From positions 916,369 through 980,368 of the forward strand of contig NZ_KV917376.1 of assembly GCF_002019695.1 (NCBI RefSeq): a DNA stretch of 64,000 nucleotides. Direction: 5' to 3'. Both the position numbers and the translations under genes were made by a program. Positions 1 to 64,000 of this stretch are shown piece after piece. The stretch is from Evansella clarkii (GTDB taxonomy: Bacteria; Bacillota; Bacilli; Bacillales; Salisediminibacteriaceae). The first letter of the stretch is position 1. Each line of letters opens with the position of its first letter. The notes under the pieces are model-generated. The model worked only from the letters and a program-made list of their open reading frames with translations, was not told the origin of the DNA and searched no databases.

Positions 1-305
1 TTCATGAGAAATTATTTTATTCTCATTACCTCGGCTCTAGTAAGATAATTTTTCCAAATGAAAATGCTGTAATTTATAAATACACAGTAACAAAATCAAA
101 AAAAATGAAATTAAGAGGACTCAACCAACAACAATGAGACCGGTCCTTAATTTTGTATGAAAATAATAGAGTCATTGAGTTTCATTCTCTCCCCAATATA
201 TTCCCCGTTATTCTAGCCCTCATTTCTTTCCTATACACTGTAGGCTCAGCAGTAAAAAGGAATGTTCAGCATCTGAACATTCCTTTAAAAAATCGCAGAG
301 CAAAA
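1..305. other. Left-edge non-coding stretch
   Basis: AT-rich sequence with no open frame that has a ribosome-binding site. The only structure I see is the inverted repeat just downstream of copA, listed separately. A gene ending further left would lie outside the window. Confidence 0.6.
256..286 (-). terminator. Rho-independent terminator of copA
   Basis: A perfect 14-bp inverted repeat with a 3-base loop (arms AAAGGAATGTTCAG and CTGAACATTCCTTT) lies about 20 bases past the copA stop, with a short T run on the minus strand. It is the obvious end of the copA transcript. Confidence 0.85.
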
Positions 306-2777
306 TTAAATTGTTTTAAATCTTCTTAAGCGCAGCGTATTTAATACTACCGACACAGAACTAAAGGCCATCGCTGCTCCGGCAAGCATCGGATTTAGCA
401 GAATCCCGAAGAACGGGTAGAGCATGCCTGCTGCCACAGGAATCAACACAATATTGTAGCCAAACGCCCAGCCAAGGTTCTGCCAGAGCATCCTCATCGT
501 TGATTTGGACAAGCGAAGTGCGGTAACCACACTCATAATATCGCCGCGCATTAACGTAATATTGGCGGTTTCCATCGCCACATCTGTCCCTGTTCCAATC
601 GCAATACCAACGTCAGCCTGCGCCAGAGCCGGGGCATCGTTAATTCCGTCGCCAACCATCGCGACAATCTTTCCTTCTTCCTGAAGTTGTTTAATTTCAT
701 TCGCTTTATCTTCCGGCATTACTTCAGCTATAAAACGGTCGACACCGGTTTCCCTCGCAATCGCCGCCGCTGTTTTATAGTGGTCGCCAGTGAGCATTAC
801 AACCTCCAGCCCCATCTTCTTCATTTCCTTAATAGCTCTAACAGAGTCCTTCTTAACTGTATCGGCAACAGCGATTACCCCTGCACATTCGCCGTCTATG
901 GCGATATACATCGGTGTTTTCCCATCATCAGCGAGCTGATCTGCCTGACGTACAGCTTCCAAAGTCTCAATGCCGTTTTCCTTCATCAGTTTCATGTTGC
1001 CAATCAATACTTCTTTATCCTCAACTATCGCTTTAATGCCCTGTCCTGTTACGGAATTAAATTCCCCTGGCTCGCTTAGTGAAAGGTTTCTGTCTTTTGC
1101 AGCCTGGACGATCGCTTCTCCAAGTGGATGCTCGGATACGGTTTCAACCGAAGCCGCTATTCTTAACAGTTCTTCTTCCTTCCAGCCGGACAGCACATTG
1201 ACATCTGTCAGCTGCGGCTTTCCTTCTGTTATTGTCCCTGTTTTATCAAGGACCACAATATTTGTTTTGTGTGCTTTCTCAAGGCTTTCAGCATCTTTTA
1301 TTAATACTCCGTTCTCCGCGCCTTTTTCCGTACCGACCATAATCGCTGTCGGTGTCGCCAGTCCTAAAGCACACGGGCAGGCGATGATCAGAACTGCGAT
1401 AAAGGTGGTTAATGAAAAAATAAGAGCCGGGTCTGGTCCGATAAAGTACCATACTACTGCAGCGATTAAGGCAATTATTACTACTGCAGGAACAAAGTAA
1501 GCCGATATTACGTCCACGATTCTCTGAATCGGAGCTTTTGAGCCCTGTGCTTCGTTAACCATCCTGATAATCTGCGCTAAAGCTGTTTCTTTTCCTACCT
1601 TTGTTGCCTTAAAAGTAAAGCTTCCCGTTTTATTAATCGTAGATCCGATGACCTCATCGTCAGCGGTTTTTTCTACAGGTATAGACTCTCCGGTAAGCAT
1701 TGATTCATCTACAGATGACTTTCCTTTAAGAACGACACCGTCTACCGGAATCCTTTCTCCAGGCCTTACAATAATTTCGTCGCCTTCTTTCACCTGGTCT
1801 ATTGGAATATCCATTTCCGTATTGTCACGGACAACCCGCGCTGTTTTTGCCTGCAGGCTCATCAGCTTCTTAATTGCTCCGGATGTCTGGCCTTTCGCTT
1901 TCGCTTCAAAGTAGCGCCCTAAAAGAATAAGGGTAGTAATTACCGTCGTTACATCATAATACAGCTGGTACGGGAATCCCATCGTTGTCAGCGTTTCCGG
2001 AAACAATGTCAATGCCCCGCTGTATACCCATGCGGAAGTAGTACCCATTGCCACAAGGACGTTCATATCTGCTGATTTGTTTTTCAGGACTTTGTAGCTG
2101 CTCTTATAAAAGCGCCAGCCTGGTACGAGCTGCACGTACGAAGTGAGCAGAAGCAGGAAGTACGGGTTGGCAAGAAAATCCGGCACCCATTCTCCCCAGC
2201 CAGGCATCATATGGGGGATACTGCCAATCAGGACGATACTTGTCACAACCGCACTGAAAGTAAAGTCTTTTTTCAATTTTGCCGTTTCCTTTTCCTGTTC
2301 GTCTTCCTGTTCGTCTTCCTGGTCGTCCGGCCCGCTTTCTTCCATTATCGATGCATCGTAGCCAATCTTTTTTATCCTGTCTATAACCGCCTGAGGGTCA
2401 AGGGTGCTGTTTCCTTTCACCTGCGCCTGGTTTGCGGCTAAGTTTACGTTCACGCTTTCTGTCCCTTCCACTTTCTGAATTGCTTTTTCGACCCTATTCA
2501 CACAGGAAGCACAAGTCATTCCTTTAACAGAAAAAAGATATTTATTCGCTGAATCATCATTCTGTACTTTCGCCTCGTAGCCGGTGTTGCTGATGGCCTC
2601 AACAATCTCATCCTTATTAGTGGCTGAAGGATCATACTCCACCTGTGCCTGGTTGGCCGCCAGGTTCACATTGACAGACCGTACGCCATCCACTTTTTCA
2701 ATCCCTTTCTCTACCCTTCTTACGCAGGAAGCGCAGGTCATTCCCTTTACCGAAAAAATCTGTTTATTTGATTCCAT
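306..2777 (-). CDS. copA: Copper-exporting P1B-type ATPase CopA
   Basis: Inner-membrane pump that exports Cu(I) from the cytoplasm using ATP. The 823-residue protein has two N-terminal heavy-metal-associated domains, each with a MTCASC site (C15/C18 and C89/C92). An acidic [12 protein letters not shown] linker (about 151-162) follows, then the TGES actuator motif near 362. The CPC metal-binding membrane motif is at 467-469, the phosphorylated aspartate is in DKTGT (D511), SEHPLG is near 548 and GDGINDAP is at 710-717. Length and domain order match Bacillus CopA. It is transcribed alone here: copZ lies 4.3 kb away, unlike the copZA operon of B. subtilis. A CsoR-type box lies in its promoter. 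CPC plus two HMA domains argues for Cu(I) or Ag(I) rather than zinc. Confidence 0.97.
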
Positions 2778-2836
2778 CTTATACCCCTCCTTTTCGTGTC
2801 ATTTATCAACTGAATATCTTTGTATTTACTGACTTC

Positions 2837-2866
2837 ATTATACTATACCCCCACAGGGTATGTAAA
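2837..2866 (-). promoter_or_regulatory. copA promoter with CsoR-type operator
   Basis: On the minus strand a -10 (TATAAT, 2837-2842) and a -35 (TTTACA, 2861-2866) are 18 bases apart. The spacer is almost entirely the 17-base box ATACCCTGTGGGGGTAT (2845-2861), which matches the known CsoR operator pattern of B. subtilis copZA. Cu(I)-responsive derepression of copA is therefore likely. No csoR gene is in the window, so the regulator must be encoded elsewhere. Confidence 0.85.
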
Positions 2867-2936
2867 ATTAAATAGTGTATATTTCATGAACTTATAAAAT
2901 CAGCATTTTTCTTCCTTGAAAAAGAGTGAAAGAAGA

Positions 2937-2954
2937 CTGCCTGATTACAGGCAG
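2937..2954 (-). terminator. Probable terminator of the multicopper oxidase gene
   Basis: A perfect 7-bp hairpin (CTGCCTG, loop of 4, CAGGCAG) lies about 30 bases after the oxidase stop. A pyrimidine-rich but not pure T tail follows on the minus strand. Confidence 0.5.
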
Positions 2955-2986
2955 CCGTTCGTATTATTCCAGTTTTCCGTTTTAGG

Positions 2987-4633
2987 TTATTCTGGTTTAT
3001 TTGGAATATCAGGGTCTGGAGTGAAAAAAGGTTCATAATCTTTATACTTTATTTCAGCCACCATACCTCCGCTGGCATGGTGAAACTCGTGGCAGTGAAA
3101 CAGCCAGTTCCCCGAATTTTCAGCTTTAAAGACAATTTCATACTCCTCTCCTGGTCGCACATTTAACGTATCTTTTACAATTGGAGAGCCTTCGACAGGA
3201 TTGCCATCCTTTGCGGTCACAGTGAAAAATTCGCCATGTAAATGCATTGGGTGGTCATCATCCGTATCATTGGTGATGGTAAACTTTACGACATCCCCTT
3301 CTTCTACTTCATAAATTTCATGGTCCGGGAACTGCTTTCCGTTAATGGTAAATGTTTCTCCGCCGTCATCTGTCCCAAGAAGCATATCAAATTCCTTAGT
3401 TGGCTCGCCAATGTCCGTGTTAAGTTTTTCTCCATATACCGTAAAGTCAAAGAAGTTTGTGAAACTACCGCCAAGCTGTACTTCTTCCTCTTCATGTCCT
3501 TCATAAATTACCGGAATTACTGTATTAAGCCCTTCCTTATTTTCCTCAGCATATACTTCAATCCCCCACGCACCAGGGTTATCCATTTCAATTTCCACTT
3601 CGTAACGTTCTGCCGGCGCGATGCGGAATGCCATTTCACTTATCCATTCCGGTTCATTCACCGGCTGTCCATCGTAATGGGTAACTTTAAAAGAATGGCC
3701 TGGTATCTCTACAACTTGTGTAAACAGCCCTGCGTTCAAAAATCTTAATTTAACTTTATTTCCTTCTTCAACGTTGATTGCTTCAATCTCAGGTGAAGTT
3801 TTTCCATTAATAATCATCGTATCGTACATCAGGTTCATCATTTCTGTATGGCTTAAGTCGTCCATATCCATATCCCCGTGGTCCATGCCATTCATGTCTT
3901 CTTCGTTCATATTATCGTGATCCATATCTCCATGGTCTATACCATTCATGTCTTCTTCGTTGATATTATCGTGATCCATATCTCCATGGTCCATCCCATT
4001 CATGTCTTCTTCGTTCATATTACCGTGATCCATATTCCCATGGTCCATGTCATCCATATCCATCGAGGAAATTTCATGAATCACTATTGTTTCGTCTGTA
4101 TCGTAGTTTTCCTCCTCTGCAGGCTCTACAATAAAGACTCCGTAAAGCCCTTCGCCAACCTGGGTCGCCCCATCCTGATGGGAATGATACCAGTATGTAC
4201 CCGGTACATCTGCTTCATATTCATAAGTAAATTCCTCACCTGGCATAATAGCGTTTTGTGTGACCCCTGGCACCCCATCCATTTCATTGGGAACAGGGAA
4301 ACCATGCAAGTGTATAGCAGTCGGTATATCAAGGGAGTTTTTAACATTTAATACTACTGTGTCCCCTTCACTGACTCTTATTTCCTCCCCTGGCAAAGTG
4401 CCGTTATAAGTCCAGGCATTTCTTACAAGGTCTTCATTATAGGACCACTCCGTTTCCTGAACTTCAAGATTGAAGACTTGTTCCGATCCTTCCATTTGTT
4501 CTTCCTGGTTATTATTATTCTCCTGATCCGGCTGATTTTCTCCGGCAGTCTCCTCCGCTGTTTCAGCTGAACATCCGGCTGTAAATAATCCTAAAGCCAA
4601 TCCAGCAGTAATAAATGCTTTCTTTTTATTCAT
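2987..4633 (-). CDS. Multicopper oxidase lipoprotein
   Basis: Predicted laccase/CueO-like oxidase acting outside the membrane, probably oxidising Cu(I) or another reduced substrate with O2. Residues 1-21 form a lipoprotein signal (lipobox FTAGC, lipidated C21), followed by an acidic/Asn linker. All four copper motifs are present: HLHG at 108-111, YHSH near 149, HPMHLH at 461-466 and HCHxxxHxxxxM at 513-524. The type 1 ligands are thus H461, C514, H519 and M524. Between cupredoxin domains 1 and 2 lies a Met/His/Asp-rich insert (about 191-259) built from 18-residue repeats. The insert resembles in function the Met-rich loops of CueO and CopA-type oxidases, which bind Cu(I). It faces the divergent membrane-cupredoxin gene, supporting a copper-detoxification role. 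The substrate is inferred. Confidence 0.93.
   Translation of the reverse strand: MNKKKAFITAGLALGLFTAGCSAETAEETAGENQPDQENNNNQEEQMEGSEQVFNLEVQETEWSYNEDLVRNAWTYNGTLPGEEIRVSEGDTVVLNVKNSLDIPTAIHLHGFPVPNEMDGVPGVTQNAIMPGEEFTYEYEADVPGTYWYHSHQDGATQVGEGLYGVFIVEPAEEENYDTDETIVIHEISSMDMDDMDHGNMDHGNMNEEDMNGMDHGDMDHDNINEEDMNGIDHGDMDHDNMNEEDMNGMDHGDMDMDDLSHTEMMNLMYDTMIINGKTSPEIEAINVEEGNKVKLRFLNAGLFTQVVEIPGHSFKVTHYDGQPVNEPEWISEMAFRIAPAERYEVEIEMDNPGAWGIEVYAEENKEGLNTVIPVIYEGHEEEEVQLGGSFTNFFDFTVYGEKLNTDIGEPTKEFDMLLGTDDGGETFTINGKQFPDHEIYEVEEGDVVKFTITNDTDDDHPMHLHGEFFTVTAKDGNPVEGSPIVKDTLNVRPGEEYEIVFKAENSGNWLFHCHEFHHASGGMVAEIKYKDYEPFFTPDPDIPNKPE
3860..4018 (-). repeat. In-frame 54-bp tandem repeat in the oxidase gene
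   Basis: About three copies of a 54-bp unit encode MNEEDMNGMDHGDMDHDN at residues 206-223, 224-241 (two Met changed to Ile) and 242-258 (last copy slightly divergent). A shorter DMDHGN pair precedes them. Copy number could vary by slippage and so tune the number of Met/His/Asp ligands. Confidence 0.9.
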
Positions 4634-4962
4634 AACTATACCTCTCCTTATCTTAATAGTGGAAATCTAAGTACATTATGAACCCTGCTTATGAAGAAAC
4701 AATGAAGTAACTATGGAGTTCAAAAAGTTGTAATATTTGGATGAAAGGTGATTTAGCAGACATGTAAGGATAATTTCCAAAGTCTCTGAAAAAGAGCAGC
4801 ATCTTTTATTACCTTTTATCTGCTTTCTAATAAAGACACCAATACTCATTTTCTAAAGAAACATTTCACCCTTATCGTACAAGCTTATTGATTTTGTTAA
4901 AATCATTTAGTCATGGTCAGTCCTTCTTTTACATATTCTTGTTATAGAAAGGGGGGATAAAT
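4634..4962. promoter_or_regulatory. Divergent intergenic region, oxidase / membrane cupredoxin
   Basis: The 329-base gap must hold promoters for both divergent copper genes. I see no CsoR-type box in it. A strong ribosome-binding site (AAAGGGGGG, 4948-4956) precedes the TTG start of the plus-strand gene. No other structure is convincing. Confidence 0.5.
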
Positions 4963-5928
4963 TTGACACTTTTTATTTTCGTTATTTCAATTATCCTGGG
5001 GGTGTTGGTTGCCGCTTCCTTTTTTATATCTTATTCTAATAGAAAAGTTATACCAGCAATGACTGGTATGATGGGGGCTATGATAATTGGTATGGGTGTT
5101 GGATTAACAACAGGGGTTCTGTTTGGAGTTCTTTATCAGAATGATTTAATGTTAGCTACTATTCTTTCTATGTTCATTGGGATGACCACAGGAATTTTTG
5201 CCGGCCTGCCGAAAGGGCCCTTAGCCATACTTGATGGACTATTAGCTGGGTTAATGGGTGGCATGATGGGTGCCATGCTTGGAGTTATGGTTTCAGGCGC
5301 TGAAGGAATTTTACTTGTCAAAGTTCTTCTCCTGATCACTGCCTGCTCCACTTTTATCATTTTAATCCTCTTACATAGTAATTCTTCTAAAGAACGGCCG
5401 GTTACTACCAGCTGGATGTTAAAGCCTGTACTAACCTTCTGCTTGTTTCTCTTAGTATTTATAGGTGTGGGTTTAATTGATGTTTCCAATGACGATAAAG
5501 GCATGGTCCTCGGAGGGGATTCTGGCCATAACGAACAAAGCCAGAATGATGAGGAGGATGGACACAGAGCTGGGAAACAAACAAATCATATTGTCAAGGT
5601 GGTTATCCCAGGGTTAAGTTATAATCCTGAAATCCTCGAAATAGATAAAGCCCAGTCTGTAGAGTTACAGCTTATTAACCACGATAATGTGGAACATGAT
5701 TTAGAAGTACGTTATTTTCCTTTTAAATTGCTGAAGGAACCAGAGCATGTTAACGCTGAACATCACAACCCTGGTTTAGATAATAATTCACTACTACATC
5801 TCCACGCTCAGCCCCAAAGTACGGCTTCAATCAGCTTCATTCCTTTAAAAGAAGGGGTATACGAATTCTTTTGTACTCTTCCTGGCCACAGGGAAGCTGG
5901 CATGTCTGGTAAAATTAAAGTAAATTAA
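4963..5928 (+). CDS. Membrane protein with C-terminal cupredoxin domain
   Basis: A 321-residue protein that starts with TTG, six bases after AAAGGGGGG. Residues 1-175 form about five hydrophobic helices, several rich in Met and Gly (TGMMGAMIIGMG, LMGGMMGAMLGVMV). A charged linker (about 175-207) follows. The last ~115 residues form a plastocyanin-like domain with type 1 copper ligands H245 (VEHD), C304 and H309 (CTLPGH) and M314. It would hold a copper site outside the membrane. The Met-rich helices might pass or sense copper, which is inference. It is divergent from the multicopper oxidase, its probable partner. I do not recognise a named family for the full length. Confidence 0.85.
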   Translation: MTLFIFVISIILGVLVAASFFISYSNRKVIPAMTGMMGAMIIGMGVGLTTGVLFGVLYQNDLMLATILSMFIGMTTGIFAGLPKGPLAILDGLLAGLMGGMMGAMLGVMVSGAEGILLVKVLLLITACSTFIILILLHSNSSKERPVTTSWMLKPVLTFCLFLLVFIGVGLIDVSNDDKGMVLGGDSGHNEQSQNDEEDGHRAGKQTNHIVKVVIPGLSYNPEILEIDKAQSVELQLINHDNVEHDLEVRYFPFKLLKEPEHVNAEHHNPGLDNNSLLHLHAQPQSTASISFIPLKEGVYEFFCTLPGHREAGMSGKIKVN

Positions 5929-5941
5929 TTTGATTGAATGA

Positions 5942-5969
5942 GAACAACCAGCCACCAGGCTGGTTGTTC
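5942..5969. terminator. Shared hairpin between convergent genes
   Basis: A perfect 12-bp stem (GAACAACCAGCC and its complement, 4-base loop) lies between the convergent cupredoxin and siroheme-protein genes. T runs on either side are weak, so it is probably a modest bidirectional terminator. Confidence 0.65.
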
Positions 5970-5980
5970 CTTGTCTTGTA

Positions 5981-6607
5981 TTATATTTCTAACTCTTGCT
6001 TAATCTTATCAAAGCCATACCTTGATACAAATTTCGCCATTCTTTCACGCTTTCTCCCATTCTTCCTGTACACTTCCAGTACATTATCCACCAGCTCATA
6101 TAACTCCTCCGGTTCAAGGCCATCTTTTAAAAGGACGCCTGTTTGAGCGTCTTCTCCCACAGCTTTTCCTCCAATGTATAATTCATAATGTTCGTCCCTT
6201 TTAATAACTCCGATGTCATTTATTAATGGCTCACCGCAGGCGTTAGGACATCCGGTATACGCCGGACGCAGAGTAAAAGGGACTTCCTGTCCTGCGATTC
6301 TATCATTAAGTTCCTTCGCAACAGGCATTCCTTCAACTTCTGCTCCTTTACAGAAATTACACGTTCGCAGGCTTTTCACAACATTTCCGACCTTGTAGAC
6401 TGAGAATCCGGCTTTTTTTATTTCTTCCACTGTATTTTCAACTTTCTCTTCTTCAACCTTTATAATCAGCTGCTGGAAAGTTGTTAATTCCACTTCCGTA
6501 TCCTCTTTTAAATATGATCCGAGGGTTATCAGCTGTTGAGGAGTCAATTTAGCGCCAAATCCTATACCCCCGTTTACTGCTAATGGCACCATTTTTGGAC
6601 TGTTCAT
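5981..6607 (-). CDS. Stand-alone siroheme/Fe-S nitrite-sulfite reductase-like protein
   Basis: The 208 residues resemble one half of a nitrite/sulfite reductase: a ferredoxin-like half domain (about 1-75) followed by a cofactor domain with two cysteine pairs, C83xxC86 (RTCNFCKG) and C120xxxC124 (TGCPNACGEP). Normal sirohaem reductases are over 500 residues with CX5C plus CX3C. Here the first pair is CxxC and the second ferredoxin-like half is missing. Short proteins like this occur in Firmicutes, usually labelled nitrite reductase, with unproven function. Its promoter contains a CsoR/CstR-type box, so it probably responds to copper or to reactive sulfur species. A sulfur-redox role is inference. 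Confidence 0.75.
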   Translation of the reverse strand: MNSPKMVPLAVNGGIGFGAKLTPQQLITLGSYLKEDTEVELTTFQQLIIKVEEEKVENTVEEIKKAGFSVYKVGNVVKSLRTCNFCKGAEVEGMPVAKELNDRIAGQEVPFTLRPAYTGCPNACGEPLINDIGVIKRDEHYELYIGGKAVGEDAQTGVLLKDGLEPEELYELVDNVLEVYRKNGRKRERMAKFVSRYGFDKIKQELEI

Positions 6608-6649
6608 ATTCTCCCTCCAATTTCTTAGTATTTATTTGTTCTTCCGCTC

Positions 6650-6678
6650 ATCTTACTATACCCCCGCTAGGTATTCAA
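6650..6678 (-). promoter_or_regulatory. Promoter with CsoR/CstR-type box (siroheme protein)
   Basis: Minus-strand -35 TTGAAT (6673-6678) and -10 TAAGAT (6650-6655) are 17 bases apart. The box ATACCTAGCGGGGGTAT (6658-6674) fills the spacer, the same geometry as at copA. Confidence 0.75.
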
Positions 6679-6710
6679 CACACGTCTGCTGCAACATTAC
6701 TGAATAATTT

Positions 6711-6753
6711 AAAAAGAACTTTGCGAACTAAAGATAATTCGCAAGTTCTTTTT
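6711..6753 (-). terminator. Terminator of the copZ unit
   Basis: A 16-bp stem with one bulged base (AAAAAGAACTT(T)GCGAA against its complement, 10-base loop) has T runs on both strands. It lies downstream of copZ and the small DUF2933-like gene and also separates them from the divergent box region. Confidence 0.8.
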
Positions 6754-6876
6754 TCACCTATTGCAGCTTTTATTGAACGGGTTATTCTCACCAGCTATTT
6801 TGTGGAAATTAGCTGCTTTAACAGCAGGACTCTAAAACAGGATAATGGTATTATTTTAACAAGGAATCCACGGTAT

Positions 6877-7035
6877 TTAATGCGAATGTCCTCGGTGCAT
6901 AAACAAATGTAACAATGGGCAGATAAGTAATATCAATAATATCGGGCTTAAACTGCCGGCAATGACAAAGTACAATATTCCTACAACCAGGATTATACCT
7001 ATGCAGTAAACTAAAAAACGTTTAGAGCCTCCCAT
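6877..7035 (-). CDS. Small DUF2933-like membrane peptide
   Basis: A 52-residue reading frame (MGGSKRFLVYCIGIILVV...) has ribosome-binding site GGGGGA five bases before its ATG. It has one or two hydrophobic segments (about 7-26 and 29-41) and ends CPLLHLFMHRGHSH. The CPxxHLFMHxGH ending is typical of the DUF2933 small proteins often found beside copper genes in bacteria. It lies 44 bases downstream of copZ on the same strand and before their common terminator, so the two are probably one operon. The terminal Cys/His/Met cluster could bind metal; this has not been shown. Confidence 0.75.
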   Translation of the reverse strand: MGGSKRFLVYCIGIILVVGILYFVIAGSLSPILLILLICPLLHLFMHRGHSH

Positions 7036-7079
7036 GATAATCCCCCATTTTCTTTGTAATAAACTGGTGCTCAGCCTGT

Positions 7080-7292
7080 TTAGGGACTAACTATCTCATA
7101 CCCCAGGTCTTTAATTTTTCTACTCAGTGTTTCCACGTGAATTACTCCCTCTTCATAGTCAACAGTTACCTCTTTACCAGCTAAATCAACGTTTGCCCTC
7201 ATCACACCTTCAAGCTTCATTAATCCACCTTCTATTGAGGAAGCACAATGTCCACAGCTCATACCTTTAACCCTGATGTGAATCGTACTCAT
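7080..7292 (-). CDS. copZ: Copper chaperone CopZ
   Basis: A 70-residue single heavy-metal-associated domain with the GMSCGHC site at residues 10-16, carrying Cu(I) in the cytoplasm to CopA. Length and fold pattern match Bacillus CopZ. It is followed by the DUF2933-like gene rather than copA. I do not find a CsoR-type box directly upstream, so its control may differ from copA. Confidence 0.93.
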   Translation of the reverse strand: MSTIHIRVKGMSCGHCASSIEGGLMKLEGVMRANVDLAGKEVTVDYEEGVIHVETLSRKIKDLGYEIVSP

Positions 7293-7593
7293 ATTTATCT
7301 CACCTCTCGTCTTTTTCAGCTAACGTTCCTAATTTGAATATAGCAGCAATATCTGAAGAAAGTATGTAGGATGGCCGATCAGCGCAAAGTACACAGAATG
7401 TTAACAAATTAATAAAATCAATGAGTCAACTTCCAAATAATGGATTAAGTATAGGTTTGTATACGGCAAAGCGTGGTTTTGAATCAAACAAACGCACAAT
7501 AAAAAGGAGGTGTTCCCCTCCTTTTTTAGTTATTTTTAAGTTGTCTGTTGTTAATCTTCATCTCGCGTCTGCAAATTAACTCCACATTTAAAA
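7293..7593. other. Gap upstream of copZ
   Basis: About 300 bases carrying the copZ ribosome-binding site (GAGAGGTGAG) and the terminator of the NlpC-like gene. No CsoR-type box, no convincing -35/-10 pair and no further gene were found. Confidence 0.5.
7501..7526 (-). terminator. Terminator of the NlpC/P60-like gene
   Basis: AAAAAGGAGG, a 6-base loop and CCTCCTTTTT form a 10-bp stem with a T run on the minus strand, about 70 bases after the stop. Confidence 0.8.
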
Positions 7594-8568
7594 TTAATAT
7601 CTTTTAGCTCCAATATAACGGGGGCTCCAATAAGAATTATCCATTCTCGTAATGGTTACTCCCTGAGATGAGCTATTATGGATGAATGTTCCGTCTCCTA
7701 AATATATTCCAGCATGCGATGGACCTGCTTTATAGGTTTCAAAAAATACGACATCTCCTCTTTGTGGAGTCTGAACAGTAGTTCCTAACGGGTAATACTG
7801 ACTGTGGGTTCTTGGAAGAGAAACCCCGTTTTGTCTGAATACATAGGTGATAAACCCGCTGCTGTCCATACCTGAAGGGGTGGTACCTCCCCATACGTAC
7901 GGAGTACCGAGTAAATTTCTTGCATCTCTTATAAGCTTCTCAACATCATATGATCTGGATGAGGAAGCTTGTCCAGAAGAAATTGAAGTAGTTCGGCTTG
8001 ATGTCTGAGCATTGCCGCCACTTCCTCTTAAGGCTCCGAATGTCTGCGGGCCTGCTATACCGTCTACAGAAATTCCGGCACTTCTTTGAAATGAACGTAC
8101 TGCGTCAGCTGTAATGGAACCATAATACCCTGTTGATGTGTGGAAGGTAAAATGCCCTTTTTCTCTTAATGCTTCCTGAAGAGAAACAACATCATTTCCC
8201 CGGTCCCCGACTCTTAACGTTCGCGAAAAGTCACTTGCTGATGATGAATTCTGGCTGCTTGTTTGTACCTTTGACGTACTGCTGCCTGCCCCAAGCGCGC
8301 CTACTGTTTGTGGTCCCACAATACCATCAACGGTTATACCGGCACTCCGCTGGAACGATCGTACTGCATCTGCTGTGATGGAACCGAAAAATCCAGTGGA
8401 AGTATGAAAGGTGAAATGTCCTTTTTCCCGCAGTGCTTCCTGAAGTTCCACCACATCGCTGTGCCTCATCCCCTCCCGTAATGTCTGGTCTCCTAAAGCA
8501 GCATCAGTCACTTCAGGCAAAGCCAATAATGTACCCGCTAAAACAACACTCAAAACAGTTTTTTTCAT
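7594..8568 (-). CDS. Secreted NlpC/P60-family protein with two PG-binding domains, catalytic Cys replaced by Ser
   Basis: 324 residues: a signal peptide (about 1-23), two nearly identical peptidoglycan-binding type 1 repeats (about 33-93 and 119-181) joined by Ser-rich linkers, and a C-terminal NlpC/P60 domain (about 206-324). This architecture is that of a cell-wall D,L-endopeptidase. The motif normally read DCSGF is DSSGF here (235-239): the nucleophile position is Ser236, codon AGC where TGC is expected. The usual His (H286 in SHAGIY) is present and H297 follows. It may be an inactive wall-binding or regulatory pseudoenzyme, a serine-nucleophile variant, or a sequencing error. Monocistronic. 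Confidence 0.9.
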   Translation of the reverse strand: MKKTVLSVVLAGTLLALPEVTDAALGDQTLREGMRHSDVVELQEALREKGHFTFHTSTGFFGSITADAVRSFQRSAGITVDGIVGPQTVGALGAGSSTSKVQTSSQNSSSASDFSRTLRVGDRGNDVVSLQEALREKGHFTFHTSTGYYGSITADAVRSFQRSAGISVDGIAGPQTFGALRGSGGNAQTSSRTTSISSGQASSSRSYDVEKLIRDARNLLGTPYVWGGTTPSGMDSSGFITYVFRQNGVSLPRTHSQYYPLGTTVQTPQRGDVVFFETYKAGPSHAGIYLGDGTFIHNSSSQGVTITRMDNSYWSPRYIGAKRY

Positions 8569-8910
8569 TTTTAAACTCTCCCTCTTTATCTATTAATTTT
8601 TTATTACTTTCTCATATTAAAAGCATGCTTTTTCCTAGTGCTAACCTACTACTATTTTATAAGATTATTTCTGTGTAAACTCTATAGTAGTCAATTAGTT
8701 AATAAACGATAAAGTTTATGTAAATTTTGCAATTATATCGAAATATTTTTCTCCCTTGACATTGTTCGACAGTTACTCTTTTTTACTTCCTCTCTCTCTT
8801 TAGGGGAAATACATAAAGAAGTACAATGCATGAATAGAGGCTGCATTATACTTCCTTTAATTAGTGCATATGTTATTTTTTCAAGACATGCCATTTTATT
8901 CTGAAGCACA
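8569..8910. other. Gap between the NlpC-like and ferric-reductase-like genes
   Basis: AT-rich. It holds the upstream region of the NlpC-like gene and an imperfect hairpin (listed separately). A minus-strand open frame crossing it overlaps the next gene out of frame and has no ribosome-binding site, so I do not accept it. Confidence 0.5.
8818..8854 (-). terminator. Weak terminator-like hairpin
   Basis: GAAGTA(C)AATGCA pairs with TGCATT(A)TACTTC, a 12-bp stem with one mismatch and an 11-base loop. Only TTT follows on the minus strand. It is downstream of the ferric-reductase-like gene. Confidence 0.4.
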
Positions 8911-10203
8911 TCAGCGTCCTCCGGAATCCAGTTCAGCTTCTGGAGGAATTTCAAACACTTTTTCTGAAATAGCTTCACCTTCACTGATAATAGTGACCTG
9001 CAGCTCTCCTTCGGGCAGCTGAATTTGATGCTCTCCTGGCCCATATTGCGCTGCCCAAACCCCTGGTCCGTTTGAAATTTCTAAAATTCCGATATCCTCA
9101 GGCGCTATATTTTCGATGGCGGACCAGACAATCTCAGAATTATCGTCAAGTTCCCCCACATACAAGGTCCGCTCGCTGTATCGGTATATCTCATCTAAAA
9201 TCGTTTCACCATCCATCTCCATCATTTGGCGAAAGTAAGGTTCACTATCGAGATTATCGGCCCAAAAGTAGATATCCCGCCCATCAGAATGAAGAATCAT
9301 CTCAAAGGATTCTGCAGAATCTTCGGGCACCACATGTTCCTGTTCAGCTGCAAAAGGAGGTTCTTTTAATGCTCTGCTGTCGAAATAGGCAACTATTCCC
9401 GTCAACAGAACCATAGGCATGATATACATGATAGCTGTAATGACTACAGCTGAATTCTTAAGGATACCTGCCTTTTGTTTCCGATTAATTCGTCGAAGTA
9501 CAATTTTAGCGAAAGCCGCGGACTGTAGTAGGACAACAATAATACCCATCCAGAGAAAGACAAATAAGAACCATATTGGAGGGTACACCCTCCAGTCCGG
9601 AGGAGTAACCTGAAAGAAATAGAACAGATAAAGTACACCGCGAAGCATAACAATATAGAAAATCACATGAATAAGTGTCCCATGCAGCCATTTCCACGAG
9701 GAGGGACCGAGAATCTTTACAGCTCTGTCAAAGGAAGTTACAGCAAGCAGGGTGATCATCGGTGCCATCACCAGCCCCATCATATTCATAATACCGACTT
9801 CCGGCCTAAGCAGGACATAACTACCTGCCTCTTCAAAATATTCAAACCCGAACAGTGTCGCTATATCCCACCTCGCCCAGCGGTCCCAGATAGCATAGCC
9901 ATGTCCAAAAGACAGAACAGCAAACCATATGCCTAGCTCTCTCCGCCATGACCTAAAACGCTTCACGGACTCCCAGAGAATAGCCATGGGAGATAGTATA
10001 AGTGCGAGAAATAAAAGAACAAAAGCGGCATGAGCCCAGGCACGCCAGAAGGGATGGTCAGCTCTCCAGTCAGGCCATAATGCAGGTTGAACCCCCCATG
10101 CTGAATAGGAAAGGTAAAACAAGTAGACCAAAAAAGCAGAAAATACTCCTACAATAAGATGGCGAAGTAAAGTTTTTCTTGTATTTTTATTCTCATGTGC
10201 CAT
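8911..10203 (-). CDS. Ferric-reductase-like transmembrane protein
   Basis: About 430 residues. The N-terminal ~280 contain roughly seven membrane helices in the pattern of the ferric-reductase-like/MsrQ b-haem superfamily. Histidines suited to haem binding are SFGHG and WLHGTLIH. The last ~150 residues are acidic and probably lie outside the membrane. No flavin or NAD(P)H domain is present, so a partner must supply electrons. I chose the ATG of MAHENK because GGAGG sits five bases upstream; a second in-frame ATG four codons earlier, with a weaker GGAAGG site, is also possible. Function in metal or methionine-sulfoxide reduction is inference. Confidence 0.75.
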   Translation of the reverse strand: MAHENKNTRKTLLRHLIVGVFSAFLVYLFYLSYSAWGVQPALWPDWRADHPFWRAWAHAAFVLLFLALILSPMAILWESVKRFRSWRRELGIWFAVLSFGHGYAIWDRWARWDIATLFGFEYFEEAGSYVLLRPEVGIMNMMGLVMAPMITLLAVTSFDRAVKILGPSSWKWLHGTLIHVIFYIVMLRGVLYLFYFFQVTPPDWRVYPPIWFLFVFLWMGIIVVLLQSAAFAKIVLRRINRKQKAGILKNSAVVITAIMYIMPMVLLTGIVAYFDSRALKEPPFAAEQEHVVPEDSAESFEMILHSDGRDIYFWADNLDSEPYFRQMMEMDGETILDEIYRYSERTLYVGELDDNSEIVWSAIENIAPEDIGILEISNGPGVWAAQYGPGEHQIQLPEGELQVTIISEGEAISEKVFEIPPEAELDSGGR

Positions 10204-10323
10204 TTTAACCTCCATTTAAGAAGCTTCCTTCCGATACTTGATTTCCCCTGGTTGGTCAACAACATAAAAAATGTAGACCCTTCTTATCTGCTGGAATTAC
10301 AGAAACGTACATACATTACTCGG

Positions 10324-10692
10324 CTAATTACCATAATCGTCTTCTTTTCTCAGAAAAAAAGCATTCTTGCAGGTCATCTGATATACAGTGAAACTGTCTC
10401 CTTTTTTAATCTGTAAGTTTTTTCTTAATTCAGCTGGTATAATAATTCTGTTTTTTTGACCGATAATAACTTTGTTGTCAACCGAATCTTCAAGAGCTGC
10501 AGGTTTACTAATTATTAATCCTCTTCCCTCCTCAGAAAAACCAACATTAACTAAGTCACCTACAGAAAGACCGCATTCCTGTCTTATTTTTTTCGGCAAA
10601 GTCATCGTAAAATTCCGGGAAACGATACATTTTATTTCCAGGCCAATTAGTTTATTAATTTGAACAGAAATGCTATATTTGGCTTTTTGCAC
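10324..10692 (-). CDS. Tandem SpoVT/AbrB-fold protein
   Basis: The 122 residues hold two swapped-hairpin AbrB-type motifs: VSRNFTMTLPKKIRQECGLSVGD (about 24-46) and GQKNRIIIPAELRKNLQIKKGD (about 77-98), each followed by short strands. AbrB-fold proteins usually dimerise through this motif to bind DNA, so one chain with two copies might be self-sufficient. It could be a local transcriptional regulator or an antitoxin, but no toxin gene adjoins it. Its targets cannot be told from the sequence. Confidence 0.65.
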   Translation of the reverse strand: MQKAKYSISVQINKLIGLEIKCIVSRNFTMTLPKKIRQECGLSVGDLVNVGFSEEGRGLIISKPAALEDSVDNKVIIGQKNRIIIPAELRKNLQIKKGDSFTVYQMTCKNAFFLRKEDDYGN

Positions 10693-10748
10693 TGCTTTTT
10701 CCTCCTTAACATACTTTAGTACAGGAATAATAAGGTTTAACTTAAGAT

Positions 10749-10841
10749 TTATAAGAATTTAAATACTAAAAACACCATTCCAGCAATGAAAAGTAAATAA
10801 AACGGTAATACGTATTTTGGGTTCATATCCTTCTCTCCCAT
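10749..10841 (-). CDS. Possible 30-residue membrane peptide
   Basis: A short frame (MGEKDMNPKYVLPFYLLFIA...) encodes one hydrophobic helix, with only a weak AGAGA site before the ATG. A longer version of this frame begins inside the terminator of the CuA-domain gene and is rejected. Hypothetical. Confidence 0.3.
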   Translation of the reverse strand: MGEKDMNPKYVLPFYLLFIAGMVFLVFKFL

Positions 10842-10991
10842 TTCTCTGACAGATTTATAAATAATTATATTTTCATTTAACCCGTCAAATTTCTTCCAGG
10901 TTCCAAGTACGAATTTCACTATACAGGCAACATATGATAAAAGTATGAAGTTTCTCACTTTAAAAAACTTAGCATGCGTAATTAAGCCAAT

Positions 10992-11030
10992 AAAAAAGGA
11001 ACAATGCTCCAAACTTAAGCACTGTTCCTT
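10992..11030 (-). terminator. Terminator of the CuA-domain lipoprotein gene
   Basis: AAGGAACA(A)TGCT pairs with AGCA(C)TGTTCCTT around a 9-base loop, followed by six T on the minus strand. It starts ten bases after the stop codon. Confidence 0.85.
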
Positions 11031-11039
11031 CTATTCTTC

Positions 11040-11426
11040 TTATTCCACGATCAAAGTTGCTACCATATCATCGTGGCCCTCACCACACGGTATATTACAA
11101 TAAATCGTGTACTCCCCAGGTTCAAGGGATGCAGTAGCAGACCCGTCACCTTCGATTTCTATATCAGTTCCCTCTACGGCTATTCCATGGTATCCTTCTT
11201 CGTTGCTAAGATTTATTGTAACTTCGCCAGCCGATACCACATAAGTGTCCTGATCAAAATCCCAGTTATCCGCTTTCAGATCCACTGTCTCTGATACGGA
11301 GTTAGCTTCACTATTACCTGCATTGCCTGTTTGAATATCTGTTGAATTTATATCTTCTTCTCCCCCACAAGCAGCAAGCAGTAATACTAAACCCATGGAA
11401 ATGATAGTAATAATCCTTTTCTTCAT
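11040..11426 (-). CDS. Stand-alone CuA-domain lipoprotein
   Basis: 128 residues from the ATG of MKKRII, which has GGAGG eight bases upstream. Lipobox LLAAC (C20) gives membrane anchoring outside the cell. The remainder is one cupredoxin fold. It ends with CNIPCGEGHDDM: C110, C114, H118 and M121, with H80 upstream. Spacing CxxxCxxxHxxM plus an upstream His is exactly the binuclear CuA site of cytochrome c oxidase subunit II and nitrous oxide reductase, but without transmembrane helices or an oxidase subunit. It could carry electrons or store copper. The nearby TlpA/CcdA thiol relay could keep its cysteines reduced for copper loading (inference). Confidence 0.85.
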   Translation of the reverse strand: MKKRIITIISMGLVLLLAACGGEEDINSTDIQTGNAGNSEANSVSETVDLKADNWDFDQDTYVVSAGEVTINLSNEEGYHGIAVEGTDIEIEGDGSATASLEPGEYTIYCNIPCGEGHDDMVATLIVE

Positions 11427-11602
11427 TAATAAAACCTCCATAATAATATTTTTTAAATCATTTGATTAAATGAAAGGCCTGAATAGTTTCTACCACCTTC
11501 TTTCCAGCCCCACCTAACCCATATTATAATTACGCCAATAATTGAAATTGTGAAGAATAGAGTTTGTTCAAAAAGTGTTCAAATTTAGTTTTATGAGAAG
11601 CA

Positions 11603-12313
11603 TTAAAATCCCATAAACCCGTCAAAAACATTATTTACAAGGAAGGAAGTAATAAGTGTCAGCAGATCGAAATACAGCATTACACCAAAAATAACCATTA
11701 TAATTCCGCCTGATTTCATGACAACGTTCATATATTTTTTTATCCAATTCAATTTTCCTATGAAAAAGGCCATTAAAAAAAAGGGGATAGAGAATCCTAT
11801 ACTAAAAACTCCCATGTATACCATCCCAGAACCGGGATTACTAAGACTGAGAGAAATTACTGAGGCAAGTATCGGACCAATACAAGGAGTCCACCCCGCT
11901 GCAAATGCCAGTCCAATAGCATAAGAACCCAGAAAACCACCTGGCCTTTTTGAAAACTGATACTGACGGGTCTTCATCAAAAATCCTGGTTTAAACCACC
12001 CTGCTATAAAAAGTCCAAATAATATAATAAAAATCGCCCCGAGCTGCCTGATAAGATCACTGTACCTTATAAAAAACTGCCCCAAAAAGGACGTAGACAT
12101 GCCCAGAGCAATAAAAATAGTGGAAAAGCCTAAAATAAAAATAAACGTATGAATCATTGCGCTTGGTGATGCCTTATATCTCTTATTCTTTAGTTCCTCC
12201 TGCGACAACCCTGTTATGTAGGAGATGAAAGCAGGATATAAAGGAATGTTACAGGGAGAGACAAAGGACAAAACGCCTGCTCCAAATGCAAAAAATATAG
12301 TTAAGTTATCCAT
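11603..12313 (-). CDS. CcdA/DsbD-type transmembrane thiol-disulfide protein
   Basis: 236 residues with about six membrane helices. It has the family's two redox cysteines in proline-rich contexts: C21 in FVSPCNIPLYPAF and C144 in AGWTPCIGPIL. CcdA proteins pass reducing equivalents from cytoplasmic thioredoxin across the membrane to extracytoplasmic thioredoxin-like proteins. The TlpA-like gene lies 11 bases upstream in the same direction, its likely acceptor. A clear AAGGAG site precedes the ATG. Confidence 0.9.
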   Translation of the reverse strand: MDNLTIFFAFGAGVLSFVSPCNIPLYPAFISYITGLSQEELKNKRYKASPSAMIHTFIFILGFSTIFIALGMSTSFLGQFFIRYSDLIRQLGAIFIILFGLFIAGWFKPGFLMKTRQYQFSKRPGGFLGSYAIGLAFAAGWTPCIGPILASVISLSLSNPGSGMVYMGVFSIGFSIPFFLMAFFIGKLNWIKKYMNVVMKSGGIIMVIFGVMLYFDLLTLITSFLVNNVFDGFMGF

Positions 12314-12324
12314 TTAATTCTCCT

Positions 12325-12852
12325 TTAAAACGAATCAGGAACTAACATTTCAAGGGCCTCCAGAACCTGTTCTTCTGTTTTTCCACCTACTGTCCTCTCA
12401 ATAACTGCTCCATTCTCATTAATCAGCAAAGTATACGGCAGCGCAGTGACACCGTACGCATTACCTACAAGAAGACCTCGGTCTATAGCAGTAGTATATG
12501 GTACAGGGCGCCGTTCAAGGAAACGCTCTACCTGAATTGTAGCCTCGTCCACATTCACACCTACTATTTCCACGCCCTTTTCTTTATAGTCCTGATAATG
12601 TTCGACTAAATATTCCATCTTATCCCGGCAGAAACTGCAGTAAGTTGCCCAGAACGTTAAGTAAATACCTTTTCCCCGCATTTCTTCCAAATGGACAATA
12701 TTCCCATTCATATCCTCCAGAATAAAGTCAGGTGCGACATCCCCTTTATCTACAAGACCTCGCTCTTCGGAAATGCTGGAAAATATTGTATAACCAATGA
12801 CAAGAGCCATTATACTGAGGATGGCTGTTCTGTAAATTAATCTTTTCCTCAT
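12325..12852 (-). CDS. Membrane-anchored TlpA/ResA-like thioredoxin
   Basis: 175 residues: an N-terminal membrane anchor (about 7-24), then a thioredoxin fold with active site FWATYCSFC (C72, C75) and a cis-proline in TALPYT near 139. ResA/TlpA proteins reduce disulfides outside the membrane during cytochrome c or CuA-site maturation. Sitting between the CcdA and VTT genes and close to the CuA lipoprotein, it probably serves copper-site assembly; the substrate is inferred. Confidence 0.9.
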   Translation of the reverse strand: MRKRLIYRTAILSIMALVIGYTIFSSISEERGLVDKGDVAPDFILEDMNGNIVHLEEMRGKGIYLTFWATYCSFCRDKMEYLVEHYQDYKEKGVEIVGVNVDEATIQVERFLERRPVPYTTAIDRGLLVGNAYGVTALPYTLLINENGAVIERTVGGKTEEQVLEALEMLVPDSF

Positions 12853-12939
12853 ATCTTTCCCTCCATGTTTGCTGAAAGGGTTATGTACCCATTTTAAAAG
12901 CTATCATTATATTATTTAAGTTTTCTACTCTTTCGTTCG

Positions 12940-13653
12940 TTACTTCTTCTCTTCCCTTCCCTGTAAGTTGGACTTTCTCTTTTTTATATTTACTATAAAA
13001 ACAGCCAATAGAAATAGAGAAATAAATATATAAAGAGTGTATTGATGTTGCAGAGCAATCACTCCTGCCGAAAATAATGAAAGGATAAACACGAATACTG
13101 TGTTCCCAATAAAGGTTGCAAAAATGTAATCTCTAGCACTTATTTTGCTTAACCCGCTGCCTATATTAACAATGCTTGCCGGCATAAATGGAAAAAGCCT
13201 AAGAAAAAGGACTACCTTAAATCCGTTTTTTTCAACCTTACGTTTAAACTCCAGATGATTGTATTTTTCAGCCCAGTTTTGAAAACCGTACCTTGCCAGG
13301 TAAAATACCAGAACCGATCCTAAAAAGTTACCTGTTAAACTCCATAGATAGCCATAAGAAAAGCCAAACAACCAAATATTAAACATAGTAAGCAGCAGGA
13401 ATGGAGTTAAAGAAAAAATATTCTGCATGAGCATAAAAACAAAGGTGATAACTAATATTGTACCTCTCTGATTGCCCATTTCCTCTGCCAAGGAAGCCCA
13501 ATCTCCGGTTTTAAAGTATCCAATCCATTCTTGCTGTGTTACAAGTCCTAACGCTATAAACAAAATAACTGCTGCCAAAATAAGTAGCTTCAACATTGCT
13601 CTCCTTTTCAAACCTTGATTACCCCTCTGAAGTACACTAGATGTTAAAGTCAC
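12940..13653 (-). CDS. TVP38/TMEM64 (VTT) family membrane protein
   Basis: 237 residues with about six hydrophobic segments. The family signature includes FLRLFPFMPASIVNIGSGLSKIS (about 152-174). VTT/DedA relatives are linked to lipid scrambling or small-molecule transport, but the bacterial TVP38 role is unclear. It starts with GTG, whose GTGA overlaps the stop of the small upstream gene, so the two are translationally coupled. Confidence 0.85.
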   Translation of the reverse strand: MTLTSSVLQRGNQGLKRRAMLKLLILAAVILFIALGLVTQQEWIGYFKTGDWASLAEEMGNQRGTILVITFVFMLMQNIFSLTPFLLLTMFNIWLFGFSYGYLWSLTGNFLGSVLVFYLARYGFQNWAEKYNHLEFKRKVEKNGFKVVLFLRLFPFMPASIVNIGSGLSKISARDYIFATFIGNTVFVFILSLFSAGVIALQHQYTLYIFISLFLLAVFIVNIKKRKSNLQGREEKK

Positions 13654-13826
13654 TTAATTTCATCGTCCTTACGCTTTTCTCTTCCTTCGAGCTTTTTGTT
13701 CTCCCTTTTTAAAAGGCTGACAAGAACCTGAGCTGCAATGAAGATAAATAACATTAATGTAAAGGTGTAAATGTACCCTCCATCTTCCCAGCTCGGAAGA
13801 TGTACTATAGATTCTGCAACACTCAT
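13650..13826 (-). CDS. Small single-pass membrane peptide coupled to the VTT gene
   Basis: A 58-residue frame (MSVAESIVHLPSWEDGGYIY...) with GAAGGGATGG four bases before ATG. It has one membrane helix (about 20-39) and a basic/acidic tail (KRENKKLEGREKRKDD). Its TGA overlaps the GTG start of the VTT gene by four bases, strong evidence that it is translated. No family recognised; probably an accessory subunit. Confidence 0.65.
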   Translation of the reverse strand: MSVAESIVHLPSWEDGGYIYTFTLMLFIFIAAQVLVSLLKRENKKLEGREKRKDDEIK

Positions 13827-13909
13827 AAAACCATCCCTTCGATAGAACCCTTCAGATGAAGTTATAATTTGGTATATGGATAACTTATAAAAAGTTCCAT
13901 TCGGCCGCT

Positions 13910-14611
13910 TTATGTGTCTGAGTCGGGGATTTTATAGCCAATTCCCCAGACAGTTTCAATTACTGGCTTGTTATAATTCATGCTCTTTAGCTTTTCCCGT
14001 ATATTCTTCACATGGGTATCGACTGTTCTATTATCACCTTCGTAGGCAAGACCCCACTCCAGTTCCAGAAGATCTTCCCGGCTAAACACTCTCCCCGGAT
14101 TGTTCGCAAGCCGGTAAAAGATTTGAAATTCTTTTTTTGTTAGTGGTAGTACCTTGTTCTCATATATCACTCGATAACTATCCGGCTGAAAATGCAGATC
14201 CATCACTGTAAACCCTTCCTTCTCTGCAGTATTCCATTTGTTCCTTGATCTGCGAAGCACAGCCTCTACCCTTGCCAATAGCTCCTTTGGCTCAAATGGT
14301 TTAACGATATAATCATCTGCACCTAACTTAAGACCCTCCACTACTCTGTCTGAGTCCCCAAGTGCGGTTAATAGTATAACAGGAATATGTTTCTCCAAAT
14401 TTAATCTTAAAGTTTTCAACAGTTCAAATCCGTCTTTGACCGGCATCATAATATCCAGGATGACTAACTGGTAATCAAACTGCTTTATCTTTTCCAGTGC
14501 TTCCTCCCCATTACTGGCTTCATCTATCTGATAATGGCTTGGTCTCAGACATATTGACAGCAGCTTTCTCATTTCCTTCTCATCATCCACAATCAAAATT
14601 TGTTCACCCAT
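13910..14611 (-). CDS. OmpR/PhoB-family response regulator, no adjacent kinase
   Basis: 233 residues: a receiver domain (about 1-120) with acidic D9/D10, phosphoacceptor D53 (LVILDIMMP) and K104 (IVKPF), then an OmpR-type winged helix (about 137-230; THVKNIREKL recognition region). It resembles the PhoP/ResD type. No histidine kinase gene adjoins it, so the partner is elsewhere or lost. Likely targets, by proximity only, are the thiol-relay and lipoprotein genes. Confidence 0.92.
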   Translation of the reverse strand: MGEQILIVDDEKEMRKLLSICLRPSHYQIDEASNGEEALEKIKQFDYQLVILDIMMPVKDGFELLKTLRLNLEKHIPVILLTALGDSDRVVEGLKLGADDYIVKPFEPKELLARVEAVLRRSRNKWNTAEKEGFTVMDLHFQPDSYRVIYENKVLPLTKKEFQIFYRLANNPGRVFSREDLLELEWGLAYEGDNRTVDTHVKNIREKLKSMNYNKPVIETVWGIGYKIPDSDT

Positions 14612-14732
14612 AGAACCAAACCTCCCGAATGTGTCTATCAGTTCCTTTTATATTATATAGTAAACCAAACAAGTGAATTTTTTATGAAGATTAATTTTTT
14701 ACAAGCTCACCCGCTCAAAAAGCTAAAAAATT

Positions 14733-14758
14733 ATTCCCTCACTATGCGGTGAGGGAAT
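14733..14758 (-). terminator. Terminator of the beta-propeller lipoprotein gene
   Basis: A 10-bp stem ATTCCCTCAC/GTGAGGGAAT with a 6-base loop, followed by AATTTTTT on the minus strand. Confidence 0.85.
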
Positions 14759-14766
14759 TTTACCAC

Positions 14767-15993
14767 TTAATTTATTGAAATTCCATTTGGGTACTTTCCT
14801 ACGTTTATACGCTCTTCTTCTTCAAGTGTCTCGAGGTTAACTACCGAGATAGTTTCCTCAAACATATTTGTTACAAATGCATAGAGGCTGTCTTCGGAAA
14901 CCACTACTCCATGGGCACCTTTGCCAAGTTGCAGCTCCTTCACCACTTCCATCTCTTCCAAGCTAATAATTGAAATGGTGTCAGATGGGTTTTCTTCACT
15001 GCCCTGATTAGCGACAATTACATATTTATTATCGTAAGTGGCATACATTTGTACAGGACCAGTACCTACATCAATTGTCTTCACAAGCTCCTGGCTCGCT
15101 GTATCAATAACTGCAAGCTGATCAGCAAGATGTAATCCAGCAAATGCATATTTACCGTCATGGGAAAAACCTGTCTGTACTGCTCCATCTCCTACATGCA
15201 ACCTCTTTACTTCAGTTTTTTCCTCAAGGTCTATAATACTTACATCGCCACTCTGCATGTTTGCAACATAAACTGAACTCTGATCCGGAGAAACTCGGAG
15301 ACCATGTGGATAGTTCCCAACCTCTATTATAGTAGCTTCCTCGGTAGCACGGTCTACAATAGTTACAGTGTCTTCACCTGAATTGGAGAAAACTACAGTA
15401 TTCCCGTCCTCTGTGATTGATACGTGTGCAGGATGGCTCCCTGCAGGATACTCCGCTACCTTTTCCAAAGTGTTAATGTCATAGGCTGTAACGAGTTCAC
15501 CATTTCCTTCGTCTTCATTTGATCCATAGGCATGATTATTTTCATTATCTTCATTATTTCCATGACTGTGACCGTCTTCGTCGTCATCATCACCATGACC
15601 ATGAGGTGGGTTGATCGTTACCCATATTAATCCTGTTCCTTTATTAACCTCCACATTATGTGCCTGCCCATCCAGTTCGATCAATTCCTGTCTGCCATCC
15701 GGATAATAAATTACCGATAAAGTTTCGTCCTTTTCATTCGCTACAGCAATGATGTATTCTTCTTCGTTACCATTGTTTACGGCTGTTTCTTCTGATTCCT
15801 CTTCATCCCCATTTGCCCCATCGCCATTTTCTTCGTTTGCACCATTTACATTTGTTTCATTTGTCTCATTTCCCTCTAGAACTTCATTAGAATTACTCTC
15901 CGTCTCCGCTGAATTGGCTTCTCCACTGCATGCCGACAACAAGAGAGCTCCGGCAAGGATACTGGTTAAAAACAAAGTAGATTTTCTTTTCAT
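14767..15993 (-). CDS. YncE-like beta-propeller lipoprotein with His/Asp-rich loop
   Basis: 408 residues: lipobox LLSAC (C22), an acidic Asn/Glu linker to about 78, then YVTN-type propeller blades (recurring NGISIN, PHGLRVSPDQSSVYVAN, GAHGVVVSEDSLYAFVTN) to the end. An insert at about 129-165 (HGHGDDDDEDGHSHG and further His/Asp/Asn) interrupts blade 2 and looks like a metal-binding loop. YncE relatives are secreted binding proteins, some near metal or nitrite genes. It is monocistronic. A copper- or zinc-binding role is inference from the loop and the neighbourhood. Confidence 0.85.
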   Translation of the reverse strand: MKRKSTLFLTSILAGALLLSACSGEANSAETESNSNEVLEGNETNETNVNGANEENGDGANGDEEESEETAVNNGNEEEYIIAVANEKDETLSVIYYPDGRQELIELDGQAHNVEVNKGTGLIWVTINPPHGHGDDDDEDGHSHGNNEDNENNHAYGSNEDEGNGELVTAYDINTLEKVAEYPAGSHPAHVSITEDGNTVVFSNSGEDTVTIVDRATEEATIIEVGNYPHGLRVSPDQSSVYVANMQSGDVSIIDLEEKTEVKRLHVGDGAVQTGFSHDGKYAFAGLHLADQLAVIDTASQELVKTIDVGTGPVQMYATYDNKYVIVANQGSEENPSDTISIISLEEMEVVKELQLGKGAHGVVVSEDSLYAFVTNMFEETISVVNLETLEEEERINVGKYPNGISIN

Positions 15994-16325
15994 GATGATA
16001 AAGTCCTCCTTAAGTTTTATAAGTTTATATTAAAGGAGCACACATTAACTTAGAGTGAGGTATATCACCATACAAAATTATATTTCTTTCCTGTTCAAAC
16101 TATTGTCTCTCTTTCTTCACACATTCTTTATAACTACCTGGGAGGAGCGTGACGTATTATAGCCTCGAATATTGAAATTTGTATGAAGTTCAGTTTTCTC
16201 TTTAACAACAAATTATTAACAGAAGATTAAACCTTTCGAAGTTTTCCTTAAGCCTCCGAAAGGCTGTTTAACATTTTTTTAAAGTGGAAAATGTTTATTA
16301 GAAACCTGAAAAGGAGGAATAATAT
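15994..16325. promoter_or_regulatory. Divergent region with competing hairpins before the Csp-like gene
   Basis: The 332-base gap separates the beta-propeller and Csp-like genes. At 16232-16265, CCTTTCG (16232-16238) can pair with CGAAAGG (16257-16263), while AGCCT (16251-16255) can pair with AGGCT (16261-16265). The two helices exclude one another and lie about 60 bases before the plus-strand ATG. They might form an attenuator-like leader, or one may simply be the end of an unseen transcript. AAAAGGAGG is the ribosome-binding site. Confidence 0.4.
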
Positions 16326-16658
16326 ATGCCACATGAAAAGTACCAATCATTAATCGAAACCTTACATGAATGTATGGAAGCGTGCAACCACTGTTATGAT
16401 GCTTGTTTAAAGGAAGAAAATGTGAAGATGCTGGCAGAGTGTATCCGCCTTAACAGAGAATGTGCAGATATTTGCTCATACTTAGAACAGGCTTTAGGGA
16501 GAGGCACACCATTTGCTTCTCAACTGGCTTCTGTATGCGCCGAGATCTGTGAAGCATGTGGAGAAGAATGCAAAAAACATGACCACCATGAACACTGCCA
16601 GAAATGTGCAGAAGCATGCTTTAAGTGTGCGGAAGAATGCCGAAAACTTGCTGCATAA
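16326..16658 (+). CDS. Csp-like four-helix copper-storage protein
   Basis: 110 residues with 16 cysteines (C16, 20, 23, 27, 39, 46, 50, 71, 75, 78, 82, 91, 94, 98, 101, 105) spaced along four predicted helices, and a KHDHHEH turn (84-90). This is the pattern of the Csp/DUF326 family, to which B. subtilis YhjQ (Csp3) belongs; these fill the bundle core with Cu(I)-thiolates. There is no signal peptide, so it is cytosolic like Csp3. It fits the copper-handling context as a buffer for Cu(I). Confidence 0.9.
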   Translation: MPHEKYQSLIETLHECMEACNHCYDACLKEENVKMLAECIRLNRECADICSYLEQALGRGTPFASQLASVCAEICEACGEECKKHDHHEHCQKCAEACFKCAEECRKLAA

Positions 16659-16664
16659 TGTACT

Positions 16665-16708
16665 AAAAGACGGCCAGCCTCTTGAGTTGAAGGTTTGGCC
16701 GTCTTTTT
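16665..16708 (+). terminator. Terminator of the Csp-like gene
   Basis: AAAAGACGGCCA and TGGCCGTCTTTT form a 12-bp stem seven bases after the stop, followed by T. Confidence 0.9.
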
Positions 16709-16784
16709 AAATGCTACTTAATCATTTGCATTACTAAAATGAAAGGATCACACTGAGCAGAGATGCTTAAAGGCGGAATATAAT

Positions 16785-17399
16785 TTAATCTAATTCAATT
16801 GTATGAGCAGTTCGTTTAGCTGTCTCTTCGTCAAATAATTTGCTAACAACATGTAAGGCCATCTGAATTCCTGCGGATATACCTGCTGAAGTAATAACAT
16901 TTCCTTCATCCACATACTTAACTCCTCTAATAACTTCTACTTCTGGGAAACTTCTCTCTAACAGATTTAAGGCTACCCGATTTGTAGTCGCTTTTTTCCC
17001 GTTAAGAATTCCCGCTTGGGCTAAGAAAAATGCTCCAGTACATACAGATGCTACTATCTTATCCTTATAGTTCTCAATCCAAGATATTATTTCTTTATTA
17101 CTCCCTACTAACTTTAATGCTTTTAATGGACCTCCAGGAACAATAATAATGTCAAATTTCGGTGCATTGAAAAAACTGTAATCAGGCTTTACTTGCAGAC
17201 CGTTATGTACTGTTATTTGCTTCCCATCTTGAGAAACTGTATTTACCATAAACGGTTTATCCTCTAAATTGCTAGAGAAGAGTTTTTTTACATCGTTATT
17301 ACTATAAGTAGTTAAGTTAAAAACTTCATAGGGGCCAGCAAAATCTAAAGCATCAACACAATCAAATAGCAGTATACCTACATGATATTTCCTGAGCAT
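16785..17399 (-). CDS. DJ-1/PfpI-family protein
   Basis: 204 residues of the glutamine-amidotransferase-like fold. The nucleophile elbow is ASVCTGAFFLA (C120), and an acidic residue near the N terminus (E25) can polarise it, as in DJ-1, GATase1-like and AraC N-domain proteins. Members include glyoxalase III-like enzymes, deglycases and thiol-stress proteins; the exact activity is not predictable. A CsoR/CstR-type box lies directly before it, suggesting induction by copper or reactive sulfur/carbonyl stress. AGGAGG precedes the ATG. Confidence 0.88.
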   Translation of the reverse strand: MLRKYHVGILLFDCVDALDFAGPYEVFNLTTYSNNDVKKLFSSNLEDKPFMVNTVSQDGKQITVHNGLQVKPDYSFFNAPKFDIIIVPGGPLKALKLVGSNKEIISWIENYKDKIVASVCTGAFFLAQAGILNGKKATTNRVALNLLERSFPEVEVIRGVKYVDEGNVITSAGISAGIQMALHVVSKLFDEETAKRTAHTIELD

Positions 17400-17422
17400 T
17401 TTATTAACCTCCTTTTAAATAT

Positions 17423-17439
17423 ACACCCCCCTAGGGTAT
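17423..17439 (-). promoter_or_regulatory. CsoR/CstR-type box before the DJ-1/PfpI gene
   Basis: ATACCCTAGGGGGGTGT on the minus strand matches the copA box closely. It lies only 24 bases before the start codon. The best upstream -10 (TATAAT, 17452-17457) would place the box just downstream of the start point, as a road-block operator. The promoter itself is uncertain. Confidence 0.7.
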
Positions 17440-17753
17440 AAAAAGCAAGCGATTATATATTTGTTATCAAAGTCCCCGTTTTTTTAGTCACATATTCAGT
17501 TTATTCCATCAATCAATTTTTAACATAAATAACCAAATCATTTTTATTCTTTTTAAATACACACGGTAAATGACCATAAATTCACAAGGATAGAAACGGT
17601 TATTTCCAACCGATGGAATAGGGGAGTGAATCACTATAAATTTTACGACTTTTTAGTAGCAAAGGATTAATATAGCAATAAAAGACCTATGTGATTTCCT
17701 GTCTGAAAATCCATGCGTTTTCCTTTGTGATTTGATTGTTTGCACCTTGGAGT

Positions 17754-17791
17754 AAACCCATACCAATACTCACGGTATGGGTTTTTTTTTT
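17754..17791 (+). terminator. Strong intrinsic terminator with no gene upstream
   Basis: AAACCCATACC, a 9-base loop and GGTATGGGTTT are followed by a long T run on the plus strand. No plus-strand gene lies in the 350 bases before it, so it may end a small RNA or be left over from a deleted gene. Confidence 0.85.
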
Positions 17792-18310
17792 GGCATCAGA
17801 TACGTAGATCATGCTGACAACAGAAGCATCCCATGCATAACTCGTTCCGCACGGCATGTCACACGGTATGCGTACAGCATGACGCATAATTTGCTTATTT
17901 TATGGACCATGCGGTGAATACCGGGGTGGTTTTACGGGATGACACACGGTATGCGTACACGGTGCGACATCTCGTACTGAATTTATACGTACGGAGTACC
18001 GCACCAGATGGTGATGCGTATGGGATGACATATACCGTACGTATCTCATGCCATATCTCGTACGCATTTGATGATTAACAGGGTGTGCGTATGGTATGCG
18101 GTATTGTGTGCGTATCTGGTGCGAGATGCGGTGCAGGATGTTCGGATGGTTATACGGTGCGGTATGTCATGCGTATCTTGTTTTGCATGACGTGCGTATG
18201 AAATACGCATCGCATGTTAGTGCATATAACGTACGGAAATTATCGGTAATTGATGTCGCACCGGATGTGATACGGCGTACGGCACGGTATGCGTTTCGGG
18301 TTGCATCCGC
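17792..18310. repeat. GCGTA/GTATGCG-rich degenerate repeat tract
   Basis: Roughly 500 bases are saturated with variants of GTATGCG, GTGCGTAT and TACGTACG on both strands. One 17-base unit, CACACGGTATGCGTACA, occurs exactly twice (17860-17876 and 17943-17959), and GTGTGCGTAT occurs at 18083 and 18106. Open frames across it read as monotonous MRYAVR-like peptides without ribosome-binding sites and are not genes. Confidence 0.7.
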
Positions 18311-18358
18311 AACCGGTTAACAATTCGAGATCAAAATTCGTAAATAAAAGGAGCGATT

Positions 18359-18856
18359 ATGATGGCAGATTACAAATATAAAGGATTAACCGCATATATC
18401 AAACAAAACGAGGCGAATGCCGATCGATTTATGGTGCTCAGAAACGCCGTAGAAAGCCTTCAGAGCAGCGTGGAGGAGCGTTCTGTAGATATGAGTGCTT
18501 ATGGAAGCATTGTCGGCTCAGAGGCTTACAAGCACCTTTATGACAACGATTCTATGACATTCGCAGAGGACTTCGAACTCCCGAATGAAACGCCACCGGA
18601 GTACGCCCGCGCAGTGGTAGAGCGGGTGACGGTAAAAGGCGTTATGCTTCACCGCGTGTACATCCCGGCGGTGTCAAAACGCGAAGAAAGCGCTCATGAT
18701 TTTATCTATAACGCTCTGCGTCCAGTGCTTTTAGAGCTATTCGGCGAAGACCTGATTCACATGGTGATGAAAGAATCTGTGGAGTACGAGAACTTCAAAG
18801 ACGGAAAAGAAACGATTTTAGTCTCTGTGGAGGACCGCGAGGCGGTTACCGCCTAA
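18359..18856 (+). CDS. Hypothetical protein, orphan
   Basis: 165 residues, not recognised. AAAAGGAGCG precedes two consecutive ATGs. The sequence looks like a soluble, mixed alpha/beta, acidic protein: helical first third (NEANADRFMVLRNAVESLQSSVEE), a central charged part and a strand-rich end (TILVSVEDREAVTA). No signal peptide, membrane helix or cysteine. Codon use is visibly more G+C-rich than the copper genes to the left. A strong terminator follows directly, so it is a one-gene unit between two anomalous non-coding blocks. Possibly element-borne. Confidence 0.75.
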   Translation: MMADYKYKGLTAYIKQNEANADRFMVLRNAVESLQSSVEERSVDMSAYGSIVGSEAYKHLYDNDSMTFAEDFELPNETPPEYARAVVERVTVKGVMLHRVYIPAVSKREESAHDFIYNALRPVLLELFGEDLIHMVMKESVEYENFKDGKETILVSVEDREAVTA

Positions 18857-18863
18857 AATCACG

Positions 18864-18902
18864 GAACCGACAGCCTTTTCAGGGCCGTCGGTTCTTTTTT
18901 TT
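18864..18902 (+). terminator. Terminator of the orphan gene
   Basis: GAACCGAC and GTCGGTTC (with one inner mismatch, then GCC/GGC) precede eight T, right after the stop codon. Confidence 0.9.
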
Positions 18903-18982
18903 ATGACACCAGAGTGGATCTCTCTTTGGAACTACCAGACCGTCTCTCCCGACCCGTAAACCCTGGAACCAAGCGCTTTAGA

Positions 18983-19905
18983 GCGGGTCCCGCGTCGGTC
19001 GGTGGTCCTTCTCGACTCTCTCGCTGCGCTCGTATAACCGCTCCCTCCTTCCCCCTCTAAATCGCTTAAAAGCCCTTCTTACAAACAGCGTGGGTCCCGC
19101 CTGACCTACGGTGGTTCTTCCTGACTTTTTCCACTTCACACTTCGTGTGTACAAACCCTCTTTTTTGTCATACAACCGCCTCGGTCAGCCCCCGCTGTTT
19201 GACGAATGTCTCTTTCTTGCTTTCTCTTTTTCTGACGTTTCGCTCCGATGACTCTCCGCTTCTCTATCACCTTTTTGACAGCTTCCCCTACCTCCTTTTC
19301 TGGCAACTCCCCGCTCTCCCTGATCGAATACCTGGCCGTCCTCCCGGCTCGATTATCAGCTCGTAGACACGCCCCATATGCCGCTCTGATCCGCCTCTAT
19401 CGGAGTGCCTTCCGGGGCGGAATACGCGCCGGAATCCGCTGACGGACTCGTCATACGCCAATCTCGTCAGATGGAGCTTGACGGATTTTGCGATTCCCAT
19501 AACGGCGCGGTTTACCGGCGCTTGAATCCGTGACGGATTTTACTATGGTGTCTCGCGCATGGGGCGTATCTGTTGGCGCGCCTGGTTTGTTGGAGGGTGT
19601 GGTATTTGCGGCGTGGTATCGGTACGGGTAGGGGAAAGAGCATAAGGGGGACGTATGACAAGCCTCGCTTCGCTCATTTGTCAGTCAGCATAGCTGACCG
19701 TCCCCCTTACTGCGAACAGGAACGCTTGCGCCTCCCTGTTCTTGGTCCTACGGACTGCTCATTCGAAAGCTCCTGTTCGTCGCTTTCTATTGGAAGACAT
19801 TCTCCTTCACTCCCACGGCGATCATTCGTGATCCCCAAGTCCGTTCCGGTAGAAACCCCTATTGAACGAACCGTGTGTACAAAACAAAGCTCACCGCTTC
19901 GTTCG
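18983..19905. other. Dense array of short inverted repeats
   Basis: Many perfect short palindromes in 0.9 kb: GCGGGTCCCGC (18983-18993), CACAC-TTC-GTGTG (19137-19149), AATCCGTGACGGATT (19525-19539), the three-way junction (19644-19708), GAACAGG/CCTGTTC (19714-19741), GAAAGC/GCTTTC (19765-19787), GATCA-TTCG-TGATC (19820-19833) and GAACGAA/TTCGTTC (19864-19904). TTC/TTCG loops recur. A GGGTCCCGC...GGTGGT(C/T)CTTC module is repeated at 18985 and 19092. This looks like structured RNA or single-stranded-DNA signals rather than coding DNA. Confidence 0.6.
19644..19708. other. Candidate three-way-junction structure
   Basis: An outer 10-bp perfect stem (AAGGGGGACG, 19644-19653, with CGTCCCCCTT, 19699-19708) encloses two hairpins that fill the interior almost exactly: TGACAA...TTGTCA (19656-19683) and GTCAGC-ATA-GCTGAC (19684-19698). 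Only two bases stay unpaired at the junction. Either strand could fold this way. Confidence 0.6.
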
Positions 19906-20120
19906 TACATACACTAAAGAATTATCGGACGTACACCTTTCTTAAATACCTGACCGATGAGGGAGGACTTGCTCCATAATAGACTGACTATCCTTTGAAT
20001 TATCACCTTATTTTTTCATAACGGGTTCACTTGTGAGGTGCAAAATGCAATAACACAGACCAAATCACAAGGTAAATCACATAATATTTGTTTATGATTC
20101 ACAGTATAATTCACATTTAA

Positions 20121-20149
20121 AGGCTTAGAGGAGAATCTCCTCAAAGCCT
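20121..20149. other. Inverted repeat
   Basis: AGGCTT(A)GAGGAG, AAT, CTCCTC(A)AAGCCT: a 12-bp stem with one A-A mismatch and a short, T-poor flank. It may be a backup terminator between the CBASS unit and the structured block. Confidence 0.5.
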
Positions 20150-20185
20150 ATTTCTTTATATTGCTTATTCAATTAAAGCCCCAAA

Positions 20186-20210
20186 ATCTTGAAAGACTCA
20201 GTTTCAAGAT
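20186..20210 (-). terminator. Probable terminator of the CBASS operon
   Basis: ATCTTGAAA, a 7-base loop and TTTCAAGAT followed by TTT on the minus strand, about 100 bases beyond the cap5 stop. Confidence 0.6.
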
Positions 20211-20313
20211 AATTTAACAAGATACAGAATTCCACTGTTGAATTATTTTTATGAAAAAGAATAGATACTGTAACATAATCTAATGTAGCTTCTTAGATTT
20301 CTTTTAAAACCCA

Positions 20314-21426
20314 TTAAATAGTGATGGCGCTATGATATTTTTTTTCATCCCTAATTTTGTACTCATACAAATGAATCACTGGTAGCATATTTTGATTAAT
20401 GCAGCGGCCAAGTTCCACAGCCAATCCTGCAGGACCAAAATAGAACAAGTGAATTTCTGAATACTGATTTTCACCTTGTAATCTGTATACCTCTTTTCGG
20501 AAGGCACTTTTCAGAACTTCAACATCATTCTTGTATAAAACAGCATTTAATTCCGGCTTGTCAATTTTGATATCCAAGCTTTGGAATGAACCATCAACCG
20601 CATCTTTTATATCCTGTTCATGAATATTCCCGCTCACTTGTACGGTGACTACCAACTTATCATGAACGTATTCCGATATCTTTACTTCTGGAAGCCCGAC
20701 ATTTTTATCAAGGTTCGCATTTTCATGACACCACATTTGTGTGTCCCTATCAAATTGATGAACGACAGCAGCAGTTGTATCGGAAATCAGACTTCCCAAA
20801 TGAATTAATAACGGAATCGGAGACAGTGGGAAAACAAAAAGGTAGGTACCCTCATTTTCTCTCTTTGAATTCACCACTTTACGGAAGAAATCCTCATTAT
20901 CATTCTTCGCAGTTTTCCAACCCTCTTCTGTGAAATCAGTAAATTCCTCTTGCAAAGAAACCGCGTCTAACAATAAACAGTTCGTCTCCTTTGATAAAAG
21001 GATGGAATCGACGGGCATTGGGTTTTTTCGTTTATGAACCACCACGATAGCCTTATTTTTCTTAGAAAGCTGTTCTCTCACCCAGCTTTCATGTTCTTCT
21101 TTCATATAAAACAAATCAGTAGGAGGGTACGCTTTAATATTGGTGTCAATGGTATGGTGACACTGACTACACATAAGCATAATGTTATTAAGAGAATCAA
21201 TATTTTCATCAGTAATGTCAAATTCTTCAGCAAATTCTCGTCTCGGTCCGCCCTGCTTCCCTTTTCCCTTTGCCTTCCCAATAATATGAGCTCTCTCTCC
21301 TATATTTACTTTTGCATCAACATCATCCAAAATTAAGGCCGTCTTACACTTGGCACACATTCCACCTGAACTTACCCATAAAGATCGGTCTTCTGCCGTG
21401 GATAATTTAAAAGGGTCCCTGCTCAT
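20314..21426 (-). CDS. cap5: CBASS effector Cap5 (HNH-SAVED nuclease)
   Basis: 370 residues. The N-terminal HNH nuclease has C24xxC27, H47 in RAHIIG, then N81 and C86xxC89-H90 (NIMLMCSQCHH). The C-terminal half (about 170-370) is a SAVED domain, with PIPLLIHLGSLISDTTAAVVHQFDR near 203 and the late motif FYFGPAGLAVELGR near 328. In studied Cap5 proteins SAVED binds the cyclic dinucleotide made by the CD-NTase and switches on non-specific double-strand DNA cutting, killing the infected cell. Its ATG overlaps the cap3 stop (ATGA), so it is the last gene of the unit. The nucleotide species it senses is not predictable here. Confidence 0.94.
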   Translation of the reverse strand: MSRDPFKLSTAEDRSLWVSSGGMCAKCKTALILDDVDAKVNIGERAHIIGKAKGKGKQGGPRREFAEEFDITDENIDSLNNIMLMCSQCHHTIDTNIKAYPPTDLFYMKEEHESWVREQLSKKNKAIVVVHKRKNPMPVDSILLSKETNCLLLDAVSLQEEFTDFTEEGWKTAKNDNEDFFRKVVNSKRENEGTYLFVFPLSPIPLLIHLGSLISDTTAAVVHQFDRDTQMWCHENANLDKNVGLPEVKISEYVHDKLVVTVQVSGNIHEQDIKDAVDGSFQSLDIKIDKPELNAVLYKNDVEVLKSAFRKEVYRLQGENQYSEIHLFYFGPAGLAVELGRCINQNMLPVIHLYEYKIRDEKKYHSAITI

Positions 21427-21899
21427 TTATTCCACACCTCTAACTTATTTATTTTTACATTTCTCCGATTACCCACCCACGCTCCGATAGATTCAGTACC
21501 GATAATGAAGAAAAAAAGAAGTGATGATTCACACTGTGTCTTTCTCAACACTTTCTTCCACTCCCTTCTATCGTGGAAAGAAGGGGAAGGATGTTTCTCT
21601 GGATGAGTGTGCCATTCTCCCAAATAATTAAAGGTGCCATCACTTTCTTCCCAAATTTCATCAACTAGGTCCTGATGGGTTTCCAGGTGCTTTTTAAAGA
21701 AACACCTTTTTCGTATGTCTTTTTCCGTTGGTTCAGTTATTAAATCAATGATAATGTCATCAGAGTCTTCTATGAACCGTCCCATTAAAACTCCTCCCGC
21801 TTCTGTAGCAGTGCTTTCTAGTTGACGATACACACGGAACCTCTCTATAACCTCATCGTTTATCTTTAATTTAGAGGTTGGACCTAAGATGAAAATCAT
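21423..21899 (-). CDS. cap3: CBASS Cap3, JAMM-type isopeptidase
   Basis: 158 residues of the JAB/MPN metalloprotease fold. The zinc site is complete: E33 (TEAGGVLMG) and HTHxxxxxxxSxxD with H97, H99, S107 and D110. In type II CBASS, Cap3 cleaves the CD-NTase from targets to which Cap2 has joined it, restraining the response. Start overlaps the cap2 stop by four bases (ATGA). Confidence 0.93.
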   Translation of the reverse strand: MIFILGPTSKLKINDEVIERFRVYRQLESTATEAGGVLMGRFIEDSDDIIIDLITEPTEKDIRKRCFFKKHLETHQDLVDEIWEESDGTFNYLGEWHTHPEKHPSPSFHDRREWKKVLRKTQCESSLLFFFIIGTESIGAWVGNRRNVKINKLEVWNK

Positions 21900-23707
21900 G
21901 GTGTTTCACCCGCCTGACATATTGCACAATTTACATTCTTATATAGGTAACGAGTATCAAACAGTCTGTCAGAAGAAAATTCATACCTCTGACTTAAGTG
22001 ATATCCTTGGCTGAGGAGTTCCGAGGAATCACCCTTCCAAGACATAAGCGGGTTGTCTGTTTCTTCTCCTGTCAAAACCCGTAAAGCCAATCTGGTCGCC
22101 ATAACGGCTGTCTGAAGGGCATCTATTGAACCATAGGGAGTGAATACAGATTGACACCCTGCTAACGATTTGCGGAAATTCTGACCAGGAGCTGCAAATG
22201 ACGCCTGGTTTGCAACTAATCGTTTTGGGTCATCAGGTCGAGAGAATAAACACTGAAAGCAGCCCTTTGTTCCTTTTTTGGTTGATAAGGTATGCCCACC
22301 TATACCAAGGGGGTCCAGCCATGTGAAAATGATAGGTGGCGCGCCGTCCATTTGACGTATCACTTCATTTAAGTATAGCTCTTCCGTCGGGGAACCGAGA
22401 GCGATGATAATTAAGTCAGATTCAAGCAACAGTTGAGGTTCTTCATTGAAGATTTCCAAAATATCCGAGGTTTCATATTCAACCTCGATAAACGGAAATT
22501 TATTCTTCATAGCTCTTTTTATCGCCTCTGTCTTAGGAAAATGATAATATCTATCGGTACCTTTAAAATAAAGATCACTTATTCCTAATTCATGCCGATA
22601 AACGTTATCGATATCTAGGGTGTCTTTGTCTACCAAAGTAAACCTGCCAACCCCCGCTCGTGCTAATTCAAAGCATATCCTGCTTCCTAATGAGCCTAGC
22701 CCAACGACCGTCACTCTCTTACCTGAGATTCTGTTATGCCCCTGGGTTCTATTTAGTAAGTAGCCCTTATCATGTCGTTTGATCTCCAATGGAGTCATTT
22801 CAAATACCGCTTGTTTTTTTCTCAAAGGGTGGAGAAAAGGAAAATGCTTTCCTTTTCCCTGTTGAGCACGGAAATCAAAAAGCTTTAACCCTATAAGAGC
22901 TCTTTGCTCTTTTAGAATAGGGATTCCAAGTACGATATACTCTTCATCCCCCTTTTGTATTAATTTCTTCTTCAAATATTGCTTGAGCCTTCTCTTGGTT
23001 GAAGCCGTAATATTGTTGTTGATAAGCTTTCGATAGTCCTTGATATCCCACTTCTCCCAAAATGCAGGTGGTCTCAAGGAAGATGACTTTCTTAAAGGGA
23101 TATATATTCCTTTGCTCTCTTTAAACTCATCTAACACTCTGCTGCTATATAAATTGTTCATATATTGAACTGTATTTTCATTGATTCTATCTAATAAAAT
23201 TGACTTTTTTCGCTTCTCATCGTGATAAACCACTATATTTTTAAAACGCTCTTCTGGAGTAATAATAGCATCCACACGGCATATCCCTTCTTGCCTTGAC
23301 CAAAGCGCTTCAAACTCAACCAAGAAGTCCTCTGAGTTCAACTTAAGAACGCCCTCTTCCAGCGTTCTTTTTGCACGTTGAAAGGATTCATGTATAATCC
23401 CCCTCGGATTGTTCCTATCGAGCAGTACCCCTTCATCATGCGAATAGCAGATAAATCCATCTGGCTCTATATGAGGAATAAATCCAGCTTCTTGACGATT
23501 CTTCAAGAAATACATTGGCTTTTTCAACGGAAAGTGAGAAGGAAGAGCAAGCTGAATCGTAATTTGCTCTTCCGACACACTAATCTTCCCCTCGAATGCA
23601 TAGATAAACTGACTCCGTTCACTTTTTACTTGGTGTACATCTACTGCCTGAACTTCGGTAAAAAGCTCGCCTAAATCCAGATTTTCAATAGTAAAAACAT
23701 CCGACAT
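21896..23707 (-). CDS. cap2: CBASS Cap2, E2-E1 fusion
   Basis: About 603 residues from the ATG of MSDVF, which has GAGGTG five bases upstream (a GTG two codons earlier is less likely). Residue numbers here count from that GTG. The N-terminal E2-like domain has candidate thioester Cys C89 (EPDGFICYSH). The C-terminal ThiF/E1 domain has VVGLGSLGS (336-344), D362, catalytic-loop C520 (LAGCQSVFTPYGS) and two CxxC pairs (485/488, 596/599), probably binding zinc. Cap2 adenylates the CD-NTase C terminus and conjugates it to a target, priming nucleotide synthesis. Nine bases separate it from the CD-NTase stop. Confidence 0.94.
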   Translation of the reverse strand: MSDVFTIENLDLGELFTEVQAVDVHQVKSERSQFIYAFEGKISVSEEQITIQLALPSHFPLKKPMYFLKNRQEAGFIPHIEPDGFICYSHDEGVLLDRNNPRGIIHESFQRAKRTLEEGVLKLNSEDFLVEFEALWSRQEGICRVDAIITPEERFKNIVVYHDEKRKKSILLDRINENTVQYMNNLYSSRVLDEFKESKGIYIPLRKSSSLRPPAFWEKWDIKDYRKLINNNITASTKRRLKQYLKKKLIQKGDEEYIVLGIPILKEQRALIGLKLFDFRAQQGKGKHFPFLHPLRKKQAVFEMTPLEIKRHDKGYLLNRTQGHNRISGKRVTVVGLGSLGSRICFELARAGVGRFTLVDKDTLDIDNVYRHELGISDLYFKGTDRYYHFPKTEAIKRAMKNKFPFIEVEYETSDILEIFNEEPQLLLESDLIIIALGSPTEELYLNEVIRQMDGAPPIIFTWLDPLGIGGHTLSTKKGTKGCFQCLFSRPDDPKRLVANQASFAAPGQNFRKSLAGCQSVFTPYGSIDALQTAVMATRLALRVLTGEETDNPLMSWKGDSSELLSQGYHLSQRYEFSSDRLFDTRYLYKNVNCAICQAGETP

Positions 23708-23716
23708 AAACACACC

Positions 23717-24754
23717 TCATGCAGAAGAATTGTCTACCATGATGGCTGGTCCTCTCTGCTGAGCAGATTCCTTTTTGGTCGGAACAGGGAAGTCTTGTCC
23801 GAACACTTTTTGTAAAATTTCGCATGCCTTTACTGGGTCGGCTTCATCTCTTGCCTCTTTCAAACTATCACGCAAGGATTCCAGTTTTAACTTGAAATTT
23901 TTCATTTGGCTGCCTGTCATCTTCTCATAAATATCATTATATGGAGGGGTAGGTAGATTTACCTCTAACCGATCTTCCCATTCACCGTCATCGTTAATCC
24001 TACAACTAAAAGAGTTAATCATATTTTGAACAAACGATTCCAATGCGTCCAAGTCATCGTATATTTTTGTAAATGCGTTATAAGAAAAATGCGGATAAAA
24101 ATGAGTCAAGCCTGCTACCGTTAACCCTATCCCTGAAGGTCGGTTCACGACACTCTTAAACTTTAAATCTTTCCATCGCTTTAAATATCGGATAACCCTT
24201 CTGAATTGCTTGCGGTCTTCTGAATCAGTAAGGTTTTCTTTAATGGTTCTCACCAACTCTTTTGGGTCAGAATGCTCCCAGGTCCTGTTATCACTTCCGC
24301 TGCCGAGCTTCCCTTTGGCCAGATAAGTTTGACCATCAATATTTTCGTTTGAATAGATGGTAAAGTCTACATGGTAATTGCGGTCGTCCTCATCATCTTC
24401 ACCTTCGAACTTTACAGTCACACAAGGATACTTCATCTCGGTGTTTTCATAATCATCCTTCAAAGCATTATATACAAGCTTCTTTGTTGTAACTGGATTT
24501 GGATAATCTACTGTTGAGATGTTAAACAATAGGCCGACATCGATATCATAGTCACCATCCTCAAATGGCTTAACTCCAGTGTGCATCGTATAGCTACCTT
24601 GATGAAAAATATCATACTTGCCTTCTTCAAAGTCGATGTTTTCTTTTAAGACATCAAGCAACTCCTCACGTTTTTCTCTCAAGACTTTGTTATCATCGAT
24701 TTCTAACTTGATTGCATCATGAAAACTAAGGAAATAAGATTGCAGGTTCCCCAT
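23717..24754 (-). CDS. CBASS CD-NTase (cyclic oligonucleotide synthase)
   Basis: 345 residues with a Pol-beta-like nucleotidyltransferase core: GS motif at G53-S54 (HQGSYTMHTG), paired aspartates D70/D72 (DYDIDVG) and third acid D130 (YHVDFTIY). This is the cGAS/DncV-like pattern, and the downstream Cap2-Cap3-Cap5 set identifies it as the CBASS sensor that makes a cyclic di- or trinucleotide on phage infection. The chain ends in ...NSSA: a small terminal residue (Ala/Gly) is what Cap2 activates in studied type II systems. AGGAGG lies nine bases before ATG; it is the first gene of the operon. Clade and product are not assignable by eye. Confidence 0.92.
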   Translation of the reverse strand: MGNLQSYFLSFHDAIKLEIDDNKVLREKREELLDVLKENIDFEEGKYDIFHQGSYTMHTGVKPFEDGDYDIDVGLLFNISTVDYPNPVTTKKLVYNALKDDYENTEMKYPCVTVKFEGEDDEDDRNYHVDFTIYSNENIDGQTYLAKGKLGSGSDNRTWEHSDPKELVRTIKENLTDSEDRKQFRRVIRYLKRWKDLKFKSVVNRPSGIGLTVAGLTHFYPHFSYNAFTKIYDDLDALESFVQNMINSFSCRINDDGEWEDRLEVNLPTPPYNDIYEKMTGSQMKNFKLKLESLRDSLKEARDEADPVKACEILQKVFGQDFPVPTKKESAQQRGPAIMVDNSSA

Positions 24755-25399
24755 CCCTTTGTACCTCCTAATAAAAATTTTTATAGTCTGATGCTTTTGC
24801 TTTGGTGTAGGCTTTCCAAAAAGCTAAGTGAGAAGAGAAATTCATCTAGATAAAAAAGCACTAACGCATACATTCGTGTTGTTGAGATATTAACATTATA
24901 CCTTTATACTATGAAACTTCTTTACGATTACAAAGTCGTTAAAGTTTCAATATTATGTTAATTCATTTTAATTATAAGTAATTTTTCACGAAAATGTAGT
25001 AGTAGCCCCCCTATCCTTCCTACATATTATCTTGCAACTGAGTCTTCAACTATCCTGCCCGTGAATTGAATAGCGGCAATTATTATCCTTATTTTAATAT
25101 TTTTCATTCGATCTTCGTTAATCCCCCGGAAAAAACAAACGTCAATCGCATTAAATTCACATGCCCTACAATAATTATTTCCACCCTTAATAATTGGGGT
25201 GTGATTTCGTATTAAGATTTAACGACCAAAATGTGTTCGACACCTGATATATCCACACTTATAGTACTGTGAATTTCAATGTGAAATACAATCGTTTTAC
25301 TTAGGCATTTTCTTGTTTGCATCTCTGAATTAACCCGTTATTCTTTTTCTTAATGGATTTTTTCTGTTTATTTGGAAAATATATTGATGAGGTGATTAG
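24755..25399. promoter_or_regulatory. Divergent region upstream of CBASS and the nuclease gene
   Basis: 645 AT-rich bases that must hold both promoters. An imperfect inverted repeat, TGAAACTT..TTACGA..TCGTTAA.AGTTTCA (24912-24949), could be an operator for the CBASS promoter. No gene, no further repeat and no clear -35/-10 pair was found. Confidence 0.4.
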
Positions 25400-26350
25400 A
25401 TGGAATTCAATTTAGAGATTTTAAAACAATCATATGGTGTTTTTAAAGTGGATTACCGACAAGACCAAGGAAAAAGGTATTTCGTATACGGGTATCAGCA
25501 TGATGAGGAAGAATGGGATTTTGATAATGGAGACCTTTTAATGGTACTTGATGAAAAGGAGCAAATAAATGAGCTGAAAAGAAACTTTACAATTTTCTAT
25601 AACAATGAATGGCTTTGTAAAACCTGTTTTAAACATAAAAAAGTAGAAAGATTAAAAGTAGAAAAAATAAAACATTGGGGATGGACAGCTTGGGAAGGGT
25701 TACCAAGTAATTTGATGAAGAAATTGCAAAATAAGATTCTTGTTGGAATACCTGAGTTTTCTTGGAAAAATGTTAAGAGGCTTGATGATCATAATTCAAA
25801 TTGTTTTATTGATTTTAACATTTGTACTGAATGCATGAGTGAGGATGAATATGATAGTAAGTTTTCGGATATTATCAAACAGCTTGAGCTTTGGGAGCTT
25901 GAATTGGCTACTGAGGCCATTTTAGAAGGTAACGAAAAAGTGCTAGAAGGCTATATTGCACACAACATTGAAATAGTCGAAACCGATATGAAATTGATTG
26001 ATACGCAAGTAAAGGTGAAAGAAGGCGTAATTGATATATTGGCTGAAGATAAAAATGGTACCACCTGTATTATTGAATTAAAGGTTAGAACGAATGATAA
26101 AAATTTAATTTGGCAGTCTGCGTATTATCAATCAGAAATAGAAGAAGACGTAAGAGTGATTACTATAGCACCTTCTTATGAGGACGTAATTAGTAAAGCA
26201 TTACTGAACGTTAAAAATATTGAGATGAAAATATTTAATCGGGATGACAAAGGACTACTTCAGATTGAAAATTTTGAGCCAAACCAAACAGTAAAACTAT
26301 CCGACAAACTAAGACTATTAGCTAATGAAGAGAAAGATAAAGCAATTTAA
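25400..26350 (+). CDS. Zinc-ribbon-like protein with C-terminal NucS-type PD-(D/E)XK nuclease domain
   Basis: 316 residues. The N-terminal ~165 have two separated cysteine pairs, C73xxC76 and C142xxC145, probably a zinc ribbon; I recognise no family there. From about 170 the sequence follows the NucS/DUF91 nuclease pattern: NEKVLEGYIAHNIE, then GVIDILAEDKNG with D212, then CIIELK with E226 and K228, then QSAYYQSEIE. NucS relatives cut mismatched or branched DNA. The start follows GAGGTG. Placed between the CBASS operon and the integrase module, it is probably element cargo and a candidate defence or element-maintenance nuclease (inference). Confidence 0.75.
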   Translation: MEFNLEILKQSYGVFKVDYRQDQGKRYFVYGYQHDEEEWDFDNGDLLMVLDEKEQINELKRNFTIFYNNEWLCKTCFKHKKVERLKVEKIKHWGWTAWEGLPSNLMKKLQNKILVGIPEFSWKNVKRLDDHNSNCFIDFNICTECMSEDEYDSKFSDIIKQLELWELELATEAILEGNEKVLEGYIAHNIEIVETDMKLIDTQVKVKEGVIDILAEDKNGTTCIIELKVRTNDKNLIWQSAYYQSEIEEDVRVITIAPSYEDVISKALLNVKNIEMKIFNRDDKGLLQIENFEPNQTVKLSDKLRLLANEEKDKAI

Positions 26351-26434
26351 CCTTTCAAGTTTTTTAGTTATAACATCACTCTAGCTTCGTTCGTTTAATA
26401 AAGCATATTATCTTATATTTATTGATGTTTTTTT

Positions 26435-26808
26435 GTTCCTGCTTTGTTCCTTTTTGGGGTCAAAATGTTCCTTTTTCGGCCTAAATGTTCCTATTTTGCG
26501 GTCATTTTTGCATGCGTGCAAGTATTATTTAATATGTAAGCGGTTTCAGTTTTGCATCGTAATTATGCCGTTTTTGCATGCATGCAAGTAATTTAGACTG
26601 ATTTGTTCCTTTTTTCCTTCAAATGTCCCTGCGATGTCCCTGGAGTCACAGGCAAAAAAGGAACAGCTAAATCCTTTCGTATCAAGGGGTCACGCAATTA
26701 TGTTCCTTTGTTCCTCTTTTTTTTAATGAAAGACTATATAAAAAAAATATAATATATACGTATGTTACGCATATAAAGTTTTCTCGAAAAAACCAGGAAC
26801 GGAGGAAC
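26435..26808. repeat. GTTCC iteron-like array
   Basis: Ten GTTCC/GGAAC words in 374 bases: plus strand at 26435, 26446, 26467, 26487, 26605, 26702 and 26710; minus strand at 26660, 26796 and 26804. Most sit in TGTTCCTTTTT-like contexts. The first four are 11, 21 and 20 bases apart, i.e. on one face of the helix; two pairs are 8 apart. Confidence 0.65.
26505..26590. repeat. Pair of TTGCATGC(A/G)TGCAA palindromes
   Basis: A 20-base element occurs at 26505-26524 and 26571-26590, 19 of 20 bases identical and 66 bases apart. The core TTGCATGCATGCAA is a perfect palindrome in the second copy. Probably a protein-binding site. Confidence 0.65.
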
Positions 26809-26962
26809 ATTTTCGAGTTCGAGGTATGTCTAAAAGGGAAAAGCTTCCTCAAACGACCGCGACTTTGTTCTGTGACTGAGTTAAAATTTAATATAAAAAT
26901 CTAATGACTTCGGAAAGCTTTAAGTTGCAGTTGAATATCACTAGGCTCCCTTCCCAAAATTT

Positions 26963-27100
26963 TTAGCGGGATTTCATCAATAGAAAAAAGCCGATTATCT
27001 TCCAACAATTTGGAAGATAATCGGCTATTTCTTCTGTTATGTCTAATTGTGACCGAACAAATGCTGTTGTACTTAGTTCTTCATTTATCCTTCGATACAT
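26963..27100 (-). CDS. Possible 45-residue peptide downstream of the excisionase-like gene
   Basis: A frame MYRRINEELSTTAFVRSQLD... starts three bases after TGAGG and ends in TAA. It reads straight through the 17-bp terminator hairpin, which argues against translation of its second half. Weak candidate. Confidence 0.25.
   Translation of the reverse strand: MYRRINEELSTTAFVRSQLDITEEIADYLPNCWKIIGFFLLMKSR
26983..27026 (-). terminator. Very strong terminator of the excisionase-like transcript
   Basis: A perfect 17-bp stem (AGCCGATTATCTTCCAA) with a 4-base loop is followed by six T on the minus strand, about 130 bases after the stop of the gene at 27160. Confidence 0.9.
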
Positions 27101-27159
27101 TAGCCTCATTCAGCCATAGTTTCCTTGTTTACGTATCGCCTGCCAGCGATTTACTTATT

Positions 27160-27450
27160 TTATATCAGGTTTTCAATTTTTTTATATTTACTCACGAATT
27201 TAATAACATCCTCACGATCGACAAGCACCTTACCTTCTAACTCAATAATTGGTAAGCCAAGTTTTTCCAATTTTTGCAAATGCCCAAAAGAAATGCCAAT
27301 AAACTCACAACATTGCTTTTTCGTCATAAACCTCCCCGCTCCACTTTCTTTTTTAGCAGCTTCAAAAGCTTCTTTGCTGAGTTCATAAAATAACTCATAA
27401 TAATTACTCTTAAACTCATCTGAGACTTGCAATGGTATAAAACCCTTCAT
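27160..27450 (-). CDS. Excisionase-like / DUF771-type helix-turn-helix protein
   Basis: 96 residues from MKGFIPLQ, preceded by GGGGGAGG; a longer frame starts 15 codons upstream without a comparable site. The second half is a MerR/excisionase-type winged helix: MTKKQCCEFIGISFGHLQKLEKLGLPIIELEGKVLVDREDVIKFV. Such proteins occur next to phage-type repressors and act as excisionases or early regulators. It is divergent from the XRE repressor, with shared operators between them. Confidence 0.75.
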   Translation of the reverse strand: MKGFIPLQVSDEFKSNYYELFYELSKEAFEAAKKESGAGRFMTKKQCCEFIGISFGHLQKLEKLGLPIIELEGKVLVDREDVIKFVSKYKKIENLI

Positions 27451-27471
27451 TAGCTTCGTCCTCCCCCTTTG

Positions 27472-27562
27472 TTTACTTAGTAAGTATATTATCACTCACT
27501 TAATTGTAAATTATTTCCATATTAATTTCAACTTTTAGTTAGAAAAAACTTTACTTAGTAAA
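27472..27562. promoter_or_regulatory. Paired TTTACTTAGTAAA operators
   Basis: TTTACTTAGTAA(G/A) occurs at 27472-27484 and as perfect palindrome TTTACTTAGTAAA at 27550-27562, between the divergent excisionase-like and repressor genes. Two copies 78 bases apart are what one expects for repressor sites controlling both directions. Confidence 0.65.
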
Positions 27563-27613
27563 GTAAACATGTGATAATAATGTTAATTAAACTAAAAAAA
27601 GGAGGGGATTCTA

Positions 27614-28129
27614 TTGGATGCTAAAGAATTCGGGACCAAACTCAAAGAGATTCGGAAAAAGAAAAAATTAACTTTACTCGACTTAAAAGAACGAACGGGC
27701 TACTCTGATTCTTATTTATCTCAAATAGAAAACGGTTATAAAGATTTACCTAAACCCGCCTTACTAAGAAAGCTTGCTATAGGGTTAGACATTTCACCTG
27801 TTTATCTAATGAAATTAGCCGGCTACTCTGAGTCTTATATTGATGTTGAGAATGGTCTTGTTATATATGAGGGGAATGAGCCGGTTAAGGATGAAAAATT
27901 CCTAAATAAAACAAGAACTATAGATGTCAACCTTCCATGTATTGAAGAAGTGAAAACAGAAAACAGAGAGCAATCTATTAGAGAATTATCCGATGACGAA
28001 TTAAGAAGAAGATTATTTGACCTTCATGATCTTCTTAGTATGAAGATTGACTTGTACTATAAGAACGAATCTTTAACAGACGAAAAACGTAAAAAAGTTA
28101 GAACCATACTTGAATTAATTTTTGAATAA
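27614..28129 (+). CDS. XRE-family (phage-type) repressor
   Basis: 171 residues from a TTG start with GGAGGGG seven bases before it. The N-terminal HTH_3 domain is clear (KLKEIRKKKKLTLLDLKERTGYSDSYLSQIENG, about 8-40), followed by a helical C-terminal part that probably mediates dimerisation. No metallopeptidase or LexA-type peptidase domain is visible, so release from repression may need a partner. Divergent from the excisionase-like gene and directly upstream of the integrase, the usual lysogeny-module layout. Confidence 0.9.
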   Translation: MDAKEFGTKLKEIRKKKKLTLLDLKERTGYSDSYLSQIENGYKDLPKPALLRKLAIGLDISPVYLMKLAGYSESYIDVENGLVIYEGNEPVKDEKFLNKTRTIDVNLPCIEEVKTENREQSIRELSDDELRRRLFDLHDLLSMKIDLYYKNESLTDEKRKKVRTILELIFE

Positions 28130-28181
28130 GCATTTCCCTTTCCTGTATATAGCCTGCCAGCGTATTGGAAAGGAGACTATT

Positions 28182-29357
28182 ATGGCAAACATTAAAAAGT
28201 ACACAAAGAATGACGGTACCACCGCTTATATGTTTAATGCGTATCTCGGTAAGGATCCCCGTACTGGAAAAAAGAAACGAACGACACGACGGGGCTTCAA
28301 AACAAAAAAAGAAGCAAAAGTTGCACTATCTAAATTATTGGTGGAAGTCGATGAACACGGGCTCCGGCAAAATGAACAGATTACCTTTCAGGAAGTTTTT
28401 GAGGAATGGTTTAAGCAGCATCGTAGAGAAGTAAAACCTACTACAGTGTATGCGCTGGAGAGTAAATTCCGCAGGATTCTCCCGTTCTTCGGTCCTTACA
28501 AAATGAAAAACATATCCCGCTCGCATTGTCAAAAAGCTATCAACGCATGGGCCCAGGAGCTTAAAACTTTCAAGGATTATAAGATACAAGCAAACCAGGT
28601 CTTCCGATATGCCATGAAAATGGACATTATTAAGCGCAATCCGATGGATTATGTTACGCTGCCGAAACTAAAACATGAGATGGAATATAATGCGGAGCTG
28701 GAAGAAAAAAAGTATTACTACACGCGAGAAGAGCTCAGGAGCTTCCTAGAGGCGATTAAGGAGGACGACATGGGTTACACCATGTTTCGGCTACTCGCCT
28801 TCACAGGAGCACGTAAGGGGGAACTGTACGCCCTCCATTGGTCAGACGTGGACTTCCACCATAAGACGATCAGCTTGAAAAAGACTTTGATTCACACGAG
28901 TGGCAAAAAGCAGCTCCAGACATCCAAAACAAGGGCATCTCGGCGTGTGGTTAGCGTAGACGATGAAACTCTGGCGATCTTAAAGAAATGGCGTAGCAAG
29001 CAAATACAGCGCTATCTGACGTTAGAACTTTCCTCTTCTTTTCAATCTGATGATAAGCAGCCCGTCTTTACGGCCTTTAATCAGTTGAAACATGATATGG
29101 ATTATTGCCGACTGGCTTACTTGAATGAAAAGTTGGAGGGAATATATAAAAAGAATCCAGAGCTCCCGAAAATTAATGTTCACGCCTTTAGGCATACACA
29201 TGCCAGTTTGTTGTTTGCAGCTGGTGCTTCCATCAAAGATGTACAAGCTCGGCTTGGCCATACAGATATTCAAACCACAATGGATATCTATACTCATGTG
29301 ACCGATGAGGCGAAGGAGAAAACAGCGGAGATGTTCCAGAAGTACATGACATTTTAG
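28182..29357 (+). CDS. int: Tyrosine recombinase / integrase
   Basis: 391 residues from the ATG of MANIKK, with AAAGGAG nearby; an ATG 20 codons earlier overlaps the repressor stop and lacks a site. N-terminal AP2-like arm-binding domain (to about 65), SAM-like core-binding domain (about 70-160), C-terminal catalytic domain with R211 (TGARKGEL), H334xxR337 (HAFRHTHAS), H360 and nucleophile Y370 (MDIYTHV). Typical of Tn916/ICE and phage integrases of Firmicutes. It ends about 100 bases from the 3' end of rpsI, marking the integration boundary. Confidence 0.95.
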   Translation: MANIKKYTKNDGTTAYMFNAYLGKDPRTGKKKRTTRRGFKTKKEAKVALSKLLVEVDEHGLRQNEQITFQEVFEEWFKQHRREVKPTTVYALESKFRRILPFFGPYKMKNISRSHCQKAINAWAQELKTFKDYKIQANQVFRYAMKMDIIKRNPMDYVTLPKLKHEMEYNAELEEKKYYYTREELRSFLEAIKEDDMGYTMFRLLAFTGARKGELYALHWSDVDFHHKTISLKKTLIHTSGKKQLQTSKTRASRRVVSVDDETLAILKKWRSKQIQRYLTLELSSSFQSDDKQPVFTAFNQLKHDMDYCRLAYLNEKLEGIYKKNPELPKINVHAFRHTHASLLFAAGASIKDVQARLGHTDIQTTMDIYTHVTDEAKEKTAEMFQKYMTF

Positions 29358-29360
29358 CGC

Positions 29361-29382
29361 GGGGTATTCAAGGGGTATTCAA
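29361..29382. repeat. Tandem GGGGTATTCAA repeat at the integrase end
   Basis: Two perfect, directly adjacent 11-base copies begin three bases after the integrase stop. Their position suits integrase arm-type binding sites next to the attachment core. Confidence 0.65.
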
Positions 29383-29400
29383 TTCCAAATCTGGACATGA

Positions 29401-29436
29401 AAAAGCCCTCCCTGCTCCATAAGAGCAAAGAGGGCA
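29401..29436 (-). terminator. Terminator of the rplM-rpsI transcript
   Basis: GCCCTC/GAGGGC outer stem with inner TTGCTC/GGAGCA, followed by five T on the minus strand, 22 bases after the rpsI stop. The element lies just beyond it. Confidence 0.85.
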
Positions 29437-29458
29437 AACCCTTGGTATATAAGGTTTA

Positions 29459-29851
29459 TTAACGCTTCGAGAACTGAGGTGCACGACGAGCAGCTTTAAG
29501 ACCGTATTTCTTACGCTCTTTCATACGAGCGTCACGAGTCAGGAAGCCTGCTTTCTTAAGAGATCCACGGTACTCAGGATCTGCGCCAAGAAGTGCACGA
29601 GCAACTCCATGACGGATAGCTCCCGCTTGTCCTGTGTATCCTCCGCCGCTTACATTTACTAATACATCGTAGCTGCCTTCAGTTTGAGTTTCCACTAATG
29701 GCTGCTTAACAATTAACTTTAAAGTTTCAAGGTCAAAGTAGTCGTTGATGTCACGGTTGTTGATCACGATGCGTCCGTCACCTGGTACGAGACGTACACG
29801 TGCAACAGAGTTCTTACGACGACCTGTTCCATAATATTGAACCTGTGCCAA
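29459..29851 (-). CDS. rpsI: Ribosomal protein S9
   Basis: 130 residues, full length, from [19 protein letters not shown] to the basic tail APQFSKR, whose final residues reach the P-site tRNA. It lies 21 bases after rplM, the universal pair. Its 3' end borders the mobile element, but the coding sequence is intact. Confidence 0.98.
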
Positions 29852-29872
29852 GAAAATTCCCTCCTTCTATAA

Positions 29873-30310
29873 TTAACCGCGCAGTTCGTATGCTTCCGGC
29901 TTTTGTGCTTGATGTGGGTGCTCACTGCCTGCATAAACGTGAAGCTTCATGCCTTGCTTGCGTCCTAAAGAATTCTTTGGAAGCATTCCTTTGATCGCTA
30001 ACTCAAGCATTCTTTCAGGCTTCTTGTCAAGCATCTCCTGAGCTGTAGTAGTCTTAAGACCACCATTGTACTGACTGTGGCGATAGTACTTCTTGTCAGC
30101 TAATTTGTTACCTGTTAAATGAATTTTCTCCGCATTGATAATGATTACGTGGTCTCCAGTATCGATATGCGGTGTATATGTTGGCTTGTTCTTTCCGCGA
30201 AGGATGCTCGCTACCTCACTTGAAAGGCGACCGAGAGTTTGTCCTTCAGCGTCAACAACATACCACTTACGCTCAACTTCGCTTGGCTTTGCCATATATG
30301 TTGTACGCAT
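29873..30310 (-). CDS. rplM: Ribosomal protein L13
   Basis: 145 residues ([29 protein letters not shown]...), an early-assembling large-subunit protein. TAGGAGG precedes the ATG. It has its own promoter 94 or so bases upstream, separate from truA, and is cotranscribed with rpsI. Confidence 0.98.
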
Positions 30311-30404
30311 TATTTTCCCTCCTAAACATGCTTTGCTTTATCATTTTAATCTGAGTCAAACCGTCATAGATTCCGTACCCGGGGCTAGTGGGCTTAGAAT
30401 ACCA
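30311..30404 (-). promoter_or_regulatory. 5' leader of rplM-rpsI
   Basis: About 94 bases between the predicted start point and the rplM ATG. In Bacillus a conserved L13 leader RNA occupies this place. I cannot confirm its fold by eye; a CCCGGGTACGG segment could form part of it. Confidence 0.4.
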
Positions 30405-30410
30405 TATAAC

Positions 30411-30439
30411 ATCATATAACATATAAAGAGCCATGTCAA
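30411..30439 (-). promoter_or_regulatory. Sigma-A promoter of rplM-rpsI
   Basis: Minus-strand TTGACA (30434-30439), 17-base spacer, TATGAT (30411-30416): near-consensus. Confidence 0.85.
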
Positions 30440-30464
30440 TAGAATGTTACACCAGGATTCGTTG

Positions 30465-31253
30465 TCATTGAAATTTTTTTTGTACTTCAGCTACCCGCTT
30501 TTCTAATGAGCTTTTTTCATAGAAGACTTCTGCCAGATACAGACCGTGACCCGGGACAGTCGGGCCGGCAAGCAGCCTGTCTTTCCCCTTAATTATTCCG
30601 CTGACTGCTTCAGGGTCGGTCTTACCCCTGCCAGCGTTTATAAGTGTTCCTGTTAAAATTCTTACCATTTGGTAAAGGAAACCGCTCCCTATATACCGAA
30701 AAACAAACTCCTGCCCTTCCTGCTCAACAGTCGCGGAAAAAATCGTCCTTACCTTATCCTCTACAGAAGTTTTCGGAGAAGAAAAGCTCGTAAAGTCATG
30801 CGTCCCTTCCAGCTGAAGGGCGGCTGTCCGCATCGATTCTGGATCAAGCCTCCCGGGAAGGTGATAGATATAGTTTCTTTGAAAGACATTTTTTACTTCA
30901 GAAGTATTAACACGGTAGTAGTATTCCTTGCCTGCTGTGTTATAGCGGGCGTGAAAGCTGTCCTCCATGTATTCTGCAGATTTTACAATAATGTCTTCAG
31001 GCATCAGGCTGTTCAGGGCTCTGGGCCACTTATCTTCCGGTAGAGAAAGCGGGGTGTCGAAGTGCACTGTCTGGCCGATACTGTGCACACCTGCATCTGT
31101 TCTGCCAGAGCCTGTGACGTTCCAGTAATCCTTTTTATGAAGCTTTCCCAGCGCTTTTCCCATTTCACCCTGTACCGTCCTTGCTGAAGGCTGTACCTGA
31201 TAACCGGAAAAATGAGTACCGTCATAGGAAACTATTGCTTTAACCCGTCTCAC
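30465..31253 (-). CDS. truA: tRNA pseudouridine(38-40) synthase TruA
   Basis: 262 residues. Catalytic aspartate D53 lies in GRTDAGVHS. It isomerises uridines 38-40 of the anticodon arm. It starts with GTG after GGTGGAG and follows ecfT by 21 bases, the standard Bacillus arrangement at the end of the alpha-operon extension. Confidence 0.97.
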   Translation of the reverse strand: MRRVKAIVSYDGTHFSGYQVQPSARTVQGEMGKALGKLHKKDYWNVTGSGRTDAGVHSIGQTVHFDTPLSLPEDKWPRALNSLMPEDIIVKSAEYMEDSFHARYNTAGKEYYYRVNTSEVKNVFQRNYIYHLPGRLDPESMRTAALQLEGTHDFTSFSSPKTSVEDKVRTIFSATVEQEGQEFVFRYIGSGFLYQMVRILTGTLINAGRGKTDPEAVSGIIKGKDRLLAGPTVPGHGLYLAEVFYEKSSLEKRVAEVQKKFQ

Positions 31254-31274
31254 TTTTCTCCACCCCGCTCCCGC

Positions 31275-32078
31275 TTAAATAAACAATCTTGTATACACTC
31301 CAAATGCTCCGTATACAGCAAATAAAGTAACAGCTGCTGTATCTATTGGCTTCCATTGCAAAATCCGGAACTTCGTCCTTCCATGGCCACCTGCATAGCC
31401 TCTCGCTTCCATAGCGACTGCCAGATCCTCCGCCCTTTTAAAAGACTGTACAAATAGAGGGATAAGGACAGGTACAAACGCTTTAATTCTCCTCCAGAGG
31501 GACCCATGTGTAAAGTTTGCTCCTCTGGCCATCTGCGCTTTTATAATTTTGGCTGTTTCTTCAAGCAATGTTGGAATAAACCGCAATGCAATTGCCATCA
31601 TAAAAGCAAGCTCGTGGGTCGGGACTCCCAGTTTACCGAATGGCTTCATTAACTTTTCAAGGCCATCAGTAAGGTCCACCGGAGTAGTCGTAAGAGTAAT
31701 TAAAGAGGCCATAATAACGATTATTAGAAGCCTTAGAGCAATGAAGGCTCCTTCTGTGACACCCCCGGTATATATAGTGAAAAGAGGTGTTTCCAGTAAA
31801 GGCGGTCCTTCTCTTGTTACAAACAAATGGAGTATAAATGTAAAAGATATAATAAGGGCTATAATTCGAATTCCTTTTAAATAAAACCGGAATGGAATTC
31901 CTGCCGCAATAAAAGTCAAGACAGTCAGGCTGATGGCCAGTATGAAAAATGCAGGATGTCTGCTGACAAATAAAAATACTATAAATAATAACAGACAGAG
32001 AAGCTTTGCACGGGGGTCCATCTTATGTATTAAAGATTTCCCCGGGATGTACTGCCCTATAATTACATTATCCAGCAT
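31275..32078 (-). CDS. ecfT: ECF transporter T component
   Basis: 267 residues, about five or six membrane helices, and two Ala-Arg-Gly coupling motifs (QMARGANF near 193 and MEARGYAG near 232) that dock on the ATPases. It forms the shared energising module for vitamin and metal uptake with EcfA1/EcfA2; substrate-binding S components are encoded elsewhere. Seven bases separate it from ecfA2. Confidence 0.96.
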   Translation of the reverse strand: MLDNVIIGQYIPGKSLIHKMDPRAKLLCLLLFIVFLFVSRHPAFFILAISLTVLTFIAAGIPFRFYLKGIRIIALIISFTFILHLFVTREGPPLLETPLFTIYTGGVTEGAFIALRLLIIVIMASLITLTTTPVDLTDGLEKLMKPFGKLGVPTHELAFMMAIALRFIPTLLEETAKIIKAQMARGANFTHGSLWRRIKAFVPVLIPLFVQSFKRAEDLAVAMEARGYAGGHGRTKFRILQWKPIDTAAVTLFAVYGAFGVYTRLFI

Positions 32079-32085
32079 CTTATAC

Positions 32086-32949
32086 TTAATCCTTTCCCAG
32101 AAATGAAACTATCTCGTTTACCGTATCCTGGAGCCTGAATCTTTCTATGGTAATTTCTCTGCCGCTTTTTGCACCCAGCTTTGAAAGAAAACGCATGGAT
32201 TCCGGAACGCTGAGGCCCAGTTTCATAAGTTCTTCCTGTCTGGAAAAAACGTCTCCAGGTGTGCCGTAAAATTGAAGTCTCCCTGAATCCATTACCAGTA
32301 TTTGATCACTGTACGCAGCAGCATCCTCCATATTATGGGTAACTAAAATAACAGAGCGCTGTTTGTCTGAATGAAACCATTCATTAAACATCTTCATTAT
32401 ATCTTCTTGACCCTGAGGGTCCAGGCCTGCAGTTGGTTCATCAAGTATTAAAACCTGAGGTTCGAGAGCGAGCACTCCTGCGATTGCTGCTCTTCTCATC
32501 TGCCCGCCGCTTAATTCAAAAGGTGACCTTTCGAATAAATTTTCCCCAATGCCTGTGACAGCAAGCTGCTCTCTTGCTGTTTTTTCAGCCTCTGCAGCAG
32601 TCATTCCGTAGTTTTCCGGCCCGAAAGCCACATCTCTTAAGATGGTCTCCTCAAACAGCTGATGCTCCGGATACTGGAAAACCATACCTGCTTTCCTGCG
32701 AAGCTCATACAATTCCCTCTGTTTCGTATGCTTAGTAATCGTAAAGTCTCCAACTGTGAGAGAACCTTCCACCGGTTTCAGGAGCCCGTTAATGAGCTGG
32801 ACAAAAGTTGATTTGCCTGAACCTGTCCTGCCGATTACAGAGGTAAAAGTATGCGGCGGAAGAGTAACATTTACATTGCTTATTGCGGCTTTTTCAAAAG
32901 GGGTGCCTGGCATATATACGTGGCTTACATTGTTTGCTTTAATCTGCAT
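32086..32949 (-). CDS. ecfA2: ECF transporter ATPase A2
   Basis: 287 residues. Walker A GRTGSGKST (40-48), signature ELSGGQMRR, Walker B LILDEPTAGLDP and a switch His in LVTHNMED. The second ATPase of the heterodimer. Its start lies inside the 3' end of ecfA1 (25-base overlap), indicating translational coupling. Confidence 0.96.
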   Translation of the reverse strand: MQIKANNVSHVYMPGTPFEKAAISNVNVTLPPHTFTSVIGRTGSGKSTFVQLINGLLKPVEGSLTVGDFTITKHTKQRELYELRRKAGMVFQYPEHQLFEETILRDVAFGPENYGMTAAEAEKTAREQLAVTGIGENLFERSPFELSGGQMRRAAIAGVLALEPQVLILDEPTAGLDPQGQEDIMKMFNEWFHSDKQRSVILVTHNMEDAAAYSDQILVMDSGRLQFYGTPGDVFSRQEELMKLGLSVPESMRFLSKLGAKSGREITIERFRLQDTVNEIVSFLGKD

Positions 32950-33779
32950 AAATGATTCACCAGCTCTTCCTCGGTAGTTACCTCTTCCGGTATATCAACT
33001 TCCTTTTCCCGGAGGGACGCAATTAGCTCTATGATAAACGGCTTTTTGAGGCTGGCTTCCTTAAGCAAATCTTCCTGCCGAAAAATTTGCGCAGGAGTGC
33101 CATCCCCAATAATTTCACCTTCCCTCATTACTACAATCCTGTCTGCGAGTGCAGCTTCATTTAAGTCATGAGTTATAGTAAGAATCGTCATATTTTCAGA
33201 GTCTCTTAATTTCTGAACCTGATCGATAACTTCAGCTCTCCCAGAAGGATCCAGCATGGAAGTGGCTTCATCCAGTATAAGCAGCTCAGGCTTCATGGCA
33301 ACAGCACCAGCAATAGCCGCCCGCTGCTTCTGTCCCCCGGACAAACGATGAGGCTCACGTTTTTCCAAACCTGTAAGGCCAAGCTTATCAATACTTTCCT
33401 GTACCCTTATTACCATCTCTTCATAGGGAACACCGGCGTTTTCCAGCCCAAATGCTACGTCATCTTCTACCGTTGGAGCTACCATTTGATTATCCGGATT
33501 TTGAAATACCATAGCTGCTTTTCGGCGTATTTCCTGCCGGCAGCCTTCTGTTTTCGTATTCAGCCCCCCGATAATCACTGCTCCTTCTGCATCCGGTATA
33601 AGTAAAGCATTGAGAAACCTGGCTAGAGTGGATTTGCCTGACCCATTATGGCCAGTTACAGCCACCCACTGCCCATAAGGCACATGCAGATTCACATTTT
33701 TTAAAGCCAGTTCTTCTGAATGACGGTACCGGAAAGATAAATGATTGATTTCAATAATATTATTTCCCATCATATGCAC
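32925..33779 (-). CDS. ecfA1: ECF transporter ATPase A1
   Basis: Up to 284 residues. Walker A GHNGSGKST (43-51), signature RLSGGQKQR, Walker B LILDEATSMLDP. The first codon of the longest frame is GTG; ATG codons 3 and 4 (33773, 33770) sit better behind AAGGGCGG, so the real protein may be two or three residues shorter. It follows rplQ beyond a terminator. Confidence 0.96.
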   Translation of the reverse strand: MHMMGNNIIEINHLSFRYRHSEELALKNVNLHVPYGQWVAVTGHNGSGKSTLARFLNALLIPDAEGAVIIGGLNTKTEGCRQEIRRKAAMVFQNPDNQMVAPTVEDDVAFGLENAGVPYEEMVIRVQESIDKLGLTGLEKREPHRLSGGQKQRAAIAGAVAMKPELLILDEATSMLDPSGRAEVIDQVQKLRDSENMTILTITHDLNEAALADRIVVMREGEIIGDGTPAQIFRQEDLLKEASLKKPFIIELIASLREKEVDIPEEVTTEEELVNHLCRLKQTM

Positions 33780-33828
33780 CGCCCTTAATTACACTTAGAA
33801 CAAGTCAGACAGGACCGTTACAGCATAC

Positions 33829-33880
33829 AAAAAAAGGGCATAGAATCGGAATCTGAAACAGACCCGTTATCCCGCCCTTT
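33829..33880 (-). terminator. Terminator after rplQ
   Basis: AAAGGGC and GCCCTTT enclose about 34 bases with further pairing, followed by a long T run on the minus strand. It marks the end of the alpha operon; some read-through into ecfA1 is likely. Confidence 0.75.
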
Positions 33881-33921
33881 AATGAAGCCGGCTTAATCCC
33901 AAGCCTGGCCTTTGCTGATTG

Positions 33922-34284
33922 TTATACAAGCTCAATGATCGCCATTTCTGCACCATCACCACGACGTGGTCCAAGCTTAAGAACGCGAGTGTAGCCACCC
34001 TGACGGTCTTCATAGCGTGGGGCGATATCGTCAAACAATTTCTGGATTGCGTTCTGACCTGTCTCTTCGTCCGCCACCTCATTACGAATAAATGCTGCAG
34101 CTTGACGACGAGCATGCAAGTCACCACGTTTGCCAAGAGTAATCATTTGTTCAACTACTGAGCGAAGCTCCTTCGCCTTAGGTACAGTTGTTTCAATACG
34201 CTCATTGATGATTAAATCCGTAGCCAAGTCGCGGAAAAGTGCTTTACGGGCACTGCTGTCACGACCTAATTTTCTGTATCCCAT
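33922..34284 (-). CDS. rplQ: Ribosomal protein L17
   Basis: 120 residues ([25 protein letters not shown]...[14 protein letters not shown]), at the polypeptide exit side of the large subunit. Last ribosomal gene of the alpha operon, about 70 bases after rpoA. Confidence 0.98.
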
Positions 34285-34353
34285 GTTAGTCCCTCCTTAT
34301 CAAACCAATTTCTCCACATTTCTAATTGAAATGATGCAGGGGAAAAATAAAAA

Positions 34354-35298
34354 TTATTCTTCCTTACGAAGTCCCAGGCCTAATTCGCCCAGCTTTTCTT
34401 GAACCTCTTCAAGAGATTTTCTTCCGAGGTTACGCACCTTCATCATATCTTCTTCTGATTTATGAGTTAATTCCTGTACTGTATTAATACCTGCACGTTT
34501 CAGGCAATTATAAGAACGTACAGATAAATCCAGCTCTTCGATCGTCATTTCAAGCACTTTTTCTTTTTGGTCTTCTTCTTTCTCGACCATAATTTCGGCG
34601 TGCTGCGCCTGATCAGTTAAGCCTACAAAAATATTCAGATGCTCAGTAAAAATTTTGGCTCCAAGAGACACAGCCTCTTCCGGCCGAATACTGCCATCAG
34701 TCCACACATCGAGAGTCAGTTTATCAAAGTTCGTAATCTGTCCTACACGAGTATTTTCCACTTGATAGTTTACACGGGAAACAGGCGTGTAAATAGAGTC
34801 TACCGGGATTACTCCGATAGGCAGATCATCTGATTTATTGCCTTCAGCAGGAACATAACCTCTGCCCCGGTTTGCTGTAACTTTCATGTGGAAGTGTGCA
34901 CCTTTGGAGAGCGTGGCAATATGGAGGTCAGGGTTTAAAACCTCCACATCACTGTCATGCATGAAATCTGCAGCAGTGACGATACCCTCTCCCTGCGCTT
35001 CTATTTCCAAAGTTTTTTCTTCGTCTGAATAGATCTTTAGTGCAAGCTTTTTTAAATTGAGAATAATAGAAGTTACATCCTCTACTACTCCCTCAATTGT
35101 AGAAAATTCGTGGAGTACTCCATCAAACTGAACACTCGTTACTGCAGCTCCTGGAAGAGATGAGAGCAGGATACGGCGGAGAGAGTTTCCTAACGTGGTC
35201 CCGTAACCTCGTTCTAATGGTTCTATAACGAATTTTCCATATGATGCATCATCGCTGATATCGACCGTTTCAATTTTTGGCTTTTCTATTTCGATCAT
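34354..35298 (-). CDS. rpoA: RNA polymerase alpha subunit
   Basis: 314 residues: N-terminal assembly domain (about 1-230, [18 protein letters not shown]) and C-terminal DNA/activator-binding domain (about 247-310, [18 protein letters not shown]...[12 protein letters not shown]), joined by an acidic linker. Normal Bacillus length. It is preceded by a 172-base gap with a hairpin. Confidence 0.99.
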
Positions 35299-35330
35299 TA
35301 AACAAACCCTCCTTCAAAACGTCGAAACCC

Positions 35331-35358
35331 CGGTTGAATTGTTTTTTCTTCAACCGGA
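35331..35358 (-). promoter_or_regulatory. Hairpin in the rpsK-rpoA gap
   Basis: CCGGTTGAA and TTCAACCGG form a 9-bp stem with a 10-base loop, roughly 30 bases before the rpoA start. There is no T run, so it may stabilise the rpoA message or modulate translation rather than terminate. Confidence 0.45.
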
Positions 35359-35470
35359 ATCCCTCATTGGGCACATCCCGACCTGTCACTATACCGTCAA
35401 TACTATCTGAAGAGCTTCTCGCTCTTAACCATTATTGACAAGGGTATGCTCTTCCATACCTCTGATGCGA

Positions 35471-35863
35471 CTATACTCTACGACGTTTTGGCGGACGGCA
35501 GCCGTTATGCGGAACTGGAGTGACATCTTTAATCATGTTTACTTCCAGACCTGTTGCCTGAAGTGAACGGATCGCTGCTTCACGACCAGCACCAGGACCC
35601 TTAACTGAAACTTCCACAACTTTCATTCCGTGCTCCATTGCAGCTTTAGCAGCAGTTTCTGCAGCTGTCTGAGCAGCAAACGGAGTGGATTTACGAGATC
35701 CTTTAAAGCCTAAAGCTCCTGCACTTGCCCAGGATACAGCGTTCCCACGAGTATCTGTAATCGTAACAATTGTATTGTTGAATGTGGAACGAATGTGCGC
35801 AATGCCGGACTCAATATTTTTACGTTGACGACGCTTTGAACGAGTCGTTTTCGCTTTAGCCAT
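35471..35863 (-). CDS. rpsK: Ribosomal protein S11
   Basis: 130 residues with the conserved [14 protein letters not shown] stretch and the basic end CRPPKRRRV; part of the mRNA exit/platform region. Follows rpsM by 23 bases. Confidence 0.98.
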
Positions 35864-35886
35864 AATCGAACATTACCTCCTTTACT

Positions 35887-36252
35887 TTACTTCTTCTTAT
35901 TTGCTACAGTACGACGTGGACCTTTTCTCGTACGTGCGTTATTCTTCGTTTTCTGCCCTCTTACAGGCAAGCCGCGGCGATGGCGGATCCCACGGTAAGA
36001 ACCAATTTCAATTAAACGCTTGATGTTAAGTGAAACCTCACGGCGAAGGTCACCTTCTACTTTATATGAGTCGATAACTTCACGAATCTTACCTAACTCA
36101 TCTTCTGTTAAATCACGTACGCGAGTTTCTTCAGAAACACCAGCTTTTGCAAGAATTTCTTTCGCTCTGGAAGTTCCGATTCCAAATACGTAAGTTAATG
36201 AAACGACAACTCGTTTATCACGAGGAATGTCGACACCGGATATACGTGCCAT
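35887..36252 (-). CDS. rpsM: Ribosomal protein S13
   Basis: 121 residues ([16 protein letters not shown]...[24 protein letters not shown]). It forms head bridges to the 50S subunit; its basic tail contacts P-site tRNA. Full length, 19 bases after rpmJ. Confidence 0.98.
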
Positions 36253-36271
36253 AAATTACACCTCCTGTGGA

Positions 36272-36654
<383 letters not shown>

Positions 36655-36658
36655 GAAT

Positions 36659-36973
36659 TTACTCTCCTTCCTTCAGTAAATTATCGTCTATATATGTCGA
36701 AATTGCAAATCGCAACTTAGCATTGGTTACACGACCCGTTTCAATAATGCTATTTTTCACTTCAGGAGCCACAATGCCCATCCGCTCAATGTGCAGGATG
36801 TTCTTCTTTTTAGCACGGTCCACTTTCCGTTTATCCCCGTCAGCGATCCGTACAAAACGATTATCCAGCACTTCTATTACACAAGCGAATTGACCATTGT
36901 CCCTTCCATTCAAAATTCTCACAAGCTCACCAAGCTGTGGAATCGATTCAGGATCTTTCAATTTAGTGACCAC
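36659..36973 (-). CDS. ybzG: KOW-domain L14e-like RNA-binding protein
   Basis: 104 residues with an N-terminal KOW/L14e-like fold ([38 protein letters not shown]). B. subtilis carries a small gene of this type, ybzG, between map and infA. It begins with GTG three bases after the map stop, with only a weak ribosome-binding site, so translation is probably coupled to map. Its function in ribosome biology is not established. Confidence 0.85.
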
Positions 36974-36976
36974 CTT

Positions 36977-39738
<2,762 letters not shown>

Positions 39739-39739
<1 letters not shown>

Positions 39740-40179
39740 TAAACCACCTCAGTCGTTCCGCCGGCAGCTTCAATAGCTTCTTTAGCAGAAGCAGAAAATT
39801 TATGAGCTTTAACTGTTAACTTACGCTCAAGAGTTCCTTCACCAAGGATCTTGATTCCGTCTTTCTCGTTACTCACGATACCTGACTCGATTAAACGCTC
39901 AGGTGTTACTTCTACACCGTCTTCAAAACGATTCAACGTTTCAAGGTTCACGATTGCATACTCTTTACGGGTAGGGTTCTTGAATCCGCGCTTAGGTAAG
40001 CGGCGGAAAATTGGCATTTGGCCGCCTTCGAATCCTGGACGTACTCCGCCGCCTGAGCGAGCGTTTTGTCCCTTATGTCCACGACCAGCTGTTTTACCGT
40101 TCCCAGTTGCAATACCGCGCCCTTTACGTTTGCGCTCTCTGCGTGATCCTTCTGCGGGTTTTAATTCGTGAAGTTTCAT
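39739..40179 (-). CDS. rplO: Ribosomal protein L15
   Basis: 146 residues: basic Gly-rich extended N terminus ([24 protein letters not shown]) and a globular C-terminal part. Overlaps secY by one base. Confidence 0.98.
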
Positions 40180-40208
40180 GTTGGCACCTCCTCAACTGTT
40201 TATATCAA

Positions 40209-40397
40209 TTAAGCTTCAATTTCTTTGACACTGACGAGATGAGAAACTTTGTTTACCATTCCGCGTATAGCTGCATTGTCCTCTTGAACGACAGTGTGAT
40301 TCACTTTACGAAGACCAAGAGTCTTCACAGTAACGCGCTGATCTTCCGGACGACCGATCAGACTGCGTGTGAGGGTGATTTCTAATTTCTTTGCCAT
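40209..40397 (-). CDS. rpmD: Ribosomal protein L30
   Basis: 62 residues ([31 protein letters not shown]...), full bacterial length, 13 bases after rpsE. Confidence 0.98.
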
Positions 40398-40410
40398 TCC
40401 AAATCCCTCC

Positions 40411-40908
40411 TTAACCTAGCAACTCTTCTACAGATTTGCCTCGTAGTTTCGCTACGTCTTCAGGACTCTTAACTGACTTAAGCCCTTCCATCGTTGCACG
40501 CACCATATTAATAGGGTTGTTTGATCCTAAGGATTTGGACAGGATGTCACCTACACCTGCTAATTCCAATACCGCACGTACAGGACCTCCCGCGATTACT
40601 CCAGTACCTTCAGATGCTGGCTTAAGCAGTACGCTTCCTGCACCGTAGTTACCTGTAATCTGGTGTGGGATAGTTGTTCCTTGGATTGGTACGTTGATTA
40701 AGTTTTTCTTAGCGTCCTCAATTGCTTTACGGATAGCTTCAGGTACTTCAAGTGCTTTACCCATACCAAAGCCGACATGTCCGTTTTTATCGCCAACTAC
40801 AACCAGTGCAGCAAAGCGGAATCGACGTCCACCTTTAACTACTTTTGCGACACGGTTGACAGTAACAACTCTCTCTTCAAGTTCCAATTTATTTGGATCG
40901 ATACGCAT
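40411..40908 (-). CDS. rpsE: Ribosomal protein S5
   Basis: 165 residues: dsRBD-like N-terminal domain ([29 protein letters not shown]) and S5 C-terminal domain. Residues of the loop linked elsewhere to spectinomycin resistance (VAKVVKGG) look wild type. Confidence 0.98.
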
Positions 40909-40936
40909 GAATGAATTTCCCTCCTTCTAGCCTTGA

Positions 40937-41299
40937 TTAAAACTTCAGACCAGCTTCACGTGCTGCGTCTGCAAGTTCTTGTACCCGACCGTGATACAGA
41001 TATCCGCCACGATCAAATACTACAGTTTCATGACCTTTTTCCAGGGCACGCTTTGCTACAAGTTCGCCAACTTGGCGCGCTGCTTCTTTATTTCCGCCGT
41101 TTTCAAGTTTTAGTTCTTTATCTAAGCTTGAAGCACTAGCTACTGTAACGCCTGCTACATCATCGATCAGCTGTGCATAGATATGCTTAGAAGAACGGAA
41201 AACATTCAAACGAGGACGTTCAGCAGTCCCTGTGATCGAACGACGAACGTGTGCGTGTCGTTTCTTACGTACCGCATTCTTGTTTGTCTTAGTGATCAT
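40937..41299 (-). CDS. rplR: Ribosomal protein L18
   Basis: 120 residues, binds 5S rRNA with L5. Basic N terminus [25 protein letters not shown] and conserved [14 protein letters not shown] near the end. Confidence 0.98.
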
Positions 41300-41332
41300 T
41301 GAACGTCATTCCTTTCCTTCCGTTATTTAAAC

Positions 41333-41869
41333 TTATTTACCTGTCTTACCTTCCTTACGTCGTACATATTCACCTTCATAGCGAATTCCTTTTCCTTTGT
41401 AAGGTTCAGGTTTTCTTACAGCGCGAATATTAGAAGCCAACGCTCCTACGCGTTCCTTGTCAATTCCTTTAACAGTGATTTGCGTATTAGCTGGAACTTC
41501 GATTTCTAAACCGTCTTCCGGTACAAATTCCACCTGGTGGGAAAGACCCACGTTAAGAACAAGCTTGTTTCCGGATTTTTGTGCTCTGTAACCTACACCA
41601 ACAAGCTCAAGTTTCTTTTCGTAACCTTTAGTTACTCCCTCAATCATGTTGTTGATTACACTGCGTGTTGTACCATGCAGGGCACGGTGATCTTTATGAT
41701 CAGAAGGACGTTCAACAACGATTTGATTATCTTCATGCTTCACAGTCATATCAGCATGAAGCTCTCTGTTCAACTCGCCTTTAGGTCCTTTTACAGTAAT
41801 GTTGTTTCCTTCGAGTTTCACTTCAACTCCTGAAGGAAGCTCTATAGGTTTTAAACCAATACGAGACAT
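41333..41869 (-). CDS. rplF: Ribosomal protein L6
   Basis: 178 residues, two homologous L6 domains, conserved end [23 protein letters not shown] near the sarcin-ricin loop and L7/L12 base. Confidence 0.98.
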
Positions 41870-41898
41870 ACCTTACACCTCCATTCTTCCGTACGATA

Positions 41899-42297
41899 TT
41901 ACCAAACGTAGGCTACTACTTCTCCCCCAACCTTTTGTTGGCGGGCTTCTTTATCTGTAATCATTCCATTAGATGATGAAATGATAGCGATTCCCAATCC
42001 TCCAAGTACACGTGGAAGCTCATCAGCTTTTGCGTATACACGAAGTCCTGGCTTACTGATTCTCTTAAGTCCAGTGATTACACGCTCGTTGTTAGCACCA
42101 TACTTAAGGAAAATACGAAGGATACCTTGTTTGTTATCCTCAATAAATTCATAGTCGCGCACGAAACCTTCACGCTTTAAAATCTCAGCAACTTCACGCT
42201 TAATCTTTGAAGCTGGAAGCTCCAAACTATTGTGGCGGACCATATTCGCATTTCGAATTCTAGTCAGCATATCAGCAATTGGATCTGTCATGACCAT
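41899..42297 (-). CDS. rpsH: Ribosomal protein S8
   Basis: 132 residues ([30 protein letters not shown]...[10 protein letters not shown]-type C-terminal motif). Binds the central domain of 16S rRNA; in E. coli the autogenous regulator of spc. Confidence 0.98.
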
Positions 42298-42324
42298 CGT
42301 ATTTACCTCCTTCCCTAAACGGAA

Positions 42325-42510
42325 TTACCAGCTAGCTTTTTTGACGCCCGGAATTTGACCTTTGTACGCAAGTTCACGGAAGCAGATACGGCAAAGCTTG
42401 AACTTACGAAGTACACTGTGTGGTCGTCCGCAGCGTTCGCATCGAGTATATTCTTGCACCTGAAACTTTTTCGGTCTTTTTGCTTTAGCGATCATTGATT
42501 TTTTCGCCAA
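42325..42510 (-). CDS. rpsN: Ribosomal protein S14, zinc type
   Basis: 61 residues from a TTG start (reads [12 protein letters not shown]), eight bases after GAGAGGAG; a GTG three codons upstream is less fitting. Zinc ligands C24, C27, C40 and C43 identify the primary zinc-dependent paralogue. Confidence 0.96.
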
Positions 42511-42539
42511 GGTCGTCACTCCTCTCTTTTGGCAGTTTG

Positions 42540-43079
42540 TTATTTTTGAAACGGCATGCCCATTTGAGTGAGTAGTTCACGTGCTTCTTCGTCTGAATTG
42601 GCCGTTGTAACGATGACGATATCCATACCGCGAACTTTATCAACTTTATCGTACTCAATCTCTGGGAAAATCAGCTGTTCTTTAACACCTAATGTATAGT
42701 TACCTCGTCCGTCAAAGGCCTTTTTAGATACACCACGGAAGTCACGTACACGTGGTAAAGAAACACTTACAAGTTTATCAAGGAAATCATACATACGCTC
42801 TCCGCGCAGCGTTACTTTCGCGCCGATTGGCATACCTTCACGAAGCTTAAAGCCCGCGATTGATTTCTTTGCTTTTGTAATTAAAGGTTTCTGACCGGAG
42901 ATAGCTGTAAGTTCCTCAACTGCTTTATCAAGCACTTTTGAGTTTTGTACAGCATCACCAACACCCATGTTAATTACGATCTTCTCAACCTTAGGTACTT
43001 CCATTACAGAAGCATAATTGAATTTATCAGCTAATGCAGGAACAATTTCCTGTCTGTATTTCTCTTGCAGACGATTCAT
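42540..43079 (-). CDS. rplE: Ribosomal protein L5
   Basis: 179 residues ([43 protein letters not shown]...). 5S rRNA-binding protein and central-protuberance component contacting P-site tRNA. Confidence 0.98.
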
Positions 43080-43108
43080 TGAGTTAACCTCCTTTCAACC
43101 ACCAGCGA

Positions 43109-43435
43109 TTACTTATCAAGAACTTCGCCGGACTTTTTAGCGACTCTGACTTTTTTTCCGTTTTCCTCTTTATACCCGACACGTGTTGGCTCGTTTGTTT
43201 TTGGATCAAGTGGCATTACGTTTGAAACGTGAATTGGAGCTTCTTGATTCAAAATACCGCCTTGCGGGTTAGCTTGTGATGGCTTAGAATGCTTCTTCAC
43301 CATGTTTACACCTTCAACAAGTACACGGGACTTGCTTGGGTAAGCTTCAAGGATTTTACCTTCCTTGCCTTTGTCTTTTCCAGAGATAACTTTAACAGTA
43401 TCTCCTTTTTTGACATGCATTTTTACCTGAGACAT
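43109..43435 (-). CDS. rplX: Ribosomal protein L24
   Basis: 108 residues with a KOW motif ([20 protein letters not shown]). GGAGG seven bases before the chosen ATG supports the start five residues upstream of the usual MHVKKGD start. Assembly initiator of the large subunit. Confidence 0.97.
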
Positions 43436-43476
43436 AAGGGCACCTCCTTAAGACCTATATTTCCGTTCATTTATGA

Positions 43477-43845
43477 TTAAAGTACTTCAGGAGCTAAAGA
43501 CACGATCTTCATAAACTGATTGTCACGCAGTTCACGTGCAACCGGGCCGAAGATACGTGTGCCTCGAGGGCTCTTATCGTCACGTACAATTACTGCCGCA
43601 TTTTCATCAAATTTGATATAAGATCCGTCTGGACGGCGAGCACCGCTCTTAGAACGAACGATTACTGCGCGTACAACTTCACCTTTCTTGACAACGCCAC
43701 CGGGTGTTGCCTGCTTTACAGAACAGACAATAATGTCTCCAATGTTTGCAGTCTTACGGCCGGTGCCTCCAAGAACTTTAATGCACTGTACTTCACGAGC
43801 TCCAGAGTTATCAGCTACTTTTAATCGGCTTTCTTGTTGAATCAT
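43477..43845 (-). CDS. rplN: Ribosomal protein L14
   Basis: 122 residues ([27 protein letters not shown]...), very conserved, at the subunit interface. Confidence 0.98.
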
Positions 43846-43887
43846 TGATTCTTTACCTCCCTTCAGGTAAGCAAACGTAAACTTCTA

Positions 43888-44151
43888 TTAGATAATTACC
43901 GCTTCTTCAATAACTTCTATGAGACGGAAACGCTTATCCTTTGATAGCGGACGAGTTTCCATAATGCGTACGATATCTCCAGTTTTAGCTGTATTGTTTT
44001 CATCATGAGCCTTAAACTTTTTAGAATATCTTACACGTTTCCCATAGAGCGGCGCTTTTTTGTAAGTTTCTACAACAACTGTAATGGTTTTGTCCATCTT
44101 ATCAGATACGACGCGACCAGTATAAGTCTTGCGGTTGTTACGTTCTGTCAT
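43888..44151 (-). CDS. rpsQ: Ribosomal protein S17
   Basis: 87 residues, OB fold ([22 protein letters not shown]...), binds 16S rRNA helices 7 and 11. Slightly acidic, hydrophobic end [10 protein letters not shown]. Confidence 0.98.
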
Positions 44152-44172
44152 TGCGCAAGCCTCCTCTCAGGA

Positions 44173-45462
<1,290 letters not shown>

Positions 45463-45464
45463 AC

Positions 45465-45806
45465 TTATCCCTCCTTCTTTTCTGTTAGAACAACCGTAAT
45501 ATGGCTAGTACGTTTGTTGATTCTGCTCGCACGTCCCATTGCACGTGGGCGGAATCTTTTCAGTGTAATTCCTTCGTCTACAAAAATTTTATCAACAACC
45601 AGGCTGTCTGGTTCCATTTCATAGTTATGCTCAGCGTTCGCGATTGCAGAGTTGAGTAACTTCTCAACAACTGGAGATGCTTTTTTCGGTGTATGACGCA
45701 GGATAGAAATTGCTTCTCCTACTCCCTTACCGCGAATTAAGTCAACCACTAGGCGAACTTTACGAGGAGCAATGCGCACTTGTTTCGCAACTGCTTTTGC
45801 TTCCAT
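45465..45806 (-). CDS. rplV: Ribosomal protein L22
   Basis: 113 residues; the tunnel-constriction hairpin ([20 protein letters not shown]) is intact, without the insertions or deletions linked to macrolide resistance. Confidence 0.98.
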
Positions 45807-45828
45807 GGAAAGTACCTCCCCTCTTTAA

Positions 45829-46101
45829 TTAACGTCTTGTTTTCTTATCGTCTGCTGCATGGCCTTTATAAGTTCTTGTAGGTGCAAACTCACCTAGCTT
45901 ATGTCCAACCATATCTTCAGAAATATAAACTGGTACGTGTTTACGTCCGTCATAGACGGCAATTGTATGTCCGATGAATTCCGGGAAAATAGTAGAGCGA
46001 CGAGACCAAGTTTTTATTAATCTCTTGTCATCTCCCATTGCTTCTACTTTCTTCATTAAATGTTCATCGACAAAAGGTCCTTTTTTCAGGCTGCGACCCA
46101 T
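45829..46101 (-). CDS. rpsS: Ribosomal protein S19
   Basis: 90 residues ([20 protein letters not shown]...), head protein contacting S13 and the A-site tRNA. Confidence 0.98.
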
Positions 46102-46164
46102 GATTGTACCTCCCTTCGTGATTGACCTACGGCTCTGCCACTTGAGAACCGTAGCACAATCCCG

Positions 46165-46995
46165 TTATTTTTTGCGACGACGCACAATGTATTTATCCGT
46201 GTCTTTGTTTTTCTTACGTGTTTTGTATCCAAGAGTTGGTTTACCCCATGGAGACATAGGTGATTTACGTCCGATTGGCGCACGGCCTTCACCACCACCG
46301 TGTGGGTGATCAACAGGGTTCATAACGGAACCACGTACTGTTGGGCGCTTACCTAACCAGCGTGAACGACCAGCTTTACCAATGTTCACAAGTTCGTGCT
46401 CAACGTTACCTACCTGGCCGATAGAAGCGCGGCAAGTAGAAAGGATTAAACGAGTCTCACCGGAACGAAGACGAACCAGTACATAATCTCCTTCTTTACC
46501 TAAAAGCTGAGCTTCCGCACCTGCAGAGCGCACTAATTGTCCACCTTTGCCAGGACGAAGTTCGATGTTGTGAATGACAGTACCAACTGGAATGTCTCTT
46601 AACTGAAGAGCATTACCAATTTTAATGTCAGCATCTTTACCTGACATGATTTCCATGCCTACTTTTAGTCCTTTCGGAGCTAAGATGTAACGCTTCTCAC
46701 CATCTGCATAGTTGATTAAAGCGATATTAGCAGAACGGTTCGGATCGTATTCGATCGTAGCAACGCGGCCTGGAATTCCATCTTTATCACGTTTAAAGTC
46801 AATAACACGATATTGACGCTTATGTCCGCCACCTTGATGACGTACAGTTAATCTACCTTGGTTGTTACGTCCGCCTTTTCTCTTAACTGGTTCAAGCAGA
46901 GATTTTTCTGGCTTGTCTGTAGTGATTTCCTGGAAATCAAGTACAGTCATTCCACGGCGGCCGTTAGATGTCGGTTTGTACTTTTTAATAGCCAT
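46165..46995 (-). CDS. rplB: Ribosomal protein L2
   Basis: 276 residues: OB fold, SH3-like domain and the C-terminal extension with [15 protein letters not shown], whose conserved His lies by the peptidyl-transferase centre. Confidence 0.98.
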
Positions 46996-47023
46996 CAGCT
47001 TTCCCTCCTTCTCTTAAAACTTT

Positions 47024-47314
47024 TTATACACCTTCAAAGAATTCTAGTTCTTTGCTGTCTGGTGTAAGTTGTACAATGGCTTTCTTGCGCTTGCGAGTGT
47101 AGCCTGTATGACGTCCGAAACGACGGAACTTACCTTTGTAATTCATAGTGTTAACTTTAGCAACAGTAACTCCGAAGATTTCCTCGATAGCATTTTTGAT
47201 CTCAGTCTTGTTTGCGCGAGGGTCTACTTCAAACGTGTACTTTTGCTCAGTCATTAGATCAGTAGAACGTTCTGTTATAACGGGGCGCTTAATAATATCA
47301 CGTGCGTCTGCCAT
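47024..47314 (-). CDS. rplW: Ribosomal protein L23
   Basis: 96 residues; main docking site for trigger factor and SRP at the tunnel exit. Start shares one base with the rplD stop (TAATG). Confidence 0.98.
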
Positions 47315-47937
47315 TATGCAAGCACCTCCTCTACCTTTTTCACAGCATCCTGAGTAATGATCAGCTGATCATGGTTAAGAAGATCAAGAACATTAACTCC
47401 CTCTGCAGTGATGAATTTTACGCCTGGGATGTTGCGTGCAGATAATGCCACAGCATCGTTGTAATCTGCAGTTACAACAAGCGCCTTTTTCTCCACAGAA
47501 AGTCCGCTTAATGTGTTAAGCATTTCTTTCGTCTTAGGAGTTTCAAAGTTTAATCCTTCCAGTACGCGAATTTCTTCTGAATTCACTTTGGAAGAAAGAG
47601 CAGATTTCAACGCCAGACGACGTTGTTTTTTCGGTAATTTATATGCGTAGCTGCGTGGTGTTGGTCCGAATGCAACTCCACCGCCAACCCAAATTGGTGA
47701 ACGGATAGATCCGTGACGCGCACGGCCTGTTCCTTTTTGTCGCCATGGTTTACGTCCGCCGCCGCGAACATCAGAACGACCTTTTACGGCATGTGTACCT
47801 TGTCGTTGAGATGCTTGTTGCATCACAACAGCGTCAAACATAACACTTTCATTTGGTTCGATTCCGAACACGTTATCTGAAAGTTCAATATCGCCTACTT
47901 GTGAGCCAGCTTGATTGTACAAAGTAACTTTAGGCAT
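47314..47937 (-). CDS. rplD: Ribosomal protein L4
   Basis: 207 residues with the basic tunnel loop ([26 protein letters not shown], about 60-85) and a globular surface domain. In E. coli it autoregulates S10; in Bacillus this is unproven. Confidence 0.98.
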
Positions 47938-47964
47938 CTGGGGCTCCTCCTTTCCTTAACGGTC

Positions 47965-48597
47965 TTATTGAGCTGCCTTTACTGCTGATTTAACTGTAAC
48001 AAAGCTCTTCTTAGCTCCTGGTACATTTCCTTTAACAAGCAGTAAGTTGCGCTCTGTATCTACACGAACGATTTCTAAGTTTTGGATAGTCACTTGCTCT
48101 CCACCCATACGTCCAGGTAGTAATTTACCTTTTCTAACGTGCATTGGGTCTACAGGACCCATTGAACCAGGACGACGGTGATAACGGGAACCGTGGGACA
48201 TTGGTCCGCGGGACTGGTTGTGGCGTTTGATTGCGCCGGCAAAACCTTTACCCTTGGATGTTCCGGTTACGTCCACGATATCTCCTTCTGCAAATGTATC
48301 AACTTTGACTTCCTGACCAATTTCATATTCCGTTGCTTCTACATTACGGAATTCCTTAACGAAGCGCTTAGGATTTGTCTTCGCTTTCTCCGCATGACCT
48401 TTTTGAGGTTTGTTACGGTGGCTTTCTTTCTTGTCAGCAACACCAAGCTGGATAGATTCGTATCCATCGCTCTCAACTGTTTTCTTTTGAAGTACTACGT
48501 TAGGAGCAGCTTCGATTACAGTTACAGGAACAACCTCTCCGTTCTCAGCAAAAATCTGAGTCATACCTAATTTAATACCTAAGATTCCTTTGGCCAT
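47965..48597 (-). CDS. rplC: Ribosomal protein L3
   Basis: 210 residues ([30 protein letters not shown]...), assembly initiator reaching the peptidyl-transferase centre through its W/N finger; the modification-site region [14 protein letters not shown] is intact. Confidence 0.98.
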
Positions 48598-48633
48598 GAG
48601 TCACACCTCCTATTAATCATTGAATTTCATTTA

Positions 48634-49059
<426 letters not shown>

Positions 49060-49078
49060 TCAGTGACCAACATTAAAT

Positions 49079-49107
49079 ATTATACACAAAATAAGTATCT
49101 AAAGCAA
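49079..49107 (-). promoter_or_regulatory. Proximal S10 promoter
   Basis: TTGCTT (49102-49107), 17-base spacer, TATAAT (49079-49084) on the minus strand. Confidence 0.8.
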
Positions 49108-49146
49108 GAAATTCTTTAAAATCTTTTTTTGTGCTCACATTTGCTT

Positions 49147-49175
49147 ATTATACATGGGTGTAATCAGGTTTTCAA
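49147..49175 (-). promoter_or_regulatory. Distal S10 promoter
   Basis: TTGAAA (49170-49175), 17-base spacer, TATAAT (49147-49152) on the minus strand, 68 bases upstream of the proximal one. Confidence 0.8.
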
Positions 49176-49357
49176 GGGGGCATTAAGGATTTTCACGGAG
49201 AGGAAATCTTACCAGTTTTCAATAGTGATGATACCTTCTATTAATATAGAAGAAAGTATCGCAAAAATTTGCAGATAGTCATTAAGGGCAGCGATCTCCA
49301 TGTAAGATTTGAGAATCTGCGCTAACTTTTTGTTTATTAACAGGCTTTAGGATTCTG

Positions 49358-49416
49358 GTTCCGTTATTTGCTAGTTTCACGGCTAAAACCACGAAATTAT
49401 TTGCTAATAACGGAAC
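49358..49416. other. Inverted repeat upstream of the S10 promoters
   Basis: GTTCCGTTATT (49358-49368) and AATAACGGAAC (49406-49416) are perfect 11-base arms around 37 bases; TTATTTGCTA is also repeated directly inside. It lies between the tuf terminator and the S10 promoters; role unknown. Confidence 0.6.
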
Positions 49417-49533
49417 GTGGAACCTATACAACTCCTTGAAGTGTCCTTTTTATCTATTTAGCGGAATGAGGATTCGCTTTGCCCGCCCTCGTCCGCTTTT
49501 GCTCATTTATTCCCATTATACTTTTTTCAGATC

Positions 49534-49568
49534 AAAAAAAAACACTGCAGAATAATTCCTGCAGTGTT
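49534..49568 (-). terminator. Terminator of tuf
   Basis: AACACTGCAG/CTGCAGTGTT stem, 8-base loop and nine T on the minus strand, 16 bases after the stop. Confidence 0.92.
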
Positions 49569-49583
49569 TCATTAGTTAATTGA

Positions 49584-50774
<1,191 letters not shown>

Positions 50775-50899
50775 GTTTGAATTCCTCCTTAAATTGAGAA
50801 AAGTTTTTTTATTTTAGGAAGAAAGGCAAGTGAAGCACTGATGCCCTTTTTACCTTTCTTAGCTTACAACAAAATTAATTGCGAAACAATATTTACTGC

Positions 50900-52978
50900 T
50901 TATTGTCCTGCATTTTTCTTGATAATTTCTTCACCAATACTCTTAGGAACTTCTTCGTAGTGGTCGAAGTGCATAGTATACTGCCCACGGCCCTGCGTGT
51001 TAGAACGTAGTGATGTTGCGTAACCGAACATTTCAGCTAACGGTACCATCGCTTTAACGATCTGTGCATTACCACGTGCATCCATACCTTCTACACGTCC
51101 ACGACGGGATGTGATATCACCCATGATGTCTCCCATATATTCTTCAGGGATTACAACTTCAACGCGCATGATTGGCTCAAGAAGAACAGGATTACACTTG
51201 TTCTTTGCTTCTTTCAGTGCCATTGACGCAGCTACTTTAAACGCCATCTCGTTGGAGTCAACATCGTGATAAGATCCGTCAAATAATTTTGCTTTAACGT
51301 CAATTAACGGATAACCAGCTAAAAGACCATTATCTAATGAATCTTCAAGACCTGCTTTTACAGACGGGATGTATTCACGAGGAACAACCCCTCCGACAAC
51401 AGCATCTTCAAATTCAAAACCAGCGCCCTCTTCATTTGGAGAGAACTCTACCCAAACGTGACCATATTGTCCGCGTCCACCAGATTGGCGTACGAACTTA
51501 CCTTCACATTTAGCAGCCTGGCGAATTGTTTCACGATAAGATACTTGTGGAGCACCAACATTCGCTTCTACTTTGAATTCACGTTTCATTCGGTCAACGA
51601 TGATATCAAGGTGAAGTTCACCCATACCAGCGATGATCGTTTGTCCAGTTTCTTCATCAGTGTGAGTACGGAATGTTGGATCTTCTTCAGCAAGCTTAGC
51701 AAGCGCCATACCCATTTTGTCCTGGTCAGCCTTAGATTTAGGCTCAACGGACAAGCTGATTACAGGCTCTGGGAACTCCATGGACTCAAGAATAACAAGA
51801 CTCTTTTCATCACAAAGTGTATCCCCAGTGGAAGTATCTTTAAGGCCTACGCCTGCAGCGATATCTCCTGCATAAACTGTTGCGATCTCTTCACGGTGGT
51901 TCGCGTGCATCTGAAGGATACGTCCCATTCTTTCACGCTTATCTTTAGAAGAGTTTCGAACGTAAGAACCTGCATTTACTGTTCCGGAATATACTCGGAA
52001 GAATGTAAGCTTACCAACGTAAGGATCAGTCATAACTTTAAACGCTAAAGCAGCGAATGGCTCGTCATCACTGGACTTACGGACAACTTCTTCCTCTGAA
52101 TCCGGTTTGATACCTTTGATTGCCTCAACATCAGTTGGTGCAGGAAGGTAATCAATTACTGCGTCAAGCATTAACTGAACACCTTTGTTTTTGAAGGCAG
52201 AACCACAGATAACTGGGTAGAATTCAACGTTTACTGTACCTTTACGGATCGCAGCTTTAATTTCATCAGTTGTAAGCTCTTCCCCTTCAAGATATTTCAT
52301 CATTAATTCTTCATCCAGCTCTGATACTGCTTCGATAAGCTTCTCGCGGTACTCGTCCGCCTGTGCTTTATACTCTTCCGGAATCTCTTTAGCATCAGTA
52401 CGAGTGCCAAGGTCGTCTTCATAGAAATAAGCTTTCATTTCTACAAGATCGATGATTCCTTCAAAGTCATCCTCTGCTCCGATTGGAAGCTGAATAGCGT
52501 GCGCATTCGCACCAAGACGGTCATGCAGAGTGCCTAGTGAATAAATGAAATCAGCACCCATCTTGTCCATTTTGTTTACGAAAACAACACGAGGAACGCC
52601 ATAAGTTGTAGCCTGGCGCCAAACTGTTTCTGTCTGCGGCTCAACACCGGACTGGGCGTCAAGTACCGCAACAGCACCATCTAGTACACGAAGAGAACGT
52701 TCAACCTCAACTGTGAAGTCTACGTGTCCTGGTGTGTCGATGATGTTTACACGATGGCCTTTCCATTGTGCAGTTGTTGCAGCAGAAGTAATTGTGATTC
52801 CACGCTCTTGCTCTTGCTCCATCCAGTCCATCTGGGAAGCACCTTCGTGGGTTTCACCAATTTTATGGATTCGGCCTGTATAGAAAAGTACTCGTTCTGT
52901 TGTTGTTGTTTTACCAGCATCAATGTGAGCCATGATACCGATATTACGAGTTTTTTCTAAGGAGAACTCTCTTGCCAT
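50900..52978 (-). CDS. fusA: Elongation factor G
   Basis: 692 residues, five domains: G1 [13 protein letters not shown] (17-29), G3 DTPGHVDF, G4 NKMDKMGAD, then the tRNA-mimic domains III-V ([11 protein letters not shown]...). Catalyses translocation and, with RRF, recycling. Confidence 0.99.
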
Positions 52979-53116
52979 TGGTAAATTTCTCCTTCCTGTG
53001 TGAAGATAGTATGTTTTTTTGGATTGTCGCAGTCTAAGGAAGGTAACCCTCCCCCAAGACTGACTAATCCTTTTATTCTTTCTCCGGCAAAGAACAATCT
53101 TTTCCGGCTGTTACTT

Positions 53117-53587
53117 TTACCAGCGGTAGTGAGCAAATGCTTTGTTTGCTTCAGCCATGCGGTGAGTGTCCTCACGCTTCTTCACAGCAGCACCAGTATT
53201 GTTTGCAGCGTCGATAATCTCGTTAGCTAAACGCTCTTCCATTGTCTTTTCACCGCGAAGGCGAGCATAGCTCACTAACCAGCGAAGACCAAGAGTTGTA
53301 CGGCGTTCAGGTTTAACTTCGATCGGTACCTGGTAGTTTGCACCACCTACACGACGAGCTTTAACTTCAAGAACTGGCATAATGTTTTTAAGAGCATTTT
53401 CGAAAACTTCCTGTGGATCGTTTCCAGTGCGCTCCTGCACTAATTCAAATGCTTTATAAAGAATTGTCTGAGCTTTCCCTCTTTTACCGTCAACCATAAT
53501 GCGGTTGATTAAACGAGTTACAAGCTTGGAATTATATAATGGATCTGGCAGAACATCTCTGCGAGGTACAGGTCCTTTACGAGGCAT
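53117..53587 (-). CDS. rpsG: Ribosomal protein S7
   Basis: 156 residues ([40 protein letters not shown]...). Primary 16S-binding protein of the head, at the E site. Confidence 0.98.
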
Positions 53588-53652
53588 CCAGATTCCCTCC
53601 TTTCAAGTATCTGAAACCCTGGCGTTTGTCAGCCGGGTCTCTGTTAATGTAA

Positions 53653-54066
53653 TTATTTCTTAGGTCTCTTTGTACCGTATTTTGAACGGCCCTGCATGCG
53701 GTTTTCAACACCGGCAGTATCAAGTGCTCCACGTACGATATGGTAACGTACACCCGGTAAGTCTTTAACACGTCCGCCGCGGATCAGTACCACACTGTGC
53801 TCTTGAAGGTTATGGCCAATTCCAGGAATATAAGCCGTCACCTCAATTCCGTTAGTTAAACGCACACGAGCATATTTACGAAGTGCTGAGTTCGGTTTCT
53901 TCGGTGTCATCGTACCTACACGAGTACATACTCCACGCTTCTGAGGAGAGCTTTGGTCAGTTTGTACCTTTTTGAAACTGTTGTATCCTTTGTTAAGCGC
54001 CGGAGAGTCAGATTTTTGGATCTTTGACTTACGGCCGCCACGTACTAGCTGATTAATAGTAGGCAT
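53653..54066 (-). CDS. rpsL: Ribosomal protein S12
   Basis: 137 residues. The decoding-centre loops [11 protein letters not shown] (54-64) and [12 protein letters not shown] (98-109) carry the wild-type lysines, so no streptomycin-type resistance is encoded. Follows the L7Ae-like gene. Confidence 0.98.
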
Positions 54067-54178
54067 GTTTTTTCCTCCTTCCCTCTAAGGATTTATAAGT
54101 CCACTGGTCCAGGTGGTTCATAAATTTGTAAAAGGAAAGTTTTTGCCAGCAGCGAACACCGATGGCAAAAACTCTTTT

Positions 54179-54427
54179 TTACTTTTTAATAGCTACAGTC
54201 GCTGCGCTGACATCAATTCCGCATGCTTTTCCAAGCTTTTTCATAGAGTCCACTTTAATAGTGGGAACCTCCTGCCTGTCAGCTAAAGTAATTACTTTTT
54301 GCAACACGCGGGGATCGGCGTCTTCTGCAACGATCAGTTCTTTGACCTGCTTATCTTCCAGTGCTTTAAGCGTCTGTTTCGTGCCCACGACTATTTCCGC
54401 TGCCTGCACTACTTTTTCATAAGACAT
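54179..54427 (-). CDS. ybxF: L7Ae-like K-turn-binding protein
   Basis: 82 residues of the L7Ae/L30e fold (VVGTKQTLKALEDKQVKELIVAEDADPRVLQKV...). The homologous YbxF of B. subtilis binds kink-turn RNA in vitro. Between rpoC and rpsL as usual. Its cellular target is not settled. Confidence 0.93.
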   Translation of the reverse strand: MSYEKVVQAAEIVVGTKQTLKALEDKQVKELIVAEDADPRVLQKVITLADRQEVPTIKVDSMKKLGKACGIDVSAATVAIKK

Positions 54428-54511
54428 TTTACATCCTCCAAAGCATCAGGTATTTGGCACACTTAGATATATTACCACCGGAGATTTACAGTGTCAATGA
54501 TTTATTTAAAT

Positions 54512-57500
54512 TTATTCGTTAATTGTAGCACTTTCGAGTGTTTCTTCTGTTTCTGGCTCTGTTGACTTAGCAGCAGAGATTTTACGGTATCGGGCCATTC
54601 CGGTACCTGCCGGAACAAGTTTACCGATAATAACATTCTCTTTTAATCCTACTAACTCATCTTTCTTCCCTTTAATAGCTGCATCTGTAAGAACTCTTGT
54701 AGTTTCCTGGAATGATGCAGCTGATAAGAAGGAATCTGTTTCCAGGGATGCTTTAGTGATTCCGAGCAGTACAGGCCTTCCTGTCGCAGGCATTCCGCCA
54801 CGAAGCAGAATATCCCGGTTTGCTTCGTTAAACTGGTGTACTTCAACAAGGGAGCCTGGAAGAACTTCCGTTTCCCCGTTATCAATAACACGGATTTTGC
54901 GAAGCATCTGACGAACCATCACTTCTACGTGTTTGTCGCCAATTTCTACCCCCTGCATACGGTAAACCTTTTGCACTTCACGAAGCAGGTATTCCTGTAC
55001 ACCCTGAACACCGGAAACTTGCAGGAGTTCTTTCGGGTCGATTGAACCTTCTGTCAGTTCCTGTCCAGGCTTCACTTCCTGGCCTTCTTCTACTTTCAGG
55101 CGCGCTCCATATGGAACAGGGTAGCTTCTTGTTTCAATTCCGCCCTGAACGACTATTTCGCGCTTGTCGTTAACTTCTTTCAGCTCGGCAACAGTACCTT
55201 CGATTTCAGAAATTACAGCCTGCCCCTTCGGATTCCGGGCTTCAAAAAGCTCCTGGATACGCGGGAGACCCTGTGTGATGTCGTCACCGGCAACACCGCC
55301 TGTGTGGAAAGTACGCATTGTAAGCTGTGTACCTGGCTCACCGATAGACTGAGCAGCAATGATACCTACAGCTTCGCCTACTTCTACTTCTGATCCTGTT
55401 GCAAGGTTTCTTCCGTAGCAGTTTCTGCAGACTCCATGCTTCGTATCACAGGTGAATGCTGAACGAATAACGATCGTATCGATACCGCTGTCTTCAATAA
55501 CTTTTGCTGTATCTTCAAAGATTTCCTCATTTTTCTCAACGAGCACTTCCCCGGTTTCCGGATGCTTAATTGTCTGGAAGGCTACACGGCCAACAAGACG
55601 GTCATATAAGCTTTCAATAACTTCGTTTCCTTCTTTAATCGCTTGAACCACGAGGCCGCGGTCTGTTCCGCAGTCATCTTCTCTTACGATTACATCCTGA
55701 GCCACATCTACAAGACGGCGTGTCAGATAACCTGAGTCAGCCGTTTTAAGGGCAGTATCCGCAAGACCTTTACGGGCACCGTGTGTGGAAATGAAGTATT
55801 CCAGTACTGTTAGACCTTCACGGAAACTCGATTTGATCGGAAGTTCGATAATACGTCCTGACGGGTTAGCCATCAGACCACGCATACCTGCAAGCTGAGT
55901 AAAGTTAGATGCGTTACCACGGGCACCAGAGTCACTCATCATGAAGATAGGGTTAAGCTTATCAAGAGTACCCATTAATTTTTCCTGGATTCTGTCTTTC
56001 GCGGAACTCCAGATTTCAATTACTTTATCATAACGCTCTTCCTCCGTGATTAAACCACGGCGGAACTGCTTAAGAATACGCTCTACTTTTATCTCAGCTT
56101 CCTCGAGAATTTCCTTTTTCTCTTTCAGAACTACGATGTCAGCAACTCCAATAGTAATTCCTGCCTTCGTAGAATAATGGAAACCGAGATCTTTCATCTT
56201 ATCGAGCATGACAGATGTTTCAGAGACTTTAAACTTCTTAAAGACTTCAGCGATGATATCTCCAAGGAAGCCTTTCTTAAATGGAAGAACCACTTCGCGC
56301 TCCTGATATTCTTTTCGCACGTCCGTTGTCATCGGCACGAAATACTTATCCGGTGTAGCGAACTCAAGGTTTTCCCTGGTTGGCTCATTCATATAAGGGA
56401 ATGATTCCGGAAGGATTTCGTTAAAGATAATTTTACCAACGGATGTGAGCAGAAGTTTGCCCTTATGTTCTTCCTTAAAGTTTGTTTTGTTCACTGAATT
56501 TACAGGAATTGCAATTCTTGTGTGCAGGTGAACGTATCCGTTTCTGTATGCAGTCAGTGCTTCATTGCCGTCTTTATATATATTTCCTTCTCCTACAGCA
56601 CCTTCTCTTTCGAGAGTCAGATAATAGTTTCCTAAAACCATATCCTGGGAAGGAGTTACAACCGGCTTACCATCCTTAGGGTTAAGGATGTTCTGAGCTG
56701 CAAGCATCAGAAGACGGGATTCTGCCTGTGCCTCTGCGGAGAGCGGCACGTGAACAGCCATCTGGTCACCGTCAAAGTCAGCATTGTAAGCAGTACATAC
56801 AAGCGGGTGCAGTTTAATAGCACGGCCCTCAACAAGGGTAGGCTCGAATGCCTGAATTCCAAGTCTGTGCAGAGTCGGTGCACGGTTTAACAGCACCGGG
56901 TGCTCTTTAATTACTTCTTCGAGAACATCCCATACTTCCGGCTGGACCCTTTCCACTTTTCGCTTCGCACTCTTAATATTGTGTGCTAAGCCTTTGCTGA
57001 CAAGCTCTTTCATTACGAATGGCTTGAACAGTTCCAGTGCCATTTCCTTCGGGAGTCCGCACTGGTACATTTTCAGGTGAGGACCTACCACGATAACCGA
57101 TCGTCCGGAATAGTCCACACGCTTACCTAACAGGTTTTGACGGAAACGCCCCTGTTTCCCTTTCAGCATATGAGAAAGTGATTTTAAAGGACGGTTCCCC
57201 GGCCCGGTTACCGGACGGCCGCGGCGGCCGTTATCAATCAGAGCATCTACTGCTTCCTGCAGCATACGCTTCTCATTCTGAACAATAATGTTAGGTGCCC
57301 CAAGGTCAAGAAGACGCTTCAGGCGGTTATTACGGTTAATAACACGGCGGTACAGATCATTCAGATCTGAAGTCGCAAAGCGGCCGCCGTCAAGTTGTAC
57401 CATAGGGCGCAGCTCAGGAGGAATAACCGGCAGTACATCAAGGATCATCCATGCAGGATTGTTTCCTGAATGACGGAACGCTTCGAGAACTTCAAGGCGC

Positions 57501-58123
57501 TTAATCGCTCTTGTACGGCGCTGCCCCTGGGCTGTTACGAGCTCTTCTTTCAGAATGCCGACTTCTTTATCGAGGTCGATATCCTGCAGGAGCTTTCTGA
57601 TCGCTTCTGCTCCCATTTGAGCAGTAAATGATCTGCCATACTTATCCCGGTAAGCTCTGTATTCCTTCTCAGAAAGAAGCTGCTTAAGTTCAAGCGGTGT
57701 ATCTCCTGTTTCAGTTACTACGTAAGAAGCAAAATAAATTACTTCCTCAAGAGAACGGGGAGACATATCCAGCACGAGACCCATACGGCTTGGGATTCCT
57801 TTAAAATACCAGATGTGGGAGACAGGGGCAGCTAATTCAATATGCCCCATTCTCTCACGGCGTACCTTTGCCCGGGTAACTTCCACCCCGCAGCGGTCAC
57901 ATACAACACCTTTATAACGGACGCGTTTATATTTTCCGCAATGACACTCCCAGTCTTTTGTGGGACCGAATATTCTTTCACAGAATAAACCATCCTTTTC
58001 CGGCTTGAGTGTCCGGTAGTTAATTGTTTCAGGCTTTTTCACTTCTCCACGGGACCATGAACGGATTTTATCCGGAGAAGCGAGGCCAATCTTCATATAT
58101 TCAAAGTTATTTACATCTATCAA
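54512..58123 (-). CDS. rpoC: RNA polymerase beta' subunit
   Basis: About 1203 residues from a TTG start (reads [13 protein letters not shown]), eight bases after GGGAGG; a longer frame opens nine codons upstream. N-terminal zinc ribbon (CHCGKYK...CDRCG), catalytic NADFDGDQM near 450, bridge and trigger regions, second zinc site ([13 protein letters not shown]). Lacks the large insertion of proteobacterial beta'. Confidence 0.98.
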
Positions 58124-58159
58124 GGGGCAAACCTCCCTTTCAGCATTCAAGTTCTCCCA

Positions 58160-61100
58160 TTAACCGTTAGATTCACTGGATTCAAGATTTAAGTTCAGTT
58201 TATCGTTCCCTTGCTCTTCTTCATCATCTAGTTCAAGCATTTCAATTTCCTCTTCATTGCTTGAGAGCATTTTAACATCCATACCTAAACTCTGAAGCTC
58301 TTTAATAAGAACTTTGAAAGATTCAGGAACACCTGGTTCAGGGACGTTTTCTCCTTTGACTATCGCCTCGTAAGTCTTCACACGGCCTACAACATCATCC
58401 GATTTTACAGTAAGGATTTCCTGAAGCGTATACGCTGCTCCGTATGCTTCAAGAGCCCACACTTCCATCTCACCGAAACGCTGTCCGCCAAACTGGGCTT
58501 TACCGCCAAGTGGCTGCTGAGTAACAAGTGAGTATGGTCCTGTTGAACGTGCATGGAGTTTGTCATCTACCATGTGCGCAAGCTTAATCATATACATAAT
58601 CCCTACTGAGACACGGTTGTCAAACGGCTCACCTGTACGGCCATCATAAAGAACTGTTTTTCCATCACGTGCCATGCCGGCTTCAGACAGAGTTCCCCAT
58701 ACATCTTCCTCGCTCGCACCATCAAATACAGGGCTGGCAACATGAATCCCAAGGTAACGGGCTGCCATTCCAAGGTGCAGCTCAAGCACCTGTCCGATAT
58801 TCATACGGGACGGTACGCCCAGAGGGTTTAACATGATATCAATTGGTGTGCCATCAGGCAGGTAAGGCATATCTTCTTCCGGTAAAATACGGGAAATTAC
58901 ACCTTTGTTACCGTGGCGCCCTGCCATTTTATCCCCTTCGTGAATTTTACGCTTCTGCACGATATAAACTCGTACAAGCTGGTTCACTCCAGGAGGAAGT
59001 TCGTCTCCGTCTTCCCGGTTAAATACTTTCACATCAAGCACGATACCGTCTCCACCGTGCGGAGCACGAAGTGATGTATCACGCACTTCACGGGCTTTTT
59101 CACCGAAGATGGCGTGTAATAAACGCTCTTCCGCAGTCAGTTCAGTTACACCTTTAGGAGTAACTTTACCTACTAAGATATCTCCGTCTTTCACTTCCGC
59201 ACCTACACGGATAATACCTCTCTCATCGAGGTTTTTGAGTGCGTCTTCCCCAACGTTCGGGATGTCCCGTGTAATTTCTTCAGGCCCGAGCTTAGTATCA
59301 CGGGATTCTGATTCGTATTCTTCTATATGGACAGATGTATACACATCGTCTTTTACCAGGCGTTCACTGAGAATAATAGCATCCTCATAGTTATAACCTT
59401 CCCAGGTCATAAAGCCTACCATTACGTTACGTCCAAGAGCCATCTCACCTTTTTCCATTGAAGGCCCGTCAGCGAGTATTTCCCCTTTTGTAACGATGTC
59501 CCCTTCACTTACAATAGGGCGCTGGTTGTAGCATGTACCCTGGTTGGAACGGATAAACTTCTGAAGGTTGTAACGAACTACATCCCCTTCTGTTTCTTTT
59601 CCATCCACTTCTTCAATCTTACGAATCTGTACATATTTAGCACTGACTCGTTCAACACGGCCGCTCACTTTGGAAACTACAGCTGCACCGGAATCTTTAG
59701 CCGAAACATATTCCATTCCTGTTCCTACAAGAGGAGCTTCCGGCTCTAGAAGAGGCACTGCCTGCCGCTGCATGTTCGCTCCCATTAACGCACGGTTAGA
59801 GTCATCGTTTTCAAGGAACGGTATACAAGCCGTAGCTGCAGATACTACCTGCTTTGGTGACACGTCCATGTAGTCAACGCGATCCCGTGGAACAATAATG
59901 TTCTCACCACGGAAACGGCAGATAATATTCTCGTCAACAAAACTTCCGTCGTCATCGAGCTTTGCGTTTGCCTGGGCAACGACATAGTTATCTTCTTCGT
60001 CTGCAGTTAAATAATCAAACTGGGAACTCACCCGGCCTGTCTCATGGTCAACCTTACGGTAAGGGGTTTCCATGAAACCAAATTCGTTCACTTTCGCAAA
60101 ACTGGACAGGGAGTTTATTAATCCAATGTTCGGGCCCTCTGGTGTTTCAATCGGACACATACGGCCATAGTGGGAATAGTGTACGTCGCGCACTTCAAAG
60201 CCCGCACGTTCACGTGTTAAACCACCAGGTCCAAGCGCCGAAAGACGGCGTTTATGCGTCAGCTCTGCCAGCGGGTTCGTCTGATCCATAAACTGAGAAA
60301 GCTGGGAGCTTCCAAAGAACTCTTTAATAGAAGCGATAACAGGGCGAATATTAATAAGCGCCTGAGGCGTAATAACATTAGCATCCTGGATAGACATACG
60401 CTCACGTACAACACGTTCCATTCGGGATAAACCAATCCGGAACTGATTCTGCAGGAGTTCACCTACTGAACGGAGACGGCGGTTTCCTAAATGGTCGATG
60501 TCATCTGTATTTCCTACTCCATGAAGAAGGTTAAAGAAATAGTTAATAGAAGCGATAATATCAGCAGGAGTAATATTCTTAACGCCTTTCTCTACTACCC
60601 CGTTACCGATTACACGGATTGGTTCTTCATCTGTACCTGAAGGGCTGTGAATTAATACAGATTGTAATTCAACCTCTTCTTCCTCCACAACTCCGCCACG
60701 CAGTGTAAAATGACGGAACCCTACGTTATTTTCCAGATACGGGATCAGCTTATCCAGCAGTCTTCGGTCAATTACCGAACCTTCCTCTGCAAGCACTTCC
60801 CCTGTTTCAGGGTCAACGAGTGTTTCAGCGAGGCGCTGGTTAAACAATCGATCCTTTATATGAAGCTTTTTGTTCATTTTATATCGTCCAACGTTTGCAA
60901 GGTCATAGCGTTTTGGATCGAAGAAACGTGATTCAAGCAAACTCTTTGCGTTCTCTACAGTTGGAGGTTCACCAGGACGAAGGCGCTCATAGATTTCCAG
61001 AAGCGCTTTTTCAGAGCTGTCTGTATTATCTTTTTCGAGAGAATTCCTTAAATACTCATCTTCTCCTAAAAGATCAATGATCTCTTGATCAGTTCCAAAT

Positions 61101-61699
61101 CCAAGCGCACGCAATAGAACGGTGACCGGTATTTTTCTCGTACGGTCAATTCGCACGTATACAATATCCTTTGCATCCGTCTCAAGCTCTAACCATGCCC
61201 CGCGGTTTGGTATAACCGTGGCGGTAAATCCCTTTTTCCCGTTCTTATCCATCTTCTCACTAAAGTATACACTTGGTGAACGAACGAGCTGGGATACGAT
61301 GACACGCTCAGCACCATTTATCACAAATGTGCCTGTGTCTGTCATTAATGGGAAATCTCCCATAAATACTTCCTGCTCTTTCACTTCTCCAGTCTCCTTG
61401 TTAATAAGGCGGACCTTTACACGGAGAGGCGCAGAGTAAGTTACGTCTCGTTCCTTCGACTCTTCTACTGAATATTTTGGTTCGCCTAAGCTGTAATCAA
61501 TGAACTCAAGAACCAAATTTCCAGTAAAGTCTTCAATTGGAGAGATGTCCTGGAACATCTCACGAATACCCTCATCAAGAAACCATTGATAAGAAGCCGT
61601 CTGAATTTCAATTAAGTTTGGGAGATCCAGAACTTCACTGATTCTCGCATAGCTTCTTCTCTGGCGGTGGCGTCCATACTGAACTAGTTGACCTGTCAA
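58160..61699 (-). CDS. rpoB: RNA polymerase beta subunit
   Basis: About 1179 residues from a TTG start (reads [11 protein letters not shown]), eight bases after GAGGGG; the frame opens three codons earlier at a GTG. The rifampicin cluster [19 protein letters not shown]...HKRRLSALG is wild type. [13 protein letters not shown] and [10 protein letters not shown] are intact. The C-terminal tail is acidic, as in other Bacilli. It sits 36 bases upstream of rpoC. Confidence 0.98.
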
Positions 61700-62082
61700 C
61701 TGATTCACCCCTCAAAACTAACGTTTTTATCTTCAAAAGGATCACATGCAAAAAACGTGCTCCTTTGACAGACATAGTGGAAAACACTCAAAAATAACGA
61801 GATTACAACAAAATTAAAGATATGAAAAGCCGGAAAAATAAGGCACCTCTGTCTGTTCAGCTGTACCAGCTATTTCCCCAATAAATAAAAACATATAGGG
61901 CATTATATAACTGAAGTAAAAAAAGGGCCTGAATCCTCATCGAACAAAAACATAAAAGACCTTAATAGTTTGTCCAAATTCACCCTTTTAATACACATCT
62001 CCTATATTTTAAGCATATTTACCCAATTTCCATCTTGACATTCATACGCATTATATAACATTAACACAGAGGAAATACGGAG
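61700..62082 (-). promoter_or_regulatory. Upstream region of rpoB
   Basis: About 380 bases without a gene. GTTATATAATGC on the minus strand occurs twice (62048-62059 and 61900-61911), each containing a perfect TATAAT, but neither has a good -35 at the right distance. They are possible rpoB promoters; most transcripts may arrive from rplJL. Confidence 0.4.
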
Positions 62083-62691
62083 TCAACATTTTTTACCTCT
62101 TAAGATAAAATATCCCCTTGACTTTTTCATAACCTCTGTTTCCAAACCTAATTCTTCAAGTTTCTTTATCGTAGAAGGGGCTCCCTGCTTTTTTTGGATT
62201 ACCACCCAGAGTTCTCCGCCTTCCACTAAGGATTCAGCAGCTTGTTCATAAAGACGGAAAATCACCTGCTTCCCTGCACGGATTGGAGGATTAGTGAGTA
62301 CTGCTGCAATCTCCCTGTCTTCCATTCCTTCCAGCAAGTCATTCTGCCTTACTTCAATCCTGTCTTCTACTCCGTTCAGCTGTCCGTTCAACTTCGCTAA
62401 TTCAACAGCTCTTTCATTAATATCAGTCATCAATATTTTCCGGCCGGGATAAGTTTTAGCAAGGAAAATTCCGACAGGCCCCCAGCCGCACCCTGCGTCT
62501 GCGTACATCCCTTTCGGTACAGATGGTTCCTCAAATGTTTCAAGCAGCAGCTGTGTACCATAATCCAGCCCTTTTTTCGAAAAAACCCCGCTGTCCGCAT
62601 AGAAGCGAAATTGTTTCCCTTTTATCATTTCAGTAAGTTCCACTCTTTTGCTTTCAACCTCAGGATTTTTAGAATAATAATGATCCGGCAT
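62083..62691 (-). CDS. RsmC-like class I rRNA methyltransferase
   Basis: 202 residues with SAM motif DAGCGWGPVGIFLA (about 64-77) and the N-methyltransferase motif TNPPIRAGK (about 114-122), the signature of RsmC/RsmD-type guanine-N2 methyltransferases. The homologous B. subtilis gene (ybxB) occupies the same place between rplL and rpoB. Likely modifies small-subunit rRNA; the exact base is inferred. Confidence 0.9.
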   Translation of the reverse strand: MPDHYYSKNPEVESKRVELTEMIKGKQFRFYADSGVFSKKGLDYGTQLLLETFEEPSVPKGMYADAGCGWGPVGIFLAKTYPGRKILMTDINERAVELAKLNGQLNGVEDRIEVRQNDLLEGMEDREIAAVLTNPPIRAGKQVIFRLYEQAAESLVEGGELWVVIQKKQGAPSTIKKLEELGLETEVMKKSRGYFILRGKKC

Positions 62692-62846
62692 CTCATCACC
62701 TTCTTCTTTCCCTGTTCATTCTTTTACTTTCTCTTACCCTTTCAGAAGGCACCTTATCAGCTTTGCCAATATTATCCGGCCCCATTCATCTTTTCTGCCA
62801 TCGCTCTGCTTAACTGGCAGTTTTAAGACAGATAAAGAGAAATATA

Positions 62847-62874
62847 AAACCCGCTTTGTATTCAAAGCGGGTTT
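62847..62874 (-). terminator. Terminator/attenuator after rplL
   Basis: AAACCCGCTTTG/CAAAGCGGGTTT, a 12-bp stem with a 4-base loop and TTTTAT on the minus strand. It limits read-through from rplJL into rsmC-like/rpoB. Confidence 0.88.
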
Positions 62875-62891
62875 CTTTAAACTTAGTAAGA

Positions 62892-63257
62892 TTACTTAAC
62901 TTCTACAGAAGCACCAGCATCTTCAAGCTTAGATTTCATTTCTTCAGCTTCATCTTTAGATACGCCTTCTTTAACTGGAGCAGGAGCGCCGTCTACAAGA
63001 GCTTTAGCGTCTTTCAGGCCAAGACCAGTGATTTCACGTACAACTTTGATAACGTTGATTTTAGATCCGCCAGCAGATTCTAATACTACGTCGAATTCAG
63101 TTTGCTCTTCAGCTCCGCCTGCATCAGCAGCGCCGCCAGCTACAGCTACAGGAGCAGCAGCAGTTACACCAAACTCTTCCTCAATTGCTTTTACAAGATC
63201 GTTTAATTCTAAAACAGACATTTCTTTAATAGCGTCAATCATTTGTTCTTTAGTCAT
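62892..63257 (-). CDS. rplL: Ribosomal protein L7/L12
   Basis: 121 residues: N-terminal dimerisation/L10-binding helices, Ala/Gly hinge ([19 protein letters not shown], about 33-51) and factor-binding C-terminal domain ([20 protein letters not shown]). Acidic stalk protein recruiting translation GTPases. Confidence 0.98.
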
Positions 63258-63331
63258 TTTTCTTCCTCCTGTTAATGTTTTAGTTTGTATTCCGTCAAGC
63301 CGCTATACGGCCATTTTTGTTGCTGTAATGC

Positions 63332-63832
63332 TTATGCGCCTTGCTCTTCTTTTTGCTCTGCAACAGCTTTTGTCGCAAGTGCAAAGTTTCGGATTGGAGC
63401 TTGCATAACGCTGAGGAGCATAGAAATAAGTCCGTCGCGTGATGGCAGGTCTGCAAGTGCCTGTACTTCTTCAAGAGAAGCTACACGTCCTTCAATTACA
63501 CCTGCTTTAATTTCCAGATCCTTATGGTCCTTAGCAAATTTGTTAAGGATTCTCGCTGGAGCAACTACGTCTTCATTACTGAAAGCGATAGCTGTTGGTC
63601 CAACAAGCTGCTCGTCTAATTCAGTAAGACCAGCTTTTTCAGTCGCACGACGAGTCATCGTGTTTTTGTAAACTTTGAAATCAACACCAGCTTCACGAAG
63701 CTGTTTACGAAGTTCTGTCACTTCAGAAACATCAAGACCGCGGTAGTCAACTACGATAGTAGACTGGCTCTCCTGAAGTTTAGCAGCGATCTCATCGACA
63801 ACCAGTTGTTTCTTTTCAATCACTTTGCTCAT
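63332..63832 (-). CDS. rplJ: Ribosomal protein L10
   Basis: 166 residues ([33 protein letters not shown]...); stalk base whose C-terminal helix holds the L12 dimers. First gene after the L10 leader. Confidence 0.98.
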
Positions 63833-63859
63833 CCTTACACCTCCTGTTGAGTTTGTACA

Positions 63860-64000
63860 TACCGTTCACAAGAATAGGAAAAGCCTCCATGCGCAGACAT
63901 GGAGGCTGTAATATCGTAACTTTCACATTAAGCGAAAGTGCCATTAATTACGTTATCCACCTCGGCAGGAAATTAAGCGGTATTCCGCACCTGCTGTCTA
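63860..64000 (-). ncRNA. L10 leader RNA (partial, cut by window edge)
   Basis: The DNA before rplJ contains a terminator-like hairpin, GCCTCCATG/CATGGAGGC with a 6-base loop (63883-63906) followed by TTTTCC on the minus strand, and further stems upstream (e.g. around CACTTTCGCTTAATGTGAAAG). This is the arrangement of the Firmicute L10 leader, where L10-L12 binding is thought to favour premature termination. The 5' end lies outside the window. Confidence 0.75.

Follow-up and report, generated by a model that had tools for sequence, protein, structure and literature searches.

The locus studied here raises two questions: whether four adjacent genes of Evansella clarkii make up a complete anti-phage system, and what carries them. 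The genes lie on the minus strand, running from position 24754 to 20314 of the window (the whole 64,000-nucleotide stretch of DNA that was analysed), and encode in order a CD-NTase, a Cap2 E2–E1 fusion, a Cap3 JAMM isopeptidase and an HNH-SAVED (Cap5-type) nuclease. A first-pass annotation had called them an intact type II CBASS operon with a Cap5 effector and had proposed an HMM search against CBASS profiles. In that search all four proteins matched PADLOC CBASS profiles, each over nearly its full length, and the PADLOC and Pfam E-values exclude chance matches. The operon combines the two marks of CBASS, a CD-NTase with a GS and D-x-D...D active site and an adjacent cyclic-nucleotide-sensing effector (HNH-SAVED, directly downstream), with those of type II: a Cap2 E1–E2 protein with both cysteines, a Cap3 with its JAMM residues and a cyclase ending in Ala or Gly. 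Very probably, then, the four genes form a complete type II CBASS, with phage defence assigned as its function by analogy, that would travel as cassette cargo inside an island integrated at rpsI.

The individual proteins bear out the classification, and the catalytic residues named in the first-pass annotation are conserved. Residue counts refer to homologues scoring above 60 bits from related loci plus genome G016; the cyclase of L029 and the Cap5 proteins of L041–L043 were left out as weaker. The CD-NTase, an oligonucleotide cyclase, is the first gene (23717..24754, minus strand, 345 aa; PADLOC PDLC00795, 6.7e-124) and keeps G53-S54, D70-x-D72 and D130 in 18/18 homologues. The earlier reading had been made to depend on matches of this protein to CD-NTase profiles and of the 370-residue protein to SAVED, and both were found (PF21654, 1.1e-12, and PF18144, 1.4e-9, for the cyclase; PF18145, 1.1e-37, 130 bits, for the effector). 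An AGGAGG precedes the cyclase start codon, and the protein ends in Ala (...NSSA), as the Ala/Gly rule for conjugation of type II cyclases demands (PMC11153139). The NCBIfam cGAS equivalog scores 122.8 bits, under its cut-off of 150. Against the PDB the cyclase itself matches 8ysc (4.2e-74), and its family matches 8ysc at 1.5e-122, CdnB 7ljo at 3.3e-28 and Vibrio CdnG 9woo at only 2.1e-7; judged by these comparisons, it is not obviously a clade G (CdnG) enzyme, the kind that produces 3'2'-cGAMP. A literature search on 8ysc returned no paper relevant by title.

Cap2 (21896..23713, minus strand; PADLOC PDLC00837, 8.3e-211; ThiF, 2.3e-20; Prok-E2_B, 5.1e-16) has 605 aa when read from a GTG at 23713, 3 bases from the cyclase; an ATG at 23707, 9 bases from it, is the likelier start because AGGTG lies directly upstream. 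Cys520 of the E1 domain is kept in 14/14 homologues and Cys89 of the E2 domain in 13/14, the exception, L039, being a split gene that lacks that region. CxxC pairs stand at 485/488 and 596/599. In the PDB this protein finds only weak matches, led by MoeB (1.6e-6), with Cap2 7to3 at 1.7e-4. Cap3 (21423..21899, minus strand, 158 aa; PADLOC PDLC00896, 2.1e-55; Prok-JAB, 4.4e-13) retains E33/H97/H99/S107/D110 in 13/13 homologues and matches PDB 9ild, a "Peptidase", at 4.4e-23; its NCBIfam equivalog score of 125.8 bits lies under the cut-off of 200. The 370-aa effector (20314..21426, minus strand; PADLOC PDLC00747, 5.8e-149) joins an N-terminal HNH nuclease to the C-terminal SAVED domain, the architecture of Cap5. 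The HNH_2 match is weak (5.9e-5; 23.3 bits against a cut-off of 21), and H47/N81/H90 are kept in 6/6 homologues. Over most of its length the effector aligns with PDB chains 7rwk and 8fm1, which we take to be Cap5; 8ysq, a "SAVED domain-containing protein", is a further PDB match. The ATGA overlaps reported earlier are present as 4-base overlaps at the Cap2/Cap3 and Cap3/Cap5 junctions, while the 9-base gap holds for the ATG start of Cap2 and shrinks to 3 bases with the GTG. It may be noted that the first-pass annotation counted its gap from the ATG and its Cys89 and Cys520 from the GTG, a trivial mismatch.

If the operon works as CBASS is already known to do, phage infection would render the CD-NTase competent for cyclic oligonucleotide synthesis. 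The C-terminal Ala of the cyclase would be activated by the E1 domain of Cap2 and passed via the E2 cysteine to a target Lys, a conjugation that Cap3 would reverse. The cyclic oligonucleotide would bind the SAVED domain of Cap5, leading to oligomerisation and switching on the HNH nuclease, so that cellular DNA would be cut and the infected cell would stop growing or die ahead of phage release. To this working principle the operon adds an intact Gram-positive type II member. The closest parallel, likened here by gene order and description, comes from Bacillus cereus WPySW2, whose type II CBASS (PMC11153139) likewise runs from the cyclase through Cap2 and Cap3 to a nuclease-SAVED effector in last place, with an Ala at the C-terminus of the cyclase and a Gram-positive host. 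That operon blocks phages, and immunity is lost when either Cap2 cysteine or the cyclase C-terminal Ala is mutated (PMC11153139). Its residue numbers differ (E2 C91 and E1 C403, against C89 and C520 here), and its effector is named Cap4 and responds to cA3 (PMC11153139), whereas the effector in the window is of the Cap5 type. Cap5 degrades DNA once activated by its ligand (PMC8568899; PMC12804361). The HNH-SAVED effector is shared with the CdnG-Cap5 systems of Asticcacaulis sp. and Lactococcus lactis (PMC8568899) and of Vibrio cholerae (PMC12804361); unlike the operon in the window, the first two are termed type II (short) (PMC8568899).

The first-pass annotation had remarked that the effector gene is last rather than first. 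That is true of the operon, but it is no peculiarity, nor can it count as a novelty, as 6/15 and 12/17 related loci and the B. cereus WPySW2 operon (PMC11153139) are ordered alike. The operons of Halalkalibacter oceani (L030) and of Peribacillus and Domibacillus (L031–L033) consist of these four genes, arranged identically, with cyclase identities to the window of 88% and 59–63%, respectively. A phage origin was rejected, with one distant match (24% identity) among 50,697 phage records, and an IMG/VR scan, sensitive to close relatives only, confirmed no relative. Among plasmids the only DNA match extends over 102 bases at 76.5%, and cyclase relatives occur on 174 plasmid records, every one below 60% identity. 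A NucS-C-like ORF at 25400-26350 was rejected as a fifth gene: it is divergent, 645 bases off, immediately beyond the right inverted tip described below, and finds no match in 18 related loci, of which three had flanks of just 1.5 kb. Scans for tRNAs and Rfam families gave no matches.

What surrounds the operon is a mobile island of about 48 kb inserted at the 3' end of a gene (29459..29851, minus strand) that we take, from its translation, to be rpsI, encoding ribosomal protein S9; the region has matches in 60/60 genomes. The right end of the island carries an att repeat (29454..29521), likewise located at the 3' end of this gene; over 68 bp it matches, at 95.6%, a partner that lies 18.7 kb to the left of the window (G000:C1:897646-897713). 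Because the partner lies outside the window, a repeat finder run within 16700-30400 recognised no att repeat, and it was a genome search that found it. In the relative G003 the site is empty and the sequence continuous. Beside rpsI stands the tyrosine recombinase (integrase) of the island (28122..29357, plus strand; Phage_integrase, 4.7e-22, with Phage_int_SAM_3 and Arm-DNA-bind_4). The island also has an HTH regulator (27614..28129, plus strand; Pfam HTH_3, 6.7e-14). A small protein of 111 aa (27160..27495, minus strand) gives a weak PADLOC mad1 match (6.9e-4) and no Pfam family; its homologue adjoins an integrase in L038 (1.7e-6), and it is possibly an excisionase-like accessory protein. Integration at rpsI is shared with the ICE and IME elements of PMC5090054 and PMC4701971, and the carriage of defence systems as cargo with the Tn7-like transposons of PMC8649781; here a Pfam scan of 38 of the 42 island ORFs recognised neither Tn7-type nor conjugation genes.

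Near one end of this island, the entire operon lies within a 5.3-kb unit (20019..25340) bounded by facing inverted tips. The first-pass annotation had ended at the operon, short of both the inverted tips and the island. The left end (20019..20084, plus strand; local score 88) has its tip at 20019, with 2 mismatches of 28. The tips belong to a family, TAACGGGTTTAC.../...GTAAACCCGTTA, that begins TAACGGG and elsewhere in the order encloses varied cargo, with target duplications of 7–10 bp in 11/13 other units examined. Mobile insertion cassettes (MICs) are not known to carry a transposase. One of them, MIC231 of B. cereus, resembles the unit in its inverted ends and passenger genes (PMC2266710); the same paper gives target duplications of about 10 bp for the IS4 family (9 for IS10, 8–9 for IS50); IS231 tips start with CAT (PMC2266710) and those here with TAACGGG. 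No transposase was recognised inside the unit. No partner transposase for its tips emerged among 17 cargo ORFs in seven units (20 scans), where the sole hit to a transposase family, OrfB_IS605, was weak (20.5 bits against a cut-off of 30.5), and a 647-aa protein in L152, tested as the transposase of the family, had no Pfam or NCBIfam match.

Are these tips the ends of one unit that moves the operon, or remnants of separate insertions? The latter is unlikely, though it deserves serious weight: no matching target duplication lies outside the two tips, the right tip is imperfect, and a right end from another unit of this TIR family, its outermost bases altered, sits 2.3 kb left of the operon unit (17518..17759, plus strand). 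The close relatives of the operon also lack the tips, with none at ≤8 mismatches in L030–L033 (the L030 flank is short, starting 426 bases before the cyclase). Of 22 CBASS loci scanned besides that of the window, 20 lack the tips and two have a left-tip-like match only. Against separate insertions, the tips correctly face each other, the right end (25280..25340, plus strand) scores 56, where 30 shuffles gave at most 32, and 100 kb of the genome's own region holds no further tip of either kind at ≤8 mismatches in correct spacing. We lean, if only slightly, towards a single unit: cassettes without a transposase, with 9-bp duplications and changing cargo, would form a family widespread in Bacillales, and one of them would have taken up the whole CBASS operon within its 5.3 kb, to be mobilised in trans by a transposase from another locus, here nested in the rpsI island. 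As a separate point, the ligand of this HNH-SAVED effector may be some nucleotide besides 3'2'-cGAMP.

Two further doubts concern the function of the cargo. The operon might be structurally complete yet silent or inactive in its host, a decaying passenger of the island. A consensus scan picks out no clear promoter (promoter-like sites number 11 where 16.8 would be expected, sd 4.1, and terminator-like sites 2 where 3.3 would), a second E2–E1–JAB set in the same island is in broken pieces, and Cap2 is interrupted in the related locus L089. Yet all four frames are open, an AGGAGG stands before the cyclase, and the active sites are conserved. We consider this reading improbable; the earlier description of the operon as intact stands, and its description there as functional is an inference. 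A role outside defence, such as stress signalling or island stabilisation, would suit an operon that is cargo and would recall the conjugation of the B. cereus cyclase to the envelope-stress protein PspA (PMC11153139); we consider it very improbable, for the nearest tested operon of the same make-up guards against four phage classes (PMC11153139).

In summary, the operon is most readily read as a complete type II CBASS that would move as the cargo of a transposase-less cassette nested in an rpsI-integrated island. Its carriage has two defined layers, a TIR unit with tips that recur around other cargo and the island integrated at rpsI. If the unit is mobile, complete immune operons could hop without a transposase of their own.

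The four genes lie on the minus strand at the positions given by the first-pass annotation, which ORF calls bore out: the CD-NTase (cyclase; 24754-23717) is transcribed first, followed by Cap2 (23713 or 23707-21896), Cap3 (21899-21423) and, last, the HNH-SAVED effector (21426-20314), with 4-base overlaps at two junctions. The gap between cyclase and Cap2 is 3 bases if Cap2 starts at GTG and 9 if it starts at an ATG two codons further on; in the sequence, AGGTG favours the ATG. PADLOC models match over near full length for the cyclase (PDLC00795, 6.7e-124), E1-E2 (Cap2; PDLC00837, 8.3e-211), JAB (Cap3; PDLC00896, 2.1e-55) and endonuclease effector (PDLC00747, 5.8e-149), and Pfam agrees (DncV-like and SMODS; ThiF and Prok-E2_B; Prok-JAB; SAVED and HNH_2). 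NCBIfam scores fall below the equivalog cut-offs for the cGAS (122.8 against 150) and Cap3 (125.8 against 200) models, and the SAVED domain is over its cut-off. PDB relatives were found for the cyclase (8ysc, 4.2e-74), Cap3 (9ild, 4.4e-23) and the effector (7rwk, 4.7e-18; 8fm1, 9.6e-15), and Cap2 gave weak matches only (MoeB, 1.6e-6; Cap2 7to3, 1.7e-4). The CBASS operon itself is of an already known kind.

Among homologues scoring >60 bits, the active sites are kept almost throughout: the cyclase GS and D-x-D...D in 18 of 18, the Cap2 E1 cysteine in 14 of 14 and its E2 cysteine in 13 of 14 (the exception being a split gene without that region), the Cap3 JAMM set in 13 of 13 and the effector HNH residues (H/N/H) in 6 of 6. 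The cyclase spacing fits that of Vibrio CdnG (G56, S57, D73, D75, D135; PMC12804361). By homology, Cap2 would conjugate the cyclase via its C-terminal Ala and Cap3 would undo this conjugation; nucleotide bound by SAVED would lead to association, described for the Vibrio effector as dimer to tetramer (PMC12804361), and so switch on HNH DNA cleavage. The Cap5 systems described in PMC8568899 and PMC12804361 use a CdnG cyclase and 3'2'-cGAMP, whereas a profile of the window cyclase family ranks 8ysc first (1.5e-122) and CdnB 7ljo next (3.3e-28), with Vibrio CdnG 9woo at 2.1e-7.

The window cyclase ends in ...NSSA. The last cyclase residue is described as typically Ala or Gly, with immunity abolished when it is changed (PMC11153139). 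Across 31 aligned cyclases (L027, L028, L029, L086 and the duplicate L037 were dropped), 18 end exactly at Ala/Gly, 4 end in GRSS (L054, L098-L100) and one lacks the tail (L042). The other eight (L053, L090, L092-L097) run 2-7 residues past the conserved Ser-Ala before the stop codon, recalling ubiquitin-like precursors; in these, maturation by Cap3 or another protease may be needed for Cap2 to act. None of the papers listed by a literature search joined a C-terminal extension of a CBASS cyclase with Cap2 and Cap3.

The order cyclase-Cap2-Cap3-Cap5 on one strand recurs in 6 of the 15 loci of the genome scan (L030-L033, L041, L044). Six Streptococcus loci (L035-L040) have cyclase-Cap2-Cap3 without a Cap5 match, Cap2 being spread over two ORFs in L039. 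L043 has its Cap5 match on the opposite strand and no Cap3 match, L042 a weak SAVED match ahead of the cyclase, with neither Cap2 nor Cap3 matched, and L034 a cyclase alone, near a contig end. A second set had 17 loci, 15 of them found by searching 397 genomes across the order and two, L053 and L054, in the related genome G016 (L086 and L032 being one locus). Twelve run cyclase-Cap2-Cap3-SAVED effector; their effectors match strongly in seven cases (E at most 3e-92) and weakly in five (E 3e-11 to 7e-14), and L054 and L098-L100 show no effector match. At L089 (5335-9697), Cap2 is interrupted, its two pieces ~2.5 kb apart. The same gene order is described for a B. cereus operon protective against four classes of phage (PMC11153139).

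Of 35 genomes of the taxonomic family, two have the cyclase: the window's own and G016 (42% identical). It is found in none of eight other genomes of the genus. Across the order, 16 of 397 genomes, again counting its own, have a match at E 1e-40 or better, and the Halalkalibacter oceani cyclase is 88% identical. This patchy spread and high identity fit horizontal transfer.

The operon lies in an island next to rpsI. A tyrosine integrase gene (28122-29357) abuts the rpsI 3' end, and that end is repeated over 68 bp (95.6%) at C1:897646-897713, which is 18.7 kb to the left of the window. The island spans ~48 kb, since in the related genome G003 its flanks are continuous and meet at the rpsI end (right flank, 97% over 19.6 kb; left flank, 90-92% over C1:891251-897713). 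In an rpsI-region search of 60 genomes, own counted, whose query reached 158 bases into the 3' end of the integrase gene, the alignments of six others (G007, G016, G031, G033, G041, G055) continue into the integrase portion, suggesting that this site is used repeatedly for insertion. Pfam scanning of 38 of the 42 island ORFs identified two P-type ATPases, a multicopper oxidase, cupredoxin, ZnuA, thiol-redox and two-component genes and LGT; relaxase and conjugation families were not among the matches. The island's far end, outside the window, has a transposase pair, which we take from its domains to be IS3-like, next to a second E2/E1 (ThiF)/JAB set (L051 2491-4700; G000:C1:898491-900700), degraded and split over several ORFs. 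Both the integrase and the 111-aa protein encoded at 27160-27495 (minus strand) have homologues in a Streptococcus gordonii locus with related CBASS (L038, 1089-2639).

Within the island, the operon appears to sit in a smaller unit. When 17450-20100 was used as a DNA query, other genomes matched it in two short stretches, ~17518-17759 and 19998-20084. At five of the matching loci, L101-L105, the former is the right end and the latter the left end of a unit of 0.7-3.3 kb; these units contain differing ORFs, have the tips TAACGGGTTTACTTGTGAGGTGCAAAAC... and ...GTTTGCACCTCTGAAGTAAACCCGTTA, and are bordered by 7-9-bp duplications, identified by eye. In the window, a left tip at 20019 has 2 mismatches of 28, and the right end, 25280-25340, gives a local score of 56, against at most 32 in 30 shuffles of that flank and 25 and 30 in two control stretches. 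All four CBASS genes fall inside the unit so bounded, 20019-25340, in which no transposase was recognised. Two points count against this reading: the right tip is gapped by one base, and no target duplication is visible (the outer bases are ATTTTTTCA and TTCTTTTTC). A scan of 22 other CBASS loci found no tip at ≤8 mismatches in 20; the exceptions, L087 and L088, each show a sequence resembling the left tip (6 mismatches) downstream of the effector, and neither has a right tip. Just beyond the unit's right tip, a 316-aa ORF (25400-26350) contains a nuclease domain of the NucS C-terminal type (PF01939, 6e-10) and is possibly another defence gene.

The terminal repeats define a family comprising L101-L105, L147-L154 and, in the window, 20019-25340 and 17518-17759. 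Its units are dispersed, with tips TAACGGGTTTAC..., 9-bp duplications and cargo that changes or is missing. Of 35 genomes of the taxonomic family, 10 contain the left-tip pattern (27 bases, ≤3 mismatches); across the order, 35 of 397 contain the right-tip pattern (≤2 mismatches), one genome having as many as 23 copies. A reversed control pattern gave no matches in either search. Eight further fetched units are 0.6-4.7 kb long, the short ones without an ORF of at least 80 aa; six have 8-10-bp duplications (imperfect in L154) and two, L149 and L152, have none. Scanned cargo includes a SUKH protein, a GntR-aminotransferase regulator, a zinc dehydrogenase and an acetyltransferase-like protein, and no recognised transposase; a 116-aa ORF in L153 matches OrfB_IS605 below threshold. 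In the 3.9-kb unit of L152, a 647-aa protein (778-2721) without Pfam or NCBIfam match is either cargo or a candidate transposition protein.

A GC-rich (0.49-0.53) 2-kb segment, 17754-19960, is flanked by one right end and one left end of the family and has 84% copies on another contig (L069, G000:C2:106242-108264) and in another genus (L070, G016:C1:808310-810103). Its 165-aa ORF (18359-18856) has no Pfam or NCBIfam match and is 48-92% conserved per 100 bases, against 90-100% in the apparently non-coding 18200-18400 and 18900-19400; the segment has no Rfam match and RNA fold z-scores of -2.0 (plus) and -1.3 (minus).

The family is reminiscent of the Bacillus cereus mobile insertion cassettes (IS231/MIC231) described in PMC2266710, although its tips are unlike those given there and no transposase was found for it. 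Carriage of the operon in a transposase-less unit bounded by terminal inverted repeats is more interesting than the operon itself.
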